Source: Streptantibioticus rubrisoli
GTDB lineage: Bacteria > Actinomycetota > Actinomycetes > Streptomycetales > Streptomycetaceae
Length of the DNA stretch: 64,000 nucleotides
Assembly: GCF_024436055.1 (NCBI RefSeq)
Contig: NZ_JANFNH010000014.1
Span: forward strand, 62,001-126,000
Reading direction: 5' to 3'
Made by a program: the position numbers and the translations under genes
In this document: positions 1 through 64,000 of the stretch, piece after piece
Layout of the letters: every line of letters starts with the position of its first letter
Numbering within the stretch: position 1 is the first letter of the stretch
Notes under the pieces: model-generated
The model's input: the letters and a program-made list of their open reading frames with translations, nothing else
The model's database searches: none
Told to the model about the DNA's origin: nothing

Positions 1-63
1 GGCGGCCGCTTCGTTCAGGCACGGGAGCACGACGTCCGCGAGGGGCCGATGCCTATCGGTCAC
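1..63 (-). CDS. Glycosyltransferase family 2, N-terminal end only (runs off the left edge)
   Basis: Reading the minus strand from a GTG at 63-61 gives 21 residues ending at base 1, with the core ADVVLPCLNEAAA. This is the typical first beta-strand of family 2 glycosyltransferases, where a V-P-x-x-N-E segment precedes the nucleotide-sugar site. In Streptomyces such a gene often lies beside an epimerase and a molybdopterin oxidoreductase, and both are present just to the right. Only the N-terminus is visible, so the sugar and acceptor cannot be judged. The frame is open to the window edge. Confidence 0.6.
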   Translation of the reverse strand, partial: MTDRHRPLADVVLPCLNEAAA

Positions 64-261
64 GTCTTTCAGCGTACGAAGAGAAATGGGATGGCGCGCC
101 CGGATCTCACCCGATGCGCGCCGCCGCGCCGTCTTCGATGCCCGCTGGCGCGGTTCGGATGCCGGGCGCTTCCGTCCGACGAGGCCCCCCAACGTCTCCG
201 GCGGCTGCGGGCTCGAGGCCGTCTCCCGCACGGGCCTTACCGAGGCGCCGATGCCTGGCCG

Positions 262-660
262 CGCAGGGCCGCCCAGCCGCCGGTGGCCCGGGCCCAGGCG
301 GCGGTCAGGTGCTCTTGGGCGACTTTCGTCGCCGCGTAGACATTGCGTGGGTCGGGCGGAGCGTCCTGCGGCACCAGGCTGGGGTTGAGCGGATCGCCGC
401 AGCGCGGGCAGGCGGGCTCGAACCGTCCGGTGTCCAGGTCGGCCACCAGGCGCGGGCCAGGCCGGACGGTCCCGTGGCGGGCGCAGTCGTAGGGGCCCTC
501 GCCGTAGTAGACCATCGATCCGGCCAGGACGAGTTCGCTCACCCGCAGCCGGTCCATGACCGCGAGCAGGACGGCGGTGCCCAGGTCGTTGCACCCCCAC
601 GTAGGCGGGCGCGTAGTCGAAGTCCCGGCCCAGGCCGACCATCGCCGCCTGGTGGCACGC
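262..660 (-). pseudogene. NAD-dependent epimerase (dTDP-L-rhamnose 4-epimerase-like), frameshifted and truncated
   Basis: The minus strand encodes the middle of a short-chain epimerase/dehydratase. First comes CHQAAMVGLGRDFDYAPAYVG, then, one reading frame away, MDRLRVSELVLAGSM, followed by the catalytic YxxxK of NVYAATKVAQEH. The two frames join at about 594-602, where the run of G residues is one base too long; removing one G restores continuous homology through CNDLGTAVLL. Upstream of 660 and downstream of 262 the similarity stops, so the Rossmann P-loop end and the C-terminal third are lost. It probably once formed an operon with the glycosyltransferase that begins at base 63. Confidence 0.72.
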
Positions 661-689
661 TGTCGGGGGGTGCTGGGCCGGGGCGTGGT

Positions 690-791
690 CCCGCGTGCCC
701 GGTTGCGGGAGACAGCGAGCGTGATGCTCGCCGCCGTCGGTGTTGTGGCGCTCGCCTATCTCCCGTACCTGCTGGCGGCCGGTTCCGCGAG
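690..791 (+). pseudogene. Possible membrane glycosyltransferase (DUF2029-like) remnant
   Basis: A short plus-strand stretch reads RARLRETASVMLAAVGV followed by VALAYLPYLLAAGSA, a hydrophobic helix ending in a Tyr-Leu-Pro-Tyr segment. This resembles one transmembrane helix of polyprenol-phosphate-mannose-dependent mannosyltransferases, a family that often lies in this gene neighbourhood. Neither end continues as recognisable protein. It may be chance hydrophobic coding, so the call is weak. Confidence 0.3.
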
Positions 792-963
792 CCGTGCGGA
801 GCACCGGTTCGACCGTTCGGCTGGCGGCGGACACACGCATGCACGCCAGACACGGAAAGCCGACCGACCCATGCCAGTTTGTAGCTGACGACTTGACAGA
901 CACTGACGGCATGGTGGGGTTCGATCCCCCTGGGAGTTGGCCCGAGGACGGAGGCGGCAGCCG

Positions 964-2397
964 ATGGACGGTGGTGGACGGGCGTCGGCCCCGGGCTCCG
1001 GCCGGCCGCAGCGCCCGAGATCGGACGAGGGGCATGCGCAGGGGCGCCTCGAACGCGTTCGCGCCGCCGCGGCGGCGCGGGTCACCAAGGGGGCCGCTCG
1101 TGCCCGGGCCCTGGTGCGGCGGGTCGAGCAGACTCCTCCGCCCCCGGGGCCGTTCCGTCCCGGCTTCTGGCGCAGTCCCCTCCGTGGGCCCTGGCTGACG
1201 TCTGTGTTCGGCCTGGTGCTGTTGATCGGCATTTCACTGATCTTCGTCACCGGGATGCTCTCCTACGCCTCCTACAACCCAGGACTCGGCCGCATCAACG
1301 ACCAGACCCCGGACAAGGGCCTGTTGGGCTTCTACCTCTTCGCCTGGCCCACACGTCCTTACTGGCTGTACCGGCTGACCCAGGGCGTGCACGTGACGCT
1401 CGGCGTGGTCCTCGTGCCCGTCCTGCTGGCCAAGTTGTGGTCAGTGATCCCGAAGCTGTTCGAATGGCTGCCGGTCCGCAGCATCGCCCACGGACTGGAG
1501 CGGTTGTCCCTGCTCATGCTGGTCGGCGGAGTGATCTTCGAATTCGTCACCGGCATCATCAACATCCAGCTGTACTACGTCTTTCCCGGCTCCTTCTACA
1601 CCCTGCACTTCTACGGCGCCTGGGTATTCATCGCCGCCTTCGTCGTCCACGTGGGCCTCAGACTCCGCCGGATGACCCGCGCCCTGCGCTCCCGCAGCCT
1701 GGCCGCGGAACTGCGCACCGACCTCGCCCACACACGGCCCGAACCCCCCGACCCCGACGGCCTGGTCCCGACCGCTCCCGCGCCGCCGACGATGACCCGG
1801 CGCGGCGCGCTCGCCATGGTGGGGGGCGGATCGCTGCTCCTCTTCGCAGTCACCGCGGGACAGAGCATCGGCGGCTGGCTGCGCAGCACCGCCCTTCTCG
1901 CTCCGCACAACCGTACGCCGGACAGCGGCCCGAACGGCTTCCAGATCAACAAGACGGCAGCTTCCGTCGGCGTCACCCCCGCGCACGTCGGCCCCGCCTG
2001 GCGGCTGGAGATCCACGGCCCCGGTCCGACACTCGTCTTCACCCGCGCCCAACTCCTCGCGATGCCCCAGCACACCGCCGCACTTCCGATCGCCTGCGTG
2101 GAGGGATGGTCCACCCCCAACCAGCAGTGGAGCGGCCTTCGCCTGGCCGACTTCGCCGCCCTGGCGGGCCTCCCCGCTGCCGGAAGCGTCCTGGTGCAAT
2201 CCGTCCAACCACCCGGCCCCTACAGCTCGGTGGTACTGCGAGGCAACCAGATCCACGACCCACGATCGCTGCTCGCCCTGCGCGTCAACGGCGCGGACCT
2301 CTCACTCGACCACGGCTACCCAGCCCGCGTCATCGTCCCGGCCAACCCCGGCGTGAACAACACCAAGTGGGTACACCGGCTCACCTTCAGGACCTGA
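964..2397 (+). CDS. Membrane cytochrome b fused to a sulfite-oxidase-type molybdopterin domain
   Basis: The 477-residue protein has an Arg/Ala-rich cytoplasmic lead and four membrane helices (about residues 77-97, 121-141, 161-181 and 208-224), with histidines placed as in di-haem cytochrome b561-like proteins. A twin-arginine-like TRRGALAMVGGG stretch at about 258 and a fifth hydrophobic helix follow. The C-terminal half is an oxidoreductase molybdopterin-binding domain; IACVEGWS at about 376-383 supplies the conserved cysteine that ligates molybdenum. It probably passes electrons between an extracytoplasmic substrate and the membrane, but the substrate is unknown. The ATG at 964 is preferred over an in-frame TTG at 937 because GGAGG lies at 950-954. 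The next gene starts 2 bases after the stop. Confidence 0.85.
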   Translation: MDGGGRASAPGSGRPQRPRSDEGHAQGRLERVRAAAAARVTKGAARARALVRRVEQTPPPPGPFRPGFWRSPLRGPWLTSVFGLVLLIGISLIFVTGMLSYASYNPGLGRINDQTPDKGLLGFYLFAWPTRPYWLYRLTQGVHVTLGVVLVPVLLAKLWSVIPKLFEWLPVRSIAHGLERLSLLMLVGGVIFEFVTGIINIQLYYVFPGSFYTLHFYGAWVFIAAFVVHVGLRLRRMTRALRSRSLAAELRTDLAHTRPEPPDPDGLVPTAPAPPTMTRRGALAMVGGGSLLLFAVTAGQSIGGWLRSTALLAPHNRTPDSGPNGFQINKTAASVGVTPAHVGPAWRLEIHGPGPTLVFTRAQLLAMPQHTAALPIACVEGWSTPNQQWSGLRLADFAALAGLPAAGSVLVQSVQPPGPYSSVVLRGNQIHDPRSLLALRVNGADLSLDHGYPARVIVPANPGVNNTKWVHRLTFRT

Positions 2398-2399
2398 CC

Positions 2400-2903
2400 A
2401 TGGCACGCTTCGCCCGCTGGTACGGCTCCGGCCCCCTCCACCTGCTCGTCCTGATCGCCTCGTTCGCCGTCACCGGCTACGCCCTGGTGCGCCTGTTCGC
2501 CGTCCGCCCGCTCGAGGTCGCGATCTGGTTCGTCGGCGCGGCGATCCTCCACGACCTGATCCTGCTGCCCCTGTACTCACTCGCCGACCTGTCGGCACAC
2601 GCCGTCCTGCGGCATCGCGCCACCCGCATGCCACAACCACCGTGGATCAACTACCTGCGCGTGCCCACCTTTCTCTCCGGTGTGCTCCTGCTCGTCTGGT
2701 TCCCCCTCATCTTCGCCCTGCCGACCCCCTACCCGGGGGCCACCGGGTTGTCCATGGACGTCTACCTCGGCCGGTGGCTGGCCATCACCGCCGTTCTCTT
2801 CGTCGCCTCCGCCGTGGCCTTCGCCCTCAAGCTCCGCCGCGTCCGGCGGGCCGCCCACGCCGACGAGGAACGACCTGCACCAGGTCACGACGCTGCATCG
2901 TGA
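2400..2903 (+). CDS. Small integral membrane protein of the molybdopterin oxidoreductase operon
   Basis: This 167-residue protein has about four hydrophobic helices: LHLLVLIASFAVTGYALV, VAIWFVGAAILHDLILLPLY, FLSGVLLLVWFPLIFALP and WLAITAVLFVASAVAFALKL. Its last 25 residues are charged and presumably cytoplasmic. It starts 2 bases after the oxidoreductase stop and its own stop overlaps the next start by four bases (GTGA), so the three genes are almost surely co-translated. I know no enzymatic family for it. Conserved pairing suggests a membrane partner of the cytochrome b / molybdopterin protein. Confidence 0.75.
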   Translation: MARFARWYGSGPLHLLVLIASFAVTGYALVRLFAVRPLEVAIWFVGAAILHDLILLPLYSLADLSAHAVLRHRATRMPQPPWINYLRVPTFLSGVLLLVWFPLIFALPTPYPGATGLSMDVYLGRWLAITAVLFVASAVAFALKLRRVRRAAHADEERPAPGHDAAS

Positions 2904-3577
2904 CGACCGACGAGGACGGCTCGCCCTGCGCTGGGGAAGACCCCTATGCGCTCGCCCTACGGGCCGGCCACGGGCCGGTGTTCCTGCGACTGGCGGACGG
3001 GTGCCGGATCCGGATGCCGGTGCATCGCTGGTACGCGCATCCCACCCGGGCCGACGAATCAGTGCTCCATCGCTGTGTCGGCCCCGTTCTCGACGTCGGC
3101 TGCGGACCGGGCCGACTGTGCAGGGCACTCCTGGGCCGCGGAGTCTTCGCACTCGGCGTCGACGTGACCCCCCGCGCGGCGGCCCATACCGCCGCTCTCG
3201 GCGGGATCGCACTGTGCCGATCGGTGTTCGACCGGCTACCGGCCGAGGGAGGCTGGCAGACCGTCCTGCTCATCGACGGCAACATCGGCATCGGCGGCGA
3301 CCCCCGCGCCCTGCTGTACCGCTGTATCCAGCTCACCGCCCTGACCGGGCTTCTCCTCGTCGAGGTCGATCCCGACGATGTCGAGGAGCGCTGCACCGCC
3401 CGATTCGAAGACATCCATAGCCACGAGGGCCCGCCGTTTCCCTGGGCACGTCTGGGAGCACCAGCGCTCCACAGGATCGCCGAGGAACTTGCCCTCAGCG
3501 TCACCGACCAGTGGAGACACGGCCACCGACGCTTCCTCGCCCTTCGCCGCCAGGCCTGGGCCTCGGGCCCTCGCTGA
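2900..3577 (+). CDS. SAM-dependent methyltransferase
   Basis: The 225-residue protein carries a class I methyltransferase motif I, VLDVGCGPGRL, at about residues 61-71. Post-I acidic residues lie in GVDVTPRAA, and a motif IV-like strand in VLLIDGNIGIGGDP. N-terminal WYAHPTRADE and C-terminal WARLGAPALHRIAEE are typical of the class found next to molybdopterin oxidoreductases in Streptomyces. The GTG start at 2900 overlaps the upstream stop as GTGA; longer in-frame starts would run deep into the membrane protein gene. Its substrate cannot be told from sequence. It ends the operon. Confidence 0.8.
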   Translation: MTTDEDGSPCAGEDPYALALRAGHGPVFLRLADGCRIRMPVHRWYAHPTRADESVLHRCVGPVLDVGCGPGRLCRALLGRGVFALGVDVTPRAAAHTAALGGIALCRSVFDRLPAEGGWQTVLLIDGNIGIGGDPRALLYRCIQLTALTGLLLVEVDPDDVEERCTARFEDIHSHEGPPFPWARLGAPALHRIAEELALSVTDQWRHGHRRFLALRRQAWASGPR

Positions 3578-3678
3578 TGACCGCCTCGCCACGCAGCAGC
3601 GGGGAGACACGGTACGCCCACCGGTCGGGGCAAGTGTCGGCAACCGGCACGTGCGATGCGCCGATTGTGCTGTGCCTA

Positions 3679-3905
<227 letters not shown>

Positions 3906-4552
3906 CCGGTGCCGTATCGCGGCGCTCGTGTCAGTCGCTCGGGTCGGCTACTGGGCTTTCCTTGGTGTCTGTGGCGTCAGTACGCGGTTCGGTAGCCGTT
4001 CGCGGCACCAGCGCACTGCACGGGCCCCGGTCTTCGCCAGAGCTCGAAGGCTCGCGGGCAACGAGGGGTCGCCATGCGGCGGACTCACACCACGACGATC
4101 AATGTCCAGCACAGGCCGGTGAGTTTCGCGGCGGCCCGAAGACACCGGGCGCCACCGTTCTCTCTGGAGGCCTCACGGGCCGGGAACCAACAGGAGTCAG
4201 CCCGGTGCCCATGTGACCACCACGAACCCCGCCACAACACCAGTCCAGCAAACCCCTGATGGGACGAGCCGGAACCACTTACTCAAGGATTAGGAACCAG
4301 GGACCACTCGCGGGCCACGGTACTTGAGGCGTTGCAGGAGTTTCGACGCCGGGGCGACGTGGTGTTCGGCCCTCCGGGCCACAAGCAGGGCCGTGGGGTG
4401 GCGGCTCTCCGTCGGTTGACAGCGTGGTTCGTGAGTGGTCAGGCCCTCACGCGGATCGCCACGAGGGCCTGACACATCTCGCCACCGGCGACGCGCGCCG
4501 GCGGTTTGCCCGGCGGACGCGGTGGCTTCTCCGCGATCTGGCAACGGCCCGA
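3906..4552. other. No gene recognised
   Basis: I see no convincing coding sequence on either strand here. Open frames present have no starts with ribosome sites, no protein motifs and no family resemblance. The stretch lies between a transposase remnant and a membrane protein gene transcribed leftward, so it may hold decayed insertion-sequence DNA. Confidence 0.4.
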
Positions 4553-5224
4553 TCAACTGTGCCGTGCAGGGCCGTCCAACTCGCGGCAGCACTCGGGCGT
4601 CACCCGTCGGGCCCGCAGGCAGCGCAGCAGTTCCTCGCCGTACGGCAGCGCTACGAACGTGACGACCGCGGCTCCCACCCCGGCCAGGTACCGCGCTGGC
4701 AGTGGATTGTCCTTGGGCAGCAGTTTCCAGCCGTCGGCCCGCGTTCCGCCGCACACCATCGAGCGTGCCTGGTCCCAGTGCAGGCAGGTGGCGAACGCCG
4801 CCGCGGTGAGCGGCAGAACCTCCAGGAAGCTGTGGATGTGCTGCTCCAGCGGTCGCACCTCGCGTTCTCCCGTGGCGACGGTGACGTCCCACATCGCGGT
4901 GGCACCGTGGGCCACCGCGGCTGCGCCCATCACCGAGAGCACCAGCGGGTTGATGCGCGCCAACAGTCCCAGCGCGACGGGCGTCCCCGTCTCGGCCATC
5001 ATCAACAGGTGGATGAGCGACTCGCGGGTCCCACTCGTCTTCTCGATCCGGGTACGCCGGTGCATCACCCAGTCGGCCACGCCGGGGACGAACCACAGCG
5101 GCAGCACGCCGTAGAGCAGGAACCTGCGGTTGGCACTCTCCACGTCGGTGGCGGACGGCGGGATCCGCAGCGCGGGCCGCCCGCGCCAGGACCGCCACCT
5201 TCGGACAGCGGAGTTTCGCGGCAT
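4553..5224 (-). CDS. Conserved hypothetical membrane protein
   Basis: This 223-residue protein opens with an Arg-rich MPRNSAVRRWRSWRG leader. Hydrophobic stretches follow: FLLYGVLPLWFVPGVADW, LIHLLMMAETGTPVALGLLA, NPLVLSVMGAAAVAHGATA, EVLPLTAAAFATCLHWDQA and YLAGVGAAVVTFVALPYGEE. Histidines and acidic residues occur inside or next to the helices (DWVMHRRT, AHGATAMWDV, HIHSF), which could bind metal or haem. I do not assign a function. The ATG at 5224 lies about 12 bases after GAGGAAG; frames extended upstream lack membrane features and run toward a transposase remnant. It stands alone between insertion-sequence debris. Confidence 0.65.
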   Translation of the reverse strand: MPRNSAVRRWRSWRGRPALRIPPSATDVESANRRFLLYGVLPLWFVPGVADWVMHRRTRIEKTSGTRESLIHLLMMAETGTPVALGLLARINPLVLSVMGAAAVAHGATAMWDVTVATGEREVRPLEQHIHSFLEVLPLTAAAFATCLHWDQARSMVCGGTRADGWKLLPKDNPLPARYLAGVGAAVVTFVALPYGEELLRCLRARRVTPECCRELDGPARHS

Positions 5225-5351
5225 GAACAAGGCTCTTCCTCGCTCTCCGGTAGCTGTTTCGGAACCCTGGTTCGATCCGTCTTCTCCGGCACTGTTACCA
5301 CGGAGCTCCCGTTTAAAAAGTTCTCGATGGGCAGGCATTGACGTAGAGCAC

Positions 5352-5528
5352 CTAGGAAGCACGCGCCGGACCGCGGAAGGAGCTTTGCCCACTCAGCCGC
5401 TCCTTCAACACGGTGCTCTGATGACGCAGCGTCAGAATCGCCACGCTCTTGTCGCGGTCGCGCATCGGCAGCAGCCGTAGCATCGTGAACGCGTTGGTCA
5501 CACTCAGGTACGCCAGGCGCAGCAGCAC
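5352..5528 (-). pseudogene. IS3/IS481-type transposase N-terminal remnant
   Basis: A 58-residue minus-strand frame starting at GTG 5528 reads VLLRLAYLSVTNAFTMLRLLP, then RDRDKSVAILTLRHQSTVLKE, and stops at TAG 5354-5352. The VTNAFxxLRLLPMxDRDK...ILxLRHQ pattern is the standard N-terminus of a common actinobacterial integrase-core transposase. The rest of the protein, including the DDE core, is absent. A more decayed relative of the same N-terminus is at 22988-23050. Confidence 0.75.
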
Positions 5529-5973
5529 GACCGATCACCATGCCGAGGTGATCGCCCGCCTCCCTAGAGCGCCAACCTGGTGACGCGGTCGACATCCCCC
5601 GAATCATTACTCACCGGCTCTCACCAGGGCGGATGAGGTCATCGGCAAGGGCAACGGCAAGGCCACGAGGGCCTTGCGCCGTCGGTCGAGCATGACGCAC
5701 GCCCCATCACTCGAGCCAACAGCCCTGAAACGCCGAGTAGTTGAAAAAAGACGACTAGAACCGCGTCCACGCACGCGAAGCGGACGGCGGGTACGCCGCA
5801 CCGCACCTGCGCCGCACTGCGCACCGCACGCTGCGCCTGGTGCGGTCCGGAGATCAATCTGAGGGGTCGGCCCTCTGCCGTTCCCGGCCCAGTCAGGGGG
5901 GCGGCAGGTACGCCGTGGATCGGCGAGTACGCCACTTGCGGGCTGCGGGCAGGAGCTCTTCTAACAGGTCATC
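5529..5973. other. No gene recognised
   Basis: The stretch contains GC-rich short frames with no start/ribosome-site pairing and no family resemblance. Locally repetitive GCACCGC-type runs occur around 5795-5850. It is bounded on both sides by transposase fragments and is best read as non-coding insertion-site debris. Confidence 0.4.
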
Positions 5974-6063
5974 TCATTTGGCGAGTCGGCGGTAGCAGAT
6001 GAGGGAGGGTGCAGGCGATGCTGGTGAAGGCGAGGAAGTGCTCGGGTTTGCGTTCGTATGGAC
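5974..6063 (-). pseudogene. IS5-family transposase C-terminal tail
   Basis: The minus strand reads YERKPEHFLAFTSIACTL and, after an apparent four-base duplication (CCTC at about 5998-6005) that shifts frame, ICYRRLAK and TGA. This is the characteristic last 26 residues of IS5-family transposases. It is fused directly to the IS256 fragment at 6070, so one element inserted into or recombined with the other. Confidence 0.72.
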
Positions 6064-6069
6064 ACCAGC

Positions 6070-6279
6070 CTTGGCGGTCAGCAGGCGCTCACGGTGGCCG
6101 TTGCGCCACGTCGTGCGCTGCTCGCCGTGTTCGCCCGGGACGGCGCCGATGGCCTCGGTGGCCTCCGCTTCGCTGAGTTCATGCAGGATGCGCTCGCAGA
6201 GCATCCTGATCGTCTCAACTGCGTCGGCCCTACGTAATGACTGCAACAGCCGCATCAGGTCTAACTGGGAAAGGGCCAT
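6070..6279 (-). pseudogene. IS256-family transposase N-terminal fragment
   Basis: From ATG 6279 the minus strand reads MALSQLDLMRLLQSLRRAD, then VETIRMLCERILHELSEAEA, TEAIGAVPGEH and TTWRNGHRERLLTAKAG. This is the standard N-terminus of IS256-family mutator-type transposases, whose full length is about 400 residues. Similarity ends at the AG of TAKAG, where the expected DxxLxIPKLR segment is replaced by IS5-family sequence. The catalytic DDE region is missing. Confidence 0.8.
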
Positions 6280-6534
6280 CGTGCACTCGCTCCTCCGGTT
6301 GAACTGCCCGTTCACCGAGGAGACTCGCGCGATGGCTGCCTTCGCTCAGGAAGCAGTCACCGCCGACTGATGTACGCCCCGGCCGGACACCCGCGCGTTC
6401 GCCGAATGGTCTAGCAGCGATCCCCTCTCATGGCCCACGGGCGCCAAGCCGCCGAACAGCGGGGGTATCAAGCGCGTCCGCGCCGGTACACCGCTCTGCG
6501 GGACCGGACCGAAGGAGGGGATGTTCGCGGCCCC

Positions 6535-6984
6535 TTAGCCGAGGCAGAACTCGCTGCCTCGATGCCCGGCATCGGGATGCACGCGTCATCCTCATTGCCG
6601 TCATACAGCGTTCGCATGTGTACCGCACCGAGCGGGACCAGCCGTGCGCACTCGGCCTCAAGTGCGGCGAGGCGCTCCTCACCGAGGCGCTCTTCACTCA
6701 GGAGTCCCGTGCCGACCCCTACGCCAAGATGCAGCCGGTTCTTGGCGGCCTTCTCTTCGGGGACACACTGGAAGTACACCCGCGGACCCACCCCTGAAGG
6801 GTCAATGCAGGAAAGCCACGCGTCCTGCTGCTCCGGTGGCTGCGAGCGCTTGAAATCACCGCACGTGGCAAACCGCTCCGGTGGCGGCGGTACGGCATAA
6901 CCCGACACCCTCGCACCAGAAACGGGCGGGGCGCCCAGGTTCTGCGCCGTCGAAGGTGACTTGGAACGTCTTGATCGACATCAT
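6535..6984 (-). pseudogene. VOC (glyoxalase-like) family protein with two frameshifts
   Basis: The minus strand starts with MMSIKTFQVTFDGAEPGRPA then RFWCEG. A one-base insertion at about 6900-6910 moves the frame to GYAVPPPPERFATCGDFKRS, DPSGVGPRVYFQCVPEEKAA and NRLHLGVGVG, with the fold's final beta-strand and Tyr-Asp-Gly loop following. A second single-base shift at about 6546-6550 is needed to reach the expected end SEFCLG and TAA at 6537-6535. It is a typical one-domain vicinal-oxygen-chelate protein of about 145 residues, now broken. It probably lost function recently, since the rest is well kept. Confidence 0.7.
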
Positions 6985-7769
6985 CGAGCCACCGTATTGG
7001 CGCGTTTTCTTCAGCGAAACCCCTAGGTGCCATTGCCGCGCAGGGCGAGCTCAGCCGTTGGCCCCTTAATTCATAACAGGCTGTCCGCCAGTTTCTGCCA
7101 GATGCGCTGCCGCCTACCATGCCGCAAGGATGAGCGCGCGGCCGACTCGTGTCGGCGTCCCATCCCGCTTCTTTCAACTCGTGGTAGAACCACTCGATGC
7201 CACGTCAAAAGTGTCCCGCAGCCGGTGGCTGACGCCTTGGGACGTGACCGAAACTCGCGGGTCGAGTGCCGGACGGTGATAGTTTCTGACCTTCGACTCG
7301 GTGGCGCCCTGGTGGTGCCTTGATACAGCCGCACTGAATAGAGGGAGACGATGTCTTCGTGTAGCGACACCGCCACCCGCCTGCTGCCCGCAGCCCACGG
7401 CGACGTCGACAAACTCACAGCGTTCGGCGACTCGCGAAGCACCACGAGCGAACCGGAGCGACCGCACCGCGAAGGCGAAACGCCTACCTGGGCTCATCAG
7501 GCTGCCCCTCGCCAAGGCACGGTCAGCGTCGGTGACCGCACGAGCCGAGGAGCCGGGTCGGGGGCCGTCGGCAGCCGGAGCCGTTGCAGGTGCCACGAAC
7601 GTCGAGCGCATCGTCCGTGGCACATGCAATGGCTCCGGCCAAGCACCGAAGTGTTGGCGCGCGCCGTCGACCGTGCGCGGAGACGCCCGTCCGGCGCGGT
7701 GGTCGTAGTCGACCGATACCGCAGCGCAGATTTCACCGCGGTCGTCAATCCAGGAAGCGGGCACGCTCA
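6985..7769. other. No gene recognised before the lower-GC glycosyltransferase
   Basis: Several open frames cross this stretch on both strands but none shows a family motif, a plausible ribosome site, or codon bias like the neighbours. Base composition drifts toward lower GC near the right end, where the next gene begins. An AGGAAG at 7752-7757 probably serves the glycosyltransferase start. Confidence 0.4.
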
Positions 7770-9125
7770 GTGACTTCATCAGGCCGTCCTATACTATTTG
7801 CTTGCGACTTTCAGACGGGTCAGCTCAATTCGTTGCTCGCCATAGTGGCGGAACTGTCACGCCGTGGTGTGCCCGACTTGTGGTTCGTGGCAAGTTCGAG
7901 ATATCAAGCTGATATTGAGGCGGCGGCAACCAACTCTAAGATCAACTTCCTTCCCCTTGACGAACCTGGAGAACGGCGGGTCGAAGTTGTTGATGGCGAG
8001 CTCTTGGCTCTGCTGCAACGCGGGCAGATGAGGACCGACGGCCTCGTGGAATTTACCCGACGGCACATCGACTTTACACGCAGTGTCGACGGGTACCAAC
8101 GGACGCTCGATATCATCGATTCGCTGGATCCGGCCTGTATGGTTATCGATGTTCTCACCTACCCGGCGATCGACGCGGCGATGACCCGCGGCACGCCGTT
8201 CGCGCTCACGGTGCCCGCGATGCCGAGCACGGCCGCCAGGACTCCGTGGGATTACCCGAGCCCGATGTCGGACCTGCCGAGGCGCATGAGCATCATCCAG
8301 TTCGCCTCGAACGTTCTCTTCAAACTGCGAACCGCGATGGCCGTCGCCACGCAAACGCCGATCATCGAGTTCACCAAGAAACGTAAGGCGATGGGTATCA
8401 AGAACCCCGGCGGCGCACCGGCCAACTACGTCGACGCGGCAACGCTCGTGCTCACATCGTCCGTTTTTGGGGTTGAGTACGAGTTCCCTGTGCCGCCTCA
8501 GGTCAATTTGGTCGGAGCGTTCGTGTCGGAAGCCTCAATCGGTCGGCTCGAGGACTCGAGCCTGTCGCAATGGCTTGACGACAACGCGTCGGTCATTTAT
8601 ATGGGTTTCGGCACTATGATGCAGTTGTCGCCCAGTCAAATCTCGGCACTTCTTGGCCTGATCGAGCAACTCGGTCCGAAACACAAATTCCTGTGGAAGG
8701 TCTCAGCGGCTCAACAGAAGCTGCTACCCGCCGCTTCGGAGCTGCCCAGTAATCTTCGTATCGAAAACTGGGTTCCCTCGCAGCTCGATGTGCTCGCCCA
8801 TCCGCACGTGCGAGCGTTCGTCACTCATGGTGGGTCCAACGGCTTCCATGAGTCGATCTACTTCGGCAAGCCTGTACTGGTCATGCCGGCGTGGCTCGAT
8901 TGCTATGGGATCGCTCGGCGTGCTGTCGACAGTGGCGTTGGGTTGGCTGTCCGTCGGCCGGCCGACGTGACGAGCGAAGAACTGGTCGGCATGCTCACCC
9001 GACTGCTGACCGAGGACGCGTTCAAGGAGCGCGCCGAATACTGGTCCGCACGTGTGCGAGAGGCAGGTGGAGCCAGCCGTGCCGCTGACCTAGTGCTGAA
9101 AATGGCCACGCCATCCCACCAGTGA
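7770..9125 (+). CDS. UDP-glycosyltransferase (GT1/MGT family)
   Basis: The 451-residue protein begins MTSSGRPILFACDFQTGQLN, a GT-B N-domain with the acceptor-side loop. Its C-domain carries SVIYMGFGTMMQLSPSQ (nucleotide-binding strand), ENWVPSQLDVLAHPHVRAF and THGGSNGFHESIYFGKPVLV, which is the donor-binding signature of macrolide/UDP-glucuronosyltransferase-like enzymes. The GTG at 7770 is chosen because AGGAAG lies 12 bases upstream and the GT fold starts at once. Longer frames to 7584 have no fold. The gene uses more A/T-ending codons (ATT, TTT, GAT, AAA) than its neighbours, so recent transfer is likely. No partner biosynthetic genes adjoin it, so the acceptor is unknown; a hydrophobic natural product or lipid is possible. 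Confidence 0.85.
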   Translation: MTSSGRPILFACDFQTGQLNSLLAIVAELSRRGVPDLWFVASSRYQADIEAAATNSKINFLPLDEPGERRVEVVDGELLALLQRGQMRTDGLVEFTRRHIDFTRSVDGYQRTLDIIDSLDPACMVIDVLTYPAIDAAMTRGTPFALTVPAMPSTAARTPWDYPSPMSDLPRRMSIIQFASNVLFKLRTAMAVATQTPIIEFTKKRKAMGIKNPGGAPANYVDAATLVLTSSVFGVEYEFPVPPQVNLVGAFVSEASIGRLEDSSLSQWLDDNASVIYMGFGTMMQLSPSQISALLGLIEQLGPKHKFLWKVSAAQQKLLPAASELPSNLRIENWVPSQLDVLAHPHVRAFVTHGGSNGFHESIYFGKPVLVMPAWLDCYGIARRAVDSGVGLAVRRPADVTSEELVGMLTRLLTEDAFKERAEYWSARVREAGGASRAADLVLKMATPSHQ

Positions 9126-9164
9126 TTCGTGCAGCCGGAAGGTCGAACTCCTCTCGACGACGAG

Positions 9165-9369
9165 CGTGGTCGAGGCCTGGGTGCGCATGCACAGAGCCCA
9201 CACCAGCAAGAACAGCGTGCCGCGCGACAGTACGATCTCGGGGGATGCACAAGGACTTGGCGCTCCGGTCGCGTTCGGTGTGTCCTTCAGGAACAGCTAG
9301 CCCATCGCCAGCGTGACGATGCGGACAGGCACGTTGATGTAGTTGATGTAGAGGCATGACTCCCAGCTG
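9165..9369 (-). pseudogene. MFS transporter (DHA2-type) remnant
   Basis: The minus strand reads SWESCLYINYINVPVRIVTL, AMG, a TAG where tryptophan is expected, then LFLKDTP and, after a variable loop, PEIVLSRGTLFLLVWAL. This matches the helix 5-7 region of drug:H+ antiporter-2 MFS proteins (W-R-W-I-F-Y-I-N-V-P-x-G-I). The nonsense codon and loss of both flanks mark it as dead. No other transporter segment is visible nearby. Confidence 0.55.
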
Positions 9370-9606
9370 AGCGATGGTGGCGCCGCGGCACGAAGCCAAG
9401 GTCGCAGAGGCCTCCGGCGGTTGGCCATGAACGTCGGACTGGCCACCCCGATTTCGGGCAGGCCGACCTGCGCCTGGACGCACCGCTGCGGGCCGGGAGC
9501 ACCCGCCGTTGTGTGAACCGTGTGAACCGGCAACGGCTTTGCGACGTACCTGGGACACGTCCGATCCAGGCAGCGGCCCCTCAACGACTCGGTAACGGAG
9601 GCTGAA

Positions 9607-10191
9607 GTGGACGTCATGACGGCGATACTGACTCGTCGCAGTGAACAGGTGCTTCGCGAACCCGCCCCCGGTGACGCGGAGTTCACCTACCTGCTCCAGG
9701 GCGCGAGTACCGCGCCCGACCACGGCAGGCTCCGGCCGTGGCGTTGGGTCCTGCTACGAGGGGAGGACCGCGACACCCTTGGGACCTGCCTCGCCGCCGA
9801 GGCCGCGGCGCAAGCCGACGACATCCCCGGCGAGACGCTCAGGGAGAAGTGCCGACGGGCGCCGCTGGTCGCAGCGCTGGTCTTCACACCGTGTCCGGAG
9901 CACAAAGTCCCCGAGTGGGAGCAGCTGGCAGCGACCAGTTGCATGGTCCACGCCCTGATGCTGCTACTACACGCGCGCAACTACGGCAGCATCTGGCGCA
10001 CCGGACGGCTCAGCTCCAGCCCGGCAGCCCGCAGGCTGCTGGGTCTGGCGGACCCCGAACGGCTGCTGGGCTCCCTGGACATCGGAACACCCGAGGCGAC
10101 GGCCCTCCACAGTCGCCGCCCTCTGGGCGATGTAGCTCACCACGTCACGCGGTTCAGTGCGATCCGCTCGCGAGTGGCCGACCCCGTCTGA
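9607..10191 (+). CDS. Nitroreductase family protein
   Basis: The 194-residue protein begins MDVMTAILTRRSEQVLREPA, the usual R-R-S FMN-phosphate contact of the family, followed by the GASTAPDHGRLRPWRWVLLRG segment typical of YdjA-like nitroreductases. Later NYGSIWRTGRLSSSPAARRLLGL forms the flavin-binding C-terminal half. It probably reduces nitro compounds, quinones or similar with NAD(P)H via FMN. The GTG at 9607 has GGAGG five bases upstream; an in-frame ATG at 9616 is the alternative. It stands alone between a transporter remnant and a truncated helicase. Confidence 0.8.
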   Translation: MDVMTAILTRRSEQVLREPAPGDAEFTYLLQGASTAPDHGRLRPWRWVLLRGEDRDTLGTCLAAEAAAQADDIPGETLREKCRRAPLVAALVFTPCPEHKVPEWEQLAATSCMVHALMLLLHARNYGSIWRTGRLSSSPAARRLLGLADPERLLGSLDIGTPEATALHSRRPLGDVAHHVTRFSAIRSRVADPV

Positions 10192-10203
10192 TGCGGTCAC
10201 CCA

Positions 10204-11694
10204 TCAAGAGGTCTGGTGTCCTGGCTCCATGGCGTGCATGCCCAGCGGTGGTGCGGGATGGGGCTTTCGATGGCGGTGACGCGACCTTCGCTGAGCAGCA
10301 GGGGTCGGGTGCTGCGAGCTGGCGCGCGCCTCTGGAATGTGCGGACCCGGTAACCAACCCAGCGAGTTCCTCCGCGGTGTCTGGATGCCGGTGGTGAGGA
10401 GCTTCAGTCCGGCGTCGGTAAGCAAGGCGTCGAAGGCCGCGGTCAACTTCAAGCCCCGGTCGTGGGTGGGGAGTTGGGCCCTGCTGCTGGCGTCCTCTAA
10501 GCGTTCTCGGCGGGTGCGGTAGGCGCCGCCACCGCCTTGTACCTGGTCGAGGAGGGCGTGGAGTTCGGAGCGGGGGATGCGCAGGGTCGTCCTGCCGGCG
10601 GTGACGGTGAGTTCCGCCTCGCCGCCCTCGTAGGAGGGGGGCGTGGTGAGGTCGTCGATGGCCTCGGGGCGGTGTTCGTTCTCGACGCGCCGTCGCAGGA
10701 CGGCCGCCATACGATCGTCGGACTTGACCAGCCGTGCCCGCGGGGTGTCCTCGCCGAGGATCTCGCCGTCCCACAGGCGAGTTAGCTGTACGGCGTTGAC
10801 GTTGCGGACGCCGAGGGCGGGCAGGACCTGTCCGACGTAGTCGAGGAACCTCTGGTGGGGGGCGATGACGAGCACATCCTGAGCTGGGAAGTGCTTGTTG
10901 TGGACGAGCCAGGTCACCCGGTGCAGGCCGACGGCAGACTTGCCGGTGCCGGGGCCGCCTTGCACGATGAGGATGTCGGAGGGCGAATCGGTGACCAGGG
11001 CCATCTGATCCCGCCGGATGGTCTCGACGATGTCCCGCATCCTGCCGCCGCGCGAGCGCTGGAGTTCGCGCAGCAGGAAGTCGTCGGGCCCAACGGCCTC
11101 TTTCTTCCGCCGCTGGCTGGCCATCTGTGCGGGGGTGGGCACCGGCGCGCGTCTTCCTCCCCGCTGCCGTGGGACGGTCGCTGGGGGCGCAGTCTCGGTC
11201 GCAGGCTGACCGGCGGCCTTCGAAGCCGGTTGTGGCGCGGAGATGGTGGTGGCGATCTCGTCGAAGTAGTCCTGGACGGTCCGCTGTGTGCAGCGCAGCT
11301 TCCGTCGTAAGAGCACCTCGCCCGGGGCGGTGGGCAGTGCCTCGGCCCACTTCTTCGCCTGCGGGCTGGTCCAGAGAAGGACCACAGGGTCGCCGGTCGT
11401 GGCGTCGCGGACGCCACGGCGGCCGATGTACCAGGTCTCCGGCTCGTCGCCGGGCTTCTCCTGTACGTCGACCCGGCTGATGACCAGCGATTCCTTGCCG
11501 AGGCCGCCGTAGGCATCGGCCCGCCTCTCGCCGTCGATCCGGTTGGCGACGCTGTCCTTGCCGCTTGCGGAGGCCAAGGCGAGCGAATTGCTCGTCAGTT
11601 CGGCCAGCCTCGCGGCGTAGCAGTCGTAGGCGCGGTCCACTGCCTTCTGTTCGATGGCGATGATGTGCTCGCGCGTGGTGGTGCCCATGTACAT
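10204..11694 (-). pseudogene. HelD/UvrD-like ATPase, 3' end truncated
   Basis: From ATG 11694 (GGGAGGGG just before it) the frame encodes 496 residues. The N-terminus REHIIAIEQKAVDRAYDCYA matches the secondary-channel arm of actinobacterial HelD-type RNA polymerase recycling factors. Walker A is VQGGPGTGKSAVGLHRVTWL, followed by DVLVIAPHQRFLDYVGQVLP. Full-length relatives are about 700-750 residues. Here family similarity ends near GGGAYRTRRERLEDASSRAQ, and the last 60 or so residues are unrelated and Arg/Pro/His-rich. The second RecA domain and helicase motifs IV-VI are therefore missing. HelD proteins free stalled polymerase and some protect from rifamycins; this copy is unlikely to act as an ATPase. 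Confidence 0.7.
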
Positions 11695-11726
11695 CCCCTC
11701 CCTTGCGGCGCCCCGAGGACGCCGCG

Positions 11727-11748
11727 CCGGGCATCTCCCCATGCCCGG
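11727..11748. other. Hairpin upstream of the HelD-like gene
   Basis: CCGGGCAT (11727-11734) and ATGCCCGG (11741-11748) form a perfect 8-bp stem with a six-base loop. It sits 33 bases upstream of the HelD-like start on the minus strand and before the SnoaL-like remnant on the plus strand. It could be an operator or part of a leader; nothing else identifies it. Confidence 0.35.
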
Positions 11749-11791
11749 GCAGAAGGACTATCAGAGACCTGCTGGTAACAAGGGGTAAAGC

Positions 11792-12352
11792 GGTCAGCAT
11801 CTGAACCAGTTCACCGACTTCGGTGCGCCAGGTGCGGACCTGGTCGTGGGTGGGCGCCTGACCGGTTGGCTCACCGACTTCCAGGTCTCGGTCGGCCACT
11901 ACGCCAAGAACATCGTGGAGCCGTGGAAGGACCTGGAGATGCACGAGGACGTGGTGGTGGAGGGCGCTGACGCCGTCACGATCCGCTTCCGTGTCGAGGC
12001 CACACACATCGGCGAGTTCCTCGGCGTCGAGCCCACCGGCCGTCGGATTTCCTTCGACGCCATCCGCATCGTGAAGGCGCGCGACGGCAAGGTCACCAGG
12101 GGGTGGGCGCAACTGGACCTGCGGGGTGCCCACCGGCAACTGACGGACGGACGAACACGGAACACGGAACGCGGGACACGGAATGCGGGAACAGCCACGG
12201 GGCCGAGGCGCGAAGCGGTCGGCCCGCGACCGAGCTGGGGCAGGCGCTCCGGCCCCACCAGGCCCCGGGACCCGTCTGTTTCGTCGGCGGACCTCCAGAT
12301 GCCCCATCTGCGCTGGGCCGAAGAGGGCGGGGTCCGCGAGACGAGTGTGTGA
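11792..12352 (+). pseudogene. SnoaL-like ester cyclase family protein, 5' truncated
   Basis: The frame after a TAA at 11786 reads HLNQFTDFGAPGADLVVG, then DAVTIRFRVEATHIGEFLGV, PTGRRISFDAIRIV and GKVTRGWAQLDLRGAHRQL. This is the second half of a SnoaL/NTF2-like polyketide-cyclase-type fold. The first 60 or so residues of the family are absent and no good start exists; GTG 11846 would give only a fragment. The natural C-terminus is near 12147, after which the frame runs through a short tandem repeat into Arg-rich, non-family sequence to 12352. Confidence 0.65.
12155..12189. repeat. Short tandem repeat, 14-bp unit
   Basis: ACACGGAACGCGGG (12162-12175) is followed at once by ACACGGAATGCGGG (12176-12189), one mismatch, and preceded by a half unit ACACGGA (12155-12161). 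It lies where the SnoaL-like fold should end and may mark a slippage or junction point. Confidence 0.7.
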
Positions 12353-12466
12353 CGCATGCCTGCGGGTGGAGAAGTTGAACGGTCACATTCTGGCAACAGG
12401 CTGCACACTGTCTCCCTGACGCTGCCACAGTTCCCTCACCTCGCCTCGACGCAAATAGGGGGAGCC

Positions 12467-13520
<1,054 letters not shown>

Positions 13521-13784
13521 CACAGTCCGAGATCCTTCCCGGAGCGTGGTGCTCTCTCCATAGCCGCTGATCACTGGGCCAGGCCGAGTTCTGGAACCCG
13601 ACAGGGTTCTCAGTGTGATCGGTGGTAACTGGCCCGCGGTCCACGCTTCTTCGGATGTTCAGAAGGCGGGATCTGGTCCGTTTCCCCACTTCTCGTGATG
13701 CTTGACGACCGTTGCGTCGTGCTTCCTCCGGACAGCGCGAACCCCCACCGCACGCGTCAGAGTTCCTTCCGTCATGGAGGTTCG

Positions 13785-15938
13785 ATGAAGCGTCTGCTCG
13801 CAGCGATCGCCGCGCTTACCGCGGCGTTGCTGTTCCTTCCGACGACCGGCGCCGCCACAGCGGCCGCGTCGTCCTTCCCACAGTACGACCACGTCTTCAT
13901 GCTGGTCGACGAGAACCACAACTACCAGCAGATCATCGGCAACCCGGCTGCGCCCGAGATCAACGCTCTGGCTGCCGACTACGGTTCGGCCACCCGCTAC
14001 ACCGGCGTCGGCGACCCGAGCGAGCCCAACTACGTTGCCATGCTCGGCGGCAGCACCTTCGGTATCAGCAGCGACGACCCGTATTTCTTCCCCGGCCACA
14101 CGGTCAACCAGCCCAACCTGATGTCCCAGCTCGAAGCAGCCGGGAAGACCTGGAAGGGCTACTACCAGGGCATGCCGTACGCCGGTTACCGCGGCTACTG
14201 CTTCCCCGCGAAGTGCAACGGCATTCCGGACAGCGACACCCAGTACGTGGCCAAGCACAACGGCGTTGACAACTTCGCCAACATGCAAACGCCCGCGGAG
14301 TTCGCCAAGCAGAATCCGCTCTCACAGCTGAGCACCGACCTGGCCTCCGGACAGGTGCCGAACTTCTCCTACATCATCCCGGACGAGTGCAACGACATGC
14401 ACGGCGCTCCGCCGTGGTGTGTGGACTCTGGCAAGCCCGGGGACGTGGACGACAACTGGCTCGTCGCCAACGGCGACAAGTTCGTGGGCAACACGGTCAA
14501 CCAGATCACCTCCTCGCCCGTGTGGCAGTCCGGGAACAACGCCATCGTGGTCACCTTCGACGAGGGCAACACGGCGAACGACAAGGTCGTCAACGCCGTC
14601 ATCACCAACCACGGCCCCCGCGGTGTGCAGGACAGCACCTCCTACAACCACTACAGCCTGCTCGCCAGCCTGGAGGACGCCTTCGGACTCGGCTGCCTGC
14701 AAAACTCCTGCGGCGCCACCCCGATGACCCCGCTCTTCCAGACCACCGGCTCGACGACCAGACCCACCCTGCCCGCGCCCTACACCCCGCCGAACAACGG
14801 TAACGACGCCATCTCGCCGACGGGCAGCCCGGTCAAGGGCACCGGTACGACGCTGACCTGTCCGGCCAGCGGCTGGAGCCAGGTGCCTAGCCCCAACGTC
14901 GGCAATTTGGACAACAACCTCGACGCGGTCTCGGCCGCATCGGCCACCGACGCCTGGGCGGTCGGCGACTACTACAACTCCAACAACCCCAACGTACTGA
15001 CCAACCAGGCCGAACACTGGAACGGTTCGAACTGGACCGAGTATCCGCTGCCCAACGTCGGATCCAACGAGAACAGCCTGCTGGGCGTCTCCGAACTGCC
15101 GACCGGCAGCACCTGGGCGGTCGGCTACTACATCGACGCCGACTGGACCCAGCACACCCTCGTCGAGCACTACAACGGCAGCACGTGGTCCGTCGTCTCC
15201 AGCCAGAACCCGGGCAGCGAACGGAACATCCTCTACGGCGTCGCCGCGCTCTCGGACAACGACGTGTGGGCGATCGGCGCCCAGCAGGACGCGAACGGCG
15301 TCATGCACCCGCTGACCGAGCACTACAACGGCAGCACCTGGTCCGTCGTCCCGTCGGTGGACCCGAACGGCGGCGGCAGCCTGCTCTACGCCATCAAGGC
15401 CGTCTCCAGCGGCAGTGTCTACGCGGTCGGCCAGAGCGGCGCCGCCTTCCCCAGCCAGGCGCTGGTAGAGCATTGGGACGGCAGCAAGTGGTCGCAGCTC
15501 AACTCGCCGACTGACTCCGCGGATAGCCTGACCACCCTGGGTGTCACCGGCTCGGACTCCGCGCTGAGCATCGTCGGCGACCGGGAGAACAGCACCGCCC
15601 CCTACACCACGGAGGTCGCCTCCGGCGCCCCGTCCAGCCTGTCCCTGGTCAACAGTCCCAACAACGGCACCGGCGAGAACGACCTGTTCTCCGCCACCAC
15701 CGCCGCCGACGGCTCGACCTACGCGGCTGGCTGGTACATCGACCCCTCCTCCGGCAACCACGAGACGCTGATCGAGCACGGCGTCGGCGGCCAGTGGTCA
15801 ATCGACACCACCCCCAACCCCGGCACCGGCGACAACGGCTTCGCCGGTATGACCGCCATCCCCGGCGGCGGCCTGTGGGCCGTCGGCGTCACCGCCAACA
15901 ACGGCAACTACTCCACCCTCATCGCCCACCACTGCTGA
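13785..15938 (+). CDS. Secreted phosphoesterase with C-terminal beta-propeller-like repeats
   Basis: The 717-residue protein has a Sec signal peptide (MKRLLAAIAALTAALLFLP, cleaved after about residue 28). The first 300 or so residues are a phosphoesterase (PF04185, acid phosphatase/phospholipase C-like) domain: VFMLVDENHNYQQIIGN with metal-binding Glu and His, then PSEPNYVAMLGG, SYIIPDECNDMHG and VVTFDEGN. Residues from about 365 on contain five or six repeats built on WSxVxSxNxG, A-x-D-x-W-A-V-G and LVEHYNGSTW, likely propeller blades. The ATG at 13785 has GGAGG four bases upstream. It is probably exported to release phosphate or cleave phospholipids. A close paralogue of the catalytic domain follows it. 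Confidence 0.88.
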   Translation: MKRLLAAIAALTAALLFLPTTGAATAAASSFPQYDHVFMLVDENHNYQQIIGNPAAPEINALAADYGSATRYTGVGDPSEPNYVAMLGGSTFGISSDDPYFFPGHTVNQPNLMSQLEAAGKTWKGYYQGMPYAGYRGYCFPAKCNGIPDSDTQYVAKHNGVDNFANMQTPAEFAKQNPLSQLSTDLASGQVPNFSYIIPDECNDMHGAPPWCVDSGKPGDVDDNWLVANGDKFVGNTVNQITSSPVWQSGNNAIVVTFDEGNTANDKVVNAVITNHGPRGVQDSTSYNHYSLLASLEDAFGLGCLQNSCGATPMTPLFQTTGSTTRPTLPAPYTPPNNGNDAISPTGSPVKGTGTTLTCPASGWSQVPSPNVGNLDNNLDAVSAASATDAWAVGDYYNSNNPNVLTNQAEHWNGSNWTEYPLPNVGSNENSLLGVSELPTGSTWAVGYYIDADWTQHTLVEHYNGSTWSVVSSQNPGSERNILYGVAALSDNDVWAIGAQQDANGVMHPLTEHYNGSTWSVVPSVDPNGGGSLLYAIKAVSSGSVYAVGQSGAAFPSQALVEHWDGSKWSQLNSPTDSADSLTTLGVTGSDSALSIVGDRENSTAPYTTEVASGAPSSLSLVNSPNNGTGENDLFSATTAADGSTYAAGWYIDPSSGNHETLIEHGVGGQWSIDTTPNPGTGDNGFAGMTAIPGGGLWAVGVTANNGNYSTLIAHHC

Positions 15939-15948
15939 CCCCAACAGC

Positions 15949-15986
15949 CTGCCCTGCCCCGCGCGGTACCGCGCGGGGCAGGGCAG
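15949..15986 (+). terminator. Strong hairpin terminator between the two phosphoesterase genes
   Basis: Bases 15949-15986 form a perfect 38-bp inverted repeat with arms of 19 bp and no loop beyond the central GGTACC. It starts 11 bases after the stop. The absence of a T-tract is usual for Streptomyces terminators. Confidence 0.8.
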
Positions 15987-16094
15987 GGCAGCGGGGTGCA
16001 GCGGTCGTGAGCAGTTGAGGTACACCGCTCAGCACCGCGCACAGCCCTCGTACGTCACTGACGGACATTGGATCCAAACAGACGGAGGTCAACC

Positions 16095-16973
16095 GTGCCC
16101 AGCACCACCAGTTCACGAGTCCGCCGCTCCCTGATCGCCCTCGCGTCCACCCTTGGCCTCGCAGCCGCGTGGACCGGCGTCGGCGCAGCCCCGGCCCACG
16201 CCGCAGCCGGGCTGCCGACACCCAGCCACATCGTCGTCGTGGTCGAGGAGAACCACTCCTACGGCCAGATCATCGGCAGCAAGAACGCCCCATACATCAA
16301 CTCTCTCGCGAAGGGCGGCGCGAACCTGACGCAGATGTACGCCGAGACCCACCCCAGCCAGCCGAACTACTACGACCTGTTCTCCGGGGCGACGCAGGGC
16401 ATCACTGATGACTCCTGCATCACGCCGGGCTTCAGCTCCGCGGCGAACCTCGGCTCGGAACTGATCGCGGCGGGCAAGCCGTGGGTGAGCTACAACGAGT
16501 CGCTGCCCTACCAGGGCGACACCGTCTGCACCAGCGGCGCCACATACGCACAGAAACACAACCCCTGGTTCGGCTTCAGCAACGTGCCGTACTCCACCGC
16601 CGACACCTTCACGCAGTTCCCGACCGACTACACCACCCTGCCGCCGGTCACGTTCATCACCCCGAACCTGGATGACGACATGCACGACGGCACGGTCAAG
16701 CAGGGCGACAGCTGGCTGCAGACCAACCTCGGCGCCTACGCGACCTGGGCCAAGTCCAACAACAGTCTGCTCGTGGTGACTTGGGACGAGGACGACGGCA
16801 CCTCGGGCAACCACGTCGCAACCGTCCTGTACGGGCAGCCGGTCACATCTGGTAGCAGCTCGTCTGCCACGTACAACCACTTCAGTCTGCTGCGCACTAT
16901 CGAGGACATGGAGGGCCTGCCCTACGCCGGCAGTTCCGCCACCGCCTCCGACATCACCGGGATCTGGAACTAG
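16095..16973 (+). CDS. Secreted phosphoesterase (PF04185 family), single domain
   Basis: The 292-residue protein starts at GTG 16095, seven bases after GGAGG. A signal peptide with RVRRSLIALASTLGLAAAW and AHA cleavage is present. The catalytic domain shows HIVVVVEENHSYGQIIGSKN, ETHPSQPNYYDLFSG, VTFITPNLDDDMHDGTV and LLVVTWDEDDG, the metal-binding Glu, Asp and His set of bacterial acid phosphatase / phospholipase C-like enzymes. It lacks the repeat domain of the upstream paralogue. The terminator between them suggests separate transcription. Confidence 0.87.
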   Translation: MPSTTSSRVRRSLIALASTLGLAAAWTGVGAAPAHAAAGLPTPSHIVVVVEENHSYGQIIGSKNAPYINSLAKGGANLTQMYAETHPSQPNYYDLFSGATQGITDDSCITPGFSSAANLGSELIAAGKPWVSYNESLPYQGDTVCTSGATYAQKHNPWFGFSNVPYSTADTFTQFPTDYTTLPPVTFITPNLDDDMHDGTVKQGDSWLQTNLGAYATWAKSNNSLLVVTWDEDDGTSGNHVATVLYGQPVTSGSSSSATYNHFSLLRTIEDMEGLPYAGSSATASDITGIWN

Positions 16974-17049
16974 TAGCTCTCCATGGCACCAAGGCGGGGC
17001 TCGCGAGAACGAACCGCGGTCCCCGCCCATGCCGACCGGATGACGATCG

Positions 17050-17228
17050 CGAACGTGCGGGCTCACGCCGTGGATCGCCCGCAAGGGCATCGAGTCCTCG
17101 ACCCGGCTGCACGGCCTGGCTGGGCGGCTGTCGTCGCCTGGACCGTCGCTACGAACGCAAGGCCGAGCACTTCCTGGTCTTCGCAGCGCTGGCCCGCACC
17201 TTCATCTGCTGTCGCCGCCTAACAGCGC
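17050..17228 (+). pseudogene. IS5-family transposase C-terminal remnant
   Basis: The plus strand reads LTPWIARKGIESSTRLH and, after an internal deletion with frame change at about 17112, WLGGCRRLDRRYERKAEHFL, VFAALARTFICCRRL. This is the end of an IS5-family transposase lacking the conserved segment around R-W-V-V-E-R-T. No start, catalytic domain or inverted repeat is visible. Confidence 0.7.
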
Positions 17229-17337
17229 CGAAGCCGTAAACCGCTTTTCCCGCCAGTAGTGATGGGAGAAACTCTCCACGGGACAACGAGATCGCCGGTC
17301 ATCGCGCATGCCGCACCGGCGCTGGCGGAGGAAGGTC

Positions 17338-17955
17338 ATGGCGAGACCCGCGGTCGGGGCGGCTTTACGCCGCTGTGCAGAATGCGGCGGATACGAGTAC
17401 AGCGGCGCGCCGGCGTGTACCTCCTGCCGCGAACTGGTGGACGGCATCGTGGAAGAGCAGTGGTCTGTCTTCCTGCGCCACTGGGACGTCAGCCGCGACC
17501 AGGAAGTCGCGCTTGCCGAGATGGTGACGGCCGAACCTGACCGTCATGACTGGCGGGTGGTGGACGCCGCGTTTGACAGACTGGTCTGCTCCGAATGCGG
17601 TGACCGGCTCAGCCGCGGCCCTGTCGCCTGCTCCGCCTGCGACCTGGCCCACGGCTTCCGCTATGCCGCGATTGAGACAGACCGGCCAGGTGTCCGGCTC
17701 GGTAATGAACACGCCATCCGGGTCAACGTCTCGGTCGTGCGTCGGCCGCAGGTCACCTCCGACAACGAAGTCCTTGTCCGGCGCCTGTTGCTACCAGTGC
17801 TCCTGGTGGGGCACCTACCGAGCATCGAAGAGGCCCAGCGGATGAGCGCTCTGGTCAAGAGGAGCCCCCAGGCACAGAAGCACATCCTCATTGAGCAGGC
17901 CATCGAGGAAATAGCCCGGCATCAACGACGCGCCAAGCGTCGCTCTTCCAAATGA
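17338..17955 (+). CDS. Zinc-ribbon protein of unknown function
   Basis: This 205-residue protein begins MARPAVGAALRRCAECGGYE, and CAECGG...CTSC gives one zinc ribbon near residues 13-32. A second ribbon lies near residue 90 (CSECGDRLSRGPVACSACDL). The C-terminal half (PSIEEAQRMSALVKRSPQAQ, IEEIARHQRRAKRRSSK) is helical and basic, so nucleic-acid or protein binding is likely. ATG 17338 has AGGAAGG six bases upstream and is better than the in-frame ATG at 17308. I recognise no named family. It stands alone between an IS5 remnant and divergent debris. Confidence 0.65.
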   Translation: MARPAVGAALRRCAECGGYEYSGAPACTSCRELVDGIVEEQWSVFLRHWDVSRDQEVALAEMVTAEPDRHDWRVVDAAFDRLVCSECGDRLSRGPVACSACDLAHGFRYAAIETDRPGVRLGNEHAIRVNVSVVRRPQVTSDNEVLVRRLLLPVLLVGHLPSIEEAQRMSALVKRSPQAQKHILIEQAIEEIARHQRRAKRRSSK

Positions 17956-18186
17956 GATGGCCTCTACGCACTGCCCCTCCTCCGAGCACGCGGCGATCGC
18001 ATGGGGCAAGCCGACGCCCTATACCGCATGGGGGACCGCTTTGCGACTGACCGGCGACAACTCGGCGCGGCACATGTCCTGCCGAACACGCGGCCGAACA
18101 CCGACAGCGGTGGCCGTACTCTGCTCCCAACGTGTCGGGTACGGCGCCGACCCCCGTGTAAGCCCGCACCGTCCCCGCACACACCG

Positions 18187-18519
18187 TCAGCCGGGAAGGA
18201 AGCTGACAGAGCACTTGCCCTCGAAGTCACGGGTATGGAACCCGTAAGGGTTGGGGGGCAGGACAGCCGAGCCGAAACCACAGGTAACAGTCGCCGTGTC
18301 AGCCGAGAAGTTCACGAACGTCGTCCTCCCCGACACGTTCACAATTCCGCCCGGAGGCGTGACACACTCGGTGCCCGAGGCACCAAGAACGCTGACGCCC
18401 TGACACGACTCGGCCTGCGCCGGAACGGCAGCACCCGCAATCAATCCTCCGGCCCCCAGCATCAAGGCCGCCACACCGCCGGCCACATGCTTCCGGCACC
18501 TCATCCCACGGCTGTTCAT
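18187..18519 (-). CDS. Small secreted cysteine-containing protein
   Basis: The 110-residue protein has a signal peptide (KHVAGGVAALMLGAGGLIAG, AVPAQA cleavage near residue 36). The mature part of about 74 residues has four cysteines (ESCQ, TECV, VTCG, GKCS), enough for two disulfides. No enzymatic motif is present. GAGAGGAA lies upstream of the ATG at 18519. It may be a wall-associated or antimicrobial-type secreted protein, but nothing proves it. Confidence 0.6.
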   Translation of the reverse strand: MNSRGMRCRKHVAGGVAALMLGAGGLIAGAAVPAQAESCQGVSVLGASGTECVTPPGGIVNVSGRTTFVNFSADTATVTCGFGSAVLPPNPYGFHTRDFEGKCSVSFLPG

Positions 18520-19023
18520 CGACCATCATTTCCTCTCGCTCGGCAGGCAACGCCTTGCAACGGAACTCACCCACGGCGCCAAGGGCACGAATCCAAACCC
18601 CGGCCCACATGAGGACGACTGGACCGAGCCCTGCCCGGCCATCAAGGAAAGCCACCCCGCATGAGCGCGGCACTCTGCGGGCTGACGCGGAACTCCTGCT
18701 CAACGGGGCCGGACAACGCATGCTGACGGAACTGAGCGGAGTCGGCCTGCCAGACAATCAGCGAAGAACCAGGTCAGGACGAGCGCCCCTGCGCAGATTC
18801 ACTGGCCGCCGACACCACCAAGGACAGCGGGCGCTTCTCGGCGACGTCGGCCTTGTGCGCGGCACCCCGACGCAGGCGGCGCAATGGGAACGCCACGAAC
18901 GCGCCCGGCAGGCTACCCGGCAACCGAACCCGGAGAGAGTGGGCGGGCAGCCGAACCCGGAGGGAGAGAGTGGGCGGCCACCGGTCTTGTGCCTCGGACC
19001 GGCAGCCGCTCGGCCCTGATGGG
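18520..19023. other. No gene recognised; contains an imperfect direct repeat at 18920-18977
   Basis: No frame here has a start with ribosome site and family resemblance. A direct repeat is visible: 18920-18946 and 18947-18977 share GCA-CCGAACCCGGAG and GAGAGTGGGCGG, and the second unit carries four extra bases (GGGA). Confidence 0.5.
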
Positions 19024-19539
19024 CTAGTGCGCTCCGATGGTGGTCCTCGGGCTCTGTACGTCACCGTAGTAGTGGCCGTTCAGCCAGAACCCGGTGGAGA
19101 CCACGTAGGTGCCCGCCGGCGCATCCCAGTATTCGCTGTACCCGTTGCCCCCTCCACCCGTTCCCGCCTTGGTGGAGCCCTGGCCGGTGGAGATCCCGGA
19201 ACCGCAGCCGAAGTCGTGAGCCCAGCGGCCTGTGTTGACGTCGATCGCGTGCGCGCAGTACCACACGCCGGTGCCGGAGTAATTCTGGAACGGGATCGTG
19301 GCGGAGATGGTGTATCCGTTGTCCTCGACCCAGTAACAGGAGTCGATCGAGATGTTGTCGGTGACGTATGCGTAGTTGCCTGTAGTCCATGACCGGCACG
19401 CGTATGCGCTGTACGCCGGGCGGACGACGTGGCTGCCGGACGACGGGGTGGCCGCATGCGCGCCGGACGCCGTGAGCAGGCTGCCGGCCAGGGAGGCCGC
19501 AACGGCCGCCGAGACGGTGAGTGCCTTCTTGAGACTCAT
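19024..19539 (-). CDS. Secreted hypothetical protein
   Basis: The 171-residue protein has a clear Sec signal peptide (MSLKKALTVSAAVAASLAG, cleavage after SGAHA near residue 29). The mature region is rich in Tyr, Trp, Gly and Ser, with four cysteines (YACRSW, DSCYWV, VWYCAHA, DFGCGS), typical of small extracellular beta-sandwich proteins. GGAAGG lies upstream of ATG 19539. No catalytic residues or known family were recognised. It is divergent from the SARP gene. Confidence 0.65.
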   Translation of the reverse strand: MSLKKALTVSAAVAASLAGSLLTASGAHAATPSSGSHVVRPAYSAYACRSWTTGNYAYVTDNISIDSCYWVEDNGYTISATIPFQNYSGTGVWYCAHAIDVNTGRWAHDFGCGSGISTGQGSTKAGTGGGGNGYSEYWDAPAGTYVVSTGFWLNGHYYGDVQSPRTTIGAH

Positions 19540-19865
19540 AAGTGCCTTCCAATGTCGACGATTTCGCGTAGTGCGCGAGACGAATGAGCATGAGCCTCGT
19601 TCCTCATCCGGCGCTTTCCTGCGTCGGTGACGAATTTCGGCTCAGATCGACCGTGCTGCCTCGGCTGGGGTGGCCGCTTGGCCGGTGAGAAACCGCGGTC
19701 CTACCAACCCCTCGGTCAGCCATGGGCCTGGGCCACTCCGGCAGAGGTACAGCGGCGACGGCCATCGTCGCCGCCACCACTACTGCCTTGACCGAACGTT
19801 TCCTTGCTGTTCCTTCCGTTGCTCGGGAACGGCTGCGTGCCCCACGGTGACGCTATGGACACGGG

Positions 19866-19893
19866 TCCGTCGCCCGTCCTAGATTCGTCCTAG
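19866..19893 (+). promoter_or_regulatory. SARP-type direct repeats with 11-bp period
   Basis: CGTCCTAG at 19875-19882 recurs at 19886-19893, exactly 11 bp on; a third, weaker GTCC starts at 19865 in the same phase. SARP regulators bind direct repeats spaced by one helical turn upstream of the -10 region. The repeat lies about 52 bp before the SARP start, so autoregulation is plausible. Confidence 0.45.
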
Positions 19894-19944
19894 TGCGAGG
19901 TCAGCCGGGGGAATCGGCGCTGGTCTTCACGTGCCGGGGGGAAC

Positions 19945-22878
19945 ATGAGATTCGGCGTGCTGGGGCCGTTACACGCCCAGATCACCGGACGCGCGGTCCG
20001 GTTCGACGGACCGCGGCAGGCCAAGATGCTGGCTGCGCTCCTGATCGACGCCAACAACATCGTCGCCATGGATCGGCTCGTCGCCGTGATGTGGGACGGG
20101 AAAGCGCCCAACACCGCGGTGCGGCAGGTCCAGGACGCTGTCTCCGGGCTGCGCCGCAACCTCGTGGCGTGCGGAGCGCCCGGCTCCTTGATCAGCACGC
20201 GGCGTGGCGGCTACCAGATCCACCTGGCCCCGGATCAGCTCGACCTGCTGGAGTTCGACCACGAGCGGTACCTCGCCGAACGGCACACGGCCCCGTTCGA
20301 GACAGCTGTCGCGTTGCGGCGGGCGCTGGCCTGCTGGCGCGGTAACGCCCTGGTCGACATCTCCAGCCGGGTCCTGGAGATCGATGCGGCACGGCTGAAC
20401 GAGAAACGCGCGGCCACGCAGAAACAGTGCCTGAGCATCGAACTCGACCTGGGGCGCCATCGGGAGGTCATCGACGAACTGACTGCCCTGCTCGGCGAGC
20501 ACCCCTACGACGAGCAAGTCGCCGAACACCTGATAGTCGCCCTCTACCGGTGTCGGCGACAAGGCGAGGCGCTGCAGGTGTACGAGCGGCTGCGCCGGAC
20601 GCTGGCCGACGAACTCGGCGTCGATCCCACCGCGCCGCTCCAGGCCTTGCATCAGCGCATCCTGACCGCCGATCCCGCCCTGGCGGCTCCGGTCCCGGCA
20701 AGCGGTCCCTCGGACACACCACCGGAAAGTCCCGACGCGGCGGCCACCGGGCTGGCAATGGCGATGCCGGTGCGTCAACTGCCGTTCGATGTACCCGACT
20801 TCGTGGGCCGGGCGCAGGCACTGGCCGAGGTCGCCGGACTGCTCGACGGGTCGGCGCCGAACCGGGCTCCGGTGGCCGTCATCGTGGGCGGCCCGGGTGT
20901 CGGCAAGTCCTGCCTGGTGACACACGCCGCACGGCTGGCGAGCGCCAGCTTCCCCGACGGTCAGCTCTACCTCAACCTCGCCGCGACATCGGACGAGCCG
21001 CGGGACCCGGCGCTGATGCTGGCCGAGGTGCTGCGCGCGCTCTCGATCGCCGGCAGCGCGATACCGAACGGCCTGTCCGAACGCGCCGCGCTCTACCGGT
21101 CGTTACTGGCGGACCGCCGCATGCTGGTGGTGCTGGACGATGCCGGTCACGCCGACCAAGTGCTGCCGTTGCTGCCCGGGGCCGACGGTTGCGCCGTGTT
21201 GATCACCAGCCGCACTCTGCTGACGCAACTTCCCGGCGCCCGGCACATCGACCTGGACGTGCTCAGCCCGGCCGAGGCGCGGGAGTTGTTCACCGGTATC
21301 GTCGGGCAGCGGCGGGTCGAGCGGGAACCGGCGGAGGCCGACGCCATCCTCGACTGCTGCGGCAACCTGCCGCTGGCGATCCGGATCGCCAGCGCCAAGC
21401 TCACCGGCCGCCCGGCCTGGTCGCTGCGGGTGCTGCGGGAACGGATCGAGGATGAGTCCCGGCGGCTGGCCGAGCTGAGGATCGGGGACCTCAGCGTACG
21501 AGCCAGCGTCGAACTGAGCTTACGGCTGCTTCCGGCCGACGCGGTACGCGCGCTGAGCCTGCTGGGTCTGCTCGGCGCCTACACTCTGCCCGGCTGGGTG
21601 GTCGGCCCTCTGCTGGACCGCTCGGACGCCGAGGAGGTGCTGGACACCCTCGTCGACGCCAGCCTGGTGCGGCTCACCGCCACCGACGCCATCGGCCAGC
21701 CGCGCTACCGGCTGCACGACCTGATCAGGACCTGTGCCGTGGAGATCGCCGCCTCGCTGCCGACGACGGATAAGCGGGACGCGATCATCCGGGTGCTGTC
21801 CACCTGGCTCGATCTGGCCGAGCGCGGCACCGATCGGCTGCCCGCCGGGCTGCTGGCCGCCGCGCCCGGTTCGGCGCCGCGCCGGTCGCTGCCCGACGCG
21901 GTCGTGGACCGGCTGCTGGCCGACCCGGTCGGCTGGTTCGACGCGGAACGCGACACCCTGCTCGGCGCGGTGAAACTGGCCGTGGACTGGGGACTGGACG
22001 AGTTAGCCTGGGAACTGGCGGCCAGCCCGGTGACTTACTACGACCACCGGTGCCTGTATCAGGACTGGGAGCACGGCCACCGGCTCGCGTTGGACGCGAC
22101 CGAGGCCGCTGGCAACGTGCGCGGCTCATCGGTGCTACTGCGCGGTCTTGGCCAACTGCACATCTACCGAGACGAATTCGACGGCGCGACCCGTGCCCTG
22201 GAGTCCTCCGTCGAGTTGTGCCAGGACGGCGGGGACAAGCGCGGCGAGGCGTTGTCGGTGGCGATGCTGGGCACGGTCAGCCGGGTGCAGGACCGTGACA
22301 ACGAAGCCGTCGAACGTTTCGAGCAGGCGCTGGCCATCGCGGTCGGTGAGGGCGACCGGCACCTCGAAGCGCAGCTGTCCTGTTCGATGGCCGTGATGAG
22401 GCTCATGCAGGGCGAACTCGACGAGGCGGAGTCCTGGTTCGGCGAGGCCTTGCGCCAGGCCAGGGCGCTCGACGACGGGCATCGGGTAGCGGTCGTGCTG
22501 CGGCGGTTCAGCCGACTGCACGATCAGCGCGGTGATCCGGACGAGGCGCTGCTCTGCCTGCGGCAGGCGTTGGCCACCTTCGAGGAACTGGCCGACGAGC
22601 GGTGCGCCGCGTACACGCTGCTGGAAGTCGGCCGGGTGTACGCCGGTCAGCACGACCGGGACCGGGCGACCCCGGCGTTGGAGCGCGCGGCGGATTTGTT
22701 CCACCGGCACGGCGACCGTCAGGACGAGGCCGCGTGCTGGCAACTGATCGGCGACTTGGACGCCGCCGCCGGCGTCCACGACCTGGCGCGCCAGCACCGC
22801 GGGCGGGCGCTGCGGCTGTGGCAGACGATCGGCGACATCAACCAGACGAAAGCTCCAGCGCGACCATCGTCGCCCTGA
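19945..22878 (+). CDS. AfsR/SARP-family transcriptional regulator (winged helix, BTAD, NB-ARC, TPR)
   Basis: The 977-residue protein starts at ATG 19945 after GGGGGGAA. Residues 1-95 are an OmpR-type winged helix (MRFGVLGPLHAQITGRAVRF). About 100-240 is a bacterial transcriptional activation domain ending DELGVDPTAPLQALHQRIL. About 290-600 is an NB-ARC ATPase with P-loop VGGPGVGKSCLV, Walker B MLVVLDDAG, sensor LITSR, CGNLPLAIRIA and LHD. The C-terminal 280 residues are TPR repeats. Such proteins activate antibiotic or differentiation genes. Four in-frame TTA codons (19969, 21103, 21520, 22003) should make translation depend on the bldA tRNA. No biosynthetic cluster adjoins it, so targets are unknown. 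Confidence 0.92.
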   Translation: MRFGVLGPLHAQITGRAVRFDGPRQAKMLAALLIDANNIVAMDRLVAVMWDGKAPNTAVRQVQDAVSGLRRNLVACGAPGSLISTRRGGYQIHLAPDQLDLLEFDHERYLAERHTAPFETAVALRRALACWRGNALVDISSRVLEIDAARLNEKRAATQKQCLSIELDLGRHREVIDELTALLGEHPYDEQVAEHLIVALYRCRRQGEALQVYERLRRTLADELGVDPTAPLQALHQRILTADPALAAPVPASGPSDTPPESPDAAATGLAMAMPVRQLPFDVPDFVGRAQALAEVAGLLDGSAPNRAPVAVIVGGPGVGKSCLVTHAARLASASFPDGQLYLNLAATSDEPRDPALMLAEVLRALSIAGSAIPNGLSERAALYRSLLADRRMLVVLDDAGHADQVLPLLPGADGCAVLITSRTLLTQLPGARHIDLDVLSPAEARELFTGIVGQRRVEREPAEADAILDCCGNLPLAIRIASAKLTGRPAWSLRVLRERIEDESRRLAELRIGDLSVRASVELSLRLLPADAVRALSLLGLLGAYTLPGWVVGPLLDRSDAEEVLDTLVDASLVRLTATDAIGQPRYRLHDLIRTCAVEIAASLPTTDKRDAIIRVLSTWLDLAERGTDRLPAGLLAAAPGSAPRRSLPDAVVDRLLADPVGWFDAERDTLLGAVKLAVDWGLDELAWELAASPVTYYDHRCLYQDWEHGHRLALDATEAAGNVRGSSVLLRGLGQLHIYRDEFDGATRALESSVELCQDGGDKRGEALSVAMLGTVSRVQDRDNEAVERFEQALAIAVGEGDRHLEAQLSCSMAVMRLMQGELDEAESWFGEALRQARALDDGHRVAVVLRRFSRLHDQRGDPDEALLCLRQALATFEELADERCAAYTLLEVGRVYAGQHDRDRATPALERAADLFHRHGDRQDEAACWQLIGDLDAAAGVHDLARQHRGRALRLWQTIGDINQTKAPARPSSP

Positions 22879-22987
22879 CCCAACTGACGCTGCGCGTGCC
22901 GGAACAACGCCCATATGACAGAGCCGGACAGCCGTCTTCGCTGCGGCCCCGTCCCGCGCCCGCGCCTGGGTTGTCTCGACCGCTTCT

Positions 22988-23050
22988 CGGCAGCAGGCGC
23001 AGGGCGGCGAAGGCCTTCATCATCGTCAGGTAGGCCAAGCGGAGCAGCAC
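22988..23050 (-). pseudogene. Integrase-type transposase N-terminal scrap
   Basis: From GTG 23050 the minus strand reads LLRLAYLTMMKAFAALRLLP, the same N-terminus as the remnant at 5352-5528 (VTNAFTMLRLLP). Similarity stops after LLP. It is too short to be more than a scar. Confidence 0.6.
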
Positions 23051-23230
23051 GATTGCCCATCATGCCGCGGTGACCGCGCTCGCGCGGGCGTATCCATCCG
23101 TCCAGCCATGGCCTGGTGTGCAGGCACCGGAAAAACCCCTTCCCGCCTGCATGGAGGAGGTATTCGGCAAGGGCGACCTTGCGGGCCCGGGGTTGAGCCT
23201 CAACCTGCTTTAGGTCCCATAGTGGGTGCC

Positions 23231-24268
23231 GTGGACGACAACGAGCTGTACCCCATCGGAGATGTGGCGCGCCGCACCGGCCTGAGTGTCAGTGCCATCA
23301 GGTTCTACGCCGACGCCGGGATCGTCGCTCCGGCCGCCCGCACGGGCGCCAGGTACCGGCTCTACGACGTTCAGGCCATCGCCAGGCTCGAATTCGTCCG
23401 AACTCTCCGCGAACTGGGCGCCAGCCTGGAGGACATCCGTCAGCTACTGGCCGGTGAGACGACGCTCCGCGACCTCGCCGCGGCACATCTGGCGCTCGTC
23501 GAGCGCCAGGCGCTTCGCCTCCGGGCCAGGCGGGCCGTCCTGCGGACCATCGTGAAACAACACACCCCGGCCGAACAGGTGAGTCTCATGCACAAGCTTG
23601 TGTCCATGTCCGACGACGACCGCGACCGGCTCATCGACGAGTTCTGGTACGAGATCAGCGACGGCCTCGACGTCCACCCCGCCTTCGTCGATCGGTTACG
23701 GAGCATGCGACCGAATCTGCCTGCGGAGCCCACCACGGAACAACTGGAAGCCTGGATCGAGTTGGCCGACCTGGTGCAGGACGACGCCTTTCGCCACTCG
23801 GTCCGCGAGTACCTCCACGACACCTACTCCACCGCCCAAGGGCGCCTCATGACCACGCCGCCGGTGCCGGACTCGATCGAGAAGGGGGCGACGATTATGC
23901 GGGACGCCCAGGCGGCATACCAGGCCGGGCTACCCGCGGACTCTCCGCAGGCCCAGGACATCGCCCGCCGCTACGTGGCCTCTCTCGTCGAGCTCACCGG
24001 GAGACAAGACACCACCGAGTTCCGGCGCCAGGTGGCCGCCAACCTCCTGGTCGCGAAAGACCTCCACCGGCAGGCACTCCAGCGGCGTGCCGCACACATC
24101 GCGGCCCGGTTCACCGACACCCACGGCAGGTACCTGTCGCTGGTAGCCACCATCAACGGGGCGACGCGCGAGGACAACGTGAGTGTCCCGGTGCCCTATG
24201 AATGGATGGCTACAGCTCTCAACGCTCCCGGCTGCCGCAGCGAGCCCTCAACGGGACTGCACCCGTAG
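23231..24268 (+). CDS. MerR-family transcriptional regulator with a long effector domain
   Basis: The 345-residue protein starts VDDNELYPIGDVARRTGLSV, a MerR winged helix through about residue 75 (SAIRFYADAGIVAP, RYRLYDVQAIARLEFVRTL), then a dimerisation helix. The C-terminal 230 residues are helical, with TEQLEAWIELADLVQDDAF, a feature of TipAS-like domains in MerR proteins that bind peptides or drugs. The start could be GTG 23231 or GTG 23222; neither has a good ribosome site, so the N-terminus is uncertain. One in-frame TTA codon at 23696 hints at bldA-linked expression. Target promoter is unknown. Confidence 0.82.
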   Translation: MDDNELYPIGDVARRTGLSVSAIRFYADAGIVAPAARTGARYRLYDVQAIARLEFVRTLRELGASLEDIRQLLAGETTLRDLAAAHLALVERQALRLRARRAVLRTIVKQHTPAEQVSLMHKLVSMSDDDRDRLIDEFWYEISDGLDVHPAFVDRLRSMRPNLPAEPTTEQLEAWIELADLVQDDAFRHSVREYLHDTYSTAQGRLMTTPPVPDSIEKGATIMRDAQAAYQAGLPADSPQAQDIARRYVASLVELTGRQDTTEFRRQVAANLLVAKDLHRQALQRRAAHIAARFTDTHGRYLSLVATINGATREDNVSVPVPYEWMATALNAPGCRSEPSTGLHP

Positions 24269-24289
24269 CGAGTGGGGGCTCGGCGCTCG

Positions 24290-24970
24290 CTACGACGTGA
24301 TGTCCGGTGTGCCGGGCACGAGTTGACCGGCGTGTAGGGTCCACGTGGTCACCGCGCTGCCCGACGGGCAGCACGTACTGTCGTTCGACCGGTACCAGTG
24401 CTCGTCGGCCACCACCTTGCCGGGGAGGAGGTGGACGTCCGCCAGCAGCGTGGTGTGCACCCCGTCCGAAGGCCGTTCCTGCGGGGTGACAGCGCCGAGC
24501 ACCACGAGGCGGCCCTGGTGCGAGGTGAAGACGATTGCGGCGAAGGCGAGTTGGCCAGCGGCGGTATCCCCTCCGTTGTCGCACTCCACGATGAGTGCGG
24601 CCTCCGGGCGGCCGTCGCCGTCGACGTCTCCGTACACGACGTCCGACTGCGACACCTGCACCCGTCCGAAACTGCCGGAGGCCGCGGTTGCCGTGCGACC
24701 GCTGAAGGCGACCAACCCGGGTATGTCACAGAACGCACCGGGAATCCGGACCGAGTTCCAGTCCACCTGGTGGAGGTCCGTCGGTGCCGGTCCCAGGTCG
24801 GTCGGCTCGGCTGTCGGCGTGGCAGACTCCGGTTGGTTCGGCGCCGCGGTGGCGGGCGCCGAGGACGGCTGGCTGATCCGCGGGGCGACCGAGGGGGCGC
24901 ACCCCGCCACGGGCAACGCCAGGCAGACGGCCGTGACGCACCAGCGTAAGCACGGCATGGACTTCCGCAC
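24290..24970 (-). CDS. Secreted lipoprotein with an FG-GAP/VCBS-like segment
   Basis: The 226-residue protein starts at GTG 24970, eight bases after AGGAGT. RWCVTAVCLALPVAGC is a lipoprotein signal with lipobox VAGC. A Pro/Ser/Thr/Ala linker follows. The domain VVYGDVDGDGRPEAALIVEC has a calcium-binding-like DxDxDG loop as in FG-GAP/VCBS repeats. Two cysteine pairs (FCDI, VECD, TCCP) may form disulfides. It lies downstream of the TIR-WD40 gene on the same strand, 74 bases away, and could be read with it or independently. Function is unknown. Confidence 0.72.
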   Translation of the reverse strand: MRKSMPCLRWCVTAVCLALPVAGCAPSVAPRISQPSSAPATAAPNQPESATPTAEPTDLGPAPTDLHQVDWNSVRIPGAFCDIPGLVAFSGRTATAASGSFGRVQVSQSDVVYGDVDGDGRPEAALIVECDNGGDTAAGQLAFAAIVFTSHQGRLVVLGAVTPQERPSDGVHTTLLADVHLLPGKVVADEHWYRSNDSTCCPSGSAVTTWTLHAGQLVPGTPDITS

Positions 24971-25044
24971 TTGAAGACTCCTTTCCGTAGGGTAGCGGAG
25001 CAACGCGGCCCGGTGACTGGTCGGTGACGTGGTCCGGGCAGCGG

Positions 25045-27870
25045 TCACCGGGCGCATGGTGGGTCGTAGGCCATCTGCGGCAGGTACTGTCGCCATTGGT
25101 CCGGGCTGATCACGGGCGACTGGGCGCACAGGCGTTGGAGGATGTCCGCGGTCCGGATGTCCCATATCTGCACCTTGCTCGCACCCGCAGCGGCCAGTTC
25201 GGCGCCGTTCGGGCTGAACGCCAGCGACGCCGCGACGTAGCTGTCCCCGGCTGCGAGCTTCGCCAGCACTGCCGGGTGGGTCGGGTCGCTCATGTCCCAC
25301 AGCAGCATGCTTCCGTCCGCGCCGCCACTGGCCGCGAGGGGTGCCCGGGGGTCGTACGCGATGCCGCCGACCTCTCCCACGTGGCCCGTGGGCGCCGCGA
25401 GTTGTCTTGGGTGGTCCACCTCGCGGACATCCCACGTGGCCACTGTCCCGCCCGTGCTCCCGGTGATGAGTGTGCGTCCGTCCGAGCTGAAGGCCAGGGC
25501 GGTGACCATGCTGCGAGCGGGTTTGAACGACGCCCGCAGCACGGGTTCGGCGGCCGAGCCGACGTCCCACAACTGCACCGCGCCGGCGTGGTCGCGGGTG
25601 GCGAGGATCCTTCCGTCACGCCGGAACGCCACGTCCTGCCCCCTGGACGTGGCGTCCTTCAAGGTGGCCAGCCGGGTCGGACGGTGGCGGTCGCGTACGT
25701 CCCACAACTGCACCGAGGTGCCTCCCACGGCGAGCAGCGAGCCTGCTGGGTTGAAGACCACCGACGCCGCGTAGGCACTCACCTGGTTGCCTGGTGTCAG
25801 GTCGTGCGGGTGTGCCGGGTCACGCACGTCCCACATCACCACCGGGCTGCCCGTGGCGATCGTGCCGCCATCCGGGCTGAACGAGACGGCTTGGCCGCCT
25901 TGGCCGAACATGCCGAGGGTCGTCAGGGAGCGCGGCCGTTGCCCTGAGGTGTCCCATAACGTCGTCGGAAACCCGGTGGCCAGGATGTCGCCGGTGCGGC
26001 TGAACGCGGGTACCGACGACGCGACCGAGGCGAGAGCGGTCTGCGCGGAGGACAGCGAGGGCCCGTCGACGTTCCACAGCCTCACCGAGCCGTTGTCCCC
26101 GCCGTCGGGGGCGCTCGGTGTCCCGTCTGTCGAAGCCGACGCGAGGGTCCTGTCGTCGCGGCTGAACGCCAACTGCGCTATCGGCGAGGTATGACCGGTC
26201 AGCCGGGCTCCGGGGGCTGGATGCAGAGGGTCCGAGGCGCTCCACAGTTGGATGTCTCCGCCGCTGGAGCCCACCGCGAGCGTCGCCCCGTCATGGGAGA
26301 AGGCGAGCGAGCAGACACTCAGCGGCTGGCCGCTGATGGACGCGTCCTGCCTGGCGTGGGCCGGATCGGTGACGTCCCACAGCCGCACCGCGTCGTCCTG
26401 CCCGCCGACCGCGAGCAGATGGCCGTCCGGGCTGAAGGCCAGCGCGTCGGGGGAGCCGGTCAACCGCGCGACGATGGCGGGGCGGCGCGGCTCGGACAGG
26501 TCCCACAGCCCTACGCTGTCGCGCTCGCCGCCCATCGCCAGCAGCCGCCCGTCGGGGCTGATCGACAGCCCGTCAACGGACTGCGCGGACTGGGCGAACA
26601 CGGCGATCCTGCGCGGCGTTCGCGGATGCGAGACGTCGAAGACCTCGGCAAGGGCGTCGTCCAGGCCCACCACCAGCGAGCGGGAGTCGGGGGTGAACGC
26701 CAGGCAGCGCACGCTTGAGCCACCGGTGTTCGCCGAAACGAGCAGCGTGGGCCGCGCCGCGGACGTCACGTCATAGAGCCGGAGGTCGCCCGCCCGGTCA
26801 CCCACGGCCAGCAGGCGGTCGTCGGGGCTGAATGCGAGACCAGGTGCGACACCGCGCGGGGCGGTCAGCCGTGCCAGCACCCGTGAGTCGGTGGAGTCGT
26901 AGAGCGTGACGCCGCGGCCGACAGCGGCGGCCAGCAGGTCTCGATGCGGGCTGAACGCCGCGCCGACGGGCACACCACCGGTTGCGATCACCCTGGGGAT
27001 GGCGGCGCTGCCGAGGAGCGCGCCCATGGCCTGGCCACTGGGGTCCAGACGGTAGGCCTCGACGAGTAGTTGTTTCGCCAGCCCGGGTTGGGTGTCCTCC
27101 ACCTCCTGCGCGCTGGCCACGAGTTGCCGTGAACTGGCCTGCAACTCCCGGTGGACGGCGGCGCCACGCTGCACCAGGGCGGTGACGCCGCCGGTGACGG
27201 CTGCCAGCAGCAACACGGTGAGCGCGGCGACGGTTCCGCGGACCCACCGCATGGTGCGGCGGCGCTGCCGGACGTGCTCACCGATCAGTTCCTCCTTGCT
27301 CATTCCGCGGATGGGGGCGGCGAAGTCCGCCACGCACTCGACCATCCGCGGATCGGCCCGGTCGACCTGTTCGGGCGCGTGCAGCCAGCGCAGGTCCACC
27401 CAGCGCGGCTGGTGGCCGAAGGCCCCGGACAGTTCCTTCTCCGGCAGCGCGTCGGTGGACTCCCAGTCGAACGTACCCAACTCCTCGTCCCACGCGAGAC
27501 GCCCGTCGGTCCACGCGATGAGGATCTTGTCGGCGCTCCGGTGCTCCAGCCACCACTGGATCTCCTTACGCACCCACACCGACCTGGCGGCCTGGGGCGA
27601 CGCCATGACGATGAGCCACCGGGCCTGTGCGAGCGCTCTTTCGATATCAGGCCAGAGCCCGGGGCTCGCGCTGAGGTTGGTCACGTCGCGGAATATCCGC
27701 AGCGTCCGCCAGCGGTACCAGGGACGGGCCATCGACTGCAACTCCGACTGGAACGCGGCGGCCACCGCGTTGTCCCAGGAGTGGCTGTAGGAGATGAAGG
27801 CGTCGTAGTGCTGTTCGGTGTCGGGCTCGCTCTTCACGGCCTCCTCTGACCGGGCTGCAGGATCCTTCAT
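25045..27870 (-). CDS. TIR domain - transmembrane - WD40 repeat protein
   Basis: The 941-residue protein has an N-terminal TIR domain: HYDAFISYSHSWDN at about residues 21-34, IFRDVTNLSASPGLWPDIER, and VMASPQAARSVWVRKEIQWW, where WxxxE supplies the glutamate (about residue 103) that is catalytic in TIR NADases. One membrane helix lies at about 211-233. From about 285 to the end there are roughly 13 WD40-type repeats (LAFSPDGHLLAVGG...VRLWDV), likely one or two propellers. It would sense through the propeller and signal or degrade NAD through TIR. ATG 27870 follows AAGGAA by 11 bases; GTG 27921 is the alternative, only 7 bases from the upstream stop. It is co-oriented with the upstream membrane protein gene. 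Confidence 0.87.
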   Translation of the reverse strand: MKDPAARSEEAVKSEPDTEQHYDAFISYSHSWDNAVAAAFQSELQSMARPWYRWRTLRIFRDVTNLSASPGLWPDIERALAQARWLIVMASPQAARSVWVRKEIQWWLEHRSADKILIAWTDGRLAWDEELGTFDWESTDALPEKELSGAFGHQPRWVDLRWLHAPEQVDRADPRMVECVADFAAPIRGMSKEELIGEHVRQRRRTMRWVRGTVAALTVLLLAAVTGGVTALVQRGAAVHRELQASSRQLVASAQEVEDTQPGLAKQLLVEAYRLDPSGQAMGALLGSAAIPRVIATGGVPVGAAFSPHRDLLAAAVGRGVTLYDSTDSRVLARLTAPRGVAPGLAFSPDDRLLAVGDRAGDLRLYDVTSAARPTLLVSANTGGSSVRCLAFTPDSRSLVVGLDDALAEVFDVSHPRTPRRIAVFAQSAQSVDGLSISPDGRLLAMGGERDSVGLWDLSEPRRPAIVARLTGSPDALAFSPDGHLLAVGGQDDAVRLWDVTDPAHARQDASISGQPLSVCSLAFSHDGATLAVGSSGGDIQLWSASDPLHPAPGARLTGHTSPIAQLAFSRDDRTLASASTDGTPSAPDGGDNGSVRLWNVDGPSLSSAQTALASVASSVPAFSRTGDILATGFPTTLWDTSGQRPRSLTTLGMFGQGGQAVSFSPDGGTIATGSPVVMWDVRDPAHPHDLTPGNQVSAYAASVVFNPAGSLLAVGGTSVQLWDVRDRHRPTRLATLKDATSRGQDVAFRRDGRILATRDHAGAVQLWDVGSAAEPVLRASFKPARSMVTALAFSSDGRTLITGSTGGTVATWDVREVDHPRQLAAPTGHVGEVGGIAYDPRAPLAASGGADGSMLLWDMSDPTHPAVLAKLAAGDSYVAASLAFSPNGAELAAAGASKVQIWDIRTADILQRLCAQSPVISPDQWRQYLPQMAYDPPCAR

Positions 27871-27927
27871 CTGCGCGGCGTTCCTTGTCTCGCGGGCCCG
27901 CCGCGGCACCGGGTGTGCCACTGCCGC

Positions 27928-28605
27928 CTAACCGATCACGGTTGCCGCGTCCAGTACGCCCGCGAGCCGGGCGAAGCTGCGCGCGTAGCCGCCCAAGTGC
28001 TGCTGCACGAGGCGCAGTTCGGCACGACAGTCGGCGTTCTGCGGCCACAGCGACTCCGACCGGCCGGGATGAGCCTGCTCGTAGGCGTGCAGGCGCGGAT
28101 GCCACGCGGACAGGAAGGGGCGCAGTTCGTGGTTGAGCATCGTGATGGCCAACTGCTCCACGGTGTGTCCGCCCAAGGTTCCGGTGGAGGGACGGCTCGC
28201 CTTCAGGGTCTCGCGAGTGGTGGAGAACAGCCCGTGTAGGGAGGTCAACGCCTCCCTGACGATGCCGTCGCCGTCCTCCAGCGGCTGGGTGGAGACCCGC
28301 GTCGCCGTCTCCACGAACAGGTGCCAGGCCACCCGCCGGGCGTCATCGTTGACGACGAAGGTGAACTCGCTCAACTGCGGTACGGTCACCTTGATTTCCG
28401 AAAGCCGCGCGGTGCTGCGGTAGTAGCGCAGCACGAGCATGGCGAGCGCACCGGCGACGCCACCCACGATCGCGAACAGTGCGCGGCCGGACAGGCAGGT
28501 GATGCCGAAGACGGCGAGCCCCGCGAGAGAACCGGCGGCAACGGACGTGACGAGCCGCACGGACCGGCCGTATGCCAGCCCCCTCACCGTCTGCTGCCAG
28601 GCCAC
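27928..28605 (-). CDS. Membrane protein paired with the TIR-WD40 protein
   Basis: The 225-residue protein starts at GTG 28605 with GGGGGG just before it (a TTG at 28617 is possible). Two membrane helices occur near residues 20-65 (LVTSVAAGSLAGLAVFGITC and ALFAIVGGVAGALAMLVLRY). A soluble C-terminal domain of about 150 residues follows, helical and rich in His and Arg, with LHGLFSTTRETLKASRP and AITMLNHELRPFLSAWHPRL. I recognise no family. Its stop precedes the longest possible TIR-WD40 start by 6 bases, so the pair is an operon and the proteins probably act together at the membrane. Confidence 0.68.
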   Translation of the reverse strand: MAWQQTVRGLAYGRSVRLVTSVAAGSLAGLAVFGITCLSGRALFAIVGGVAGALAMLVLRYYRSTARLSEIKVTVPQLSEFTFVVNDDARRVAWHLFVETATRVSTQPLEDGDGIVREALTSLHGLFSTTRETLKASRPSTGTLGGHTVEQLAITMLNHELRPFLSAWHPRLHAYEQAHPGRSESLWPQNADCRAELRLVQQHLGGYARSFARLAGVLDAATVIG

Positions 28606-28691
28606 CGCGCCCCCCAAGGTCTGGTCGTCCCCCGCTTGCCTGCTCCGAGTCGAATCTACTTGCGGATCAGGCCGTTCGCAGGGAAATCACC

Positions 28692-29246
28692 TCATCCGCA
28701 CCGTCCGGCGATGGGTGTCACCGAGGCGAGAACGAGTGCGGCGCTCGCCGCGCATCCGATGCGCCCGTCCCGTGCGGCAAGCGCCGCCTCGGCGGAAGGC
28801 ACTCGGCGCAGGCGCAGATCGGCCTCACCAGGGTCGCCGCCCGTCGGCGGACCGGGGATCAACTCCCGTGCAACCCACAGGTGGACCCGCAGCGGGCTCA
28901 GCCCGGGGAGCGGGTGGAGACTGCCGTGCGAGGTCCAACGCCCGCCGTGGAATCCGGTCTCCTCGCACAACTCCCGCTCGGCGGCGGCACGATGGTCCGC
29001 GTCCGCGGGATCGACCGAACCTCCCGGGAGCTGCCATGTGGTCCCGACCAAGTAGTGGCACTGCTCGATGAGGAGCAGATCGTCACCCGCGAAGGCGGCC
29101 ACCCGCACGAGGTCGGGCGCCCCCACCCAGTCGTAGGTGTCCGCCTGCCCGTCTGGGCGGAGGACCTCGTCCCGCCACACCGACAGACGCGGCGTCCGGC
29201 ACAGCACGTCCCGGCTGCGCCGCGTCCACGGTTCCCTGCGCTGCAT
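28692..29246 (-). CDS. NUDIX hydrolase
   Basis: The 184-residue protein contains the Nudix core LVGTTWQLPGGSVDP...RAAAERELCEETGFHGG. The REUxEExG half of the signature is intact, while the G-x5-E half carries an Asp one residue off register. Upstream, LSVWRDEVLRPDGQADTYDW and VAAFAGDDLLLIEQCHYLVG resemble ADP-ribose/NDP-sugar-type Nudix enzymes. ATG 29246 is the first ATG giving a Nudix-length protein; longer frames are Arg-rich without family support. Substrate is unknown; ADP-ribose would fit the TIR neighbour, but that is inference. Confidence 0.8.
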   Translation of the reverse strand: MQRREPWTRRSRDVLCRTPRLSVWRDEVLRPDGQADTYDWVGAPDLVRVAAFAGDDLLLIEQCHYLVGTTWQLPGGSVDPADADHRAAAERELCEETGFHGGRWTSHGSLHPLPGLSPLRVHLWVARELIPGPPTGGDPGEADLRLRRVPSAEAALAARDGRIGCAASAALVLASVTPIAGRCG

Positions 29247-29560
29247 GTCTGCACGGTAGTGCACGCGACGCCACCACCGTCGACCACGGTTGCCGCGGTC
29301 CGCACGACCACTGACCGACCGCACCAGAGGCATACGGCGCGAGTTGGTGACCAGGGCGTACGGAGAGTGGGGCCGCCACCCTCGCCGTATGCGGCGGACG
29401 GTGGGGTGCGCGGTCCGGGCCAACACGGCTGCGCTTAGCTTACGTTGGGCTTGCCAAGGCGTTTTGCCCTTGGACGGTACGAAGTTGAGGATGTACGCCT
29501 GAGACGTTCACGGGTGCTTGCTGGGAGCCAACCCGCTTAGTCCACGAAACGAGAGAAGGC
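29247..29560. other. Divergent intergenic region with two inverted repeats
   Basis: Bases 29356-29392 form an imperfect hairpin with arms of about 15 bp (GCGTACGGaGAGTGG against the complementary CCAC-CTC-CCGTA-GC). CCAAGG (29454-29459) and CCTTGG (29468-29473) form a short operator-like palindrome about 90 bp upstream of the secreted propeller gene. No coding sequence was recognised. Confidence 0.4.
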
Positions 29561-31000
29561 ATGCTGCGAACCGCCGTGAGATCCATCGTCGCCGCCGCGG
29601 CCGTGCTGGCCATGGCCCTGCCTGCGGCCACCCGCGCATCGGCGGGCCCACCCACGTTGCGAACTGACTCCTACCGGTCGAGCAGCGGCCCGGTCGTCGG
29701 AGGTTCGGCGTACGACTACGCGCCGAGCATCATGCAGGACGGCGACTACAAGATGTGGTGGTGCGGCCAGACGGCCGGTGGAAAGGTGCCGGGCGACGAC
29801 ATCCTGTACGCGGAGTCGCCCAGCCTGGACGGCCCGTTCCACGCCCGGGGCAGTTCGGCGCCACACCAGATCGTGTTCGACGGAACCGGCACCGGCAGCT
29901 TCGACAACAAGCACACCTGCGATCCATCGGTCGTACGGGTCGGCGGCACCTACTACATGTACTACGGCGCCGAGCGGCAAGACGGCGAACCCACCACAAT
30001 CGGTGTCGCCTCCAGCCCCGATGGCATCAATTGGACCAGGCTCAACAACGACCAGCCCATCATCACCCCGGCCAACCAGCAGGACACGCACAACAGTTAC
30101 GGCGCTGGCCAGCCGAGCGTCGTCCACCTCGACGGCGAGTTCTACCTGATGTTCACCGACACCACCGGCGCCGGGGCAGCGCCGAACGGAGCTGGCCAGT
30201 TCGTCTGGCGCTCTCCGGATCCGACCTTCCAGTCACACGTCGAGGTGTTCACCGTCTCGGGATGGCAGGCGAAGACGGCCGCCAACTCGCGTAGCCTCTC
30301 CGTCGCCAACGCGGTTTCCGCGGACTGGCAGTACTCCGACGCCCTGCACGCCTTCATCATCGCCCATGACAACGCCGCAGGTCAGACCACGTTGACCTTT
30401 TTGGATCCGAACAACCTCGCCAAGCACGCCTACGCCGATGTGGCCATCCCCGGCCAGTGGTCGGAGGGCCCCGGCATCGTCTCCCGGCCGGACAAGCACT
30501 CCGTGGTCTCGGGAAGCGGTGACTGCGGGCGGATCCCCGTTGATGTGATCCGTTCCACCACGACGTTTCCACCGCAACAGTTGGCGCACATCGGCATCGA
30601 CCTGCGCAGCGGCCGCAGTTGTGCGTCGATGCCTCCCGCGCAGATCGCCGCGATGTACGAGGGCTACGGCCTGCAGTCAAACGGGTTGCCAGCCGCCGTC
30701 GTGGTGAACGGCCGACGGCTGCAGATCCAGAACGCCTCCGTCTACACGGACCTCACCCGCAACCGCATCAGCGTCCCGCCGTCCATCTACTACGCCGTGC
30801 CGTACGGCGCGTCGTTGCACGACAGGGAGAAGGTGGTCGGGGCCCCCGGACTTCCGGGGGCATTCCAACTCGACGGCGGCGCATTGTGGCCGGTGAGCTG
30901 CCTGCGACTGGTGACCGACAACCACTCTTCGATCACCATGGTGGGCCAGGGTACGTGGCTGTCGCACCCGCGCGGGCCCGACCTGGACTGCCTCGATTAG
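29561..31000 (+). CDS. Secreted five-bladed beta-propeller protein (GH43/GH62/GH117-like)
   Basis: The 479-residue protein starts at ATG 29561 after GAGAAGG and has a signal peptide (VRSIVAAAAVLAMALPAATR, cleavage near ASA). Repeated propeller strands are visible: YDYAPSIMQDGDYKMWWCGQ, NKHTCDPSVVRVGGTYYMYY, and GAGQPSVVHLDGEFYLMFTD. The D-P-S-V...Y-Y-M-Y-Y pattern is typical of furanosidase-fold glycosidases acting on arabinan, xylan or fructan. Catalytic acids cannot be assigned safely. The C-terminal 150 residues form an extra domain. It is probably an extracellular carbohydrate-active protein. Confidence 0.72.
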   Translation: MLRTAVRSIVAAAAVLAMALPAATRASAGPPTLRTDSYRSSSGPVVGGSAYDYAPSIMQDGDYKMWWCGQTAGGKVPGDDILYAESPSLDGPFHARGSSAPHQIVFDGTGTGSFDNKHTCDPSVVRVGGTYYMYYGAERQDGEPTTIGVASSPDGINWTRLNNDQPIITPANQQDTHNSYGAGQPSVVHLDGEFYLMFTDTTGAGAAPNGAGQFVWRSPDPTFQSHVEVFTVSGWQAKTAANSRSLSVANAVSADWQYSDALHAFIIAHDNAAGQTTLTFLDPNNLAKHAYADVAIPGQWSEGPGIVSRPDKHSVVSGSGDCGRIPVDVIRSTTTFPPQQLAHIGIDLRSGRSCASMPPAQIAAMYEGYGLQSNGLPAAVVVNGRRLQIQNASVYTDLTRNRISVPPSIYYAVPYGASLHDREKVVGAPGLPGAFQLDGGALWPVSCLRLVTDNHSSITMVGQGTWLSHPRGPDLDCLD

Positions 31001-31117
31001 GCGTTCTGTCCACGGAGGTTGGTGACGGCGCTCTCGACTGAGGGATCTCGAAATGGCTGAGGGCCTTCTGACTCGGTGCGGATTGCCACATCCGCACCGG
31101 AGACCGGACAGGCCCTC

Positions 31118-31300
31118 ATGCCGCACCGCAACGCACCGCTGACCGAGACCGGACGCCTGCGCCTGGCCCGCTGCGTCGTGGAGGACGGTTGGCCTCCGCG
31201 ACGAACTGCGGAACGGTTCCAGGTTTCCGTGACCACCGCCCAGCGGTGGGCCAGTCGCTACCGGGCGTTCTGCCATCAGGGGGCGTTCGCCTGCGAGTGA
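31118..31300 (+). pseudogene. IS481-family transposase N-terminal fragment
   Basis: From ATG 31118 the frame reads MPHRNAPLTETGRLRLARCV, VEDGWPPRRTAERFQVSV, TTAQRWASRYRAF, the helix-turn-helix start of an IS481-family transposase, then drifts and stops at TGA 31298-31300. The rest of the roughly 320-residue protein is lost. Sequence just upstream (31055-31117) may retain the element's left end. Confidence 0.78.
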
Positions 31301-31527
31301 AGGAAGGCGGCCCAGGCTGTGGCCGAGCGATCCGGTGCGGGTGTCTACGCCGCTGAAGCGGTGACTCCGCGGCCAACTCATACCACAGCCTGGCGAGTAA
31401 CCCGCACCATTGCCAGCGGCGGGACCAACACCGCGGTTTCCCGGCGCAGCGCGGCGGTGTGTATCCATACTGGGCTCCGACGCCTCTCCAGGTGGCCCGC
31501 GCACCAGCGTCGCGAAGGGGGATCCCC

Positions 31528-32301
31528 ATGACCACGGCCCTGCACAGACCATCCCGCATACCGGCGCCGAGTGATCCCTGGCCAGCGTCCAGCGTGTTGG
31601 GCGCCCTCAGCCCCGGCGCCCGGGAACGGTTCATCACGCTCGGTCGGCTGGTTCACTTCCACGGTGGTGAACGGCTTTTGCGCGAGGGGGAGTTGGGCAC
31701 CGAGGTGTATCTGCTGCTCAAGGGCTGGTTCAAGGTACTGGCCGTGATGGACGACGCCCGCGAGGCCCTGCTCGCCGTACGAGCCGGCGGCGACATCGTC
31801 GGCGAACTGGCCTGTTTCGACGCACAGCCCCGTTCGGCGACCGTCCTTGCGGTTGGGCCGGGCGCCGCCCGGCTGATCAGCCGTCAGGAGTTCCTGGGCT
31901 TCCTGGGGGCCGAGGACGAGGTGACGCAGGCCGTCATGCGCGCGGTTGGCGGGAAGCTGCGCTGGGCGACACGCCGCCGCCAGGACTTCGGCGGCAGCGG
32001 CGTGCAGACCCGGGTCGCCCGCGTCCTGGCCGAGTTGGCCCGCTCCTACGGCCGCCAAGACGGCTCTTCCATCGCCATCAGCGTGTCCCTCAGCCAGCCG
32101 GAGTTGGCCACGCTGGTCGGTTCCTCCGAGCCCAGTGTGCATCGAGTGCTCCGCTCCTTGCGCCAGCGGCGAATCATCGAGACCGGGTACCGCCGGATCC
32201 TCATCCGGGACGTACCCGGGCTCGGCCGGATCGCCGGCGCCGACCTGACCGCGCTCATCTCAACGTCTCCGCCAGCACCAGCCACGCTCCCGCCGCGATG
32301 A
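31528..32301 (+). CDS. Crp/Fnr-family transcriptional regulator
   Basis: The 257-residue protein starts at ATG 31528 after GAAGGGGG. Residues about 25-150 are a cyclic-nucleotide-binding fold (VHFHGGERLLREGELGTEVY, LLLKGWFKVLAVMD). IVGELACFDAQPRSATVLA keeps the G-E-L and R-S-A residues that contact the ribose and phosphate of cAMP in E. coli CRP. About 165-235 is the winged helix (LSQPELATLVGSSEPSVHRV). The last 47 bases overlap the 3' end of the convergent PycTM-like gene. A ligand made by the neighbouring cyclase-like protein is possible. Confidence 0.85.
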   Translation: MTTALHRPSRIPAPSDPWPASSVLGALSPGARERFITLGRLVHFHGGERLLREGELGTEVYLLLKGWFKVLAVMDDAREALLAVRAGGDIVGELACFDAQPRSATVLAVGPGAARLISRQEFLGFLGAEDEVTQAVMRAVGGKLRWATRRRQDFGGSGVQTRVARVLAELARSYGRQDGSSIAISVSLSQPELATLVGSSEPSVHRVLRSLRQRRIIETGYRRILIRDVPGLGRIAGADLTALISTSPPAPATLPPR

Positions 32302-32743
32302 CGGTCGCCGCGACCCAGATGACAGCGCGTGCGGTGTAGGAGTTCTTCAGCTCCGCGATCCGGGCGATGGCGTGCGCGGTGGCCCAGGCGTCGTGAACCA
32401 GCCGGTCCGGCCGCGTGTCCAGGTGGTCGGAGGCGTCCAGCGAAAAGTGGTTGGGCGCGCCCGGGTTGGCCGCGCGCGGACGGATCACCTGGATGAGCAG
32501 GTAACCGGACACCACGAAGGTCACGGCGTACGCGAGGCCCACCATCCAGAACAGGACGGCGCTGGGGCAGGTGGGCGCCGGGGCGCCCGCCTGCCCGACC
32601 TGGGTGGCCACGACCGCCGCGAGTCCGATGTGCACGGTCACCAGGGTCCCGGCCTTCGCGTCGGCCTGCTGTGTCACCTGCTGGAACGAGGCCATGGCGG
32701 CCATTGCCCCCACCAGTTCCTCGGCTGGCTGCCGTTCGCTCAT
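32255..32743 (-). CDS. PycTM-like (DUF5706) membrane protein, candidate effector
   Basis: The 162-residue protein has the order typical of Pycsar effector PycTM domains: an N-terminal helix FQQVTQQADAKAGTLVTVHI leading into a first membrane helix, a second one (VLFWMVGLAYAVTFVVSGYL), and a C-terminal RIAELKNSYTARAVIW helix with a final membrane span (VAATVIAAGAWLVLA). In Pycsar systems such proteins damage the membrane when a cyclic pyrimidine nucleotide is made. ATG 32743 overlaps the upstream stop by one base (TGATG), so it is translationally coupled to the cyclase-like gene. No other start is reasonable. It ends the operon. Confidence 0.72.
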   Translation of the reverse strand: MSERQPAEELVGAMAAMASFQQVTQQADAKAGTLVTVHIGLAAVVATQVGQAGAPAPTCPSAVLFWMVGLAYAVTFVVSGYLLIQVIRPRAANPGAPNHFSLDASDHLDTRPDRLVHDAWATAHAIARIAELKNSYTARAVIWVAATVIAAGAWLVLAETLR

Positions 32744-33921
32744 CAGCCGTGGCCCTGGAAGTGCACGGCATGGTGGCCCCCGTCGCCAGGCTCCCCATGC
32801 CCGTCCTGCCCGTCCCACCGCACGCTCGCGTCGGTCTGCCCGTCCGGAGCGTGGACGGCGTCGTACGGGGTGGCGTGATGGTACGGGTCCTGCGCGTCGT
32901 GGTGGTACGGATCGCCGTGATGCCGGTCCTCAAGGACGGATCCAGCATGGGCGTCGTGGTGCCCGTCGCTCGGATGGTGGCCGTCCGCGTGCTGCGCGTG
33001 GTGCTCAGCCTCTGTGTGGTGAACGGCCGCATGGTGGCCGCCGTGCTGCCCGTCGCCCACGTGGTGCGTGTCCGAACCGGGGTGGGGACCGCCGACGTGC
33101 GGGTCGTGCGCGTCCGGCCGGGCGTACACCACCCCCGTGTCGTCGAAGTCGGCGGACACCGCCCCGGTCGGCGTGCCCTGCTGGGCTCCAGGCAGCAGCC
33201 ACTCCCGCAGTACCGCGCTGTGTGCGAGCGCGGTGGCAGCCAGGTGGGCCGCGCCCAGGGCGGGCACGACGAACTCCTTCGTGGCCGTCCTGGCGCGGGA
33301 GTGCCCCCAGATCACCGGTTCCGGCCCGAGATCGGCGGCCGGGGCGGACCGGGGAGCGTGCAGCCATGCGGTGGCCGAGAAGTCCTTCGCCGGTGTGACG
33401 ATCTCGGCGCGGTGGAACTGGGTGGCGGACAACCCGTGGGACTGCGGGACCACCGCGTCCCGGTACAGGTCGTCCGGCACGGCGAGCGCAAGGTCGCAGT
33501 CGGCGTTGCGCTCCAGCTCCTGGCGGACCGCCTCGGACTCCACCAGGCGGCTGACCAGTACCACGCAGCCGCCGACGTAGCCCCGGTCCGCGCGCGACAG
33601 CGAGCCCTGGCCGAGCGCGGCCCGCATCCGTAGCCGACCGAAGGCCCCCGGCGTCTGGTTGACCTGGTAGAGCCCGTCGCGCAGGCCGAGGACCAGCGCG
33701 GGCACCGCCCGTACGATGTCGACGCGGGCCGGGAAGACCACCAACTGGCCGTCGCCCTGCAACTGTTGTTGCACCCGGACCCGCATCACGCGGGCCCGGC
33801 GCAGGGCGTGCTCCACGACCAGACGGAGCCGGTACTGGGCGTCCGTCTGCTCGTCGTAGGTGTGGCGGCTGTAGTGGCGCAGGTCCACGGCCAGCAGCAG
33901 CCGCCTGCTGTAGCGGGCCAT
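32743..33921 (-). CDS. Class III nucleotide cyclase-like protein with a histidine-rich tail
   Basis: The 392-residue protein begins MARYSRRLLLAVDLRHYSRH, where Asp in AVDL and Asp in QLQGDGQLVVFP sit where the two metal-binding aspartates of class III cyclases lie. RLRMRAALGQGSLSRADRGY and VGGCVVLVSRLVESEAVRQE match the later cyclase strands. A middle region of about 80 residues has no clear family. The last 123 residues hold 30 histidines with Asp and Gly, a likely metal-binding tail. Start ATG 33921 overlaps the upstream stop (TGATG); GTG 33924 is the alternative. It lies between dynamin-like GTPases and a PycTM-like gene, fitting a signal-making role. Base specificity is unknown. Confidence 0.68.
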   Translation of the reverse strand: MARYSRRLLLAVDLRHYSRHTYDEQTDAQYRLRLVVEHALRRARVMRVRVQQQLQGDGQLVVFPARVDIVRAVPALVLGLRDGLYQVNQTPGAFGRLRMRAALGQGSLSRADRGYVGGCVVLVSRLVESEAVRQELERNADCDLALAVPDDLYRDAVVPQSHGLSATQFHRAEIVTPAKDFSATAWLHAPRSAPAADLGPEPVIWGHSRARTATKEFVVPALGAAHLAATALAHSAVLREWLLPGAQQGTPTGAVSADFDDTGVVYARPDAHDPHVGGPHPGSDTHHVGDGQHGGHHAAVHHTEAEHHAQHADGHHPSDGHHDAHAGSVLEDRHHGDPYHHDAQDPYHHATPYDAVHAPDGQTDASVRWDGQDGHGEPGDGGHHAVHFQGHG

Positions 33922-35873
33922 CACATCATCGCCAGCTCGTCCACGATGTCGCCGATGCTCTCACCGGTCCGGCGCAACTCGTCCTCCAGCTGCTTGAGTT
34001 CGGACCGGCGCTGTTCGACGGCCTCGACGCCCTGCTCACGGGCGGTGCGGGCGCTGTCCACGGCGCGGGTGAGCTCGGTCATGCGATCGTCGAGTCCGCT
34101 GGACACCGCCGTGGCGAACGGCTCCATGGTGGCGTCGGCGAACGCCTGGGCGGCCTCGCGGGCCTGCGTGGGCGCCTCCATGGTGATCCGCGTGGCCATC
34201 TCCCGGCCGATGGCCTCGCGCATCCGCTGCTCCAGCCTGCTGCCGGACTGACCGCCCTGCCACACCCCGTGGATGACGGTGGCGGCGATCAGCGTCGGCA
34301 GGCCGAACGGCGTGAGCAGCCACGCGAGCGCGATGACGACGGCCATCGGCATGGTGCGCAGCGCCTCCCGGGCGCCGAAACGGGCGCCCACCATGCCGCC
34401 CGCCACGCCTCCGAAGACGAAGCCGCCGACACCGGCGAGGAACCGCTGGAGTGGCGCCTCCTCCTGGGACTCACCGATGGAGGCGGCGTCCTGCGGGTCG
34501 ACCAGTTGAACCCGCAGTTGGTCCAACCGCGCCTCGAAGCTCGCCAGTTCGCCGTCGAGCTGTCCGGCGATCCGCCCCAGGTCCTGGTGGACCACCGGCT
34601 CCAGCGAGGTCCTCACCCACTCGGCGACCTTCTCCTCGACCCTCTTGGCGATGCCTTCGGCGATCTCCCTGGCCACCTTCTCGGCCCGTTCCTTCACCTT
34701 GATCGGGTTCATGCCCAGCTTGGTGGTGATCTGCACCTCGGCGGCGAACACCGGTACGCGGTCGGCGAGGGTGGCGAGGTAGCCGCCCAGCAGGGTCTCC
34801 ACCCGGTCCTGGAGCATCCTGGTCTGGTTGCGGGTGTCGGAGGTGATCTGCCGGGCCTGCTCCCGTAGCGCGCGCAGCGGCTCCTGGGCCGCCTGCCAGC
34901 GGCTTTCGAGGTCCTCGGTACGGGTGTCGAGCAGTGCCAGCTCGTACGGGACGCTGCGGGCCAGGTCACTTGTGACACCGCGCAACGCGCGGGCGGGGGA
35001 GAGCAGTTTGACCTTGTGCCGCTCCGTGGACAGGTAGTGCTCCAGGGCCTCTTCGAGCTCGGCCACGCCGGACCGCCGGAAACCCTCGGCGTCCCCCGCC
35101 TCCCTGGCGCGCAGCGCGCTCCGGCCGTCAACGAAGTGGAACCGGTCGCGGTCGCGGTCGTCGCCGCGCAGATCGGTGATGCGACGCCGTGCGGAGTGCG
35201 TCACGTCATCGCGATCCCGTGGGTCGATCGCGTCGAAGTAGGTGAAGACGAAGAAGGGGTCATGGGCGTCGAGGTAGGAGGTGAGGAAGGAGGACTCGCT
35301 GATGCTCATGGGGGCGATGGCGTGCTGCAGGAAGATCACCGCGTCGGCCTTGACAAGGTGGGCGAGGGTGATCTCGTCGCGCGTGGCGTGTTCGTTGAGG
35401 CCCGGCGAGTCGATGAGCACCACGTTGTGCCGACACAGTTCCAGCGGCCAGAACACCTCGGCCTTGACGTACGGGTTGCGCTCGTCGCGGGCCTGGTTGT
35501 TGACGGTGATGAGGTCGGTCAGCCGGGCCGGGTCCACGCTCTCCGGGGCGGCGGCGTCCTCCCGCCACAGCTGTGCCGAGCGGGTGTCGCCGTAGCGGAC
35601 CTCGGTGATGACCGCGGTGGCGGGCGTGGCCTTGACCGGCAACACCTGCGCGCCGAGCAGGGCGTTGACGAACGTGGACTTGCCGCGCTTGAAGTCGCCG
35701 ACCACCATCACGTGGAAGGCGTCGTTGTCCAGCCGCTCCAGCAGGGTGGTGACGGTCCCCGCGGCCCCCTCGTTGCCGATCCTGGAGGCTATCTCGCCCA
35801 CCTGGCGTCCGATGCCGGTCAGCCGGGAGCGCTGTCCTGCGGCGGCCTCGTAGCCGCCCTGTTCCGTGCTCAT
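33921..35873 (-). CDS. Dynamin-family GTPase, third of three
   Basis: The 650-residue protein has a dynamin-type G domain: P-loop VVGDFKRGKST at about 57-67, switch threonines in KATPATAVITEV, G3 LIDSPG at 153-158, and VFTYFD in the G4 position (not the usual T/NKxD). Long helical stalk segments follow (ARALRGVTSDLARSVPYELA onward). A glycine-rich hydrophobic hairpin (GGFVFGGVAGGMVGA and VVIALAWLLTPFGLP) near 490-545 should insert in membrane. ATG 35873 has AGGAG 11 bases upstream. It starts 24 bases after the second GTPase and its stop overlaps the cyclase-like start. Bacterial dynamins remodel or protect membranes, and some act in phage resistance. Confidence 0.87.
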   Translation of the reverse strand: MSTEQGGYEAAAGQRSRLTGIGRQVGEIASRIGNEGAAGTVTTLLERLDNDAFHVMVVGDFKRGKSTFVNALLGAQVLPVKATPATAVITEVRYGDTRSAQLWREDAAAPESVDPARLTDLITVNNQARDERNPYVKAEVFWPLELCRHNVVLIDSPGLNEHATRDEITLAHLVKADAVIFLQHAIAPMSISESSFLTSYLDAHDPFFVFTYFDAIDPRDRDDVTHSARRRITDLRGDDRDRDRFHFVDGRSALRAREAGDAEGFRRSGVAELEEALEHYLSTERHKVKLLSPARALRGVTSDLARSVPYELALLDTRTEDLESRWQAAQEPLRALREQARQITSDTRNQTRMLQDRVETLLGGYLATLADRVPVFAAEVQITTKLGMNPIKVKERAEKVAREIAEGIAKRVEEKVAEWVRTSLEPVVHQDLGRIAGQLDGELASFEARLDQLRVQLVDPQDAASIGESQEEAPLQRFLAGVGGFVFGGVAGGMVGARFGAREALRTMPMAVVIALAWLLTPFGLPTLIAATVIHGVWQGGQSGSRLEQRMREAIGREMATRITMEAPTQAREAAQAFADATMEPFATAVSSGLDDRMTELTRAVDSARTAREQGVEAVEQRRSELKQLEDELRRTGESIGDIVDELAMM

Positions 35874-35897
35874 GGTCTGGGTCTCCTGTCTGTTCCC

Positions 35898-37883
35898 TCA
35901 GCTGTGCATGGCGGTGCGGATGCGGGTGGCCAGGCTCGCGGCGGAGCGCGCCAGGTCCTCCCAGTCGGTGCCGGGCCGCTCGGCCGAAGCCGCGGCCGGA
36001 TCGGCTGCTTGCTGCCAGGCCCGGCGCGAGCGGTCCAGCCGCTCGAACAACTCGCCGTGCACTTCGGCGATCACCTCCGCGGTCTGCCGCTGGAACGCGG
36101 CGATGCTCTCGCCCACAACCCGTACCAGCACCGCGTGGACCTCACGGCGCTGCTCCTCGGTGGCGGAGCGGATGGACGCCTCGGCGATCAGGCCGCCGAG
36201 GATGCTGAAACCCGCGCCGTAGATCATGGGCATGGACGCCGAACGGGCGGCCGCGACCAGGTAGCCGACGATGGCCCCGCCCTGTGCTCCGAGCCTGTTC
36301 AGCAGCCGGGTCCGGCCCAGGTCGGAGATCTCGCCGGAGATCAACGGCTCCGCGGTCAGACGCAGCTCGCTGGGGGCGGAACCCGCCGGGGCGTCCGGCA
36401 GCAGCGCGGCGATCTCGCGGTCCAGCCAGCGGGCGTCGTCGGCCAGCGCGGGCAGCGCGATGGTGCGCTCGCACTCCCCGGCAATCAACGCCAGTTCGCG
36501 GCGCAGCCGGACGGGGAGGTCGCGTTGCCACCACAGGCGCGGGTCCTGGGCCCGTTCCAGTTCCCAGCGCAGCCGCTCGACGAGGTCGTCGCGACGTTTG
36601 TGGATCTCGTCCCGCGCCGTTGCGCCTACCGAGAGTTGACGATGGGTCAGGTCGATGCGGAGCTGTTCCCAGCGGCGTTCGCCGGCTTCGGCTGCCGACC
36701 GGGCGGCCGCCCGGCGCTCCTCGATCTCGGTCTCGGACAGCCGCCCGGCGGCAAGGGCGGTCGCTGCGAAGCGGCTCAACGCCGCGCATTGATCGGCGAC
36801 TTGGGCGGCGATCCGCCGGTCCCGCCACAGGCCGCGCTGGTCGGTGGCCGCGAACTCCTCGACGGCCGCGCGCACCACGGACGGTCCGGCGGCTCCGGGG
36901 GCCGGTGCGGGCAGGACCCGGATGGCGGACAGATCGGCCAGCCGCTCCTGGATGTCGAGCATGGCCGCTTCGCGTTCGGCCGGTTCAAGCAGGTCGAGCA
37001 TGGTGACCACGACCGCCGCGAAGACCACGTGCCGGCACAGCACCTCCCCTTCCAGCAGGTGGCGCTCGGTGACGCCCATCGGCGACAGCGCGGAGACCAC
37101 GAACAGCGCCGCGTCGCTGCCAGCCAGAGCCTTCCTGACCTGTTCGAACTGTTCCGCGCTGCCGGAGTTGACTCCGGGGGTGTCCAGGAGTTCCGCGCCC
37201 AGCGACCGGAGCCACTCGCCGGCCGCCGTGAGGGTCACGACAGGAGCGCCGGGTGTGGGGGCGCCGGACCCGGCGGGGTCGGCCGTACCGGGCCGGTCGG
37301 TGGTCCCCGCGACGGTGTCCGGCTCGTCCGGAGCGAAGGCGAGACCGTGCCAGGCGTCCGGGGCGTCGGGCCGCCGGGTCTCGCGGCGGCCGTCCGGCCA
37401 CTCCACGGTGAGCGCGTCCTCGGCACCGGCACGCACGGCGACCTGGGTCCGCGTGACCGGCAAAGGCCCGGTCGGCAGCAGGTCCCGGCCCAGCAGCGTG
37501 TTGAGCAGCGTGGACTTGCCCCGGTTGAACTCCCCGACGACCGCGATGCGGAAGGTCGGCCGACCGCGCCCGGCCGACAGCTCGTCGAGGACGGTGACCA
37601 CCTCCTCCAACCCGGCCCGCTCGGCGAGCGCGCGCGCCTCGCGCAGCCACCCGGATGTCTCGGCGGTGACGTCCGGAACGTGGTCGACCAGGGGCACGGC
37701 GCAGGACCCTGCGGGGACGCCCGCGGCGGGCGGTATCGCCGCAGCGTCGGCTGCGGAGGCGTCTTCGCCCGGAACGGCGCCTGCCGGGTCGGGCGGGGGC
37801 GCGGCCGCGCCATGGCGCTCGGGGGGCGCGGCGGCGTCCGCGCGGTCCGATGCCACTGTTGGGGTGTCCTGTTCGGCGTCCAC
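35898..37883 (-). CDS. Dynamin-family GTPase, second of three
   Basis: The 661-residue protein opens with a disordered Pro/Ala-rich region of about 70 residues. The P-loop is VVGEFNRGKST at about 115-125, G3 is LLDTPG at 232-237, and VVTMLD occupies the G4 position at about 292-297. Helical stalk regions follow, and a hydrophobic paddle (GAIVGYLVAAARSASMPMIY, GAGFSILGGLIAEA) lies near 545-585. GTG 37883 is chosen because AAAGGAG stands eight bases before it; GTG 37892 would overlap the upstream stop with no room for a ribosome site. The different G4 and sequence from its neighbours suggest old duplication and specialisation, perhaps hetero-oligomers. Confidence 0.86.
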   Translation of the reverse strand: MDAEQDTPTVASDRADAAAPPERHGAAAPPPDPAGAVPGEDASAADAAAIPPAAGVPAGSCAVPLVDHVPDVTAETSGWLREARALAERAGLEEVVTVLDELSAGRGRPTFRIAVVGEFNRGKSTLLNTLLGRDLLPTGPLPVTRTQVAVRAGAEDALTVEWPDGRRETRRPDAPDAWHGLAFAPDEPDTVAGTTDRPGTADPAGSGAPTPGAPVVTLTAAGEWLRSLGAELLDTPGVNSGSAEQFEQVRKALAGSDAALFVVSALSPMGVTERHLLEGEVLCRHVVFAAVVVTMLDLLEPAEREAAMLDIQERLADLSAIRVLPAPAPGAAGPSVVRAAVEEFAATDQRGLWRDRRIAAQVADQCAALSRFAATALAAGRLSETEIEERRAAARSAAEAGERRWEQLRIDLTHRQLSVGATARDEIHKRRDDLVERLRWELERAQDPRLWWQRDLPVRLRRELALIAGECERTIALPALADDARWLDREIAALLPDAPAGSAPSELRLTAEPLISGEISDLGRTRLLNRLGAQGGAIVGYLVAAARSASMPMIYGAGFSILGGLIAEASIRSATEEQRREVHAVLVRVVGESIAAFQRQTAEVIAEVHGELFERLDRSRRAWQQAADPAAASAERPGTDWEDLARSAASLATRIRTAMHS

Positions 37884-37888
37884 GGCTG

Positions 37889-39844
37889 TCACTCCTTTGC
37901 TGAAGCCGCGATGCGGCTGGTGTTGTGGCGCAGCGAGGCGACGTGGGTGCGGCGGCGGCGCGCCTCGACCGCGATCCGCTCGGTGTCGGCGATCTCCTCT
38001 GCGAGGGCGGCCTGCCGACGGGCGTTGGCGGCGTTGAGCCGGGCGATCTCCTCACTCCACTCCGTGAGGTACTGGGCGCGCAGCCCGGCAATGCTCTCGG
38101 CGAGTTCCGCGGCCACCTGGCCCACGGATTCGGTGACGGACGCGGCCACGGTCTGCCGGGCCTCGGCGACGATCGGCCGGGCCTGGGCGAGGAACTGCTC
38201 GCGCGCCGTGTCCGGGCCGCGCTTGCCGATGATCGCGCCCAGGACTCCGCCGACGAGCGTGCCGACCCCGGGCAGCACCATGCTGCCGGCCAGCGCTCCG
38301 GCCGCCGCCCCGCCGCCGGTGCGCCAGGTGTCGCTGGTGACCAGCCGCGCGCCCAGCTGGGCCAGCGCCTGGTCGGTGGTGGACAGGTCCGGGGCGGGCA
38401 GCGCCGCCGCGGACAGCACGGCGGGCGCCACGGTCCGCTGCTCGCCGGCCAGCCCGGCCAACGCGCTGTACTGCGAGCCGAATTCCCGTGCGAGCTCCTC
38501 CGCGCCAACGGTCAGCAGCCGGTCCGCACGGGCCGCGGCGCACTCCACGGTGCGCTCTGCCTCCCGGCGCAGCCGCTCGCGCACCATCCGGGAGACGGCG
38601 GTGGCGGCCTCGTTCGGCCGTGCGATCCGGTCACCGGCGACGGCGTCGGTGACCTCGCCTTCCAGCGAGGTGAGCGCGGCGTCGAGTTCGAGCAGCAGGG
38701 ACGCCCGATCGAGGCCGCGGTCGGCACGTTGCAGCGCGCCTGCCGCCCACGCGTCGAGGAACGCGGGCAGGTCGGGCAGCGACAGGCGGCCCAACTCCTC
38801 TTGCACGGTGCCGAGTTGGGACCGCTGGTCGGCGGCCGTCTCCTCGACCGCGGCCAGCAGTGCGGACAGCAGCCCCAGAACGGTGGCCGCCACGGCGGAC
38901 CGCCGCCGCTCGGCGGCCAGGCTGGCGATGCGCGCCTCCACCTCCAAGAACCGCTCCACGGCGGCGTCCGCGCCGGATGCGTTCCGCGCGGCGCCGCCCG
39001 CCCCGACGCGCGTGGCGGCGCCGACGGTCAGCGCGCCCAGCACGCGGCCCGGCGCGCAGGGCAGCACGACGGGATCGGCGACGCCGAGGCCGCGCAGCCG
39101 CTCCTCGACGAGCCCGAGGACCTCACCGAGCCCCTCGGCGTCCAACAGGTCCGTCTTGGTGAGGACGAAGGCACACCGGTCGAGGTGGTCGTGGAGCGGA
39201 CCGACCAGGAAGTCGACGAGCGTCATCGACATCGCGGCCGGCGCGGGAACGACGACCAACGCCAGGTCGGCCTGCCCCACCGCGGCCTCGGCCAGTTCGC
39301 GGTGGCCGCGGTCCAGCACGGAGAACCCCGGGGTGTCGAGCAGCACGACGTCCTCACCCAGCAGCCGGGCGGGCTGCCACACCTCCAGCCGCAGCACCTC
39401 GTCGGCCAGAGAGGTCGTCAGCACCCTTCGCAGGACCTCCTCAAGGGTGGCCGAGACCCCGGGCGCGGACGGCCCGGCCCACTGGGCAAACGACCCCGAG
39501 CGCCAGGTGACCTCGTCCCGGTCGGCCAGGGTCACCACGATCTTCTCGGCGCCCTCGCCCCGGCGCAGCACCGTGGTGGTGCGTGTCGTCACGTCGTTCG
39601 ACGACGGCAGCAGCCGACGCCGCAGGAACGCGTTCAGCAGCGTGCTCTTGCCGCTGGACGCTTCCCCGAACACTGCTATCCGCAGCTGCGGGTCGTCGCC
39701 CCGGGCCTGCACTGTGCGGAGCTGCTTCCCGAGCTCCGCCCTGCGTCCGGACGGCAGTCGACGGTCGCCGAGTACCGCGTCGATCCACTCCAGGTGCCCG
39801 GCGACCGCCGGTCCCCCCACATCCACCGCTCCGTGAGCTGTCAC
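37889..39844 (-). CDS. Dynamin-family GTPase, first of three
   Basis: The 651-residue protein has a full G domain: P-loop VFGEASSGKST at about 58-68, RTTTVL switch I, G3 LLDTPGF at 168-174, and a canonical G4 LTKTD at 228-232. The stalk is helical. A glycine-zipper hydrophobic segment (AAAGALAGSMVLPGVGTLVG, GVLGAIIGKR) near 555-590 is a likely membrane paddle. The last 70 residues are a heptad-rich, Arg-rich helix (IARLNAANARRQAALAEEIA). Start is uncertain: GTG 39844 lies about 7 bases after a TACGCT -10-like hexamer and could be leaderless; ATG 39883 lies inside a palindrome. Only four bases separate its stop region from the next start. Confidence 0.82.
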   Translation of the reverse strand: MTAHGAVDVGGPAVAGHLEWIDAVLGDRRLPSGRRAELGKQLRTVQARGDDPQLRIAVFGEASSGKSTLLNAFLRRRLLPSSNDVTTRTTTVLRRGEGAEKIVVTLADRDEVTWRSGSFAQWAGPSAPGVSATLEEVLRRVLTTSLADEVLRLEVWQPARLLGEDVVLLDTPGFSVLDRGHRELAEAAVGQADLALVVVPAPAAMSMTLVDFLVGPLHDHLDRCAFVLTKTDLLDAEGLGEVLGLVEERLRGLGVADPVVLPCAPGRVLGALTVGAATRVGAGGAARNASGADAAVERFLEVEARIASLAAERRRSAVAATVLGLLSALLAAVEETAADQRSQLGTVQEELGRLSLPDLPAFLDAWAAGALQRADRGLDRASLLLELDAALTSLEGEVTDAVAGDRIARPNEAATAVSRMVRERLRREAERTVECAAARADRLLTVGAEELAREFGSQYSALAGLAGEQRTVAPAVLSAAALPAPDLSTTDQALAQLGARLVTSDTWRTGGGAAAGALAGSMVLPGVGTLVGGVLGAIIGKRGPDTAREQFLAQARPIVAEARQTVAASVTESVGQVAAELAESIAGLRAQYLTEWSEEIARLNAANARRQAALAEEIADTERIAVEARRRRTHVASLRHNTSRIAASAKE

Positions 39845-39876
39845 CCCGTCAGCGTAGGAAGGACCGGGCGTTCGGT

Positions 39877-39896
39877 ATCTCATCAGATGATGGGAT
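39877..39896. promoter_or_regulatory. Imperfect palindrome at the dynamin operon promoter
   Basis: ATCtCATCA-GA-TGATGgGAT (39877-39896) pairs at 8 of 10 positions. It lies just upstream of a possible -10 TACGCT (minus strand, about 39857-39852) for the five-gene operon, so it could be an operator. The P450 gene diverges 228 bp to the right. Confidence 0.4.
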
Positions 39897-40124
39897 CCGC
39901 CTGCTTTTTTGTGATCCACTCGGATTTTGGTCAGCCCAGCCGCCGCCCACGCCGCCACCGCGATCGGCCAAGCCGCAACCTGCGCCATCACCACCACCCG
40001 CTAAGCCGTCGGAGGGAAACGCGGTACGAAACGGTCTTCATGGGCGTGGGCGGGGTGAGCGGTCGAGCTAACCATGGAAGTGGTGTTTGGTCCGGGGTGA
40101 TCGCTACCGTTACGGGGTGCTCGG

Positions 40125-41324
40125 GTGGACGACATCGCTGCTGTGAGCTGTCCGTTTGACTTCCGGGAAGGGCTGGAGTTCGATCCACTGCTCCGGCGAC
40201 TCATGTGCGCCGGTCCGGTCACCCGCATCCGCATGCCCTACGGTGACGCCGCCTGGCTGGTCACGGACTTCGAGGGCGTACGGCAGGTGACCACCGACCA
40301 CAGGTTCAGCCGCGCCGCCATCATCGGTCGCGACTACCCCCGGATGACCCCGGAACCCATCGTCTCCCCGGAATCCATCAACGTGATGGACCCCCCGCAC
40401 AGCAGCAGACTGCGCAGACTCGCCTCGCAGGCATTCAGCAAACCGCACGTGGGCCGGATGCGCCCCGCTGTGGAACGCATCGTGGACACGCTCCTGAACG
40501 AGATGATCGACCACGGTGCCCCGGCCGACCTGGTGCGACACCTTGCGGAACCGCTGCCGCAACGCACCATCTGCGAGTTGCTGTCCATCGCACCGGGCGA
40601 CTGGCCCATGCTGCAGCACCACGTGCACGAGATGCTGTCCACCGGTCCCGACACCGGCCATGCCGCCGCCGAGGCCAAAACACACCTACGCTCCTACTTC
40701 GAGGAACTCACCGCACGCCGACGACGCGCTCCGGGTGACGACCTGATCGGCAACCTGGCCGCCGCCCGCGACGGTGACGACGCCTTTGACGACCGCGAAC
40801 TGGCCGTGATGGCACTGACGTTGATGATGAGCGGCCATGACACCGCCACCTGCCAGCTCAGCAACATCGCCTACCTGCTGCTCACCGACCCCGACCGGTG
40901 GGCACTGCTACGCCGCCGCCCCGAACTGCTGCCCGGTGCGCTGGAGGAACTGCTGCGCTTCATCCCGTTCCGCACTGGAGTGGGAATTCCGCGCGTCGCC
41001 ATACAGGATGTGGAGGTGTTCGGCGTCACCGTCCGAGCCGGTGACTTCGTGCACGTCTCCTATCTGACGGCCAACCGGGATCCGTCCCGGTTCCGCGATC
41101 CCGACGCCCTCGATCTGGAGCGTCCGCCGAGCCCCAACATGGCCTTCGGCTGGGGCGGCCACCACTGCATCGCCGTCCCCCTGGCCATGGCCGAACTGCA
41201 GGCCGCCATCGGCGCGTTGATCACCCGGTTTCCCCGGCTTCGGCTGGCCGTGCCACCCGAGGACCTCCAGTGGAACGCCGGAACCATCCGGCGCTTCCCC
41301 TGCCGACTGCCGGTGAGTTGGTAG
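40125..41324 (+). CDS. Cytochrome P450
   Basis: The 399-residue protein has bacterial P450 landmarks: NVMDPPHSSRLRRLASQAFS (helix C), LTLMMSGHDTATCQLSNIAY in the I helix (S-G-H-D-T around the oxygen-activating threonine), EELLRF (ExxR), and FGWGGHHCIAVPLAMAELQA with the haem-ligating cysteine. In the usual FGxGxHxCxG, the last glycine is alanine here. Start GTG 40125 follows a GGGG-containing site and gives the family's normal length. No ferredoxin gene adjoins it; the nearest one belongs to the betaine cluster 6 kb away. Substrate is unknown; secondary metabolism is likely. Confidence 0.9.
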   Translation: MDDIAAVSCPFDFREGLEFDPLLRRLMCAGPVTRIRMPYGDAAWLVTDFEGVRQVTTDHRFSRAAIIGRDYPRMTPEPIVSPESINVMDPPHSSRLRRLASQAFSKPHVGRMRPAVERIVDTLLNEMIDHGAPADLVRHLAEPLPQRTICELLSIAPGDWPMLQHHVHEMLSTGPDTGHAAAEAKTHLRSYFEELTARRRRAPGDDLIGNLAAARDGDDAFDDRELAVMALTLMMSGHDTATCQLSNIAYLLLTDPDRWALLRRRPELLPGALEELLRFIPFRTGVGIPRVAIQDVEVFGVTVRAGDFVHVSYLTANRDPSRFRDPDALDLERPPSPNMAFGWGGHHCIAVPLAMAELQAAIGALITRFPRLRLAVPPEDLQWNAGTIRRFPCRLPVSW

Positions 41325-41568
41325 ACCGGGGGGCCGTGAGTGTGCCACGCGAGCGCTCGCCGAGGACGATTGCGGGTGACGAATGATCATCCACCACCTG
41401 TGCGGGCGGCACGTTGGTACTCGTGACGGGTTCCGTCGAGCCGGTCTCGTCGCTGGACCGCCAGGTTCGCTGTGATGTTGATCGGTTCGGGTAAGGGCTA
41501 AGCGGAGCGGCCTGCTTGAGTGTTCGGTGCGGTGGTCCGGGCCTTTTCGGCCCTGGCATGATCGGTGC

Positions 41569-42255
41569 ATGGTCGAACGAGTCATCGCAGCTTGCGACGG
41601 AGCAGCCAAAGGCAACCCGGGGCCAGCAGCCTGGGCTTACGTGGTCGCGGACGCTGCCGGGGTGCCGCAGCGCTGGCAGGCCGGCGCACTTGGGCACAGC
41701 ACCAACAACGTGGGTGAGCTGACGGCGTTGCGGCAGTTGCTGGCCGCGACGGATCCCGCCGTACCGCTGGAGGTCCGCCTCGACAGCACCTACACCCGTG
41801 ACGCGGTGACGAAGTGGCTGGTGGCGTGGAAGCGCAACGGCTGGAAGACCGCCGCTGGCAAGCCGGTGGCCAACCGCGAGTTGATCCAGCGCATCGACGC
41901 GCTGCTGGAGGGACGGGACGTCACCTTCGTGTACGTTCCCGCCCACCGGGTGAACGGCGATCCGCTGAACGCCATCGCGGACAAGGCCGCCAGCGACGCC
42001 GCCCGCACCCAGGAGGCGGCGGGCGGGACCGCTGCCGACCTCCCCGTGCCCGAACCGGCTTCGAGCTCCGCATCGCGTGGCGGCCGCCCCGCCGCCGGGT
42101 CCGCGGCGAAGCGGAGCTCCTCGGGCGGTTCGCGGACCCTGTCCGCGCGCTACGCCGGGACGTGCCCGTGCGCTCGCCCCTACGCCAAGGGCGACAAGAT
42201 CACCAAGGTGGGCAACAGCTGGGGACACCCGCAGTGCGCGGGCGCCCACGCCTGA
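41569..42255 (+). CDS. Ribonuclease HI-family protein with a C-terminal cysteine motif
   Basis: The 228-residue protein starts at ATG 41569. ACDGAAKGNPGPAAWAYVV contains the first catalytic Asp; NVGELTAL the Glu; EVRLDSTYT the second Asp; and NAIADKAAS the last acidic residue of the RNase H active site. It should cut RNA in RNA-DNA hybrids. A Ser/Ala/Gly linker leads to a C-terminal CPCARPYAKGDKITKV...HPQC segment that may bind zinc or nucleic acid, an addition to the minimal 150-residue enzyme. A strong terminator follows. Confidence 0.87.
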   Translation: MVERVIAACDGAAKGNPGPAAWAYVVADAAGVPQRWQAGALGHSTNNVGELTALRQLLAATDPAVPLEVRLDSTYTRDAVTKWLVAWKRNGWKTAAGKPVANRELIQRIDALLEGRDVTFVYVPAHRVNGDPLNAIADKAASDAARTQEAAGGTAADLPVPEPASSSASRGGRPAAGSAAKRSSSGGSRTLSARYAGTCPCARPYAKGDKITKVGNSWGHPQCAGAHA

Positions 42256-42256
42256 A

Positions 42257-42287
42257 CGCGGCCGGGCGGGGAGTGCTCCCGGCCGCG
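42257..42287 (+). terminator. Hairpin terminator after the RNase HI gene
   Basis: CGCGGCCGGG (42257-42266) and CCCGGCCGCG (42278-42287) form a perfect 10-bp stem with an 11-base loop, directly after the RNase HI stop and before the convergent permease 3' end. It may serve both directions. Confidence 0.75.
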
Positions 42288-42348
42288 CGGCGCACCATTG
42301 GTCGTACGGCCACCGCGACGCCAAGCGCCCGGCGGCCGGGAGGTGTTG

Positions 42349-43950
42349 TCAGCTCTGTCCGGGGGCGGGCACCAGCTCCTCGGGTGCCGTACCACCGCGC
42401 GGTGCCGACGTGCTGGCGGTGTGACGGTGGGTCAGATACAGTCCGGCGCCCACGGCGAGGATGACGGCGGTGAAGACGACGGCACCCCACTGGAAGTACC
42501 AGTGGTCGTTTCCGTAGACCTCCTTGCGCGGCCAGGCGAGGTTGACGGTCATGGCGGCCCCGTAGAGCACGGCGAAGACGTTGACCGGGGTGCCCCAGCG
42601 GCCCAGGTTGAAGTACGGGCCGTGGTCCGGGCGCGGCCACTGACCGCGCAGGCGGCGCAGCAGCATCGGGCCGGTGACCATCAGGTACGGGATGTAGAAG
42701 AGGATGATGGCGACCGAGGTGAGGATGTAGAACACCCGCTGGTTGCCGATGTTGACCAGGAGCAGGGCGATGGTCAGCACGCCGGTGAGGACAGCGGGCA
42801 CGACGGGTGTCCGGGAGCGCGGGGAGACCCTGGCGATGGCCTTTCCGAAGGGCAGCCGGTCGTCGCGGGCCATCGCGAAGATCAGCCGGATGGCGGCGGT
42901 CTGCACGGCCAGGCAGCAGACCGTGATGGCGATCGCCGAGCAGATGAGGAAGACGTTGCCGAGGCCGTTGCCGAGGGTGGACTTGATCAGGTAGGGCATG
43001 CCGAGGGTGCCGAGTTCCTTGGCGCTGATGTTGCCGACCGCCATCATGCCGATCAGCATCAGCAATCCGCCCGCGAGGAACGCGGCCGTCAGTGCCCGCA
43101 GGATCGCCTTCGGCGCGTGCCGCCGGGGCTCCCTGGTCTCCTCGGCGAGCGAGCCCGCGGTGTCGAAGCCGTAGAAGACGTAGGCGCTCATGATGGAGGC
43201 GATCAGGAACGCGCCGAGGTAGCCCAGGGACTGGCCCGCGCCGGTGCCCTGGGTATGGGTGACCACCTGCGGGCCGCGCTTGATGTGGATGGCCAGCAGG
43301 ACGATGAGCAGCGTCACCCCGATGAGCTCAACCGCGACGCCGAAGTTGTTGATCTTCGCCATCAGCCGTACGCCGACGATGTTGACGACGGTGGTGAAGA
43401 CCACCAGGCCGAGGGCGAGCAGGATGGCGTTCTTGGCGCCGTTGGGGGTGGTGGTCAGCCCGGCGTCCGCGGAACCGCCCACGATCTGGAAGGCAAGCGA
43501 CACCTGGGGGAGGATGACCTGGTAGGCGACGGCCACGGCGGCGGCGGTGACCACGGCGCCGATCGCCATGATCCAGCCCGCGAACCAGGAAGTGGCGGGC
43601 CGGGCGATGTTCTTCGACCACTGGTAGACGCCGCCCGCGAGCGGGAACTGTCCGGCCATCTCGGCGAAGCACAGTGCGACGGCGCCCTGGCCGATGAAGA
43701 CCAGCGGCCAGGTCCAGATGAAGGCGGGACCGCCGGAGGCGAAGCCGAAGCCGAAGAGCTGGAAGACCCCGGTCATGATCGAGATGTAACTGAAGCCCGC
43801 GGCGAAGCTGGAGAAGGAGCCGAGGGAGCGCTCCAGCTCCTGGCGGTAGCCGAAGCGCGCGAGGTCGCCGCTGTCGTCGCCTGGCGGCCCTTCGGCGGAC
43901 ACGGTGGCTGCACTGGCGGTGGTCGGTCCGGTGTTTCCTGGGTTGCTCAT
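42349..43950 (-). CDS. APC-superfamily amino acid permease, probably for a betaine-pathway substrate
   Basis: The 533-residue protein has about 12 membrane helices. Helix 1 carries the broken-helix motif SSFAAGFSYISIMTGVFQLF and helix 6 contains YVFYGFDTAGSLAEETREPR, the consensus of the amino acid/polyamine/GABA permease group. ATG 43950 has GGAG six bases upstream. It diverges from the mycothiol formaldehyde dehydrogenase gene across 394 bp that contain three copies of the island's operator motif. Its place in the choline/betaine island suggests uptake of choline, betaine, dimethylglycine, sarcosine or glycine; sequence alone does not choose. Confidence 0.84.
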   Translation of the reverse strand: MSNPGNTGPTTASAATVSAEGPPGDDSGDLARFGYRQELERSLGSFSSFAAGFSYISIMTGVFQLFGFGFASGGPAFIWTWPLVFIGQGAVALCFAEMAGQFPLAGGVYQWSKNIARPATSWFAGWIMAIGAVVTAAAVAVAYQVILPQVSLAFQIVGGSADAGLTTTPNGAKNAILLALGLVVFTTVVNIVGVRLMAKINNFGVAVELIGVTLLIVLLAIHIKRGPQVVTHTQGTGAGQSLGYLGAFLIASIMSAYVFYGFDTAGSLAEETREPRRHAPKAILRALTAAFLAGGLLMLIGMMAVGNISAKELGTLGMPYLIKSTLGNGLGNVFLICSAIAITVCCLAVQTAAIRLIFAMARDDRLPFGKAIARVSPRSRTPVVPAVLTGVLTIALLLVNIGNQRVFYILTSVAIILFYIPYLMVTGPMLLRRLRGQWPRPDHGPYFNLGRWGTPVNVFAVLYGAAMTVNLAWPRKEVYGNDHWYFQWGAVVFTAVILAVGAGLYLTHRHTASTSAPRGGTAPEELVPAPGQS

Positions 43951-44090
43951 GGCGGCTCCAGGGCAGGGAACGAGTGATGTACGGGGTGGGCGGGGGCGTC
44001 GATCGTGCGGGCTGCCGGGCGTGCGGCGCATCACCTTCTGCCAGGCGGAGGCCGCCATGCCTCCTTGCGGTGGCGGCCGTCTCGGGCGTG

Positions 44091-44107
44091 GTTGCGCTAT
44101 TCGAAAC
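44091..44107. promoter_or_regulatory. Betaine-island operator, permease side
   Basis: GTTGCGCTATTCGAAAC matches the island consensus GTTGCG-N5-YGCAAC at 11 of 12 arm positions. It lies 141 bp upstream of the permease start. A second copy 19 bp on is only weak (TTTCCT-N5-GCCAAC). Confidence 0.6.
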
Positions 44108-44227
44108 GTTTTCCTTCATGGCCAACGAATGCCGACCAGCATGGGAGCCGCTCGTGACGCCGTCAAGGCTTCGGTGGCGATCCGGTGCCCGGTGGGAGAT
44201 TCCGTTGGCTTGGCCGTTTCCCGGCTC

Positions 44228-44297
44228 TTGACCGCCGACCCGGCACACCCTGATGCTCCCTGTTGCGGGACTTGAGATGTGTACCGCGATCTGCAAC
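44228..44297 (+). promoter_or_regulatory. Promoter and tandem operator of the formaldehyde dehydrogenase gene
   Basis: TTGACC (44228-44233) and GATGCT (44252-44257) are an 18-bp-spaced promoter candidate. The operator pair starts at 44262 (GTTGCG-N5-TGAGAT) and 44281 (GTACCG-N5-TGCAAC): the first copy has a perfect left arm, the second a nearly perfect right arm, and the starts are 19 bp apart as at the other sites. The operator covers the expected transcription start. Confidence 0.6.
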
Positions 44298-44344
44298 AGC
44301 ACACACGGCGCATCGCCGTGATTCGTTAGGGACGAGGAGTAGCC

Positions 44345-45430
44345 ATGGCTCACCAGGTCCGTGCCGTCGTCGCCCGGGAGAAATCCGCCCCCGTCTCGCT
44401 GGAAACGATCGTGGTGCCCGACCCTGGACCGGGTGAGGCGCTGGTCGACGTGGCGGCGTGCGGTGTCTGCCACACCGATCTGCACTACCGGGAAGGCGGC
44501 ATCAACGACGAATTCCCCTTCCTCCTGGGGCACGAGGCGGCGGGCCGGGTCGAGGCCGTCGGCGACGGCGTCACCGCCGTCGCGCCTGGCGACTTCGTGG
44601 TCCTCAACTGGCGGGCGGTGTGCGGCCAGTGCCGGGCCTGCCGCCGGGGCAAGCCGTGGTACTGCTTCGCCACCCACAACGCGGTCCAGCGCATGACGCT
44701 GCTCGACGGCACACCGCTGTCTCCCGCGCTGGGCATCGGCGCCTTCGCGGAGAAGACCCTGGTCGCCGCGGGCCAGTGCACCAAGGTCGACCCGGCGGCT
44801 CCGGCCGCCGCGGCGGGGCTGCTCGGCTGCGGGGTCATGGCCGGATTCGGCGCCGCCGTGCACACCGGCGGCGTCGCTCGCGGCGACTCGGTGGCCGTCA
44901 TCGGATGCGGCGGTGTGGGCATGGCGGCCATCGCCGGGGCGCGGCTGGCCGGTGCCACCACGATCATCGCCGTCGACCTCGACCGGCGGAAGCTGGAGCG
45001 GGCCCAGGGCATGGGTGCCACCCACACCGTCGACGCCTCCGCGTCCGATGTCGTGGAAGAGGTGCGCCGGTTGACGGGCGGGTTCGGCGCGGATGTGGTC
45101 GTGGACGCCGTCGGCCGCCCGGAGACCTTCCGGCAGGCGTTCTATGCCCGCGACCTGGCGGGTACGGCCGTACTCGTGGGCGTCCCCACCCCCGAGATGA
45201 ACCTGGAGCTGCCGCTGCTCGACGTCTTCGGGCGCGGAGGTGCGGTGAAGTCCAGTTGGTATGGAGACTGCCTGCCGTCCCGCGACTTCCCGGCACTGGT
45301 CGACCTCTATCTGCAAGGACGCCTCGATCTCGACGCCTTCGTCTCCGAGAAGATCGGTCTGGAGGACGTGGAGCGGGCCTTCGACACCATGCGCCAGGGC
45401 GATGTGTTGCGCTCGGTGGTGGTGCTGTGA
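44345..45430 (+). CDS. mscR: Zinc alcohol dehydrogenase: S-(hydroxymethyl)mycothiol dehydrogenase
   Basis: The 361-residue protein is a class III-type zinc dehydrogenase. [20 protein letters not shown] gives the catalytic zinc ligands (Cys, then HE in [11 protein letters not shown]), [15 protein letters not shown] the structural zinc, and [20 protein letters not shown] the NAD-binding loop with Asp in AVDLDRRK. Length and the [13 protein letters not shown] stretch match the mycothiol-dependent formaldehyde dehydrogenase of actinomycetes. It would oxidise the mycothiol adduct of formaldehyde released when betaine, dimethylglycine and sarcosine are demethylated. Its stop overlaps the next start (TGATG). 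Confidence 0.87.
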
Positions 45431-46065
45431 TGGCCGGTGCGCCGCGCGTCGAACACCTCGTGACCAGTGGGACCTTCAGCCTGGACGGCGGCACGTGGGA
45501 GGTGGAGAACAACGTGTGGCTGATCGGTGACGACGACGAGGTCCTGGTCATCGACGCCGCACACGACGCCGAGGCGGTGCTGGCCGCCGTGGGCGACCGC
45601 CAGCTCACCGCCGTCGTGTGCACCCACGCCCACAACGACCATGTGAATGCCGCCGCCGACGTGGCGGACCGCTCGGGCGCCCCCATCCTCCTCCACCCCG
45701 AAGACGAGGTGCTGTGGAAGATGACGTACCCGCACCGGCGCCCGGACGGGGAGTTGGCCGACGGTGGCCTCCTCGATGTGGCGGGGGTGCGCCTGCTGGT
45801 GATGCACACCCCCGGCCACGCGCCGGGTGCCGTGTGCCTGTATGCGCCCAATCTGGGGGCCTTGTTCAGCGGCGACACCCTCTTCGCCGACGGGCCCGGG
45901 GCGACCGGGCGGTCGTTCAGCGACTTCGGCACGATCATCGCCTCGATCCGGGACCGGCTGCTGACCCTGCCCGGCTACACGACGGTGCACCCCGGCCACG
46001 GTGCGTCGACCACCATCGCGGCGGAGGCTCCGCACCTGCCCGAATGGGTCGCCCGCGGCTGGTAG
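45430..46065 (+). CDS. Metallo-beta-lactamase-fold hydrolase, likely formyl-mycothiol thioesterase
   Basis: The 211-residue protein has CTHAHNDHVNAA (the HxHxDH metal site), HTPGHAPGAV and SGDTLF, the standard binuclear zinc set of the glyoxalase II-like group. It starts inside the dehydrogenase stop codon (TGATG), so the two are translated together. That pairing suggests it hydrolyses the S-formyl-mycothiol made by the dehydrogenase, giving formate and free mycothiol. This role is inference from context; the fold assignment is firm. Confidence 0.85.
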   Translation: MAGAPRVEHLVTSGTFSLDGGTWEVENNVWLIGDDDEVLVIDAAHDAEAVLAAVGDRQLTAVVCTHAHNDHVNAAADVADRSGAPILLHPEDEVLWKMTYPHRRPDGELADGGLLDVAGVRLLVMHTPGHAPGAVCLYAPNLGALFSGDTLFADGPGATGRSFSDFGTIIASIRDRLLTLPGYTTVHPGHGASTTIAAEAPHLPEWVARGW

Positions 46066-46291
46066 TACGGCGGGTTCAACTCCCGTTGTCCGCAAGGCGC
46101 GACACCCTCGGCGGGGCGGACTCGGCGCCCTCCGCGGGAGGGGTCCGCCACTGTTTTTCGGGTGGTCTCGCCCCCCGATCGCGACGGTCTCGGCACGCCT
46201 TGCGGGCGGGGCCGCGGCGCCCGTCGCGACATGCTCAACGCCCCTGTCGTACCGGGGGTGAACGCCCCCTCGCGGCGGCTCGAATCGCACC

Positions 46292-46362
46292 TTGACAGCG
46301 TCCAGGGCCGCCCCCACACTGACGACGTTGCGTAAATCGCAATTCGTTTCGCTATACGCACC
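46292..46362 (+). promoter_or_regulatory. Promoter and tandem operator of the Rieske ferredoxin operon
   Basis: TTGACA (46292-46297) and CACACT (46315-46320) are spaced 17 bp. Immediately after come GTTGCGTAAATCGCAAT (46327-46343, inner 15 bp a perfect palindrome) and GTTTCGCTATACGCACC (46346-46362), starts 19 bp apart. The second copy abuts the ribosome site GAGG at 46363. Confidence 0.7.
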
Positions 46363-46370
46363 GAGGTGTC

Positions 46371-46733
46371 ATGATGATTCCCGTGTGCCGCCTCGCGGAT
46401 CTGCCGCGAGGCGAGGCCTACCGGCTCGAAACCGACCCCCCCGTCGCGGTGTTCCACACCGATGATGGCGAGGTCCTCGCCATCGACGACACCTGCACCC
46501 ACCAGGACGCTTCGCTCGCGGACGGCTGGGTGGAAGGGTGCGAGGTCGAATGCCCGCTGCACGCCTCCAAGTTCAATCTGCGGACGGGCGCCGTCGACGC
46601 CCCGCCCGCGCGGCTACCGGTGCGCACGCACCAGGTCGTCCTGGAAGACGGCGTGATCTACCTGCTGTTGTCCGACGCTCCGCCCAATCTGCCGCCGTGC
46701 GCGGTGGCCCGTGCGGGCGGAGGCTTCGCGTGA
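46371..46733 (+). CDS. Rieske-type [2Fe-2S] ferredoxin
   Basis: The 120-residue protein contains CTHQDASLADGWVEG and CPLHASKFNLRTG, the C-x-H...C-x2-H cluster ligands, in the single-domain fold used by three-component oxygenases. ATG 46371 and ATG 46374 are both possible; GAGG at 46363-46366 fits the second slightly better. It overlaps the downstream reductase by four bases (GTGA) and probably passes electrons from that reductase to the Rieske oxygenase at 48138. Confidence 0.87.
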   Translation: MMIPVCRLADLPRGEAYRLETDPPVAVFHTDDGEVLAIDDTCTHQDASLADGWVEGCEVECPLHASKFNLRTGAVDAPPARLPVRTHQVVLEDGVIYLLLSDAPPNLPPCAVARAGGGFA

Positions 46734-47908
46734 AGGCCGTGGCCGTGGTCGGCGCATCCCTCGCCGGGCTGTCGGCCGCCCGCTCGCTGCGTCAACTCGG
46801 CTACGACGGAAGACTGTTGATCATCGGGGCCGAACCGCATCGCCCCTACGACCGGCCGCCGCTGTCGAAGGAGTTCCTCGCCGGAGACATCGACGAGGCC
46901 GCTCTCACCCTTGAGGCCGATGGCGAGGACCTCGGTGCCGAGTGGCTGCTCGGCACGGCGGCCGTCGGCCTGGACCGCCGGGAGCGCACGATACGGCTCG
47001 GGGACGGCCGCACCGTCCGGACCGACGGCGTGGTGCTCGCCACCGGGGCCGGGGCACGCACCCTGCCGGAATGCGAGAGCCTGGCAGGGGTGCATGTGCT
47101 GCGCACCCTGGAGGACGCCCGCGCCCTGCGTGAAGACCTCGCGCGGGGCGGCAGGTTGGTGGTCATCGGCGGCGGTTTCATCGGCGCGGAGGTCGCCGCC
47201 ACGGCGCACGGTCTCGGACTTGAGGTGACGGTGGTCGAGGCGGCGCCGACACCGCTCGCCGGGCCGCTCGGGCAGACCATGGGCCAGGTGGTCTGCGAAC
47301 TCCACGCGGACCATGGTGTGCGGCTGCTGTGCGGGGTCGGCGTCCAGGGGATCAGCGGCGGACGGCGAGTGGACGAGGTGCTGCTCGCGGACGGCCGCCG
47401 GCTCCCCGCGGACACGGTGGTCGTCGGGGTGGGTGCGCGGCCGTGCGTCGAGTGGCTGGCCGGATCCGGTGTGGCGCTGCGCGACGGCGTGGAGTGCGAC
47501 GCCTACGGCGCCACGAGCGTGCCCGGGGTCGTCGCGGTCGGTGACTGCGCGGCCTGGTACGACCCGACGGCCGGGTGCCATCGGCGAGTTGAGCACTGGA
47601 CCGGCGCACGGGAGCGGCCCGCGGTGGCCGTGACCACCTTGCTCCACGGGGGAGCGGCCGCACCGCAGCTCCCCAAGCCGCCGTACTTCTGGTCGGACCA
47701 GTACGGTCTGCGGATCCAGTTCGCCGGGCACGCCGCCGGGGCCGAAAGCGTCACCGTGGAGGAAGGGGCGGTTGCCGACCGCAGCTTCCTCGCGGTCTAC
47801 CGGCGGGCGGGACGACCGGTGGCCGTACTCGCACTGAACCAGACCCGGCTGTTCACCCGATGGCGTCGGCGACTTGCCACCGCCTTGCCGGCCGCCTGCT
47901 CCTCGTAA
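46730..47908 (+). CDS. FAD-dependent ferredoxin reductase
   Basis: The 392-residue protein has an N-terminal FAD site (AVVGASLAGLSAARSLRQLG), LLIIGAEPHRPYDRPPLSKE, an NAD site (LVVIGGGFIGAEVAATAHGL) and VAVGDCAAWYD, the layout of BphA4/rubredoxin-reductase-like enzymes. The GTG start overlaps the ferredoxin stop (GTGA) after GGAGG. It likely oxidises NADH and reduces the adjacent Rieske ferredoxin. In pseudomonads the betaine monooxygenase uses one fused reductase (GbcB); here the task seems split between two proteins. Confidence 0.87.
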   Translation: MKAVAVVGASLAGLSAARSLRQLGYDGRLLIIGAEPHRPYDRPPLSKEFLAGDIDEAALTLEADGEDLGAEWLLGTAAVGLDRRERTIRLGDGRTVRTDGVVLATGAGARTLPECESLAGVHVLRTLEDARALREDLARGGRLVVIGGGFIGAEVAATAHGLGLEVTVVEAAPTPLAGPLGQTMGQVVCELHADHGVRLLCGVGVQGISGGRRVDEVLLADGRRLPADTVVVGVGARPCVEWLAGSGVALRDGVECDAYGATSVPGVVAVGDCAAWYDPTAGCHRRVEHWTGARERPAVAVTTLLHGGAAAPQLPKPPYFWSDQYGLRIQFAGHAAGAESVTVEEGAVADRSFLAVYRRAGRPVAVLALNQTRLFTRWRRRLATALPAACSS

Positions 47909-48043
47909 CGCCCGTACGCGGGCCACCCGCGGGCACCCGGGGCGCGGCGGCACACCGGGTGCCGTACGCCCACGGAGGGATGACCGCACGCGGGGCAGCG
48001 AACCCCCGCGGGGTGGCGCCCGCACGCGAGGCAACGCACATAC

Positions 48044-48059
48044 GTGAGCGAGCGCTCAC
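48044..48059. promoter_or_regulatory. TetR-type palindrome upstream of the oxygenase gene
   Basis: GTGAGCG (48044-48050) and CGCTCAC (48053-48059) form perfect 7-bp arms around two bases, close to common TetR operators. It lies 79 bp before the Rieske oxygenase start, where the GTTGCG operator of the rest of the island is not found. Confidence 0.45.
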
Positions 48060-48137
48060 CACAGCACGGTCCGGTTCCCGCTCGTCCACCGGCGAGTGAC
48101 GCCCCTGATCCACGACGTCTCCCGCGAGGAGTGCACT

Positions 48138-49271
48138 GTGCCCACGACCAGCCTGCCCGAAAGCCTGATCGCCACCCTGCCCGGCGGCTACTACACCTCG
48201 CCCGAGACCTTCGCGGCGGAACAGGAGCACATCTTCGAGTCGATGTGGTTCTGTGCGGCCCGTTCCTCGGACCTCGGCAAGCCGGGCGCTTACCGGACCG
48301 TGACCGTGGGGCGGGAGAGCGTGCTGCTGACCCGCGCACGGGACAACTCGGTGCGTGCGTTCTTCAACGTGTGCCGCCACCGGGGAGCCCGGCTGTGCAC
48401 CCAGGAGTCCGGGGAGGTCAGCCGGGCCTTCCAGTGCCCGTACCACGCGTGGACCTACGACCTGCAGGGCAAGTTGGTCGCGGCGCCCAACCTGACCAAG
48501 ATGCCGGACATCGACCGCACCGCGTACGGTCTGGCCAAGGTGGCCGTGACCGAGTGGCTGGGCTATGTCTGGATCTGCCTGGCCGACGACCCGCCGTCCT
48601 TCGAGGAGCAGGTCGTCGGCGAGATCGTGGCACGCCTCGGCGACGTCGGGGCGATCGAGCGGTACGCCGTCGCCGACCTCGCCGTGGGCAGGCGGATCGT
48701 CTACGACGTGCGGGCGAACTGGAAGCTCATCGTCGAGAACTTCATGGAGTGCTACCACTGCGCCACGATCCACCCCGAACTCACCGACGTGCTACCGGAG
48801 TTCGCGAACGGCTACGCGGCCCAGTACTTCGTCGGACACGGCGCCGAGTTCGGCGCGGACGTGAAGGGCTTCACCGTCGACGGCTCCGACGGACTCGACC
48901 GCATCCCCACGGTCGCCGAGGACCAGGACCGCCGGTACTACGCCATCACCGTCAAGCCGCAGGTCTTCGTCAACCTGGTGCCCGACCACGTCATCTTCCA
49001 CCGTATGTATCCGCTGGCCGTCGACCGCACGGTCGTCGAGTGCGACTGGCTCTACCTCAAGGAGGTGGTGGACGCCGGCCGGGACCTGAGCCGCTCGGTG
49101 GAACTCTTCGACCGGGTCAACCGGCAGGACTTCGCCGCGTGCGAGCGCTGCCAGCCCGCGATGAGTTCGCGCCTGTACGCGGGCGGCGGCGTGCTGGTGC
49201 CGAGCGAACACCACATCGGAGCGTTCCATGACTGGGTGCACGACCGGCTCGCCGACCGGCTGCCCCGGTAG
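48138..49271 (+). CDS. gbcA: Rieske non-haem iron monooxygenase: glycine betaine monooxygenase oxygenase subunit
   Basis: The 377-residue protein has a Rieske domain (CRHRGARLCTQ and CPYHAWTYDL) and a catalytic domain with the mononuclear iron site in ENFMECYHCATIHPELTD. Length and domain order match GbcA-type betaine oxygenases, which demethylate glycine betaine to dimethylglycine and release formaldehyde. GTG 48138 follows GAGGAG by eight bases; the in-frame ATG/GTG at 48096 is less likely. It lies between its probable electron-transfer pair and betA. Stachydrine or carnitine demethylases are close relatives, but the full pathway around it favours betaine. Confidence 0.85.
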   Translation: MPTTSLPESLIATLPGGYYTSPETFAAEQEHIFESMWFCAARSSDLGKPGAYRTVTVGRESVLLTRARDNSVRAFFNVCRHRGARLCTQESGEVSRAFQCPYHAWTYDLQGKLVAAPNLTKMPDIDRTAYGLAKVAVTEWLGYVWICLADDPPSFEEQVVGEIVARLGDVGAIERYAVADLAVGRRIVYDVRANWKLIVENFMECYHCATIHPELTDVLPEFANGYAAQYFVGHGAEFGADVKGFTVDGSDGLDRIPTVAEDQDRRYYAITVKPQVFVNLVPDHVIFHRMYPLAVDRTVVECDWLYLKEVVDAGRDLSRSVELFDRVNRQDFAACERCQPAMSSRLYAGGGVLVPSEHHIGAFHDWVHDRLADRLPR

Positions 49272-49296
49272 CCCCGGTGGCGCCGGTTGCCGGGGC

Positions 49297-50094
49297 TCAG
49301 CCCAGGTAGCCCAGCCGGTGACTGATCTCGTCGGCTCCGCTGACGAGGATCGGCGCGAGCTCGCGCATGCGCTCCTCGGTGAACCGGTAGCCGGGCCCCG
49401 AGGCGCTGACCGCGGCGACCACCTTGCCGTCCCGGCCCCTGACCGGCGCGGCCATGGCGTTGAGGCCGATCTCGAACTCCCCCTGCGTCATGGAGTATCC
49501 GCGCTCGCGGACCTCGGCCAGGTCCTTCTCCAGCCGGGTCTTGGAGGTCAGCGTGTCGGGCGTCAGCTTCTCCAGCCCCGCCGCGGCCAGCAGCTCCGCG
49601 CGGCGCTTCGCCGGGAGCTGCGCCAGCAGGACCTTGCCGCTGGAGGTGGCGTGCAGCGGGGTCAGCTGGCCGACCCAGTTGTGTGCGGTGACCGCTCCCG
49701 GTCCGCGCACCTGGTAGAGGTTGATCGCGTAGTGCGACTCCAGCACCGCGATGTTGACCGTCTCGCCCAGTTCCTCGGCGAGCCGCTCGCAGACCGGGCG
49801 GCTGTGCTGGGTGATGTCCGTCCGGTCGGTGACCGCACCGGCCAGGCGCACGATGCCGAAGCCGAGCCGGTACTTGCCGCGTTCCCCCGCCTGCTCGACC
49901 AGCCCGCGCGCCTCCAGTGCTCCGAGCAGGCGGAACGCCGTGGACTTGTGGACGTCGATCTCCGCCGCCACCTCACTGACGCCCGCCTCACCGCGCTGGG
50001 CGAGGATCTCCAGCACGCTGACGGCACGGTCGACCGACTGGACACCGCCAGCCGCCTGACCCGCGGAATCCGCGACTGCACTGTGGTTGCTCAT
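49297..50094 (-). CDS. IclR-family transcriptional regulator of the betaine island
   Basis: The 265-residue protein has an N-terminal winged helix (VDRAVSVLEILAQRGEAGVS, HKSTAFRLLGALEARGLVEQ) and a C-terminal IclR effector domain (LHATSSGKVLLAQLP, GYSMTQGEFEIGLNAMAAPV). It is divergent from betA. A TATAGT -10-like hexamer at 50106-50101 (minus strand) lies about seven bases before the ATG, so the message may be leaderless. An operator copy (50086-50102) covers the start codon, so autoregulation is likely. The effector may be choline, betaine, dimethylglycine or sarcosine. Confidence 0.88.
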   Translation of the reverse strand: MSNHSAVADSAGQAAGGVQSVDRAVSVLEILAQRGEAGVSEVAAEIDVHKSTAFRLLGALEARGLVEQAGERGKYRLGFGIVRLAGAVTDRTDITQHSRPVCERLAEELGETVNIAVLESHYAINLYQVRGPGAVTAHNWVGQLTPLHATSSGKVLLAQLPAKRRAELLAAAGLEKLTPDTLTSKTRLEKDLAEVRERGYSMTQGEFEIGLNAMAAPVRGRDGKVVAAVSASGPGYRFTEERMRELAPILVSGADEISHRLGYLG

Positions 50095-50121
50095 AGCGAA
50101 ACTATAAGCGGTCTCAACAAC
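50086..50121. promoter_or_regulatory. Tandem operator at the IclR gene start
   Basis: GTTGCTCATAGCGAAAC (50086-50102) matches the 17-bp consensus, and a weaker copy TAAGCG-N5-AACAAC starts at 50105, again 19 bp on. The first copy covers the ATG and the second covers the possible -10 hexamer of the iclR-type gene. Confidence 0.6.
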
Positions 50122-50171
50122 AGCGCGTGGCAAGGATGCATCAGGGAGTATCCCCGGGACCATCGACCAAG

Positions 50172-50207
50172 GTTGCGCGTGCTGCAACCTGGTGCGCAAG
50201 GCGCTAC
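50172..50207. promoter_or_regulatory. Tandem operator upstream of betA
   Basis: GTTGCGCGTGCTGCAAC (50172-50188) sits inside a longer perfect inverted repeat with 7-bp arms (AGGTTGC/GCAACCT). GGTGCGCAAGGCGCTAC (50191-50207) follows 19 bp on with 10 of 12 arm matches. They lie 50-85 bp before the betA start. No clear -35 was seen. Confidence 0.65.
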
Positions 50208-50256
50208 TCGCACTAGCATGCCCGCGAATCGACGAAACGACTGAGACGAGGCAGCC

Positions 50257-51933
50257 ATGGCCCTCCAGAGTTACGACTTCGTCATCGTCGGCGGCGGATC
50301 GGCCGGCAGCGCGCTCGCCAATCGGCTCTCCGCGGATCCGGGCAACCGCGTGCTCGTGCTGGAAGCCGGCAGGTCCGACTACCCCTGGGATGTGTTCATC
50401 CACATGCCCGCGGCGCTGACCTTCCCGATCGGCAGCCGCTTCTACGACTGGAAGTACGAGTCCGAGCCCGAGCCGCACATGGGTGGCCGCCGCATCTACC
50501 ACGCCCGGGGCAAGGTGCTGGGCGGGTCGAGCAGCATCAACGGGATGATCTTCCAGCGCGGCAACCCCATGGACTACGAGCGCTGGGGCGCCGACCCGGG
50601 CATGCAGACCTGGGACTACGCGCACTGCCTGCCGTACTTCAGGCGGATGGAGAACTGCCTCGCGGCCGAGCAGGGCGATCAGTTCCGCGGCCACACCGGA
50701 CCGCTGGTGCTGGAGCGCGGCCCGGCCGTCAACCCGCTGTTCACCGCCTTCCTCGACGCCGTGCAGGAGGCGGGGTTCCCGCTCACCGACGACGTCAACG
50801 GCTACCGGCAGGAAGGCTTCGCCGCGTTCGACCGCAACGTGCACCGGGGACGGCGGCTGTCCGCGGCCCGCGCCTATCTGCACCCGGTGATGAACCGCCC
50901 CAACCTGGAGGTCAGGACCCGGGCGCTGGTGACCCGCGTGCTGTTCGAGGGCAACCGCGCGGTGGGCGTGGAGTACCGGCGCGGTCGCGGCGCACCCCGG
51001 CAGGTGCGGGCCGGCGAGGTGATCCTGAGCGGCGGCGCGATCAACTCCCCACAACTGCTGCAGCTCTCCGGCGTCGGCAACGCCGACGAACTGCGCCCGC
51101 TGGGAGTTGAGGTCGTCCACCACCTGCCCGGGGTCGGCGAGAACCTCCAGGATCATCTGGAGGTGTATGTGCAGTACGGCTGCAAGCAGCCGGTATCGAT
51201 GCAGCCCTACCTGAAGTGGCGGTACCGGCCCTGGATCGGCTTCCAGTGGCTGTTCCTGCGCAAGGGGCCGGGGGCGACCAACCACTTCGAGGCCGGAGGG
51301 TTCGCGCGCAGCAACGAGGACGTGGACTACCCCAACCTGATGTTCCACTTCCTGCCCATCGCGGTGCGTTACGACGGCTCCGCGCCCGCCGGCGGCCATG
51401 GCTACCAGGTGCACATCGGCCCGATGTACTCCGATGCCAGGGGCTCGGTGAAGATCAGGAGCAGGGATCCGCGCGACAAGCCCGCCCTGCGCTTCAACTA
51501 CCTGTCCACCGATCAGGACCGCCGCGAGTGGGTCGAGGCGATCCGCACCGCGCGCGACATCCTGGGCCAGCCCGCGCTCGACCCCTACAACGCCGGGGAG
51601 ATCTCACCCGGGCCCGGGGTGAACACCGACGAGGAGATTCTGGACTGGGTGCGCAGGGAGGGGGAGACCGCGCTGCATCCCTCGTGCACCTGCAAGATGG
51701 GCACCGACGAGATGTCGGTGGTCGACCCGCGGAGCATGCGGGTCCACGGACTCGACGGTCTGCGCGTGGTCGACGCCTCGGTGATGCCGTACATCACCAA
51801 CGGCAACATCTACGCCCCGGTGATGATGACGGCGGAGAAGTCGGCCGACCTCATCCTGGGCAACCAGCCGCTGCCGCCCGCCGAGGAGGAGTTCTACCGC
51901 CACCGCCACGCCACTCAGGAGCAGGACGCGTGA
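50257..51933 (+). CDS. betA: Choline dehydrogenase (GMC oxidoreductase)
   Basis: The 558-residue protein is a GMC flavoenzyme: [20 protein letters not shown] (FAD beta-alpha-beta), [20 protein letters not shown] (GMC signature 1), [20 protein letters not shown] (signature 2), and [10 protein letters not shown] and [16 protein letters not shown] at the active site. It should oxidise choline to betaine aldehyde at the membrane. ATG 50257 gives the family's normal length. betB overlaps it by four bases (GTGA), the classic pair. Confidence 0.92.
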
Positions 51934-53396
51934 CCCTCTACATCGACGGCGAGTGGCGGGACGCCGCGGCGGGCGGCACGCGGGAGATCCGCTGTCCCGC
52001 CGACGGCGCGCTCGTGGCGACCGTGGCCGAGGGGACTTCGGCCGACACCGAGGCCGCGATCGCCGCCGCCCGCCGGGCCTTCGACGAAGGCCCCTGGCCG
52101 CGCACCCCGGAACGCGAACGCGGTGCGCTGCTGCTGCGCACCGCGGAGGTGATCGAGCGCGACGCCGAGGAGTTCGCCCGCGCCGAATCGCTTGACACCG
52201 GCAAGCGCCTGGTGGAGAGCGAGTACGACATCGCCGACATCGCGGCGTGCTTGCGCTACTTCGGCGGGATCGCCGGAACCAGCGCCGGCCGGGTCGTCGA
52301 CACCGGGCGCCCGGACGCCATCAGCCGGGTGGTGTACGAGCCGGTCGGGGTCTGCGGACTGATCACGCCGTGGAACTACCCGCTGCTGCAAGCCTCGTGG
52401 AAGGTGGCCCCGGCCCTGCTCGCGGGCAACACCTTCGTGCTGAAGCCCAGCGAGCTGACCCCGTCCACCGCGATGCTGCTGATGAGTGCGCTGGCGGAGG
52501 CGGGACTGCCGCCCGGGGTGGCGAACCTCGTGCTCGGCACCGGCCCGCGGGTGGGCGCGCCGCTCGCGGAGCATCCTGCCGTCGACATGGTCTCGTTCAC
52601 CGGCGGACTGGCGACCGGCAGACGGATCATGGCGGCGGCCTCCGCCACCGTGAAGAAGGTCGCCCTCGAACTCGGCGGCAAGAACCCCAACGTGGTCTTC
52701 GCCGACGCGGACTTCGAGGCGGCGGTGGACTTCGCGCTCACGGCCGTCTTCCTGCACTCAGGGCAGGTCTGCTCGGCCGGTGCGCGGCTGGTCGTCGAGG
52801 ACGCCGTGCACGACGCCTTCGTGGACGAGGTGGTCCGCAGAGCCCGGCGCATACGGCTGGGCGGCCCGTTCGAACCCGAGGCGGACACCGGCCCGTTGAT
52901 CTCCGCCGAGCACCGCTCGAAGGTCGAGCACTACGTGGCGACCGCCGTGGCGGAGGGCGCCGTGCTGCGCTGCGGCGGACGGCGCCCCGACGACCCGGCC
53001 CTCGAACGGGGCTTCTACTACCCGCCGACGGTGCTGGACGAATGCCACCAGGGCATGGGGGCGGTGCACGAGGAGTCGTTCGGCCCGGTGCTCACCGTCG
53101 AGCGGTTCCACGACGAGGACGACGCGGTGCGGATAGCCAACGACACCAGGTACGGGCTGGCAGGCGCGGTGTGGACGCAGGACGCGGGCAAGGCTCAGCG
53201 GGTGGCAGGCCGACTGCGGCACGGCACGGTGTGGATCAACGACTACCACCCTTACGTTCCGCAGGCGGAGTGGGGCGGCTTCGGCCACTCGGGAGTCGGC
53301 CGCGAACTCGGCCCCACCGGCCTGGAGGAGTACCGCGAGGCCAAACACATCTGGCAGAACGTCGCTCCCCGCCCCCAACACTGGTTCCGCGCCTGA
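51930..53396 (+). CDS. betB: Betaine aldehyde dehydrogenase
   Basis: The 488-residue protein is an NAD(P)-dependent aldehyde dehydrogenase. [20 protein letters not shown] is the cofactor strand, [17 protein letters not shown] holds the general-base Glu, and [16 protein letters not shown] the catalytic Cys. [20 protein letters not shown] and [20 protein letters not shown] complete the family. GTG 51930 overlaps the betA stop (GTGA). It should oxidise betaine aldehyde to glycine betaine, the substrate of the Rieske oxygenase. A hairpin follows the stop. Confidence 0.91.
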
Positions 53397-53406
53397 CCCG
53401 CGGTGA

Positions 53407-53434
53407 GCCGTGCGCCCCTGGACCGGCGCACGGC
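53407..53434 (+). terminator. Hairpin after betB
   Basis: GCCGTGCG (53407-53414) and CGCACGGC (53427-53434) form a perfect 8-bp stem 10 bases after the betB stop, a plausible terminator. The remaining 53435-53640 shows no gene. Confidence 0.6.
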
Positions 53435-53647
53435 CTCCCCGCCCCTTGCGTGCGCGGGGAGTCGGCAGCGGCTGCCCGCGCGACCACTGACGGCGCCCCG
53501 CCGCCGTGGCGAGCATCCCTACCGGGTGACCGGCGAGTCCCGGCCACGCTCGTCGGGGCACTTCCAGCGAAGCGTTCAGCGGACCGGCGGCGGACCAAGT
53601 CCTGCGGCCGGGCCGCAAGACCGGCCCGTGCGGCCGGGACACACCCC

Positions 53648-53715
53648 TTGACACCAACTTTCGGCACCCTGCACTGTGAGTTGCGTAACCCGAACTGCGT
53701 TGCGCTAAGAGCAAC
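53648..53715 (+). promoter_or_regulatory. Promoter and tandem operator of the dimethylglycine-sarcosine operon
   Basis: TTGACA (53648-53653) and CACTGT (53672-53677) are spaced 18 bp. GTTGCGTAACCCGAACT (53680-53696) and GTTGCGCTAAGAGCAAC (53699-53715) follow, starts 19 bp apart, the second immediately before the ribosome site GGAGG at 53717-53721. The layout repeats that at 46292-46362. Confidence 0.7.
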
Positions 53716-53728
53716 TGGAGGTTTGGCG

Positions 53729-56167
53729 ATGGCGGGACCGCGAGTGGTCATCATCGGAGCGGGCGTCGTCGGAGCGGCGCTCGCCGACGAACTGTCGTCC
53801 CGGGGATGGACCGAGGTGACGGTCGTCGACCAGGGCCCGCTGCCCGCCACCGGCGGGTCGTCGTCCCACGCCCCGGGCCTGGTCTTCCAGACGAACCCTT
53901 CGAAGACGATGACCGAGATGGCCCGCTACACGGTCGAGAAGTTCGCGACCCTCGAAGTCGACGGGCAGCCGTGCTTCCTCCAGGTCGGCGGGCTGGAGAT
54001 CGCCACCACCCCGGAGCGCCTGGCCGAGTTGCACCGCCGGCACGGCTGGGTCACCGCCTGGGGCGTCGAAGCGCGGCTGGTGGACCCCGACGAGTGCGTC
54101 GCGCTCCACCCGCTCCTGGACCGCGAACGGGTGCTCGGCGGACTGCTGGTGCCCACCGACGGCCTGGCCAAGGCGGTACTGGCGGTCGAAGCGCAGATCC
54201 GGGCGGCCCGGGACCGGGGCGTACGGTTCCTCGCCCGCCACGAGGTGCTCGACATCCGCACCGACGGCGGGCACGTCACCGCGGTCGTCACCGACAAGGG
54301 CGAGATCCCCGCGGACACCGTCGTGTGCTGCGCTGGCATCTGGGGCCCCAAGCTCGCCCGTATGGTCGGGATGAACCTGCCGTTGACCCCCCTCGCCCAC
54401 CAACTCGCCTGGACCGGCCCGGTCCCGGCACTCGCCGGCCAGGCCCAGGAGGCCGTCCGCCCGATCCTGCGCCACCAGGACGCGGACCTGTACTACCGCG
54501 ACCGCTTCGACCGGCTCGGCATCGGCTACTACGGCCACCGCCCGATGCCGGTCGCCCCCGAGGACATCGCGTCCGTCGGCGACGCCGAAGTCATGCCGTC
54601 CGTCCTCCGGTTCACCGAGGACGACTTCGCCGAGGCATGGGCCGAGACCCGGTCCCTGCTGCCCGCGACGCGCGAAGCCAAGGTGGAGGAGGGCATCAAC
54701 GGACTGTTCTCGTTCACCACCGACGGGATGCCGCTGCTGGGCGAATCCCCCGAGGTCAAGGGCTTCTGGGTGGCCGAGGCGGTGTGGGTCACCCACTCCG
54801 CGGGCGTCGGGAGGGCCATGGCGGAGTGGATGGTCGACGGCCACTGCTCCTCGTTCGACCTGCACGAGTGCGACGTCAACCGCTTCGAGCCGCACCAACT
54901 CGCCCCCGACTACGTGCTCACCCGCGGCTGTCAGAACTTCGTCGAGGTCTACGACATCATCCACCCCCTGCAACCGGCCGGTGCGCCAAGGCCGTTGCGC
55001 ACCACTCCGTTCCACCCCCGGCAGCGGGAGCTCGGCGCGGTCTTCCTGGAGGCTGCCGGCTGGGAGCGCCCGCAGTGGTACGCCGCCAACGAGTCACTGC
55101 CCGCGGTGGGCGCGGTGCCCGCGCCCAACGACTGGGCCGCCCGCTACTGGTCACCGGTGGTCGGCGCCGAGGCCCGGGCCACCCGCGAGAGCGTCGCCGT
55201 GTACGACATGTCGTCGCTCAAGCGGCTGGAGGTGACCGGCCGCGGAGCCGTCGCCTTCCTCGACCGGCTCACCACCGGCACCATGGACAAGTCGCCGGGT
55301 TCGGTGACCTACACGCTGCTGCTCGACGAGGACGGCGGCATCCGCGGTGATGTGACCGTGGCCCGGCTCGGACCCGAGCGCTTCCAGGTCGGGGCCAACG
55401 GCAACCTGGACCTCGACTGGCTCACCCGCCACCTGCCCGGTGACGGTTCCGTCGGCGTCCGCGACATCACCGCCGGAACCTGCTGCATCGGCCTGTGGGG
55501 GCCGAAGGCCCGCGAGGTGCTCCAGCCGCTGGCGGACCGGGACTTCTCCAACGAGGCCCTGCGCTACTTCCGGTGCCAAAGCGCCCACATCGGTTCCGTC
55601 CCGGTCACCGCGATGCGGCTGAGCTACGTGGGCGAACTCGGCTGGGAGCTGTACACCGGCGCCGACCTGGGCCTGAAGCTGTGGGACACGCTGTTCGAGG
55701 CGGTACGGGCCCACGGCGGCATCGCGGCCGGGCGCGGCGCCTTCAACAGCCTGCGGCTGGAGAAGGGCTACCGCTCGTTCGGCACCGACATGACCTTCGA
55801 GCACGATCCTTACGAGGCCGGACTGGGGTTCGCCGTGAAGGCGGACAAGGACGGGTTCATCGGCCGAGCCGCCCTGGACCGCCGCCGGGCCGAGGTGCGC
55901 CGCCGCCTCACCTGCCTGACCATCGACGACCCCGGCGCGGTGGTGATGGGCAAGGAGCCGGTGTACGACGGCCGTGCCTGCGTCGGCTACGTCACCAGCG
56001 CCGCCTACGGCTACACGATCGGCAAGGGCATCGCCTACGCGTGGCTGCCCGCCGAACTGGCCGCCACCGGGCGCTCGTTGGACATCGGCTACTTCGACCG
56101 GCGGGTTCCCGCGGTCGTCGCCGAGGAGCCGCTGTTCGACCCCTCGATGAGCCGTCTGCGCGGCTGA
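53729..56167 (+). CDS. Dimethylglycine oxidase/dehydrogenase (FAD + folate domains)
   Basis: The 812-residue protein has a DAO-type FAD domain (VVIIGAGVVGAALADELSSR, ATGGSSSHAPGLVFQTN with the flavin-anchoring His), a linker FAO_M domain, and C-terminal GcvT-type folate domains (SLKRLEVTGRGAVAFLDRLT, SYVGELGWELYTGADLGLKL). This order is that of dimethylglycine oxidase, which makes sarcosine and passes the methyl group to tetrahydrofolate or releases formaldehyde. ATG 53729 has GGAGG seven bases upstream. It heads an operon with glyA and sarcosine oxidase genes. A sarcosine-acting paralogue cannot be fully excluded, but sox genes are present for that step. Confidence 0.87.
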   Translation: MAGPRVVIIGAGVVGAALADELSSRGWTEVTVVDQGPLPATGGSSSHAPGLVFQTNPSKTMTEMARYTVEKFATLEVDGQPCFLQVGGLEIATTPERLAELHRRHGWVTAWGVEARLVDPDECVALHPLLDRERVLGGLLVPTDGLAKAVLAVEAQIRAARDRGVRFLARHEVLDIRTDGGHVTAVVTDKGEIPADTVVCCAGIWGPKLARMVGMNLPLTPLAHQLAWTGPVPALAGQAQEAVRPILRHQDADLYYRDRFDRLGIGYYGHRPMPVAPEDIASVGDAEVMPSVLRFTEDDFAEAWAETRSLLPATREAKVEEGINGLFSFTTDGMPLLGESPEVKGFWVAEAVWVTHSAGVGRAMAEWMVDGHCSSFDLHECDVNRFEPHQLAPDYVLTRGCQNFVEVYDIIHPLQPAGAPRPLRTTPFHPRQRELGAVFLEAAGWERPQWYAANESLPAVGAVPAPNDWAARYWSPVVGAEARATRESVAVYDMSSLKRLEVTGRGAVAFLDRLTTGTMDKSPGSVTYTLLLDEDGGIRGDVTVARLGPERFQVGANGNLDLDWLTRHLPGDGSVGVRDITAGTCCIGLWGPKAREVLQPLADRDFSNEALRYFRCQSAHIGSVPVTAMRLSYVGELGWELYTGADLGLKLWDTLFEAVRAHGGIAAGRGAFNSLRLEKGYRSFGTDMTFEHDPYEAGLGFAVKADKDGFIGRAALDRRRAEVRRRLTCLTIDDPGAVVMGKEPVYDGRACVGYVTSAAYGYTIGKGIAYAWLPAELAATGRSLDIGYFDRRVPAVVAEEPLFDPSMSRLRG

Positions 56168-56203
56168 AGCAACCGCACACCCAGGGCCCACGAAGGGAAG
56201 AAC

Positions 56204-57487
56204 GTGAGCGCACACATCCTCGACGCGCCGCTCGCCGAGCTGGACCCGCAGGTCCACTCGGCGGTCCGCGCGGAGCTCGTCCGCCAGCAGTCCACCCTGG
56301 AGATGATCGCCTCGGAGAACTTCGCTCCGGTCGCGGTGATGGAGGCCCAGGGCTCGGTCCTGACCAACAAGTACGCCGAGGGCTATCCCGGCCGCCGCTA
56401 CTACGGCGGCTGCGAACACGTCGACACCACCGAGCGGTTGGCGATCGAACGGGCCAAGTCGCTGTTCGGCGCGGGCTACGCCAACGTGCAGCCGCATTCG
56501 GGCGCCCAGGCCAACACCGCGGCGTTCTTCGCCCTGCTGGAACCGGGTGACACCATCCTCGGTCTGGATCTCGCGCACGGCGGGCATCTGACCCACGGGA
56601 TGCGGATCAACTACTCGGGACGGATGTTCAACGTGGTGCCGTACCACGTACGCGAGTCCGACTGCCTGGTCGACATGGACGAGGTGGAGCGGCTGGCCAA
56701 GGAGCACCGCCCCAAGCTGATCATCGCGGGCTGGTCGGCGTACCCGCGGCAGCTGGACTTCGCCGCCTTCCGGCGGATCGCCGACGAGGTGGGCGCCTAC
56801 CTCATGGTCGACATGGCCCACTTCGCAGGTCTGGTGGCGGCGGGTCTGCACCCCAATCCGGTGCCGTACGCGCATGTGACCACCACGACGACGCACAAGA
56901 CGCTGGGCGGCCCGCGCGGCGGAGTGGTGCTCACCGACGACGCCGATCTCGCCAAGAAGATCAACTCGGCTGTGTTCCCCGGTATGCAGGGCGGGCCGCT
57001 GGAACACGTCATCGCGGCGAAGGCGGTGGCGTTCAGGCTGGCCGCCACCGAAGAGTTCCGCGAGCGACAGCGGCGGACCCTCAAGGGCGCGCGGATCCTC
57101 GCCAGAAGACTGCTCGCCGACGACGCCGGTGAGGCGGGGGTACGCGTGCTGACCGGATCCACCGAGGTCCATCTGGTCCTGGTAGACCTTCGGCGCAGCG
57201 AACTCGACGGCAAGCAGGCCGAGGACCGGCTGCACGAGGTCGGCATCACGGTCAACCGCAACGCGGTGCCCTTCGACCCGCGGCCGCCCATGGTCACCTC
57301 CGGTCTGCGCATCGGCACTCCGGCCCTGGCCGCTCGCGGCTTCGGCGACGAGGAGTTCACCGAGGTCGCCGGGGTGATCGCCGAGACCTTGCGGCCGACC
57401 CCGGACATGACCGCGCTGCGTGCCAGGGTGGCCGCGCTCGCCGCCCGGCATCCGCTCTATCCGCACCTGTCAGGAGCCGCGCGATGA
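56204..57487 (+). CDS. glyA: Serine hydroxymethyltransferase
   Basis: The 427-residue protein contains [40 protein letters not shown] and [17 protein letters not shown], where the Lys after TTTTH binds pyridoxal phosphate. It would use methylene-tetrahydrofolate and the glycine formed from sarcosine to make serine. GTG 56204 follows AAGGGAAG. Placement inside a betaine operon, rather than as the housekeeping copy, argues for a pathway-dedicated enzyme. Its stop overlaps the sarcosine oxidase beta start (ATGA). Confidence 0.92.
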
Positions 57488-58716
57488 GCCCCCGCACCCC
57501 CGGTGCCGATCTGCCGGAGCATCCCGACCGGCTGTGGCGCAGTCCCGAGCCCAAGCGCTCCTACGACGTGGTGATCGTGGGCGGCGGCGGACACGGCCTG
57601 GCCACCGCTCACTACCTCGCCCGCAACCACGGCATCACCGATGTGGCCGTGCTGGAACGCGGTTGGCTCGCGGGCGGCAACATGGCCCGCAACACCACCA
57701 TCATCCGCTCCAACTACCTGTGGGACGCCAGCGCCGGGATCTACGAGCACGCGCTCAAGCTGTGGGAGGGACTGGAGGACGAACTGGACTATCCGCTGCT
57801 GTTCTCCCAGCGCGGAGTGCTCAACCTCGCCCACAGCCTCCAGGACGTCCGGGACAGCGTGCGCCGGGTGGAGGCCAACCGGCTCAACGGCGTCGACGCC
57901 CAGTGGCTCGACCCCGACGAGGTCAAGCGGGTCTGCCCGATCGTCAACACTTCGCCGGACACCCGCTATCCGGTGTTGGGTGCCACCTACCAGCCGCGCG
58001 CGGGCATCGCCAAGCACGACCACGTCGCCTGGGGCCTGGCCCGCTCGGCGGACGAGGCCGGGATCGACCTCATCCAGAACTGCGAGGTCACCGGAATCGA
58101 CGTCAGCGACGGCCGGGTGACCGGTGTGCGGACCTCGCTGGGGCCGATCGCGGCGGGGAAGGTGGCGCTCTGCGCGGCCGGCCACTCCTCGGTGTTGGCC
58201 GCGATGGCCGGGTTCGAACTCCCCTTGCAGAGCCACCCGTTGCAGGCGCTGGTCTCCGAACTGCTGGAGCCGGTGCATCCCACCGTCGTCATGTCGAACG
58301 CGGTGCACGTCTACGTGAGCCAGGCCCACAAGGGCGAGTTGGTCATGGGGGCTGGCATCGACACCTACAACTCCTACACCCAGCGCGGGGCGTTCCACAT
58401 CATCGAACGCCAGATGGCCGCGGCACTGGAACTGTTCCCGGTCTTCGCCCGTGCGCATGTGCTGCGCACCTGGGGCGGGATCGTGGACGTCACCCCGGAC
58501 GCCTCCGCGATCGTCGGTCTGACACCGGTGGACCAGCTGTACCTCAACTGCGGTTGGGGGACCGGCGGTTTCAAGGCCACGCCCGGTGTCGGCTGGGTGT
58601 ACGCGCACACCATCGCCCATGACGAGCCCCACCCGCTGGCCAGGCCCTTTAGTCTCGACCGCTTCACCACCGGCGCGCTCGTCGACGAGCACGGCGCGGC
58701 CGCGGTGGCCCACTGA
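57484..58716 (+). CDS. soxB: Sarcosine oxidase beta subunit
   Basis: The 410-residue protein carries an FAD domain ([20 protein letters not shown]), [20 protein letters not shown] (covalent-FMN/FAD region of the heterotetrameric enzyme) and [20 protein letters not shown] near the C-terminus. These are the beta-subunit signatures. It demethylates sarcosine to glycine together with alpha, gamma and delta subunits encoded next. The ATG overlaps the glyA stop. Length is normal. Confidence 0.91.
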
Positions 58717-58727
58717 GGAGCCCGACG

Positions 58728-61700
58728 ATGCTGCTCATCCCATGCCCCTGGTGCGGGCCTCGCGACGAGGCCGAGTTCCACTACGGCGGTCAGGCCCATG
58801 TGCCCTACCCTGACGACCCCGCCGCCCTCACCGACGAGCAGTGGGCGCGCTACCTGTTCTTCCGCGACAATCCCAAGGGCCCGCACGCCGAGCGCTGGAG
58901 CCATGCGGCGGGCTGCCGCCGCTGGTTCAACGCCGTACGGGACACGGCGACGAACGAGCTACTCGCCGTGTACCGCGTCGGTGAGGCACGACCCGACCAC
59001 GGACCCGGGGCCGCGCCGCGGTCCGCGGCACCGCGGCGCGGCGCGCGGGACGATTCCCTCGGCCGCGCGCCCGAGGGAACGGTTGGCGCCGCCCGCGCGG
59101 CGGTGGGCGACCCGGCCGCTGACCGAAGGACCGCCGTCGTGGAGCCGGTCGAGCGGCCCGCGGTCCGCCAGCCCTTCCGGTTGCCCACCGGCGGCCGGAT
59201 CCACCGGGACCAACCGTTGCGCTTCCGCTTCGACGGAGTGGAGTACCAGGGCTACCGCGGTGACACCCTCGCCTCCGCCCTGCTCGCCAACGGCGTCCAC
59301 CAACTCGCCAGCAGCGTCAGGCTCGGCCGCCCGCGCGGCATCTTCTCGGCGGGCAGCGAGGAACCGACCGCCGTCGTCCAGATCGAGGAGCCGTTTCCCG
59401 AGCCGATGCTTCCGGCGACGACCGTGGAACTCCACGACGGGCTGGTGGCCCGCAGCCTGCCCGGCCAGGGACGGCTCGCCGGCGAACCCGACCCGGCACG
59501 CTACGACGCCATGCACACGCACTGCGATGTGCTGGTCGTCGGAGCCGGGCCGGCGGGCCTCGCGGCGGCGGCGTCCGCCGCGCGCGGCGGGGCGCGGGTG
59601 GTACTCGCCGACGAGCGGCCGGAGTTGGGCGGCAGCCTCCTGGGCTCGGCCCAACTGCTCGACTGGGCCGCCGACATCGGCGCCGAACTGGCGGCACGGG
59701 ACGAGGTGCGGGTGCTGCGCCGTACGACGGTCTTCGGCTACTACGACGACAACCATCTGCTGGCCGTCGAGCGCCGCACCAACCACCTCGGCGACGCGGC
59801 CCCCGCGCACATCTCCCGCGAGCGGGTGTGGCGGATCAGAGCACGCCAGGTGGTCCTGGCGACCGGTGCGCATGAGCGCTCCATCGCCTTCGCGGACAAC
59901 GACCGTCCAGGAATCATGCTGGCGGACGCCGCCCGCACCCACCTCAACCGCCACGCGGTGCTGCCCGGCCGCCGGGCGGTCGTGTTCACCACCGGGGACA
60001 GCGCCTACGCCGCCGCGCTCGACCTCGCCGCGGCGGGCGTGCACATCGCGGCGATCGCCGATGCCCGCCCCGCACCCGGCGGTGCGGCGGAACGTGCCGC
60101 ACGCGCCGGAATCGAGGTGCTCACCGGGCACGCCGTGACCGGCACCGCGGGCGAGGGGCGGGTGTCGTCGGTGACCGTACGGGCGCTGCGCGACGGTCAA
60201 CCCACCGGCCCCGACCGGGAGTTCGCCGCTGATCTGCTGCTGGTCTCCGGTGGTTGGAACCCCGCGGTGCACCTGTTCAGCCAGGCGGGCGGACGGCTGC
60301 GCTACGACACCGCGATCGGCGCGTTCACACCGGACGTCTGCCGGCAGGCGGTGCGGGTCGCCGGTGCCGCCCGGGGGGTGTTCGACCTGACCGGATGCCT
60401 CGCCGACGGTGCCGAGGCGGGAAAGGGGGCGGCTGAGGAGGAGGGCTACGCGGTCGCCGAGCCGCTGCCCCTGCCGTCCGTGCCGGAAGCCGACGAACCT
60501 GTCGCCCCCGCCCAGCCCCTGTGGCTGGTGCCGGGCCGCAACGGTTCCGCCACGCACTTCGTGGACCTCCAGCGCGATGTCACCGTCGCCGACCTCACAC
60601 GGGCGACCGGTGCGGGCCTGACATCCGTGGAGCACCTCAAGCGCTACACGACCGCGGGCACCGCGCACGACCAGGGCAAGACGTCAGGCGTGCTGACCAG
60701 CGGTGTCGTCGCCCATCTGCTCGGCGTCGACATGGGCGCGCTGGGCACCACGACGTACCGCGCCCCCTACACCCCCGTCGGCTTCGCGACACTCGCCGGT
60801 CGCGACCGCGGAGCGCTGCACGATCCGGTACGGGTGACCGCACTGCACGACTGGCATGTACGGCGCGGGGCGGTGTTCGAGAACGTCGGGCAGTGGAAGC
60901 GCCCCTGGTACTACCCATCGGGCGAGGAGGACATGGCGGCCGCGGTGGCGCGTGAATGCCGGGCGGCCCGCGAGGGCGTGGCGTTCATGGACGCCTCCAC
61001 CCTCGGCAAGATCGACGTCCAGGGACCGGACGCGGGCGTCTTCCTCGACCGGCTCTACACCAACATGATGAGTACGCTGAAGGTCGGCATGATCCGCTAC
61101 GGCGTGATGTGCCGCGCCGACGGCATGGTCTTCGACGACGGGACCGTCATCCGGCTCGCCAACGACCGCTTCCTGGTCACCACCACAACGGGCAACGCCG
61201 CGGCGGTACTCGACTGGATGGAGGAGTGGTCGCAGACCGAGTGGCCGGAACTGCGGGTGCGCTGCACCTCGGTCACCGAGCAGTGGGCCACGGTGGCCCT
61301 GGTCGGCCCGCGCTCGCGCGAGGTGCTGTCCGAACTCGCACCCCAACTGGCCGTGAGCGCGGCCGACTTCCCGTTCATGTCCTGGCGCGACACCCAGGTC
61401 GCAGGCATCCCCGCCCGGGTGTGCCGGATCAGCTTCTCCGGCGAACTGGCCTACGAGATCAACGTGTCACCCTGGCACGCACAGGCGCTGTGGGAGGCAC
61501 TGAGCGCGACGGGCGAACCGCTCGGCATCACCCCGTACGGCACCGAGACCATGCATGTGCTGCGCGCTGAGAAGGGCTACCCGATCGTCGGCCAGGACAC
61601 CGACGGCACGGTGACCCCGCAGGATATGGGCATGGACTGGGTGGTGTCGAAGAAGAAGTCCGACTTCGTCGGCAAGCGCAGTCACTCCCGGGTGGACACC

Positions 61701-62006
61701 GCGCGCACCGACCGCAAGCACCTGGTCGGCCTGCTGCCGGAGGACCCGAGCGTACTGCTGCCGGAGGGCGGCCAGTTGGTCGAGCGGGACCGGCTTCCCG
61801 AGCCGCCGGTTCCGATGCTCGGCCACGTCACCTCCAGCTACCGCAGCGCCACGCTCGGCCGGACCTTCGCGCTCGCCCTGGTGCGCGGCGGACGCCAGCG
61901 CGTCGGGCAGCGCCTGTACGTCCCCGTGGGGGAGGAACTGGTCCCGGTGACCGTCGCCAACCCTGTTTTCTACGACCCGGAGGGGGCCCGCCGTGATGGC
62001 AGCTGA
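58728..62006 (+). CDS. Sarcosine oxidase delta-alpha subunit fusion
   Basis: One open frame of 1092 residues contains two subunits. Residues 1-85 are SoxD: MLLIPCPWCGPRDEAEFHYG with Cys 6 and 9, and HAAGCRRWFNAVRDTATNEL giving the His and Cys zinc ligands. About 55 Ala/Arg/Pro-rich residues link to SoxA, which starts near FRLPTGGRIHRDQPLRFRFD, has an NAD/FAD site DVLVVGAGPAGLAAAASAAR and a C-terminal GcvT-type folate half (GEEDMAAAVARECRAAREGV onward). Normally soxD and soxA are separate genes. GGAG precedes ATG 58728. Internal GTG starts near 59139 could give free SoxA, so fusion at protein level is not proven. Confidence 0.85.
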   Translation: MLLIPCPWCGPRDEAEFHYGGQAHVPYPDDPAALTDEQWARYLFFRDNPKGPHAERWSHAAGCRRWFNAVRDTATNELLAVYRVGEARPDHGPGAAPRSAAPRRGARDDSLGRAPEGTVGAARAAVGDPAADRRTAVVEPVERPAVRQPFRLPTGGRIHRDQPLRFRFDGVEYQGYRGDTLASALLANGVHQLASSVRLGRPRGIFSAGSEEPTAVVQIEEPFPEPMLPATTVELHDGLVARSLPGQGRLAGEPDPARYDAMHTHCDVLVVGAGPAGLAAAASAARGGARVVLADERPELGGSLLGSAQLLDWAADIGAELAARDEVRVLRRTTVFGYYDDNHLLAVERRTNHLGDAAPAHISRERVWRIRARQVVLATGAHERSIAFADNDRPGIMLADAARTHLNRHAVLPGRRAVVFTTGDSAYAAALDLAAAGVHIAAIADARPAPGGAAERAARAGIEVLTGHAVTGTAGEGRVSSVTVRALRDGQPTGPDREFAADLLLVSGGWNPAVHLFSQAGGRLRYDTAIGAFTPDVCRQAVRVAGAARGVFDLTGCLADGAEAGKGAAEEEGYAVAEPLPLPSVPEADEPVAPAQPLWLVPGRNGSATHFVDLQRDVTVADLTRATGAGLTSVEHLKRYTTAGTAHDQGKTSGVLTSGVVAHLLGVDMGALGTTTYRAPYTPVGFATLAGRDRGALHDPVRVTALHDWHVRRGAVFENVGQWKRPWYYPSGEEDMAAAVARECRAAREGVAFMDASTLGKIDVQGPDAGVFLDRLYTNMMSTLKVGMIRYGVMCRADGMVFDDGTVIRLANDRFLVTTTTGNAAAVLDWMEEWSQTEWPELRVRCTSVTEQWATVALVGPRSREVLSELAPQLAVSAADFPFMSWRDTQVAGIPARVCRISFSGELAYEINVSPWHAQALWEALSATGEPLGITPYGTETMHVLRAEKGYPIVGQDTDGTVTPQDMGMDWVVSKKKSDFVGKRSHSRVDTARTDRKHLVGLLPEDPSVLLPEGGQLVERDRLPEPPVPMLGHVTSSYRSATLGRTFALALVRGGRQRVGQRLYVPVGEELVPVTVANPVFYDPEGARRDGS

Positions 62007-62604
62007 CACCGTGACCCGCCGCAGCCCGCTGGCCCACCTGGCCGGGCGCCTGGCGAGGGCCACCCGCCAGTCCGGCGGGGCGCTGCGCCTGGCCGAACTG
62101 CCGTACCTCGCGCAGATCAACGTCCGGCTCGACCCCAAGGGCCCCGCGGCGGAGGCCGTCCGGCTCGCGCTGGGCCTGCCGCTGCCGACGGAGCCCGGCA
62201 CCTGCGTCCGCGGCGGAGGCCGCACCGTGCTGTGGCTGGGACCCGACGAGTGGCTGGTCGTCGGCCCGGACGGGACCGCGGGCGACCTGGAGGCCCGGCT
62301 GCGCGCGGCCATCGGGGACGAGCCGGGAGCGGTCACCGACGTCTCGGCCCAGCGCACCACACTGCTGGTGTCCGGCCCCGCGGCCCGCGACCTGCTGGCG
62401 CACGGCTGCTCCCTCGATCTGCACCCCCGCGCCTTCGGGCCGGGCCGGTGCGCGCAGAGCACACTGGCCCGTGCCCAGGTGGTGCTGGTCGCCCGGGACC
62501 AACCGCGGTCCGGGTTCTGGGTGCTGGTGCGCTCGTCGTTCGCCGACTACCTGGCGGAATGGCTGCTGGACGCGGCGACGGAGCACGTCACGGTGCCCGA
62601 GTAG
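61996..62604 (+). CDS. soxG: Sarcosine oxidase gamma subunit
   Basis: The 202-residue protein matches SoxG: LARATRQSGGALRLAELPYL, WLGPDEWLVVGPDG, VTDVSAQRTTLLVSGPAARD and a GcvT-like C-terminus with FWVLVRSSFADYLAEWLLDA. It starts within the last codons of the delta-alpha frame (GTG 61993 or ATG 61996), so it is translationally coupled. It completes the heterotetrameric-type sarcosine oxidase and ends the operon. Confidence 0.87.
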   Translation: MAADTVTRRSPLAHLAGRLARATRQSGGALRLAELPYLAQINVRLDPKGPAAEAVRLALGLPLPTEPGTCVRGGGRTVLWLGPDEWLVVGPDGTAGDLEARLRAAIGDEPGAVTDVSAQRTTLLVSGPAARDLLAHGCSLDLHPRAFGPGRCAQSTLARAQVVLVARDQPRSGFWVLVRSSFADYLAEWLLDAATEHVTVPE

Positions 62605-62611
62605 GACCGCG

Positions 62612-62740
62612 CCCGCTGTGCGAGGCGGACGAGTCGCCTGTGGCAGCACATCGGCTGCGGCGAGGCCGATAAAGGCCAGGTGGTCGCGGGGATGGCGCTC
62701 GTAGCGGGGGCTGAGTCCTCGGTAGGCGACGGCTCGCCGG
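62612..62740 (-). pseudogene. IS5-family transposase C-terminal remnant
   Basis: The minus strand reads AVAYRGLSPRYERHPRDHLA, FIGLAAA and, after a one-base frame change, MCCHRRLVRLAQ. This is the tail of an IS5-type transposase (Y-E-R-H-P-R-D-x-L-A-F-x-G-L-A-A-A-L-C-C). Nothing further of the element is present between soxG and the penicillin-binding protein gene. Confidence 0.65.
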
Positions 62741-62832
62741 GCCGGTGCGCCAGCAGGCGTTCACGCCCGAGGCGTTCGGCGTCAGCCGATACCCCGGCGA
62801 CCGGGCGGGATGCCCGGTCGCCTGCTCGGGGA

Positions 62833-64000
62833 TCAATGGCACTTGTGGTGGCAATTGGATCCGGTCGGGGGCCGCCGGGTGGTGGTCGTTCCTCTCGGGG
62901 TGTCGCGCTTGGTCGGGGGCGTTGCCGCTGGCGGATGAGCCGAGGGAGACGGGGCGCCGGGTTCGTCGGTGGTGGGGCCGAGCGGCTCGGGTGCGGGGAA
63001 CGGAACGTCGGGCTGCCCGGCCAGGGCGGCGCCCATGTACTGGGTCCAGATCGCGGTGGGGATGTCGCCGCCGAACACCTTCTGCAGACCGCCGACACCT
63101 TCCAGGGACAACAACCGCGGGTGGTTCGGGTCCTCCCTGAACAGGACGACGGATGTGGCGAGTTGACGGGTGTAGCCGATGAACCAGGCTGACTGGTAGT
63201 CATCGGTGGTGCCGGTCTTGCCCGCCGCCGTGCGGCCGAGTGCCTGGGCCTTGGTACCGGTGCCGCGGGCGATGACGCCCTGGAGCACGTTGGTCACGTT
63301 GTCCGCGACCGCCGAGGGCAGGGCACGCACCGGGGCCGGTGGGGCGAAGTCGGGCAGTGGGGTGCCGTCGTAGGTCACCTTGGTCACCGAGTAGGGCGTG
63401 GCGCGCATCCCGTCGGCGGCGAAGGTCGCGTAGACACCGGCCATCCGGACGGCGCTCGGGGTCGAGGTGCCGATGTAGAAGCCCGCACTGGGGGCGGCGA
63501 GGCTGTCAGCGTGTAGGCCGAGGTCCTCCGCCGTCGTCGCCACGTTGTGGTAGCCGACGTCCTCTCCCAGTTGCACGTACGGGGTGTTGACCGACTGCTC
63601 CATCGCCTTGCGCAGGTCGATGTAGCCCCAGGCCTGGTTGGTGTCGTTGTGCTGGTGGAGGTATCCGGAGGGGTCGTTGGTGTCGGTGACGTAGTTGCCC
63701 TGCTGGTCCTTGATCTGGATGCCGTCGTCACCGTTGAACTTGCTGGCCGGGGTGATCGGTTGAGCGGGCTTGCCGGGTTGCAGTACGGCTCCGTGCTGGA
63801 GCGCGGAGGCGAGGACGATCGGCTTGAAGGTCGACCCGACGGGGACGCCGGTGGTGTCGGCGTTGTCCGAGTAGTGCCCCTGGTCGAAGCCGGGACCACC
63901 GTAGACGGCGAGGATCTTGCCGGTCACGGGGTCGACGGAGGCCGCTCCGACCTGGACGTCGCGGTCGGCGGACCGGTGGGCGGGGTCGAGGCGTTCCTTG
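62833..64000 (-). CDS. Class A penicillin-binding protein, C-terminal part (5' end beyond the window)
   Basis: The frame is open to base 64000 and its visible 388 residues are a transpeptidase domain: VGSTFKPIVLASALQ (SxxK with the active serine), EQSVNTPYVQLGE (SxN) and AAGKTGTTDDYQSAWFIGYT (KTG). VDPVTGKILAVYGG at the start is typical of bifunctional PBP1-type enzymes, whose glycosyltransferase domain would lie further upstream. The C-terminus is a Pro/Thr/Ser-rich tail ending NCHHKCH, probably periplasmic and flexible. It builds and crosslinks peptidoglycan at the outer face of the membrane. Confidence 0.9.
   Translation of the reverse strand, partial: KERLDPAHRSADRDVQVGAASVDPVTGKILAVYGGPGFDQGHYSDNADTTGVPVGSTFKPIVLASALQHGAVLQPGKPAQPITPASKFNGDDGIQIKDQQGNYVTDTNDPSGYLHQHNDTNQAWGYIDLRKAMEQSVNTPYVQLGEDVGYHNVATTAEDLGLHADSLAAPSAGFYIGTSTPSAVRMAGVYATFAADGMRATPYSVTKVTYDGTPLPDFAPPAPVRALPSAVADNVTNVLQGVIARGTGTKAQALGRTAAGKTGTTDDYQSAWFIGYTRQLATSVVLFREDPNHPRLLSLEGVGGLQKVFGGDIPTAIWTQYMGAALAGQPDVPFPAPEPLGPTTDEPGAPSPSAHPPAATPPTKRDTPRGTTTTRRPPTGSNCHHKCH

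Follow-up and report, generated by a model that had tools for sequence, protein, structure and literature searches.

The window, by which we mean the whole 64,000-nucleotide stretch of DNA that was analysed, holds four genes that lie head to tail on the minus strand: a Nudix hydrolase, a small membrane protein (here called the partner), a TIR-TM-WD40 protein and a secreted lipoprotein (Table 1). The original prediction, made from the letters and open reading frames, had named the first three, all of which were found, and had missed the downstream lipoprotein that belongs to the conserved block. The identical four-gene order was found on a plasmid of Streptomyces cynarae, with identities of 70% for the Nudix hydrolase, 73% for the partner, 64% for the TIR-WD40 protein and 59% for the lipoprotein. 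On that plasmid the partner stop is overlapped by the TIR start, and in the window six bases (27922-27927) separate the partner gene from the longest TIR start. The TIR gene may begin at this start, which is that of the longest open reading frame, or at an internal ATG (M18), and comparison with S. cynarae places the probable Nudix start at M61, about 29246. In four loci the partner has a Nudix gene no more than 100 bp away, a spacing shown by S. longwoodensis and locus L088; in S. longwoodensis an IS5 element is located between the partner side and the TIR gene. In locus L079 a Nudix gene is present farther from the partner, and in L079, L081 and L093 a lipoprotein gene follows the TIR gene. 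Elsewhere in the window, a multi-span protein of 187 aa that matches no Pfam family is followed by long open reading frames (32255-39997, minus strand). The first of these, 33921-35873, encodes a dynamin-type GTPase (Dynamin_N 1.9e-31, PADLOC LeoA 3e-19), the next two, 35898-37892 and 37889-39997, may belong to the cluster as well, and a Crp-type regulator is encoded beside it (31459-32301, plus strand).

Table 1. Genes and features of the four-gene locus, with positions in the window and residue numbers of the encoded proteins.
Feature	Position	Strand	Remarks
Nudix hydrolase	28692-29426	-	longest ORF; PF00293 5.8e-11
Partner gene	27928-28617	-	229 aa; two N-terminal membrane helices, about residues 18-69
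Conserved partner domain	27952-28410	-	residues 70-222; beta hairpin and four helices
TIR-TM-WD40 gene	25045-27921	-	958 aa from longest start
TIR domain			residues about 38-180 of TIR-TM-WD40 protein
WxxxE motif, W116-E120	27562-27576	-	E120 is the predicted catalytic glutamate
Single membrane span	27175-27231	-	residues about 231-249; from hydropathy
14 WD-type repeats			residues about 315-925 of TIR-TM-WD40 protein
C-terminal cysteine pair C932...C956	25054-25128	-	conserved in family
Lipoprotein, secreted	24290-24958	-	222 aa; lipobox VAGC; downstream of TIR gene

In the TIR-TM-WD40 protein, residues 42-137 matched the Pfam profiles ThsB_TIR (E 1.9e-7) and TIR_2 (1.6e-6), both beyond the Pfam cut-offs. 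The TIR motif is spelled S114-V-W116-V-R-K-E120, and W116 and E120 are invariant in 38 of 38 aligned relatives, which bears out the catalytic WxxxE glutamate originally proposed. The motif also aligns with its equivalent in the solved TIR proteins 3h16 and 4lzp, within an overall match that is weak. Fold and conserved glutamate together point to a catalytic TIR domain of the NADase type, which would cleave NAD. The single span expected after the TIR domain was recovered as well; it is followed by a short helical stretch and then by the WD40 region (PF00400 1.7e-49). About 13 repeats had been proposed here, and the repeats stand with their number raised to 14, the count of blade-end motifs between residues 340 and 919 at a spacing of about 45 residues. 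Going by motif counting alone, we read them as two seven-bladed propellers. A full-length AlphaFold2 model made from the single sequence reached a pLDDT of 38 and was set aside.

The TIR domain is probably located inside the cell and the WD40 propellers outside, as suggested by the sequence evidence that follows. Six Lys/Arg residues precede the span of the window protein and three follow it, and among 36 TIR-TM-WD40 proteins the means were 5.4 in the 20 residues before the span and 3.2 in the 20 residues after it. A C-terminal cysteine pair about 25 residues apart was found in nearly all complete actinomycete TIR-TM-WD40 proteins, including those with a strongly diverged WD40 sequence, and these are often the sole cysteines C-terminal to the span. 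A paralogue in the same genome (G000 C25; cf. L019 7164-11282) shares the TM-WD40 chassis and the C-terminal cysteine tail, with HTH- and NTPase-like regions replacing the TIR domain; since its N-terminus resembles an HTH plus NTPase protein, this part would be cytosolic. The architecture given in the original prediction stands; that the propellers probably lie at the surface had not been part of it.

The partner gene encodes the two-helix membrane protein that had been predicted six bases upstream of the longest TIR start, and both helices were confirmed. What is conserved in the family, however, is the soluble domain of about 150 residues, and many relatives have no span. The window partner gave no significant family match in Pfam, NCBIfam or PADLOC, and profile searches with Pfam and NCBIfam found no macro, SIR2 or SLOG domain in it. 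Against SLATT, EAD, Death-like and TRADD-N there was no Pfam match at E 0.1-0.5, some of these families possibly having no models. With low to moderate confidence (mean pLDDT 57.5; about 80 for helices 3-4), AlphaFold2 predicts a beta hairpin and a four-helix bundle for the soluble domain, which would be cytosolic. Fold searches with the model returned generic four-helix bundles only, with a best Foldseek E of 0.14 and Z up to 9.4, a value in the chance range for helical bundles. Across 83 partner sequences, residues S126, W172, R107, P167, R135, H173, R198, N162 and E180 are 93-100% conserved. The conserved arginines sit on different helices and are joined by a His and a Trp, which suggests a putative anionic-ligand site. 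Assignment as a HEPN ribonuclease (R166-x6-H173) was considered and set aside, R166 being just 84% conserved and the next residue Pro.

Partner relatives were detected in 55 of the 393 Streptomyces species sampled and in other actinomycete genera, including Spongiactinospora. Genome and plasmid searches added Calothrix, Photobacterium, Vibrio, Ruegeria, Mesorhizobium, Sinorhizobium, Rhizobium and Aureispira; the alignment searches by class and phylum scored eight candidates per genome, and their counts are lower bounds. The 68 free-standing copies come mostly from Actinomycetota, the others from Cyanobacteriota, Pseudomonadota and Bacteroidota. On viral contigs one locus carried a partner relative and in annotated phages none was found, so the partner is no typical phage gene.

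With profiles or seed sequences, 71 loci were scanned for TIR, SLOG, Nudix, WD40, NB-ARC and partner, and the set was later extended. A TIR gene was found within 1 kb of 51 of the 68 free-standing partner genes, in loci that are mostly from Streptomyces and not independent of one another, and a TIR or SLOG gene within 3 kb of 58. Two further TIR-type neighbours (L034, L090) were detected by other means. The scan detected no TIR or SLOG neighbour in the remaining eight loci (L018, L033, L116, L117, L118, L120, L121, L123), which include contig ends and transposase neighbours. Several of the TIR seeds were taken from partner loci, and Pfam confirms TIR in the tested representatives. At about 2.6 TIR_2 matches per Streptomyces genome (105 in 41 genomes), a TIR gene is expected within 1 kb of a random gene in about 0.1% of cases, and the linkage would still stand out if TIR genes had been undercounted tenfold. 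Loci from Cyanobacteriota, Pseudomonadota and Bacteroidota show the same association. Conserved pairing of the two genes, put forward originally as something to look for in other genomes, is clearly present and far wider than was guessed. In the reverse direction it is looser: about half of 18 full-length TIR-TM matches from 199 Streptomyces genomes had a partner within 3 kb. The identities of TIR and partner were weakly correlated (r 0.23, Mantel p 0.03), and we do not claim that the two strictly co-evolve. A tree built quickly from 77 partner domains has long branches and was read only for its broad groups, in which the copies from the window and S. cynarae fall within a membrane-anchored clade and TIR-TM-WD40 pairing appears in several separate parts. 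This scatter means that the modules shuffle.

The output modules joined to the partner domain are interchangeable, and five architectures were distinguished. The domain carries two membrane helices beside TIR-TM-WD40 (the window and about a dozen other loci), TIR-NB-ARC or SLOG cluster 2 genes; it has no membrane helices in copies beside TIR-NB-ARC or TIR-TM-WD40; it is located C-terminally on TIR-NB-ARC proteins, usually with a free copy adjacent; it is N-terminal on a patatin phospholipase with six spans, in rhizobial islands that hold multiple TIR genes; and it has one membrane helix where it follows ThsB-type TIR genes. A single partner copy per several TIR genes is found in the rhizobial and Aureispira islands. 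In the islands on rhizobial plasmids (L043 1-10327, L044 3142-12590, L045 2949-28369), a single partner-patatin gene is surrounded by several TIR genes; the islands also carry Nmad2 proteins and a KGGVGR-type ATPase-TIR fusion, to which L045 adds a SLOG-type gene, and they look like multi-sensor TIR systems. On an Aureispira plasmid (L042 2277-7438), a CRISPR cas1-cas2 locus adjoins a run of TIR genes that includes a TIR-SLOG fusion (PF18163 8e-55) and closes with a partner of one span. SLOG cluster 2 is a nucleotide-processing or -sensing fold, and in L020 (7965-9538), L092 (4898-7086) and L094 (5213-7062) the partner is paired with a gene of this cluster in loci where no nearby TIR gene was detected, which looks as though SLOG took the place of TIR. 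The partner relative of L090 (6098-13499) overlaps a TIR gene of FxsC type (NF040588 2.9e-17, under the cut-off), in a neighbourhood that resembles an FxSxx-COOH peptide cluster.

Based on these results, we read the four genes as a NAD-signalling module that resembles Thoeris, senses through a surface receptor and has the partner as receiver, and we put the probability of this reading at about 0.5. The propellers, perhaps with the lipoprotein, would detect something outside the membrane, upon which the cytosolic TIR domains would cluster and cleave NAD to ADP-ribose or a derivative. The cytosolic four-helix domain of the partner would bind this product, and its two membrane helices would act on the membrane after receipt of the signal, while the Nudix hydrolase would clear ADP-ribose-type products and so limit or reset the signal. 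Defence is the likely purpose of the module, possibly against phages. The reading is based on the four-gene order shared with S. cynarae, the close TIR-partner linkage, the topology evidence and the type of the Nudix hydrolase. The nearest solved relatives of the latter are ADP-ribose pyrophosphatases (M. tuberculosis ADPR pyrophosphatase 1mk1 at 2.9e-9), a type that it resembles. An earlier suggestion that it could process ADP-ribose gains from these relatives and from the position near the partner in four loci, with the substrate itself still a candidate by similarity.

The role of receiver is proposed foremost because one partner-effector copy accompanies several TIR genes in rhizobia and Aureispira. 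The reading as a whole is further favoured by the joining of the partner domain to varied outputs (two spans, one span, six-span patatin phospholipase), by SLOG cluster 2 as an alternative neighbour and by the conserved residues R107, R135, W172, H173 and R198. Many partner relatives have no membrane helix, and membrane attack therefore cannot be the general output. The TIR-TM proteins that have no partner nearby, about half in the 199 Streptomyces genomes, count against the reading, as do the weak correlation of TIR and partner identities, the lack of partner copies in annotated phages and the C-terminal position of the domain on TIR-NB-ARC proteins; this last fits an adaptor equally well.

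Such an adaptor or scaffold would aid the assembly or membrane recruitment of TIR proteins with no small-molecule sensing, by contact either with these proteins or with another partner copy; we consider this, in either form, somewhat unlikely. Its strongest argument is the fusion to TIR-NB-ARC, usually beside a free copy, which matches the logic reported for effector-associated domains (PMC7159879), and the predicted helical bundle fold also suits it. However, most TIR proteins next to a partner have no copy of the domain, including TIR-TM-WD40 proteins and those of the multi-TIR islands in rhizobia, which excludes homotypic binding as a general mechanism. More doubtful is a module that serves cell-surface or developmental signalling in filamentous actinomycetes rather than defence. 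It would account for a probable surface sensor with a lipoprotein, for window neighbours that are regulators and secreted enzymes with no obvious defence island among them, and for the one partner relative that adjoins an FxsC-type TIR in an FxSxx-COOH-like cluster, but the patchy spread among Streptomyces species, the plasmid-borne copies in several phyla and the multi-TIR islands suit mobile defence better. TIR enzymes are toxic when active, and the tight coupling of TIR and partner genes in the window, L029, L080, L083 and L084 would suit a partner that acts as a brake and keeps the enzyme inactive, in the manner of an antitoxin or an autoinhibitor, yet this is very improbable given the patatin phospholipase fusion, which fits an output or adaptor role better, the divergent transcription of the two genes in L016, L035 and others, and the existence of partnerless TIR-TM genes.

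For many bacterial TIR proteins we know of no signal receiver. The partner domain accompanies TIR-TM-WD40, TIR-NB-ARC and ThsB-type proteins and occurs fused to a phospholipase, which makes it a direct candidate receiver for TIR signals and opens many unassigned TIR systems to testing. Should the propellers lie outside, a bacterial transmembrane TIR receptor could sense attack at the surface. In the open-access literature, of which our coverage was incomplete, no description of TIR-TM-WD40 receptors or of the partner domain was found, and the sequence evidence suggests that the operon and the partner family are an undescribed TIR signalling module. Tentatively, they could combine a surface immune receptor of Toll-like layout with an unnamed, cross-phyla TIR receiver domain of varied membrane outputs, forming a branch of TIR immunity beside Thoeris; that these outputs act on the membrane, as pore helices or as patatin phospholipase, is equally tentative.

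In Thoeris, a single ThsA works with one ThsB or with several (PMC11204291), and the related loci found here similarly hold several TIR genes per partner copy. Thoeris with a TM-macro ThsA (PMC11204291) likewise sets a TIR enzyme beside a small protein with N-terminal membrane helices and a C-terminal soluble part. The window TIR is of ThsB type by its PF08937 match, a profile that is not confined to Thoeris. In contrast to ThsA, with its SIR2-SLOG or TM-macro domains, the partner has a predicted unnamed helical domain, and SLOG occurs only as a neighbour in other loci; the TIR protein here, moreover, itself spans the membrane and bears two putative propellers, and if the topology is right its sensor faces the surface, whereas the TIR sensors described for Thoeris are cytosolic (PMC11204291). 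Thoeris type III (NCBIfam ThcA, ThcB4) shares the multi-TIR layout, and the TIR-SLOG protein of Aureispira is similar to ThcB4 at a level (2.1e-15) that falls far short of the curated cut-off. No ThcA was found above the cut-off in ten partner-bearing genomes or records, that of the window included, and as the ThsA domains were not found either, the module is not filed as Thoeris. Similar to the two-span SLATT effectors (PMC7159879), the partner links two membrane helices to predicted nucleotide-signal enzymes, and as in effector-associated domains (PMC7159879) one domain is copied on two proteins of a locus; the partner has no Pfam match at the thresholds used. With animal Toll-like receptors the window protein would share, if the topology is right, a sensor outside, one span and a TIR domain inside. 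The order is reversed, however, with TIR at the N-terminus, and it has WD40 propellers instead of leucine-rich repeats and an invariant catalytic glutamate; the likeness is one of layout, and we do not propose that the two architectures share an origin.
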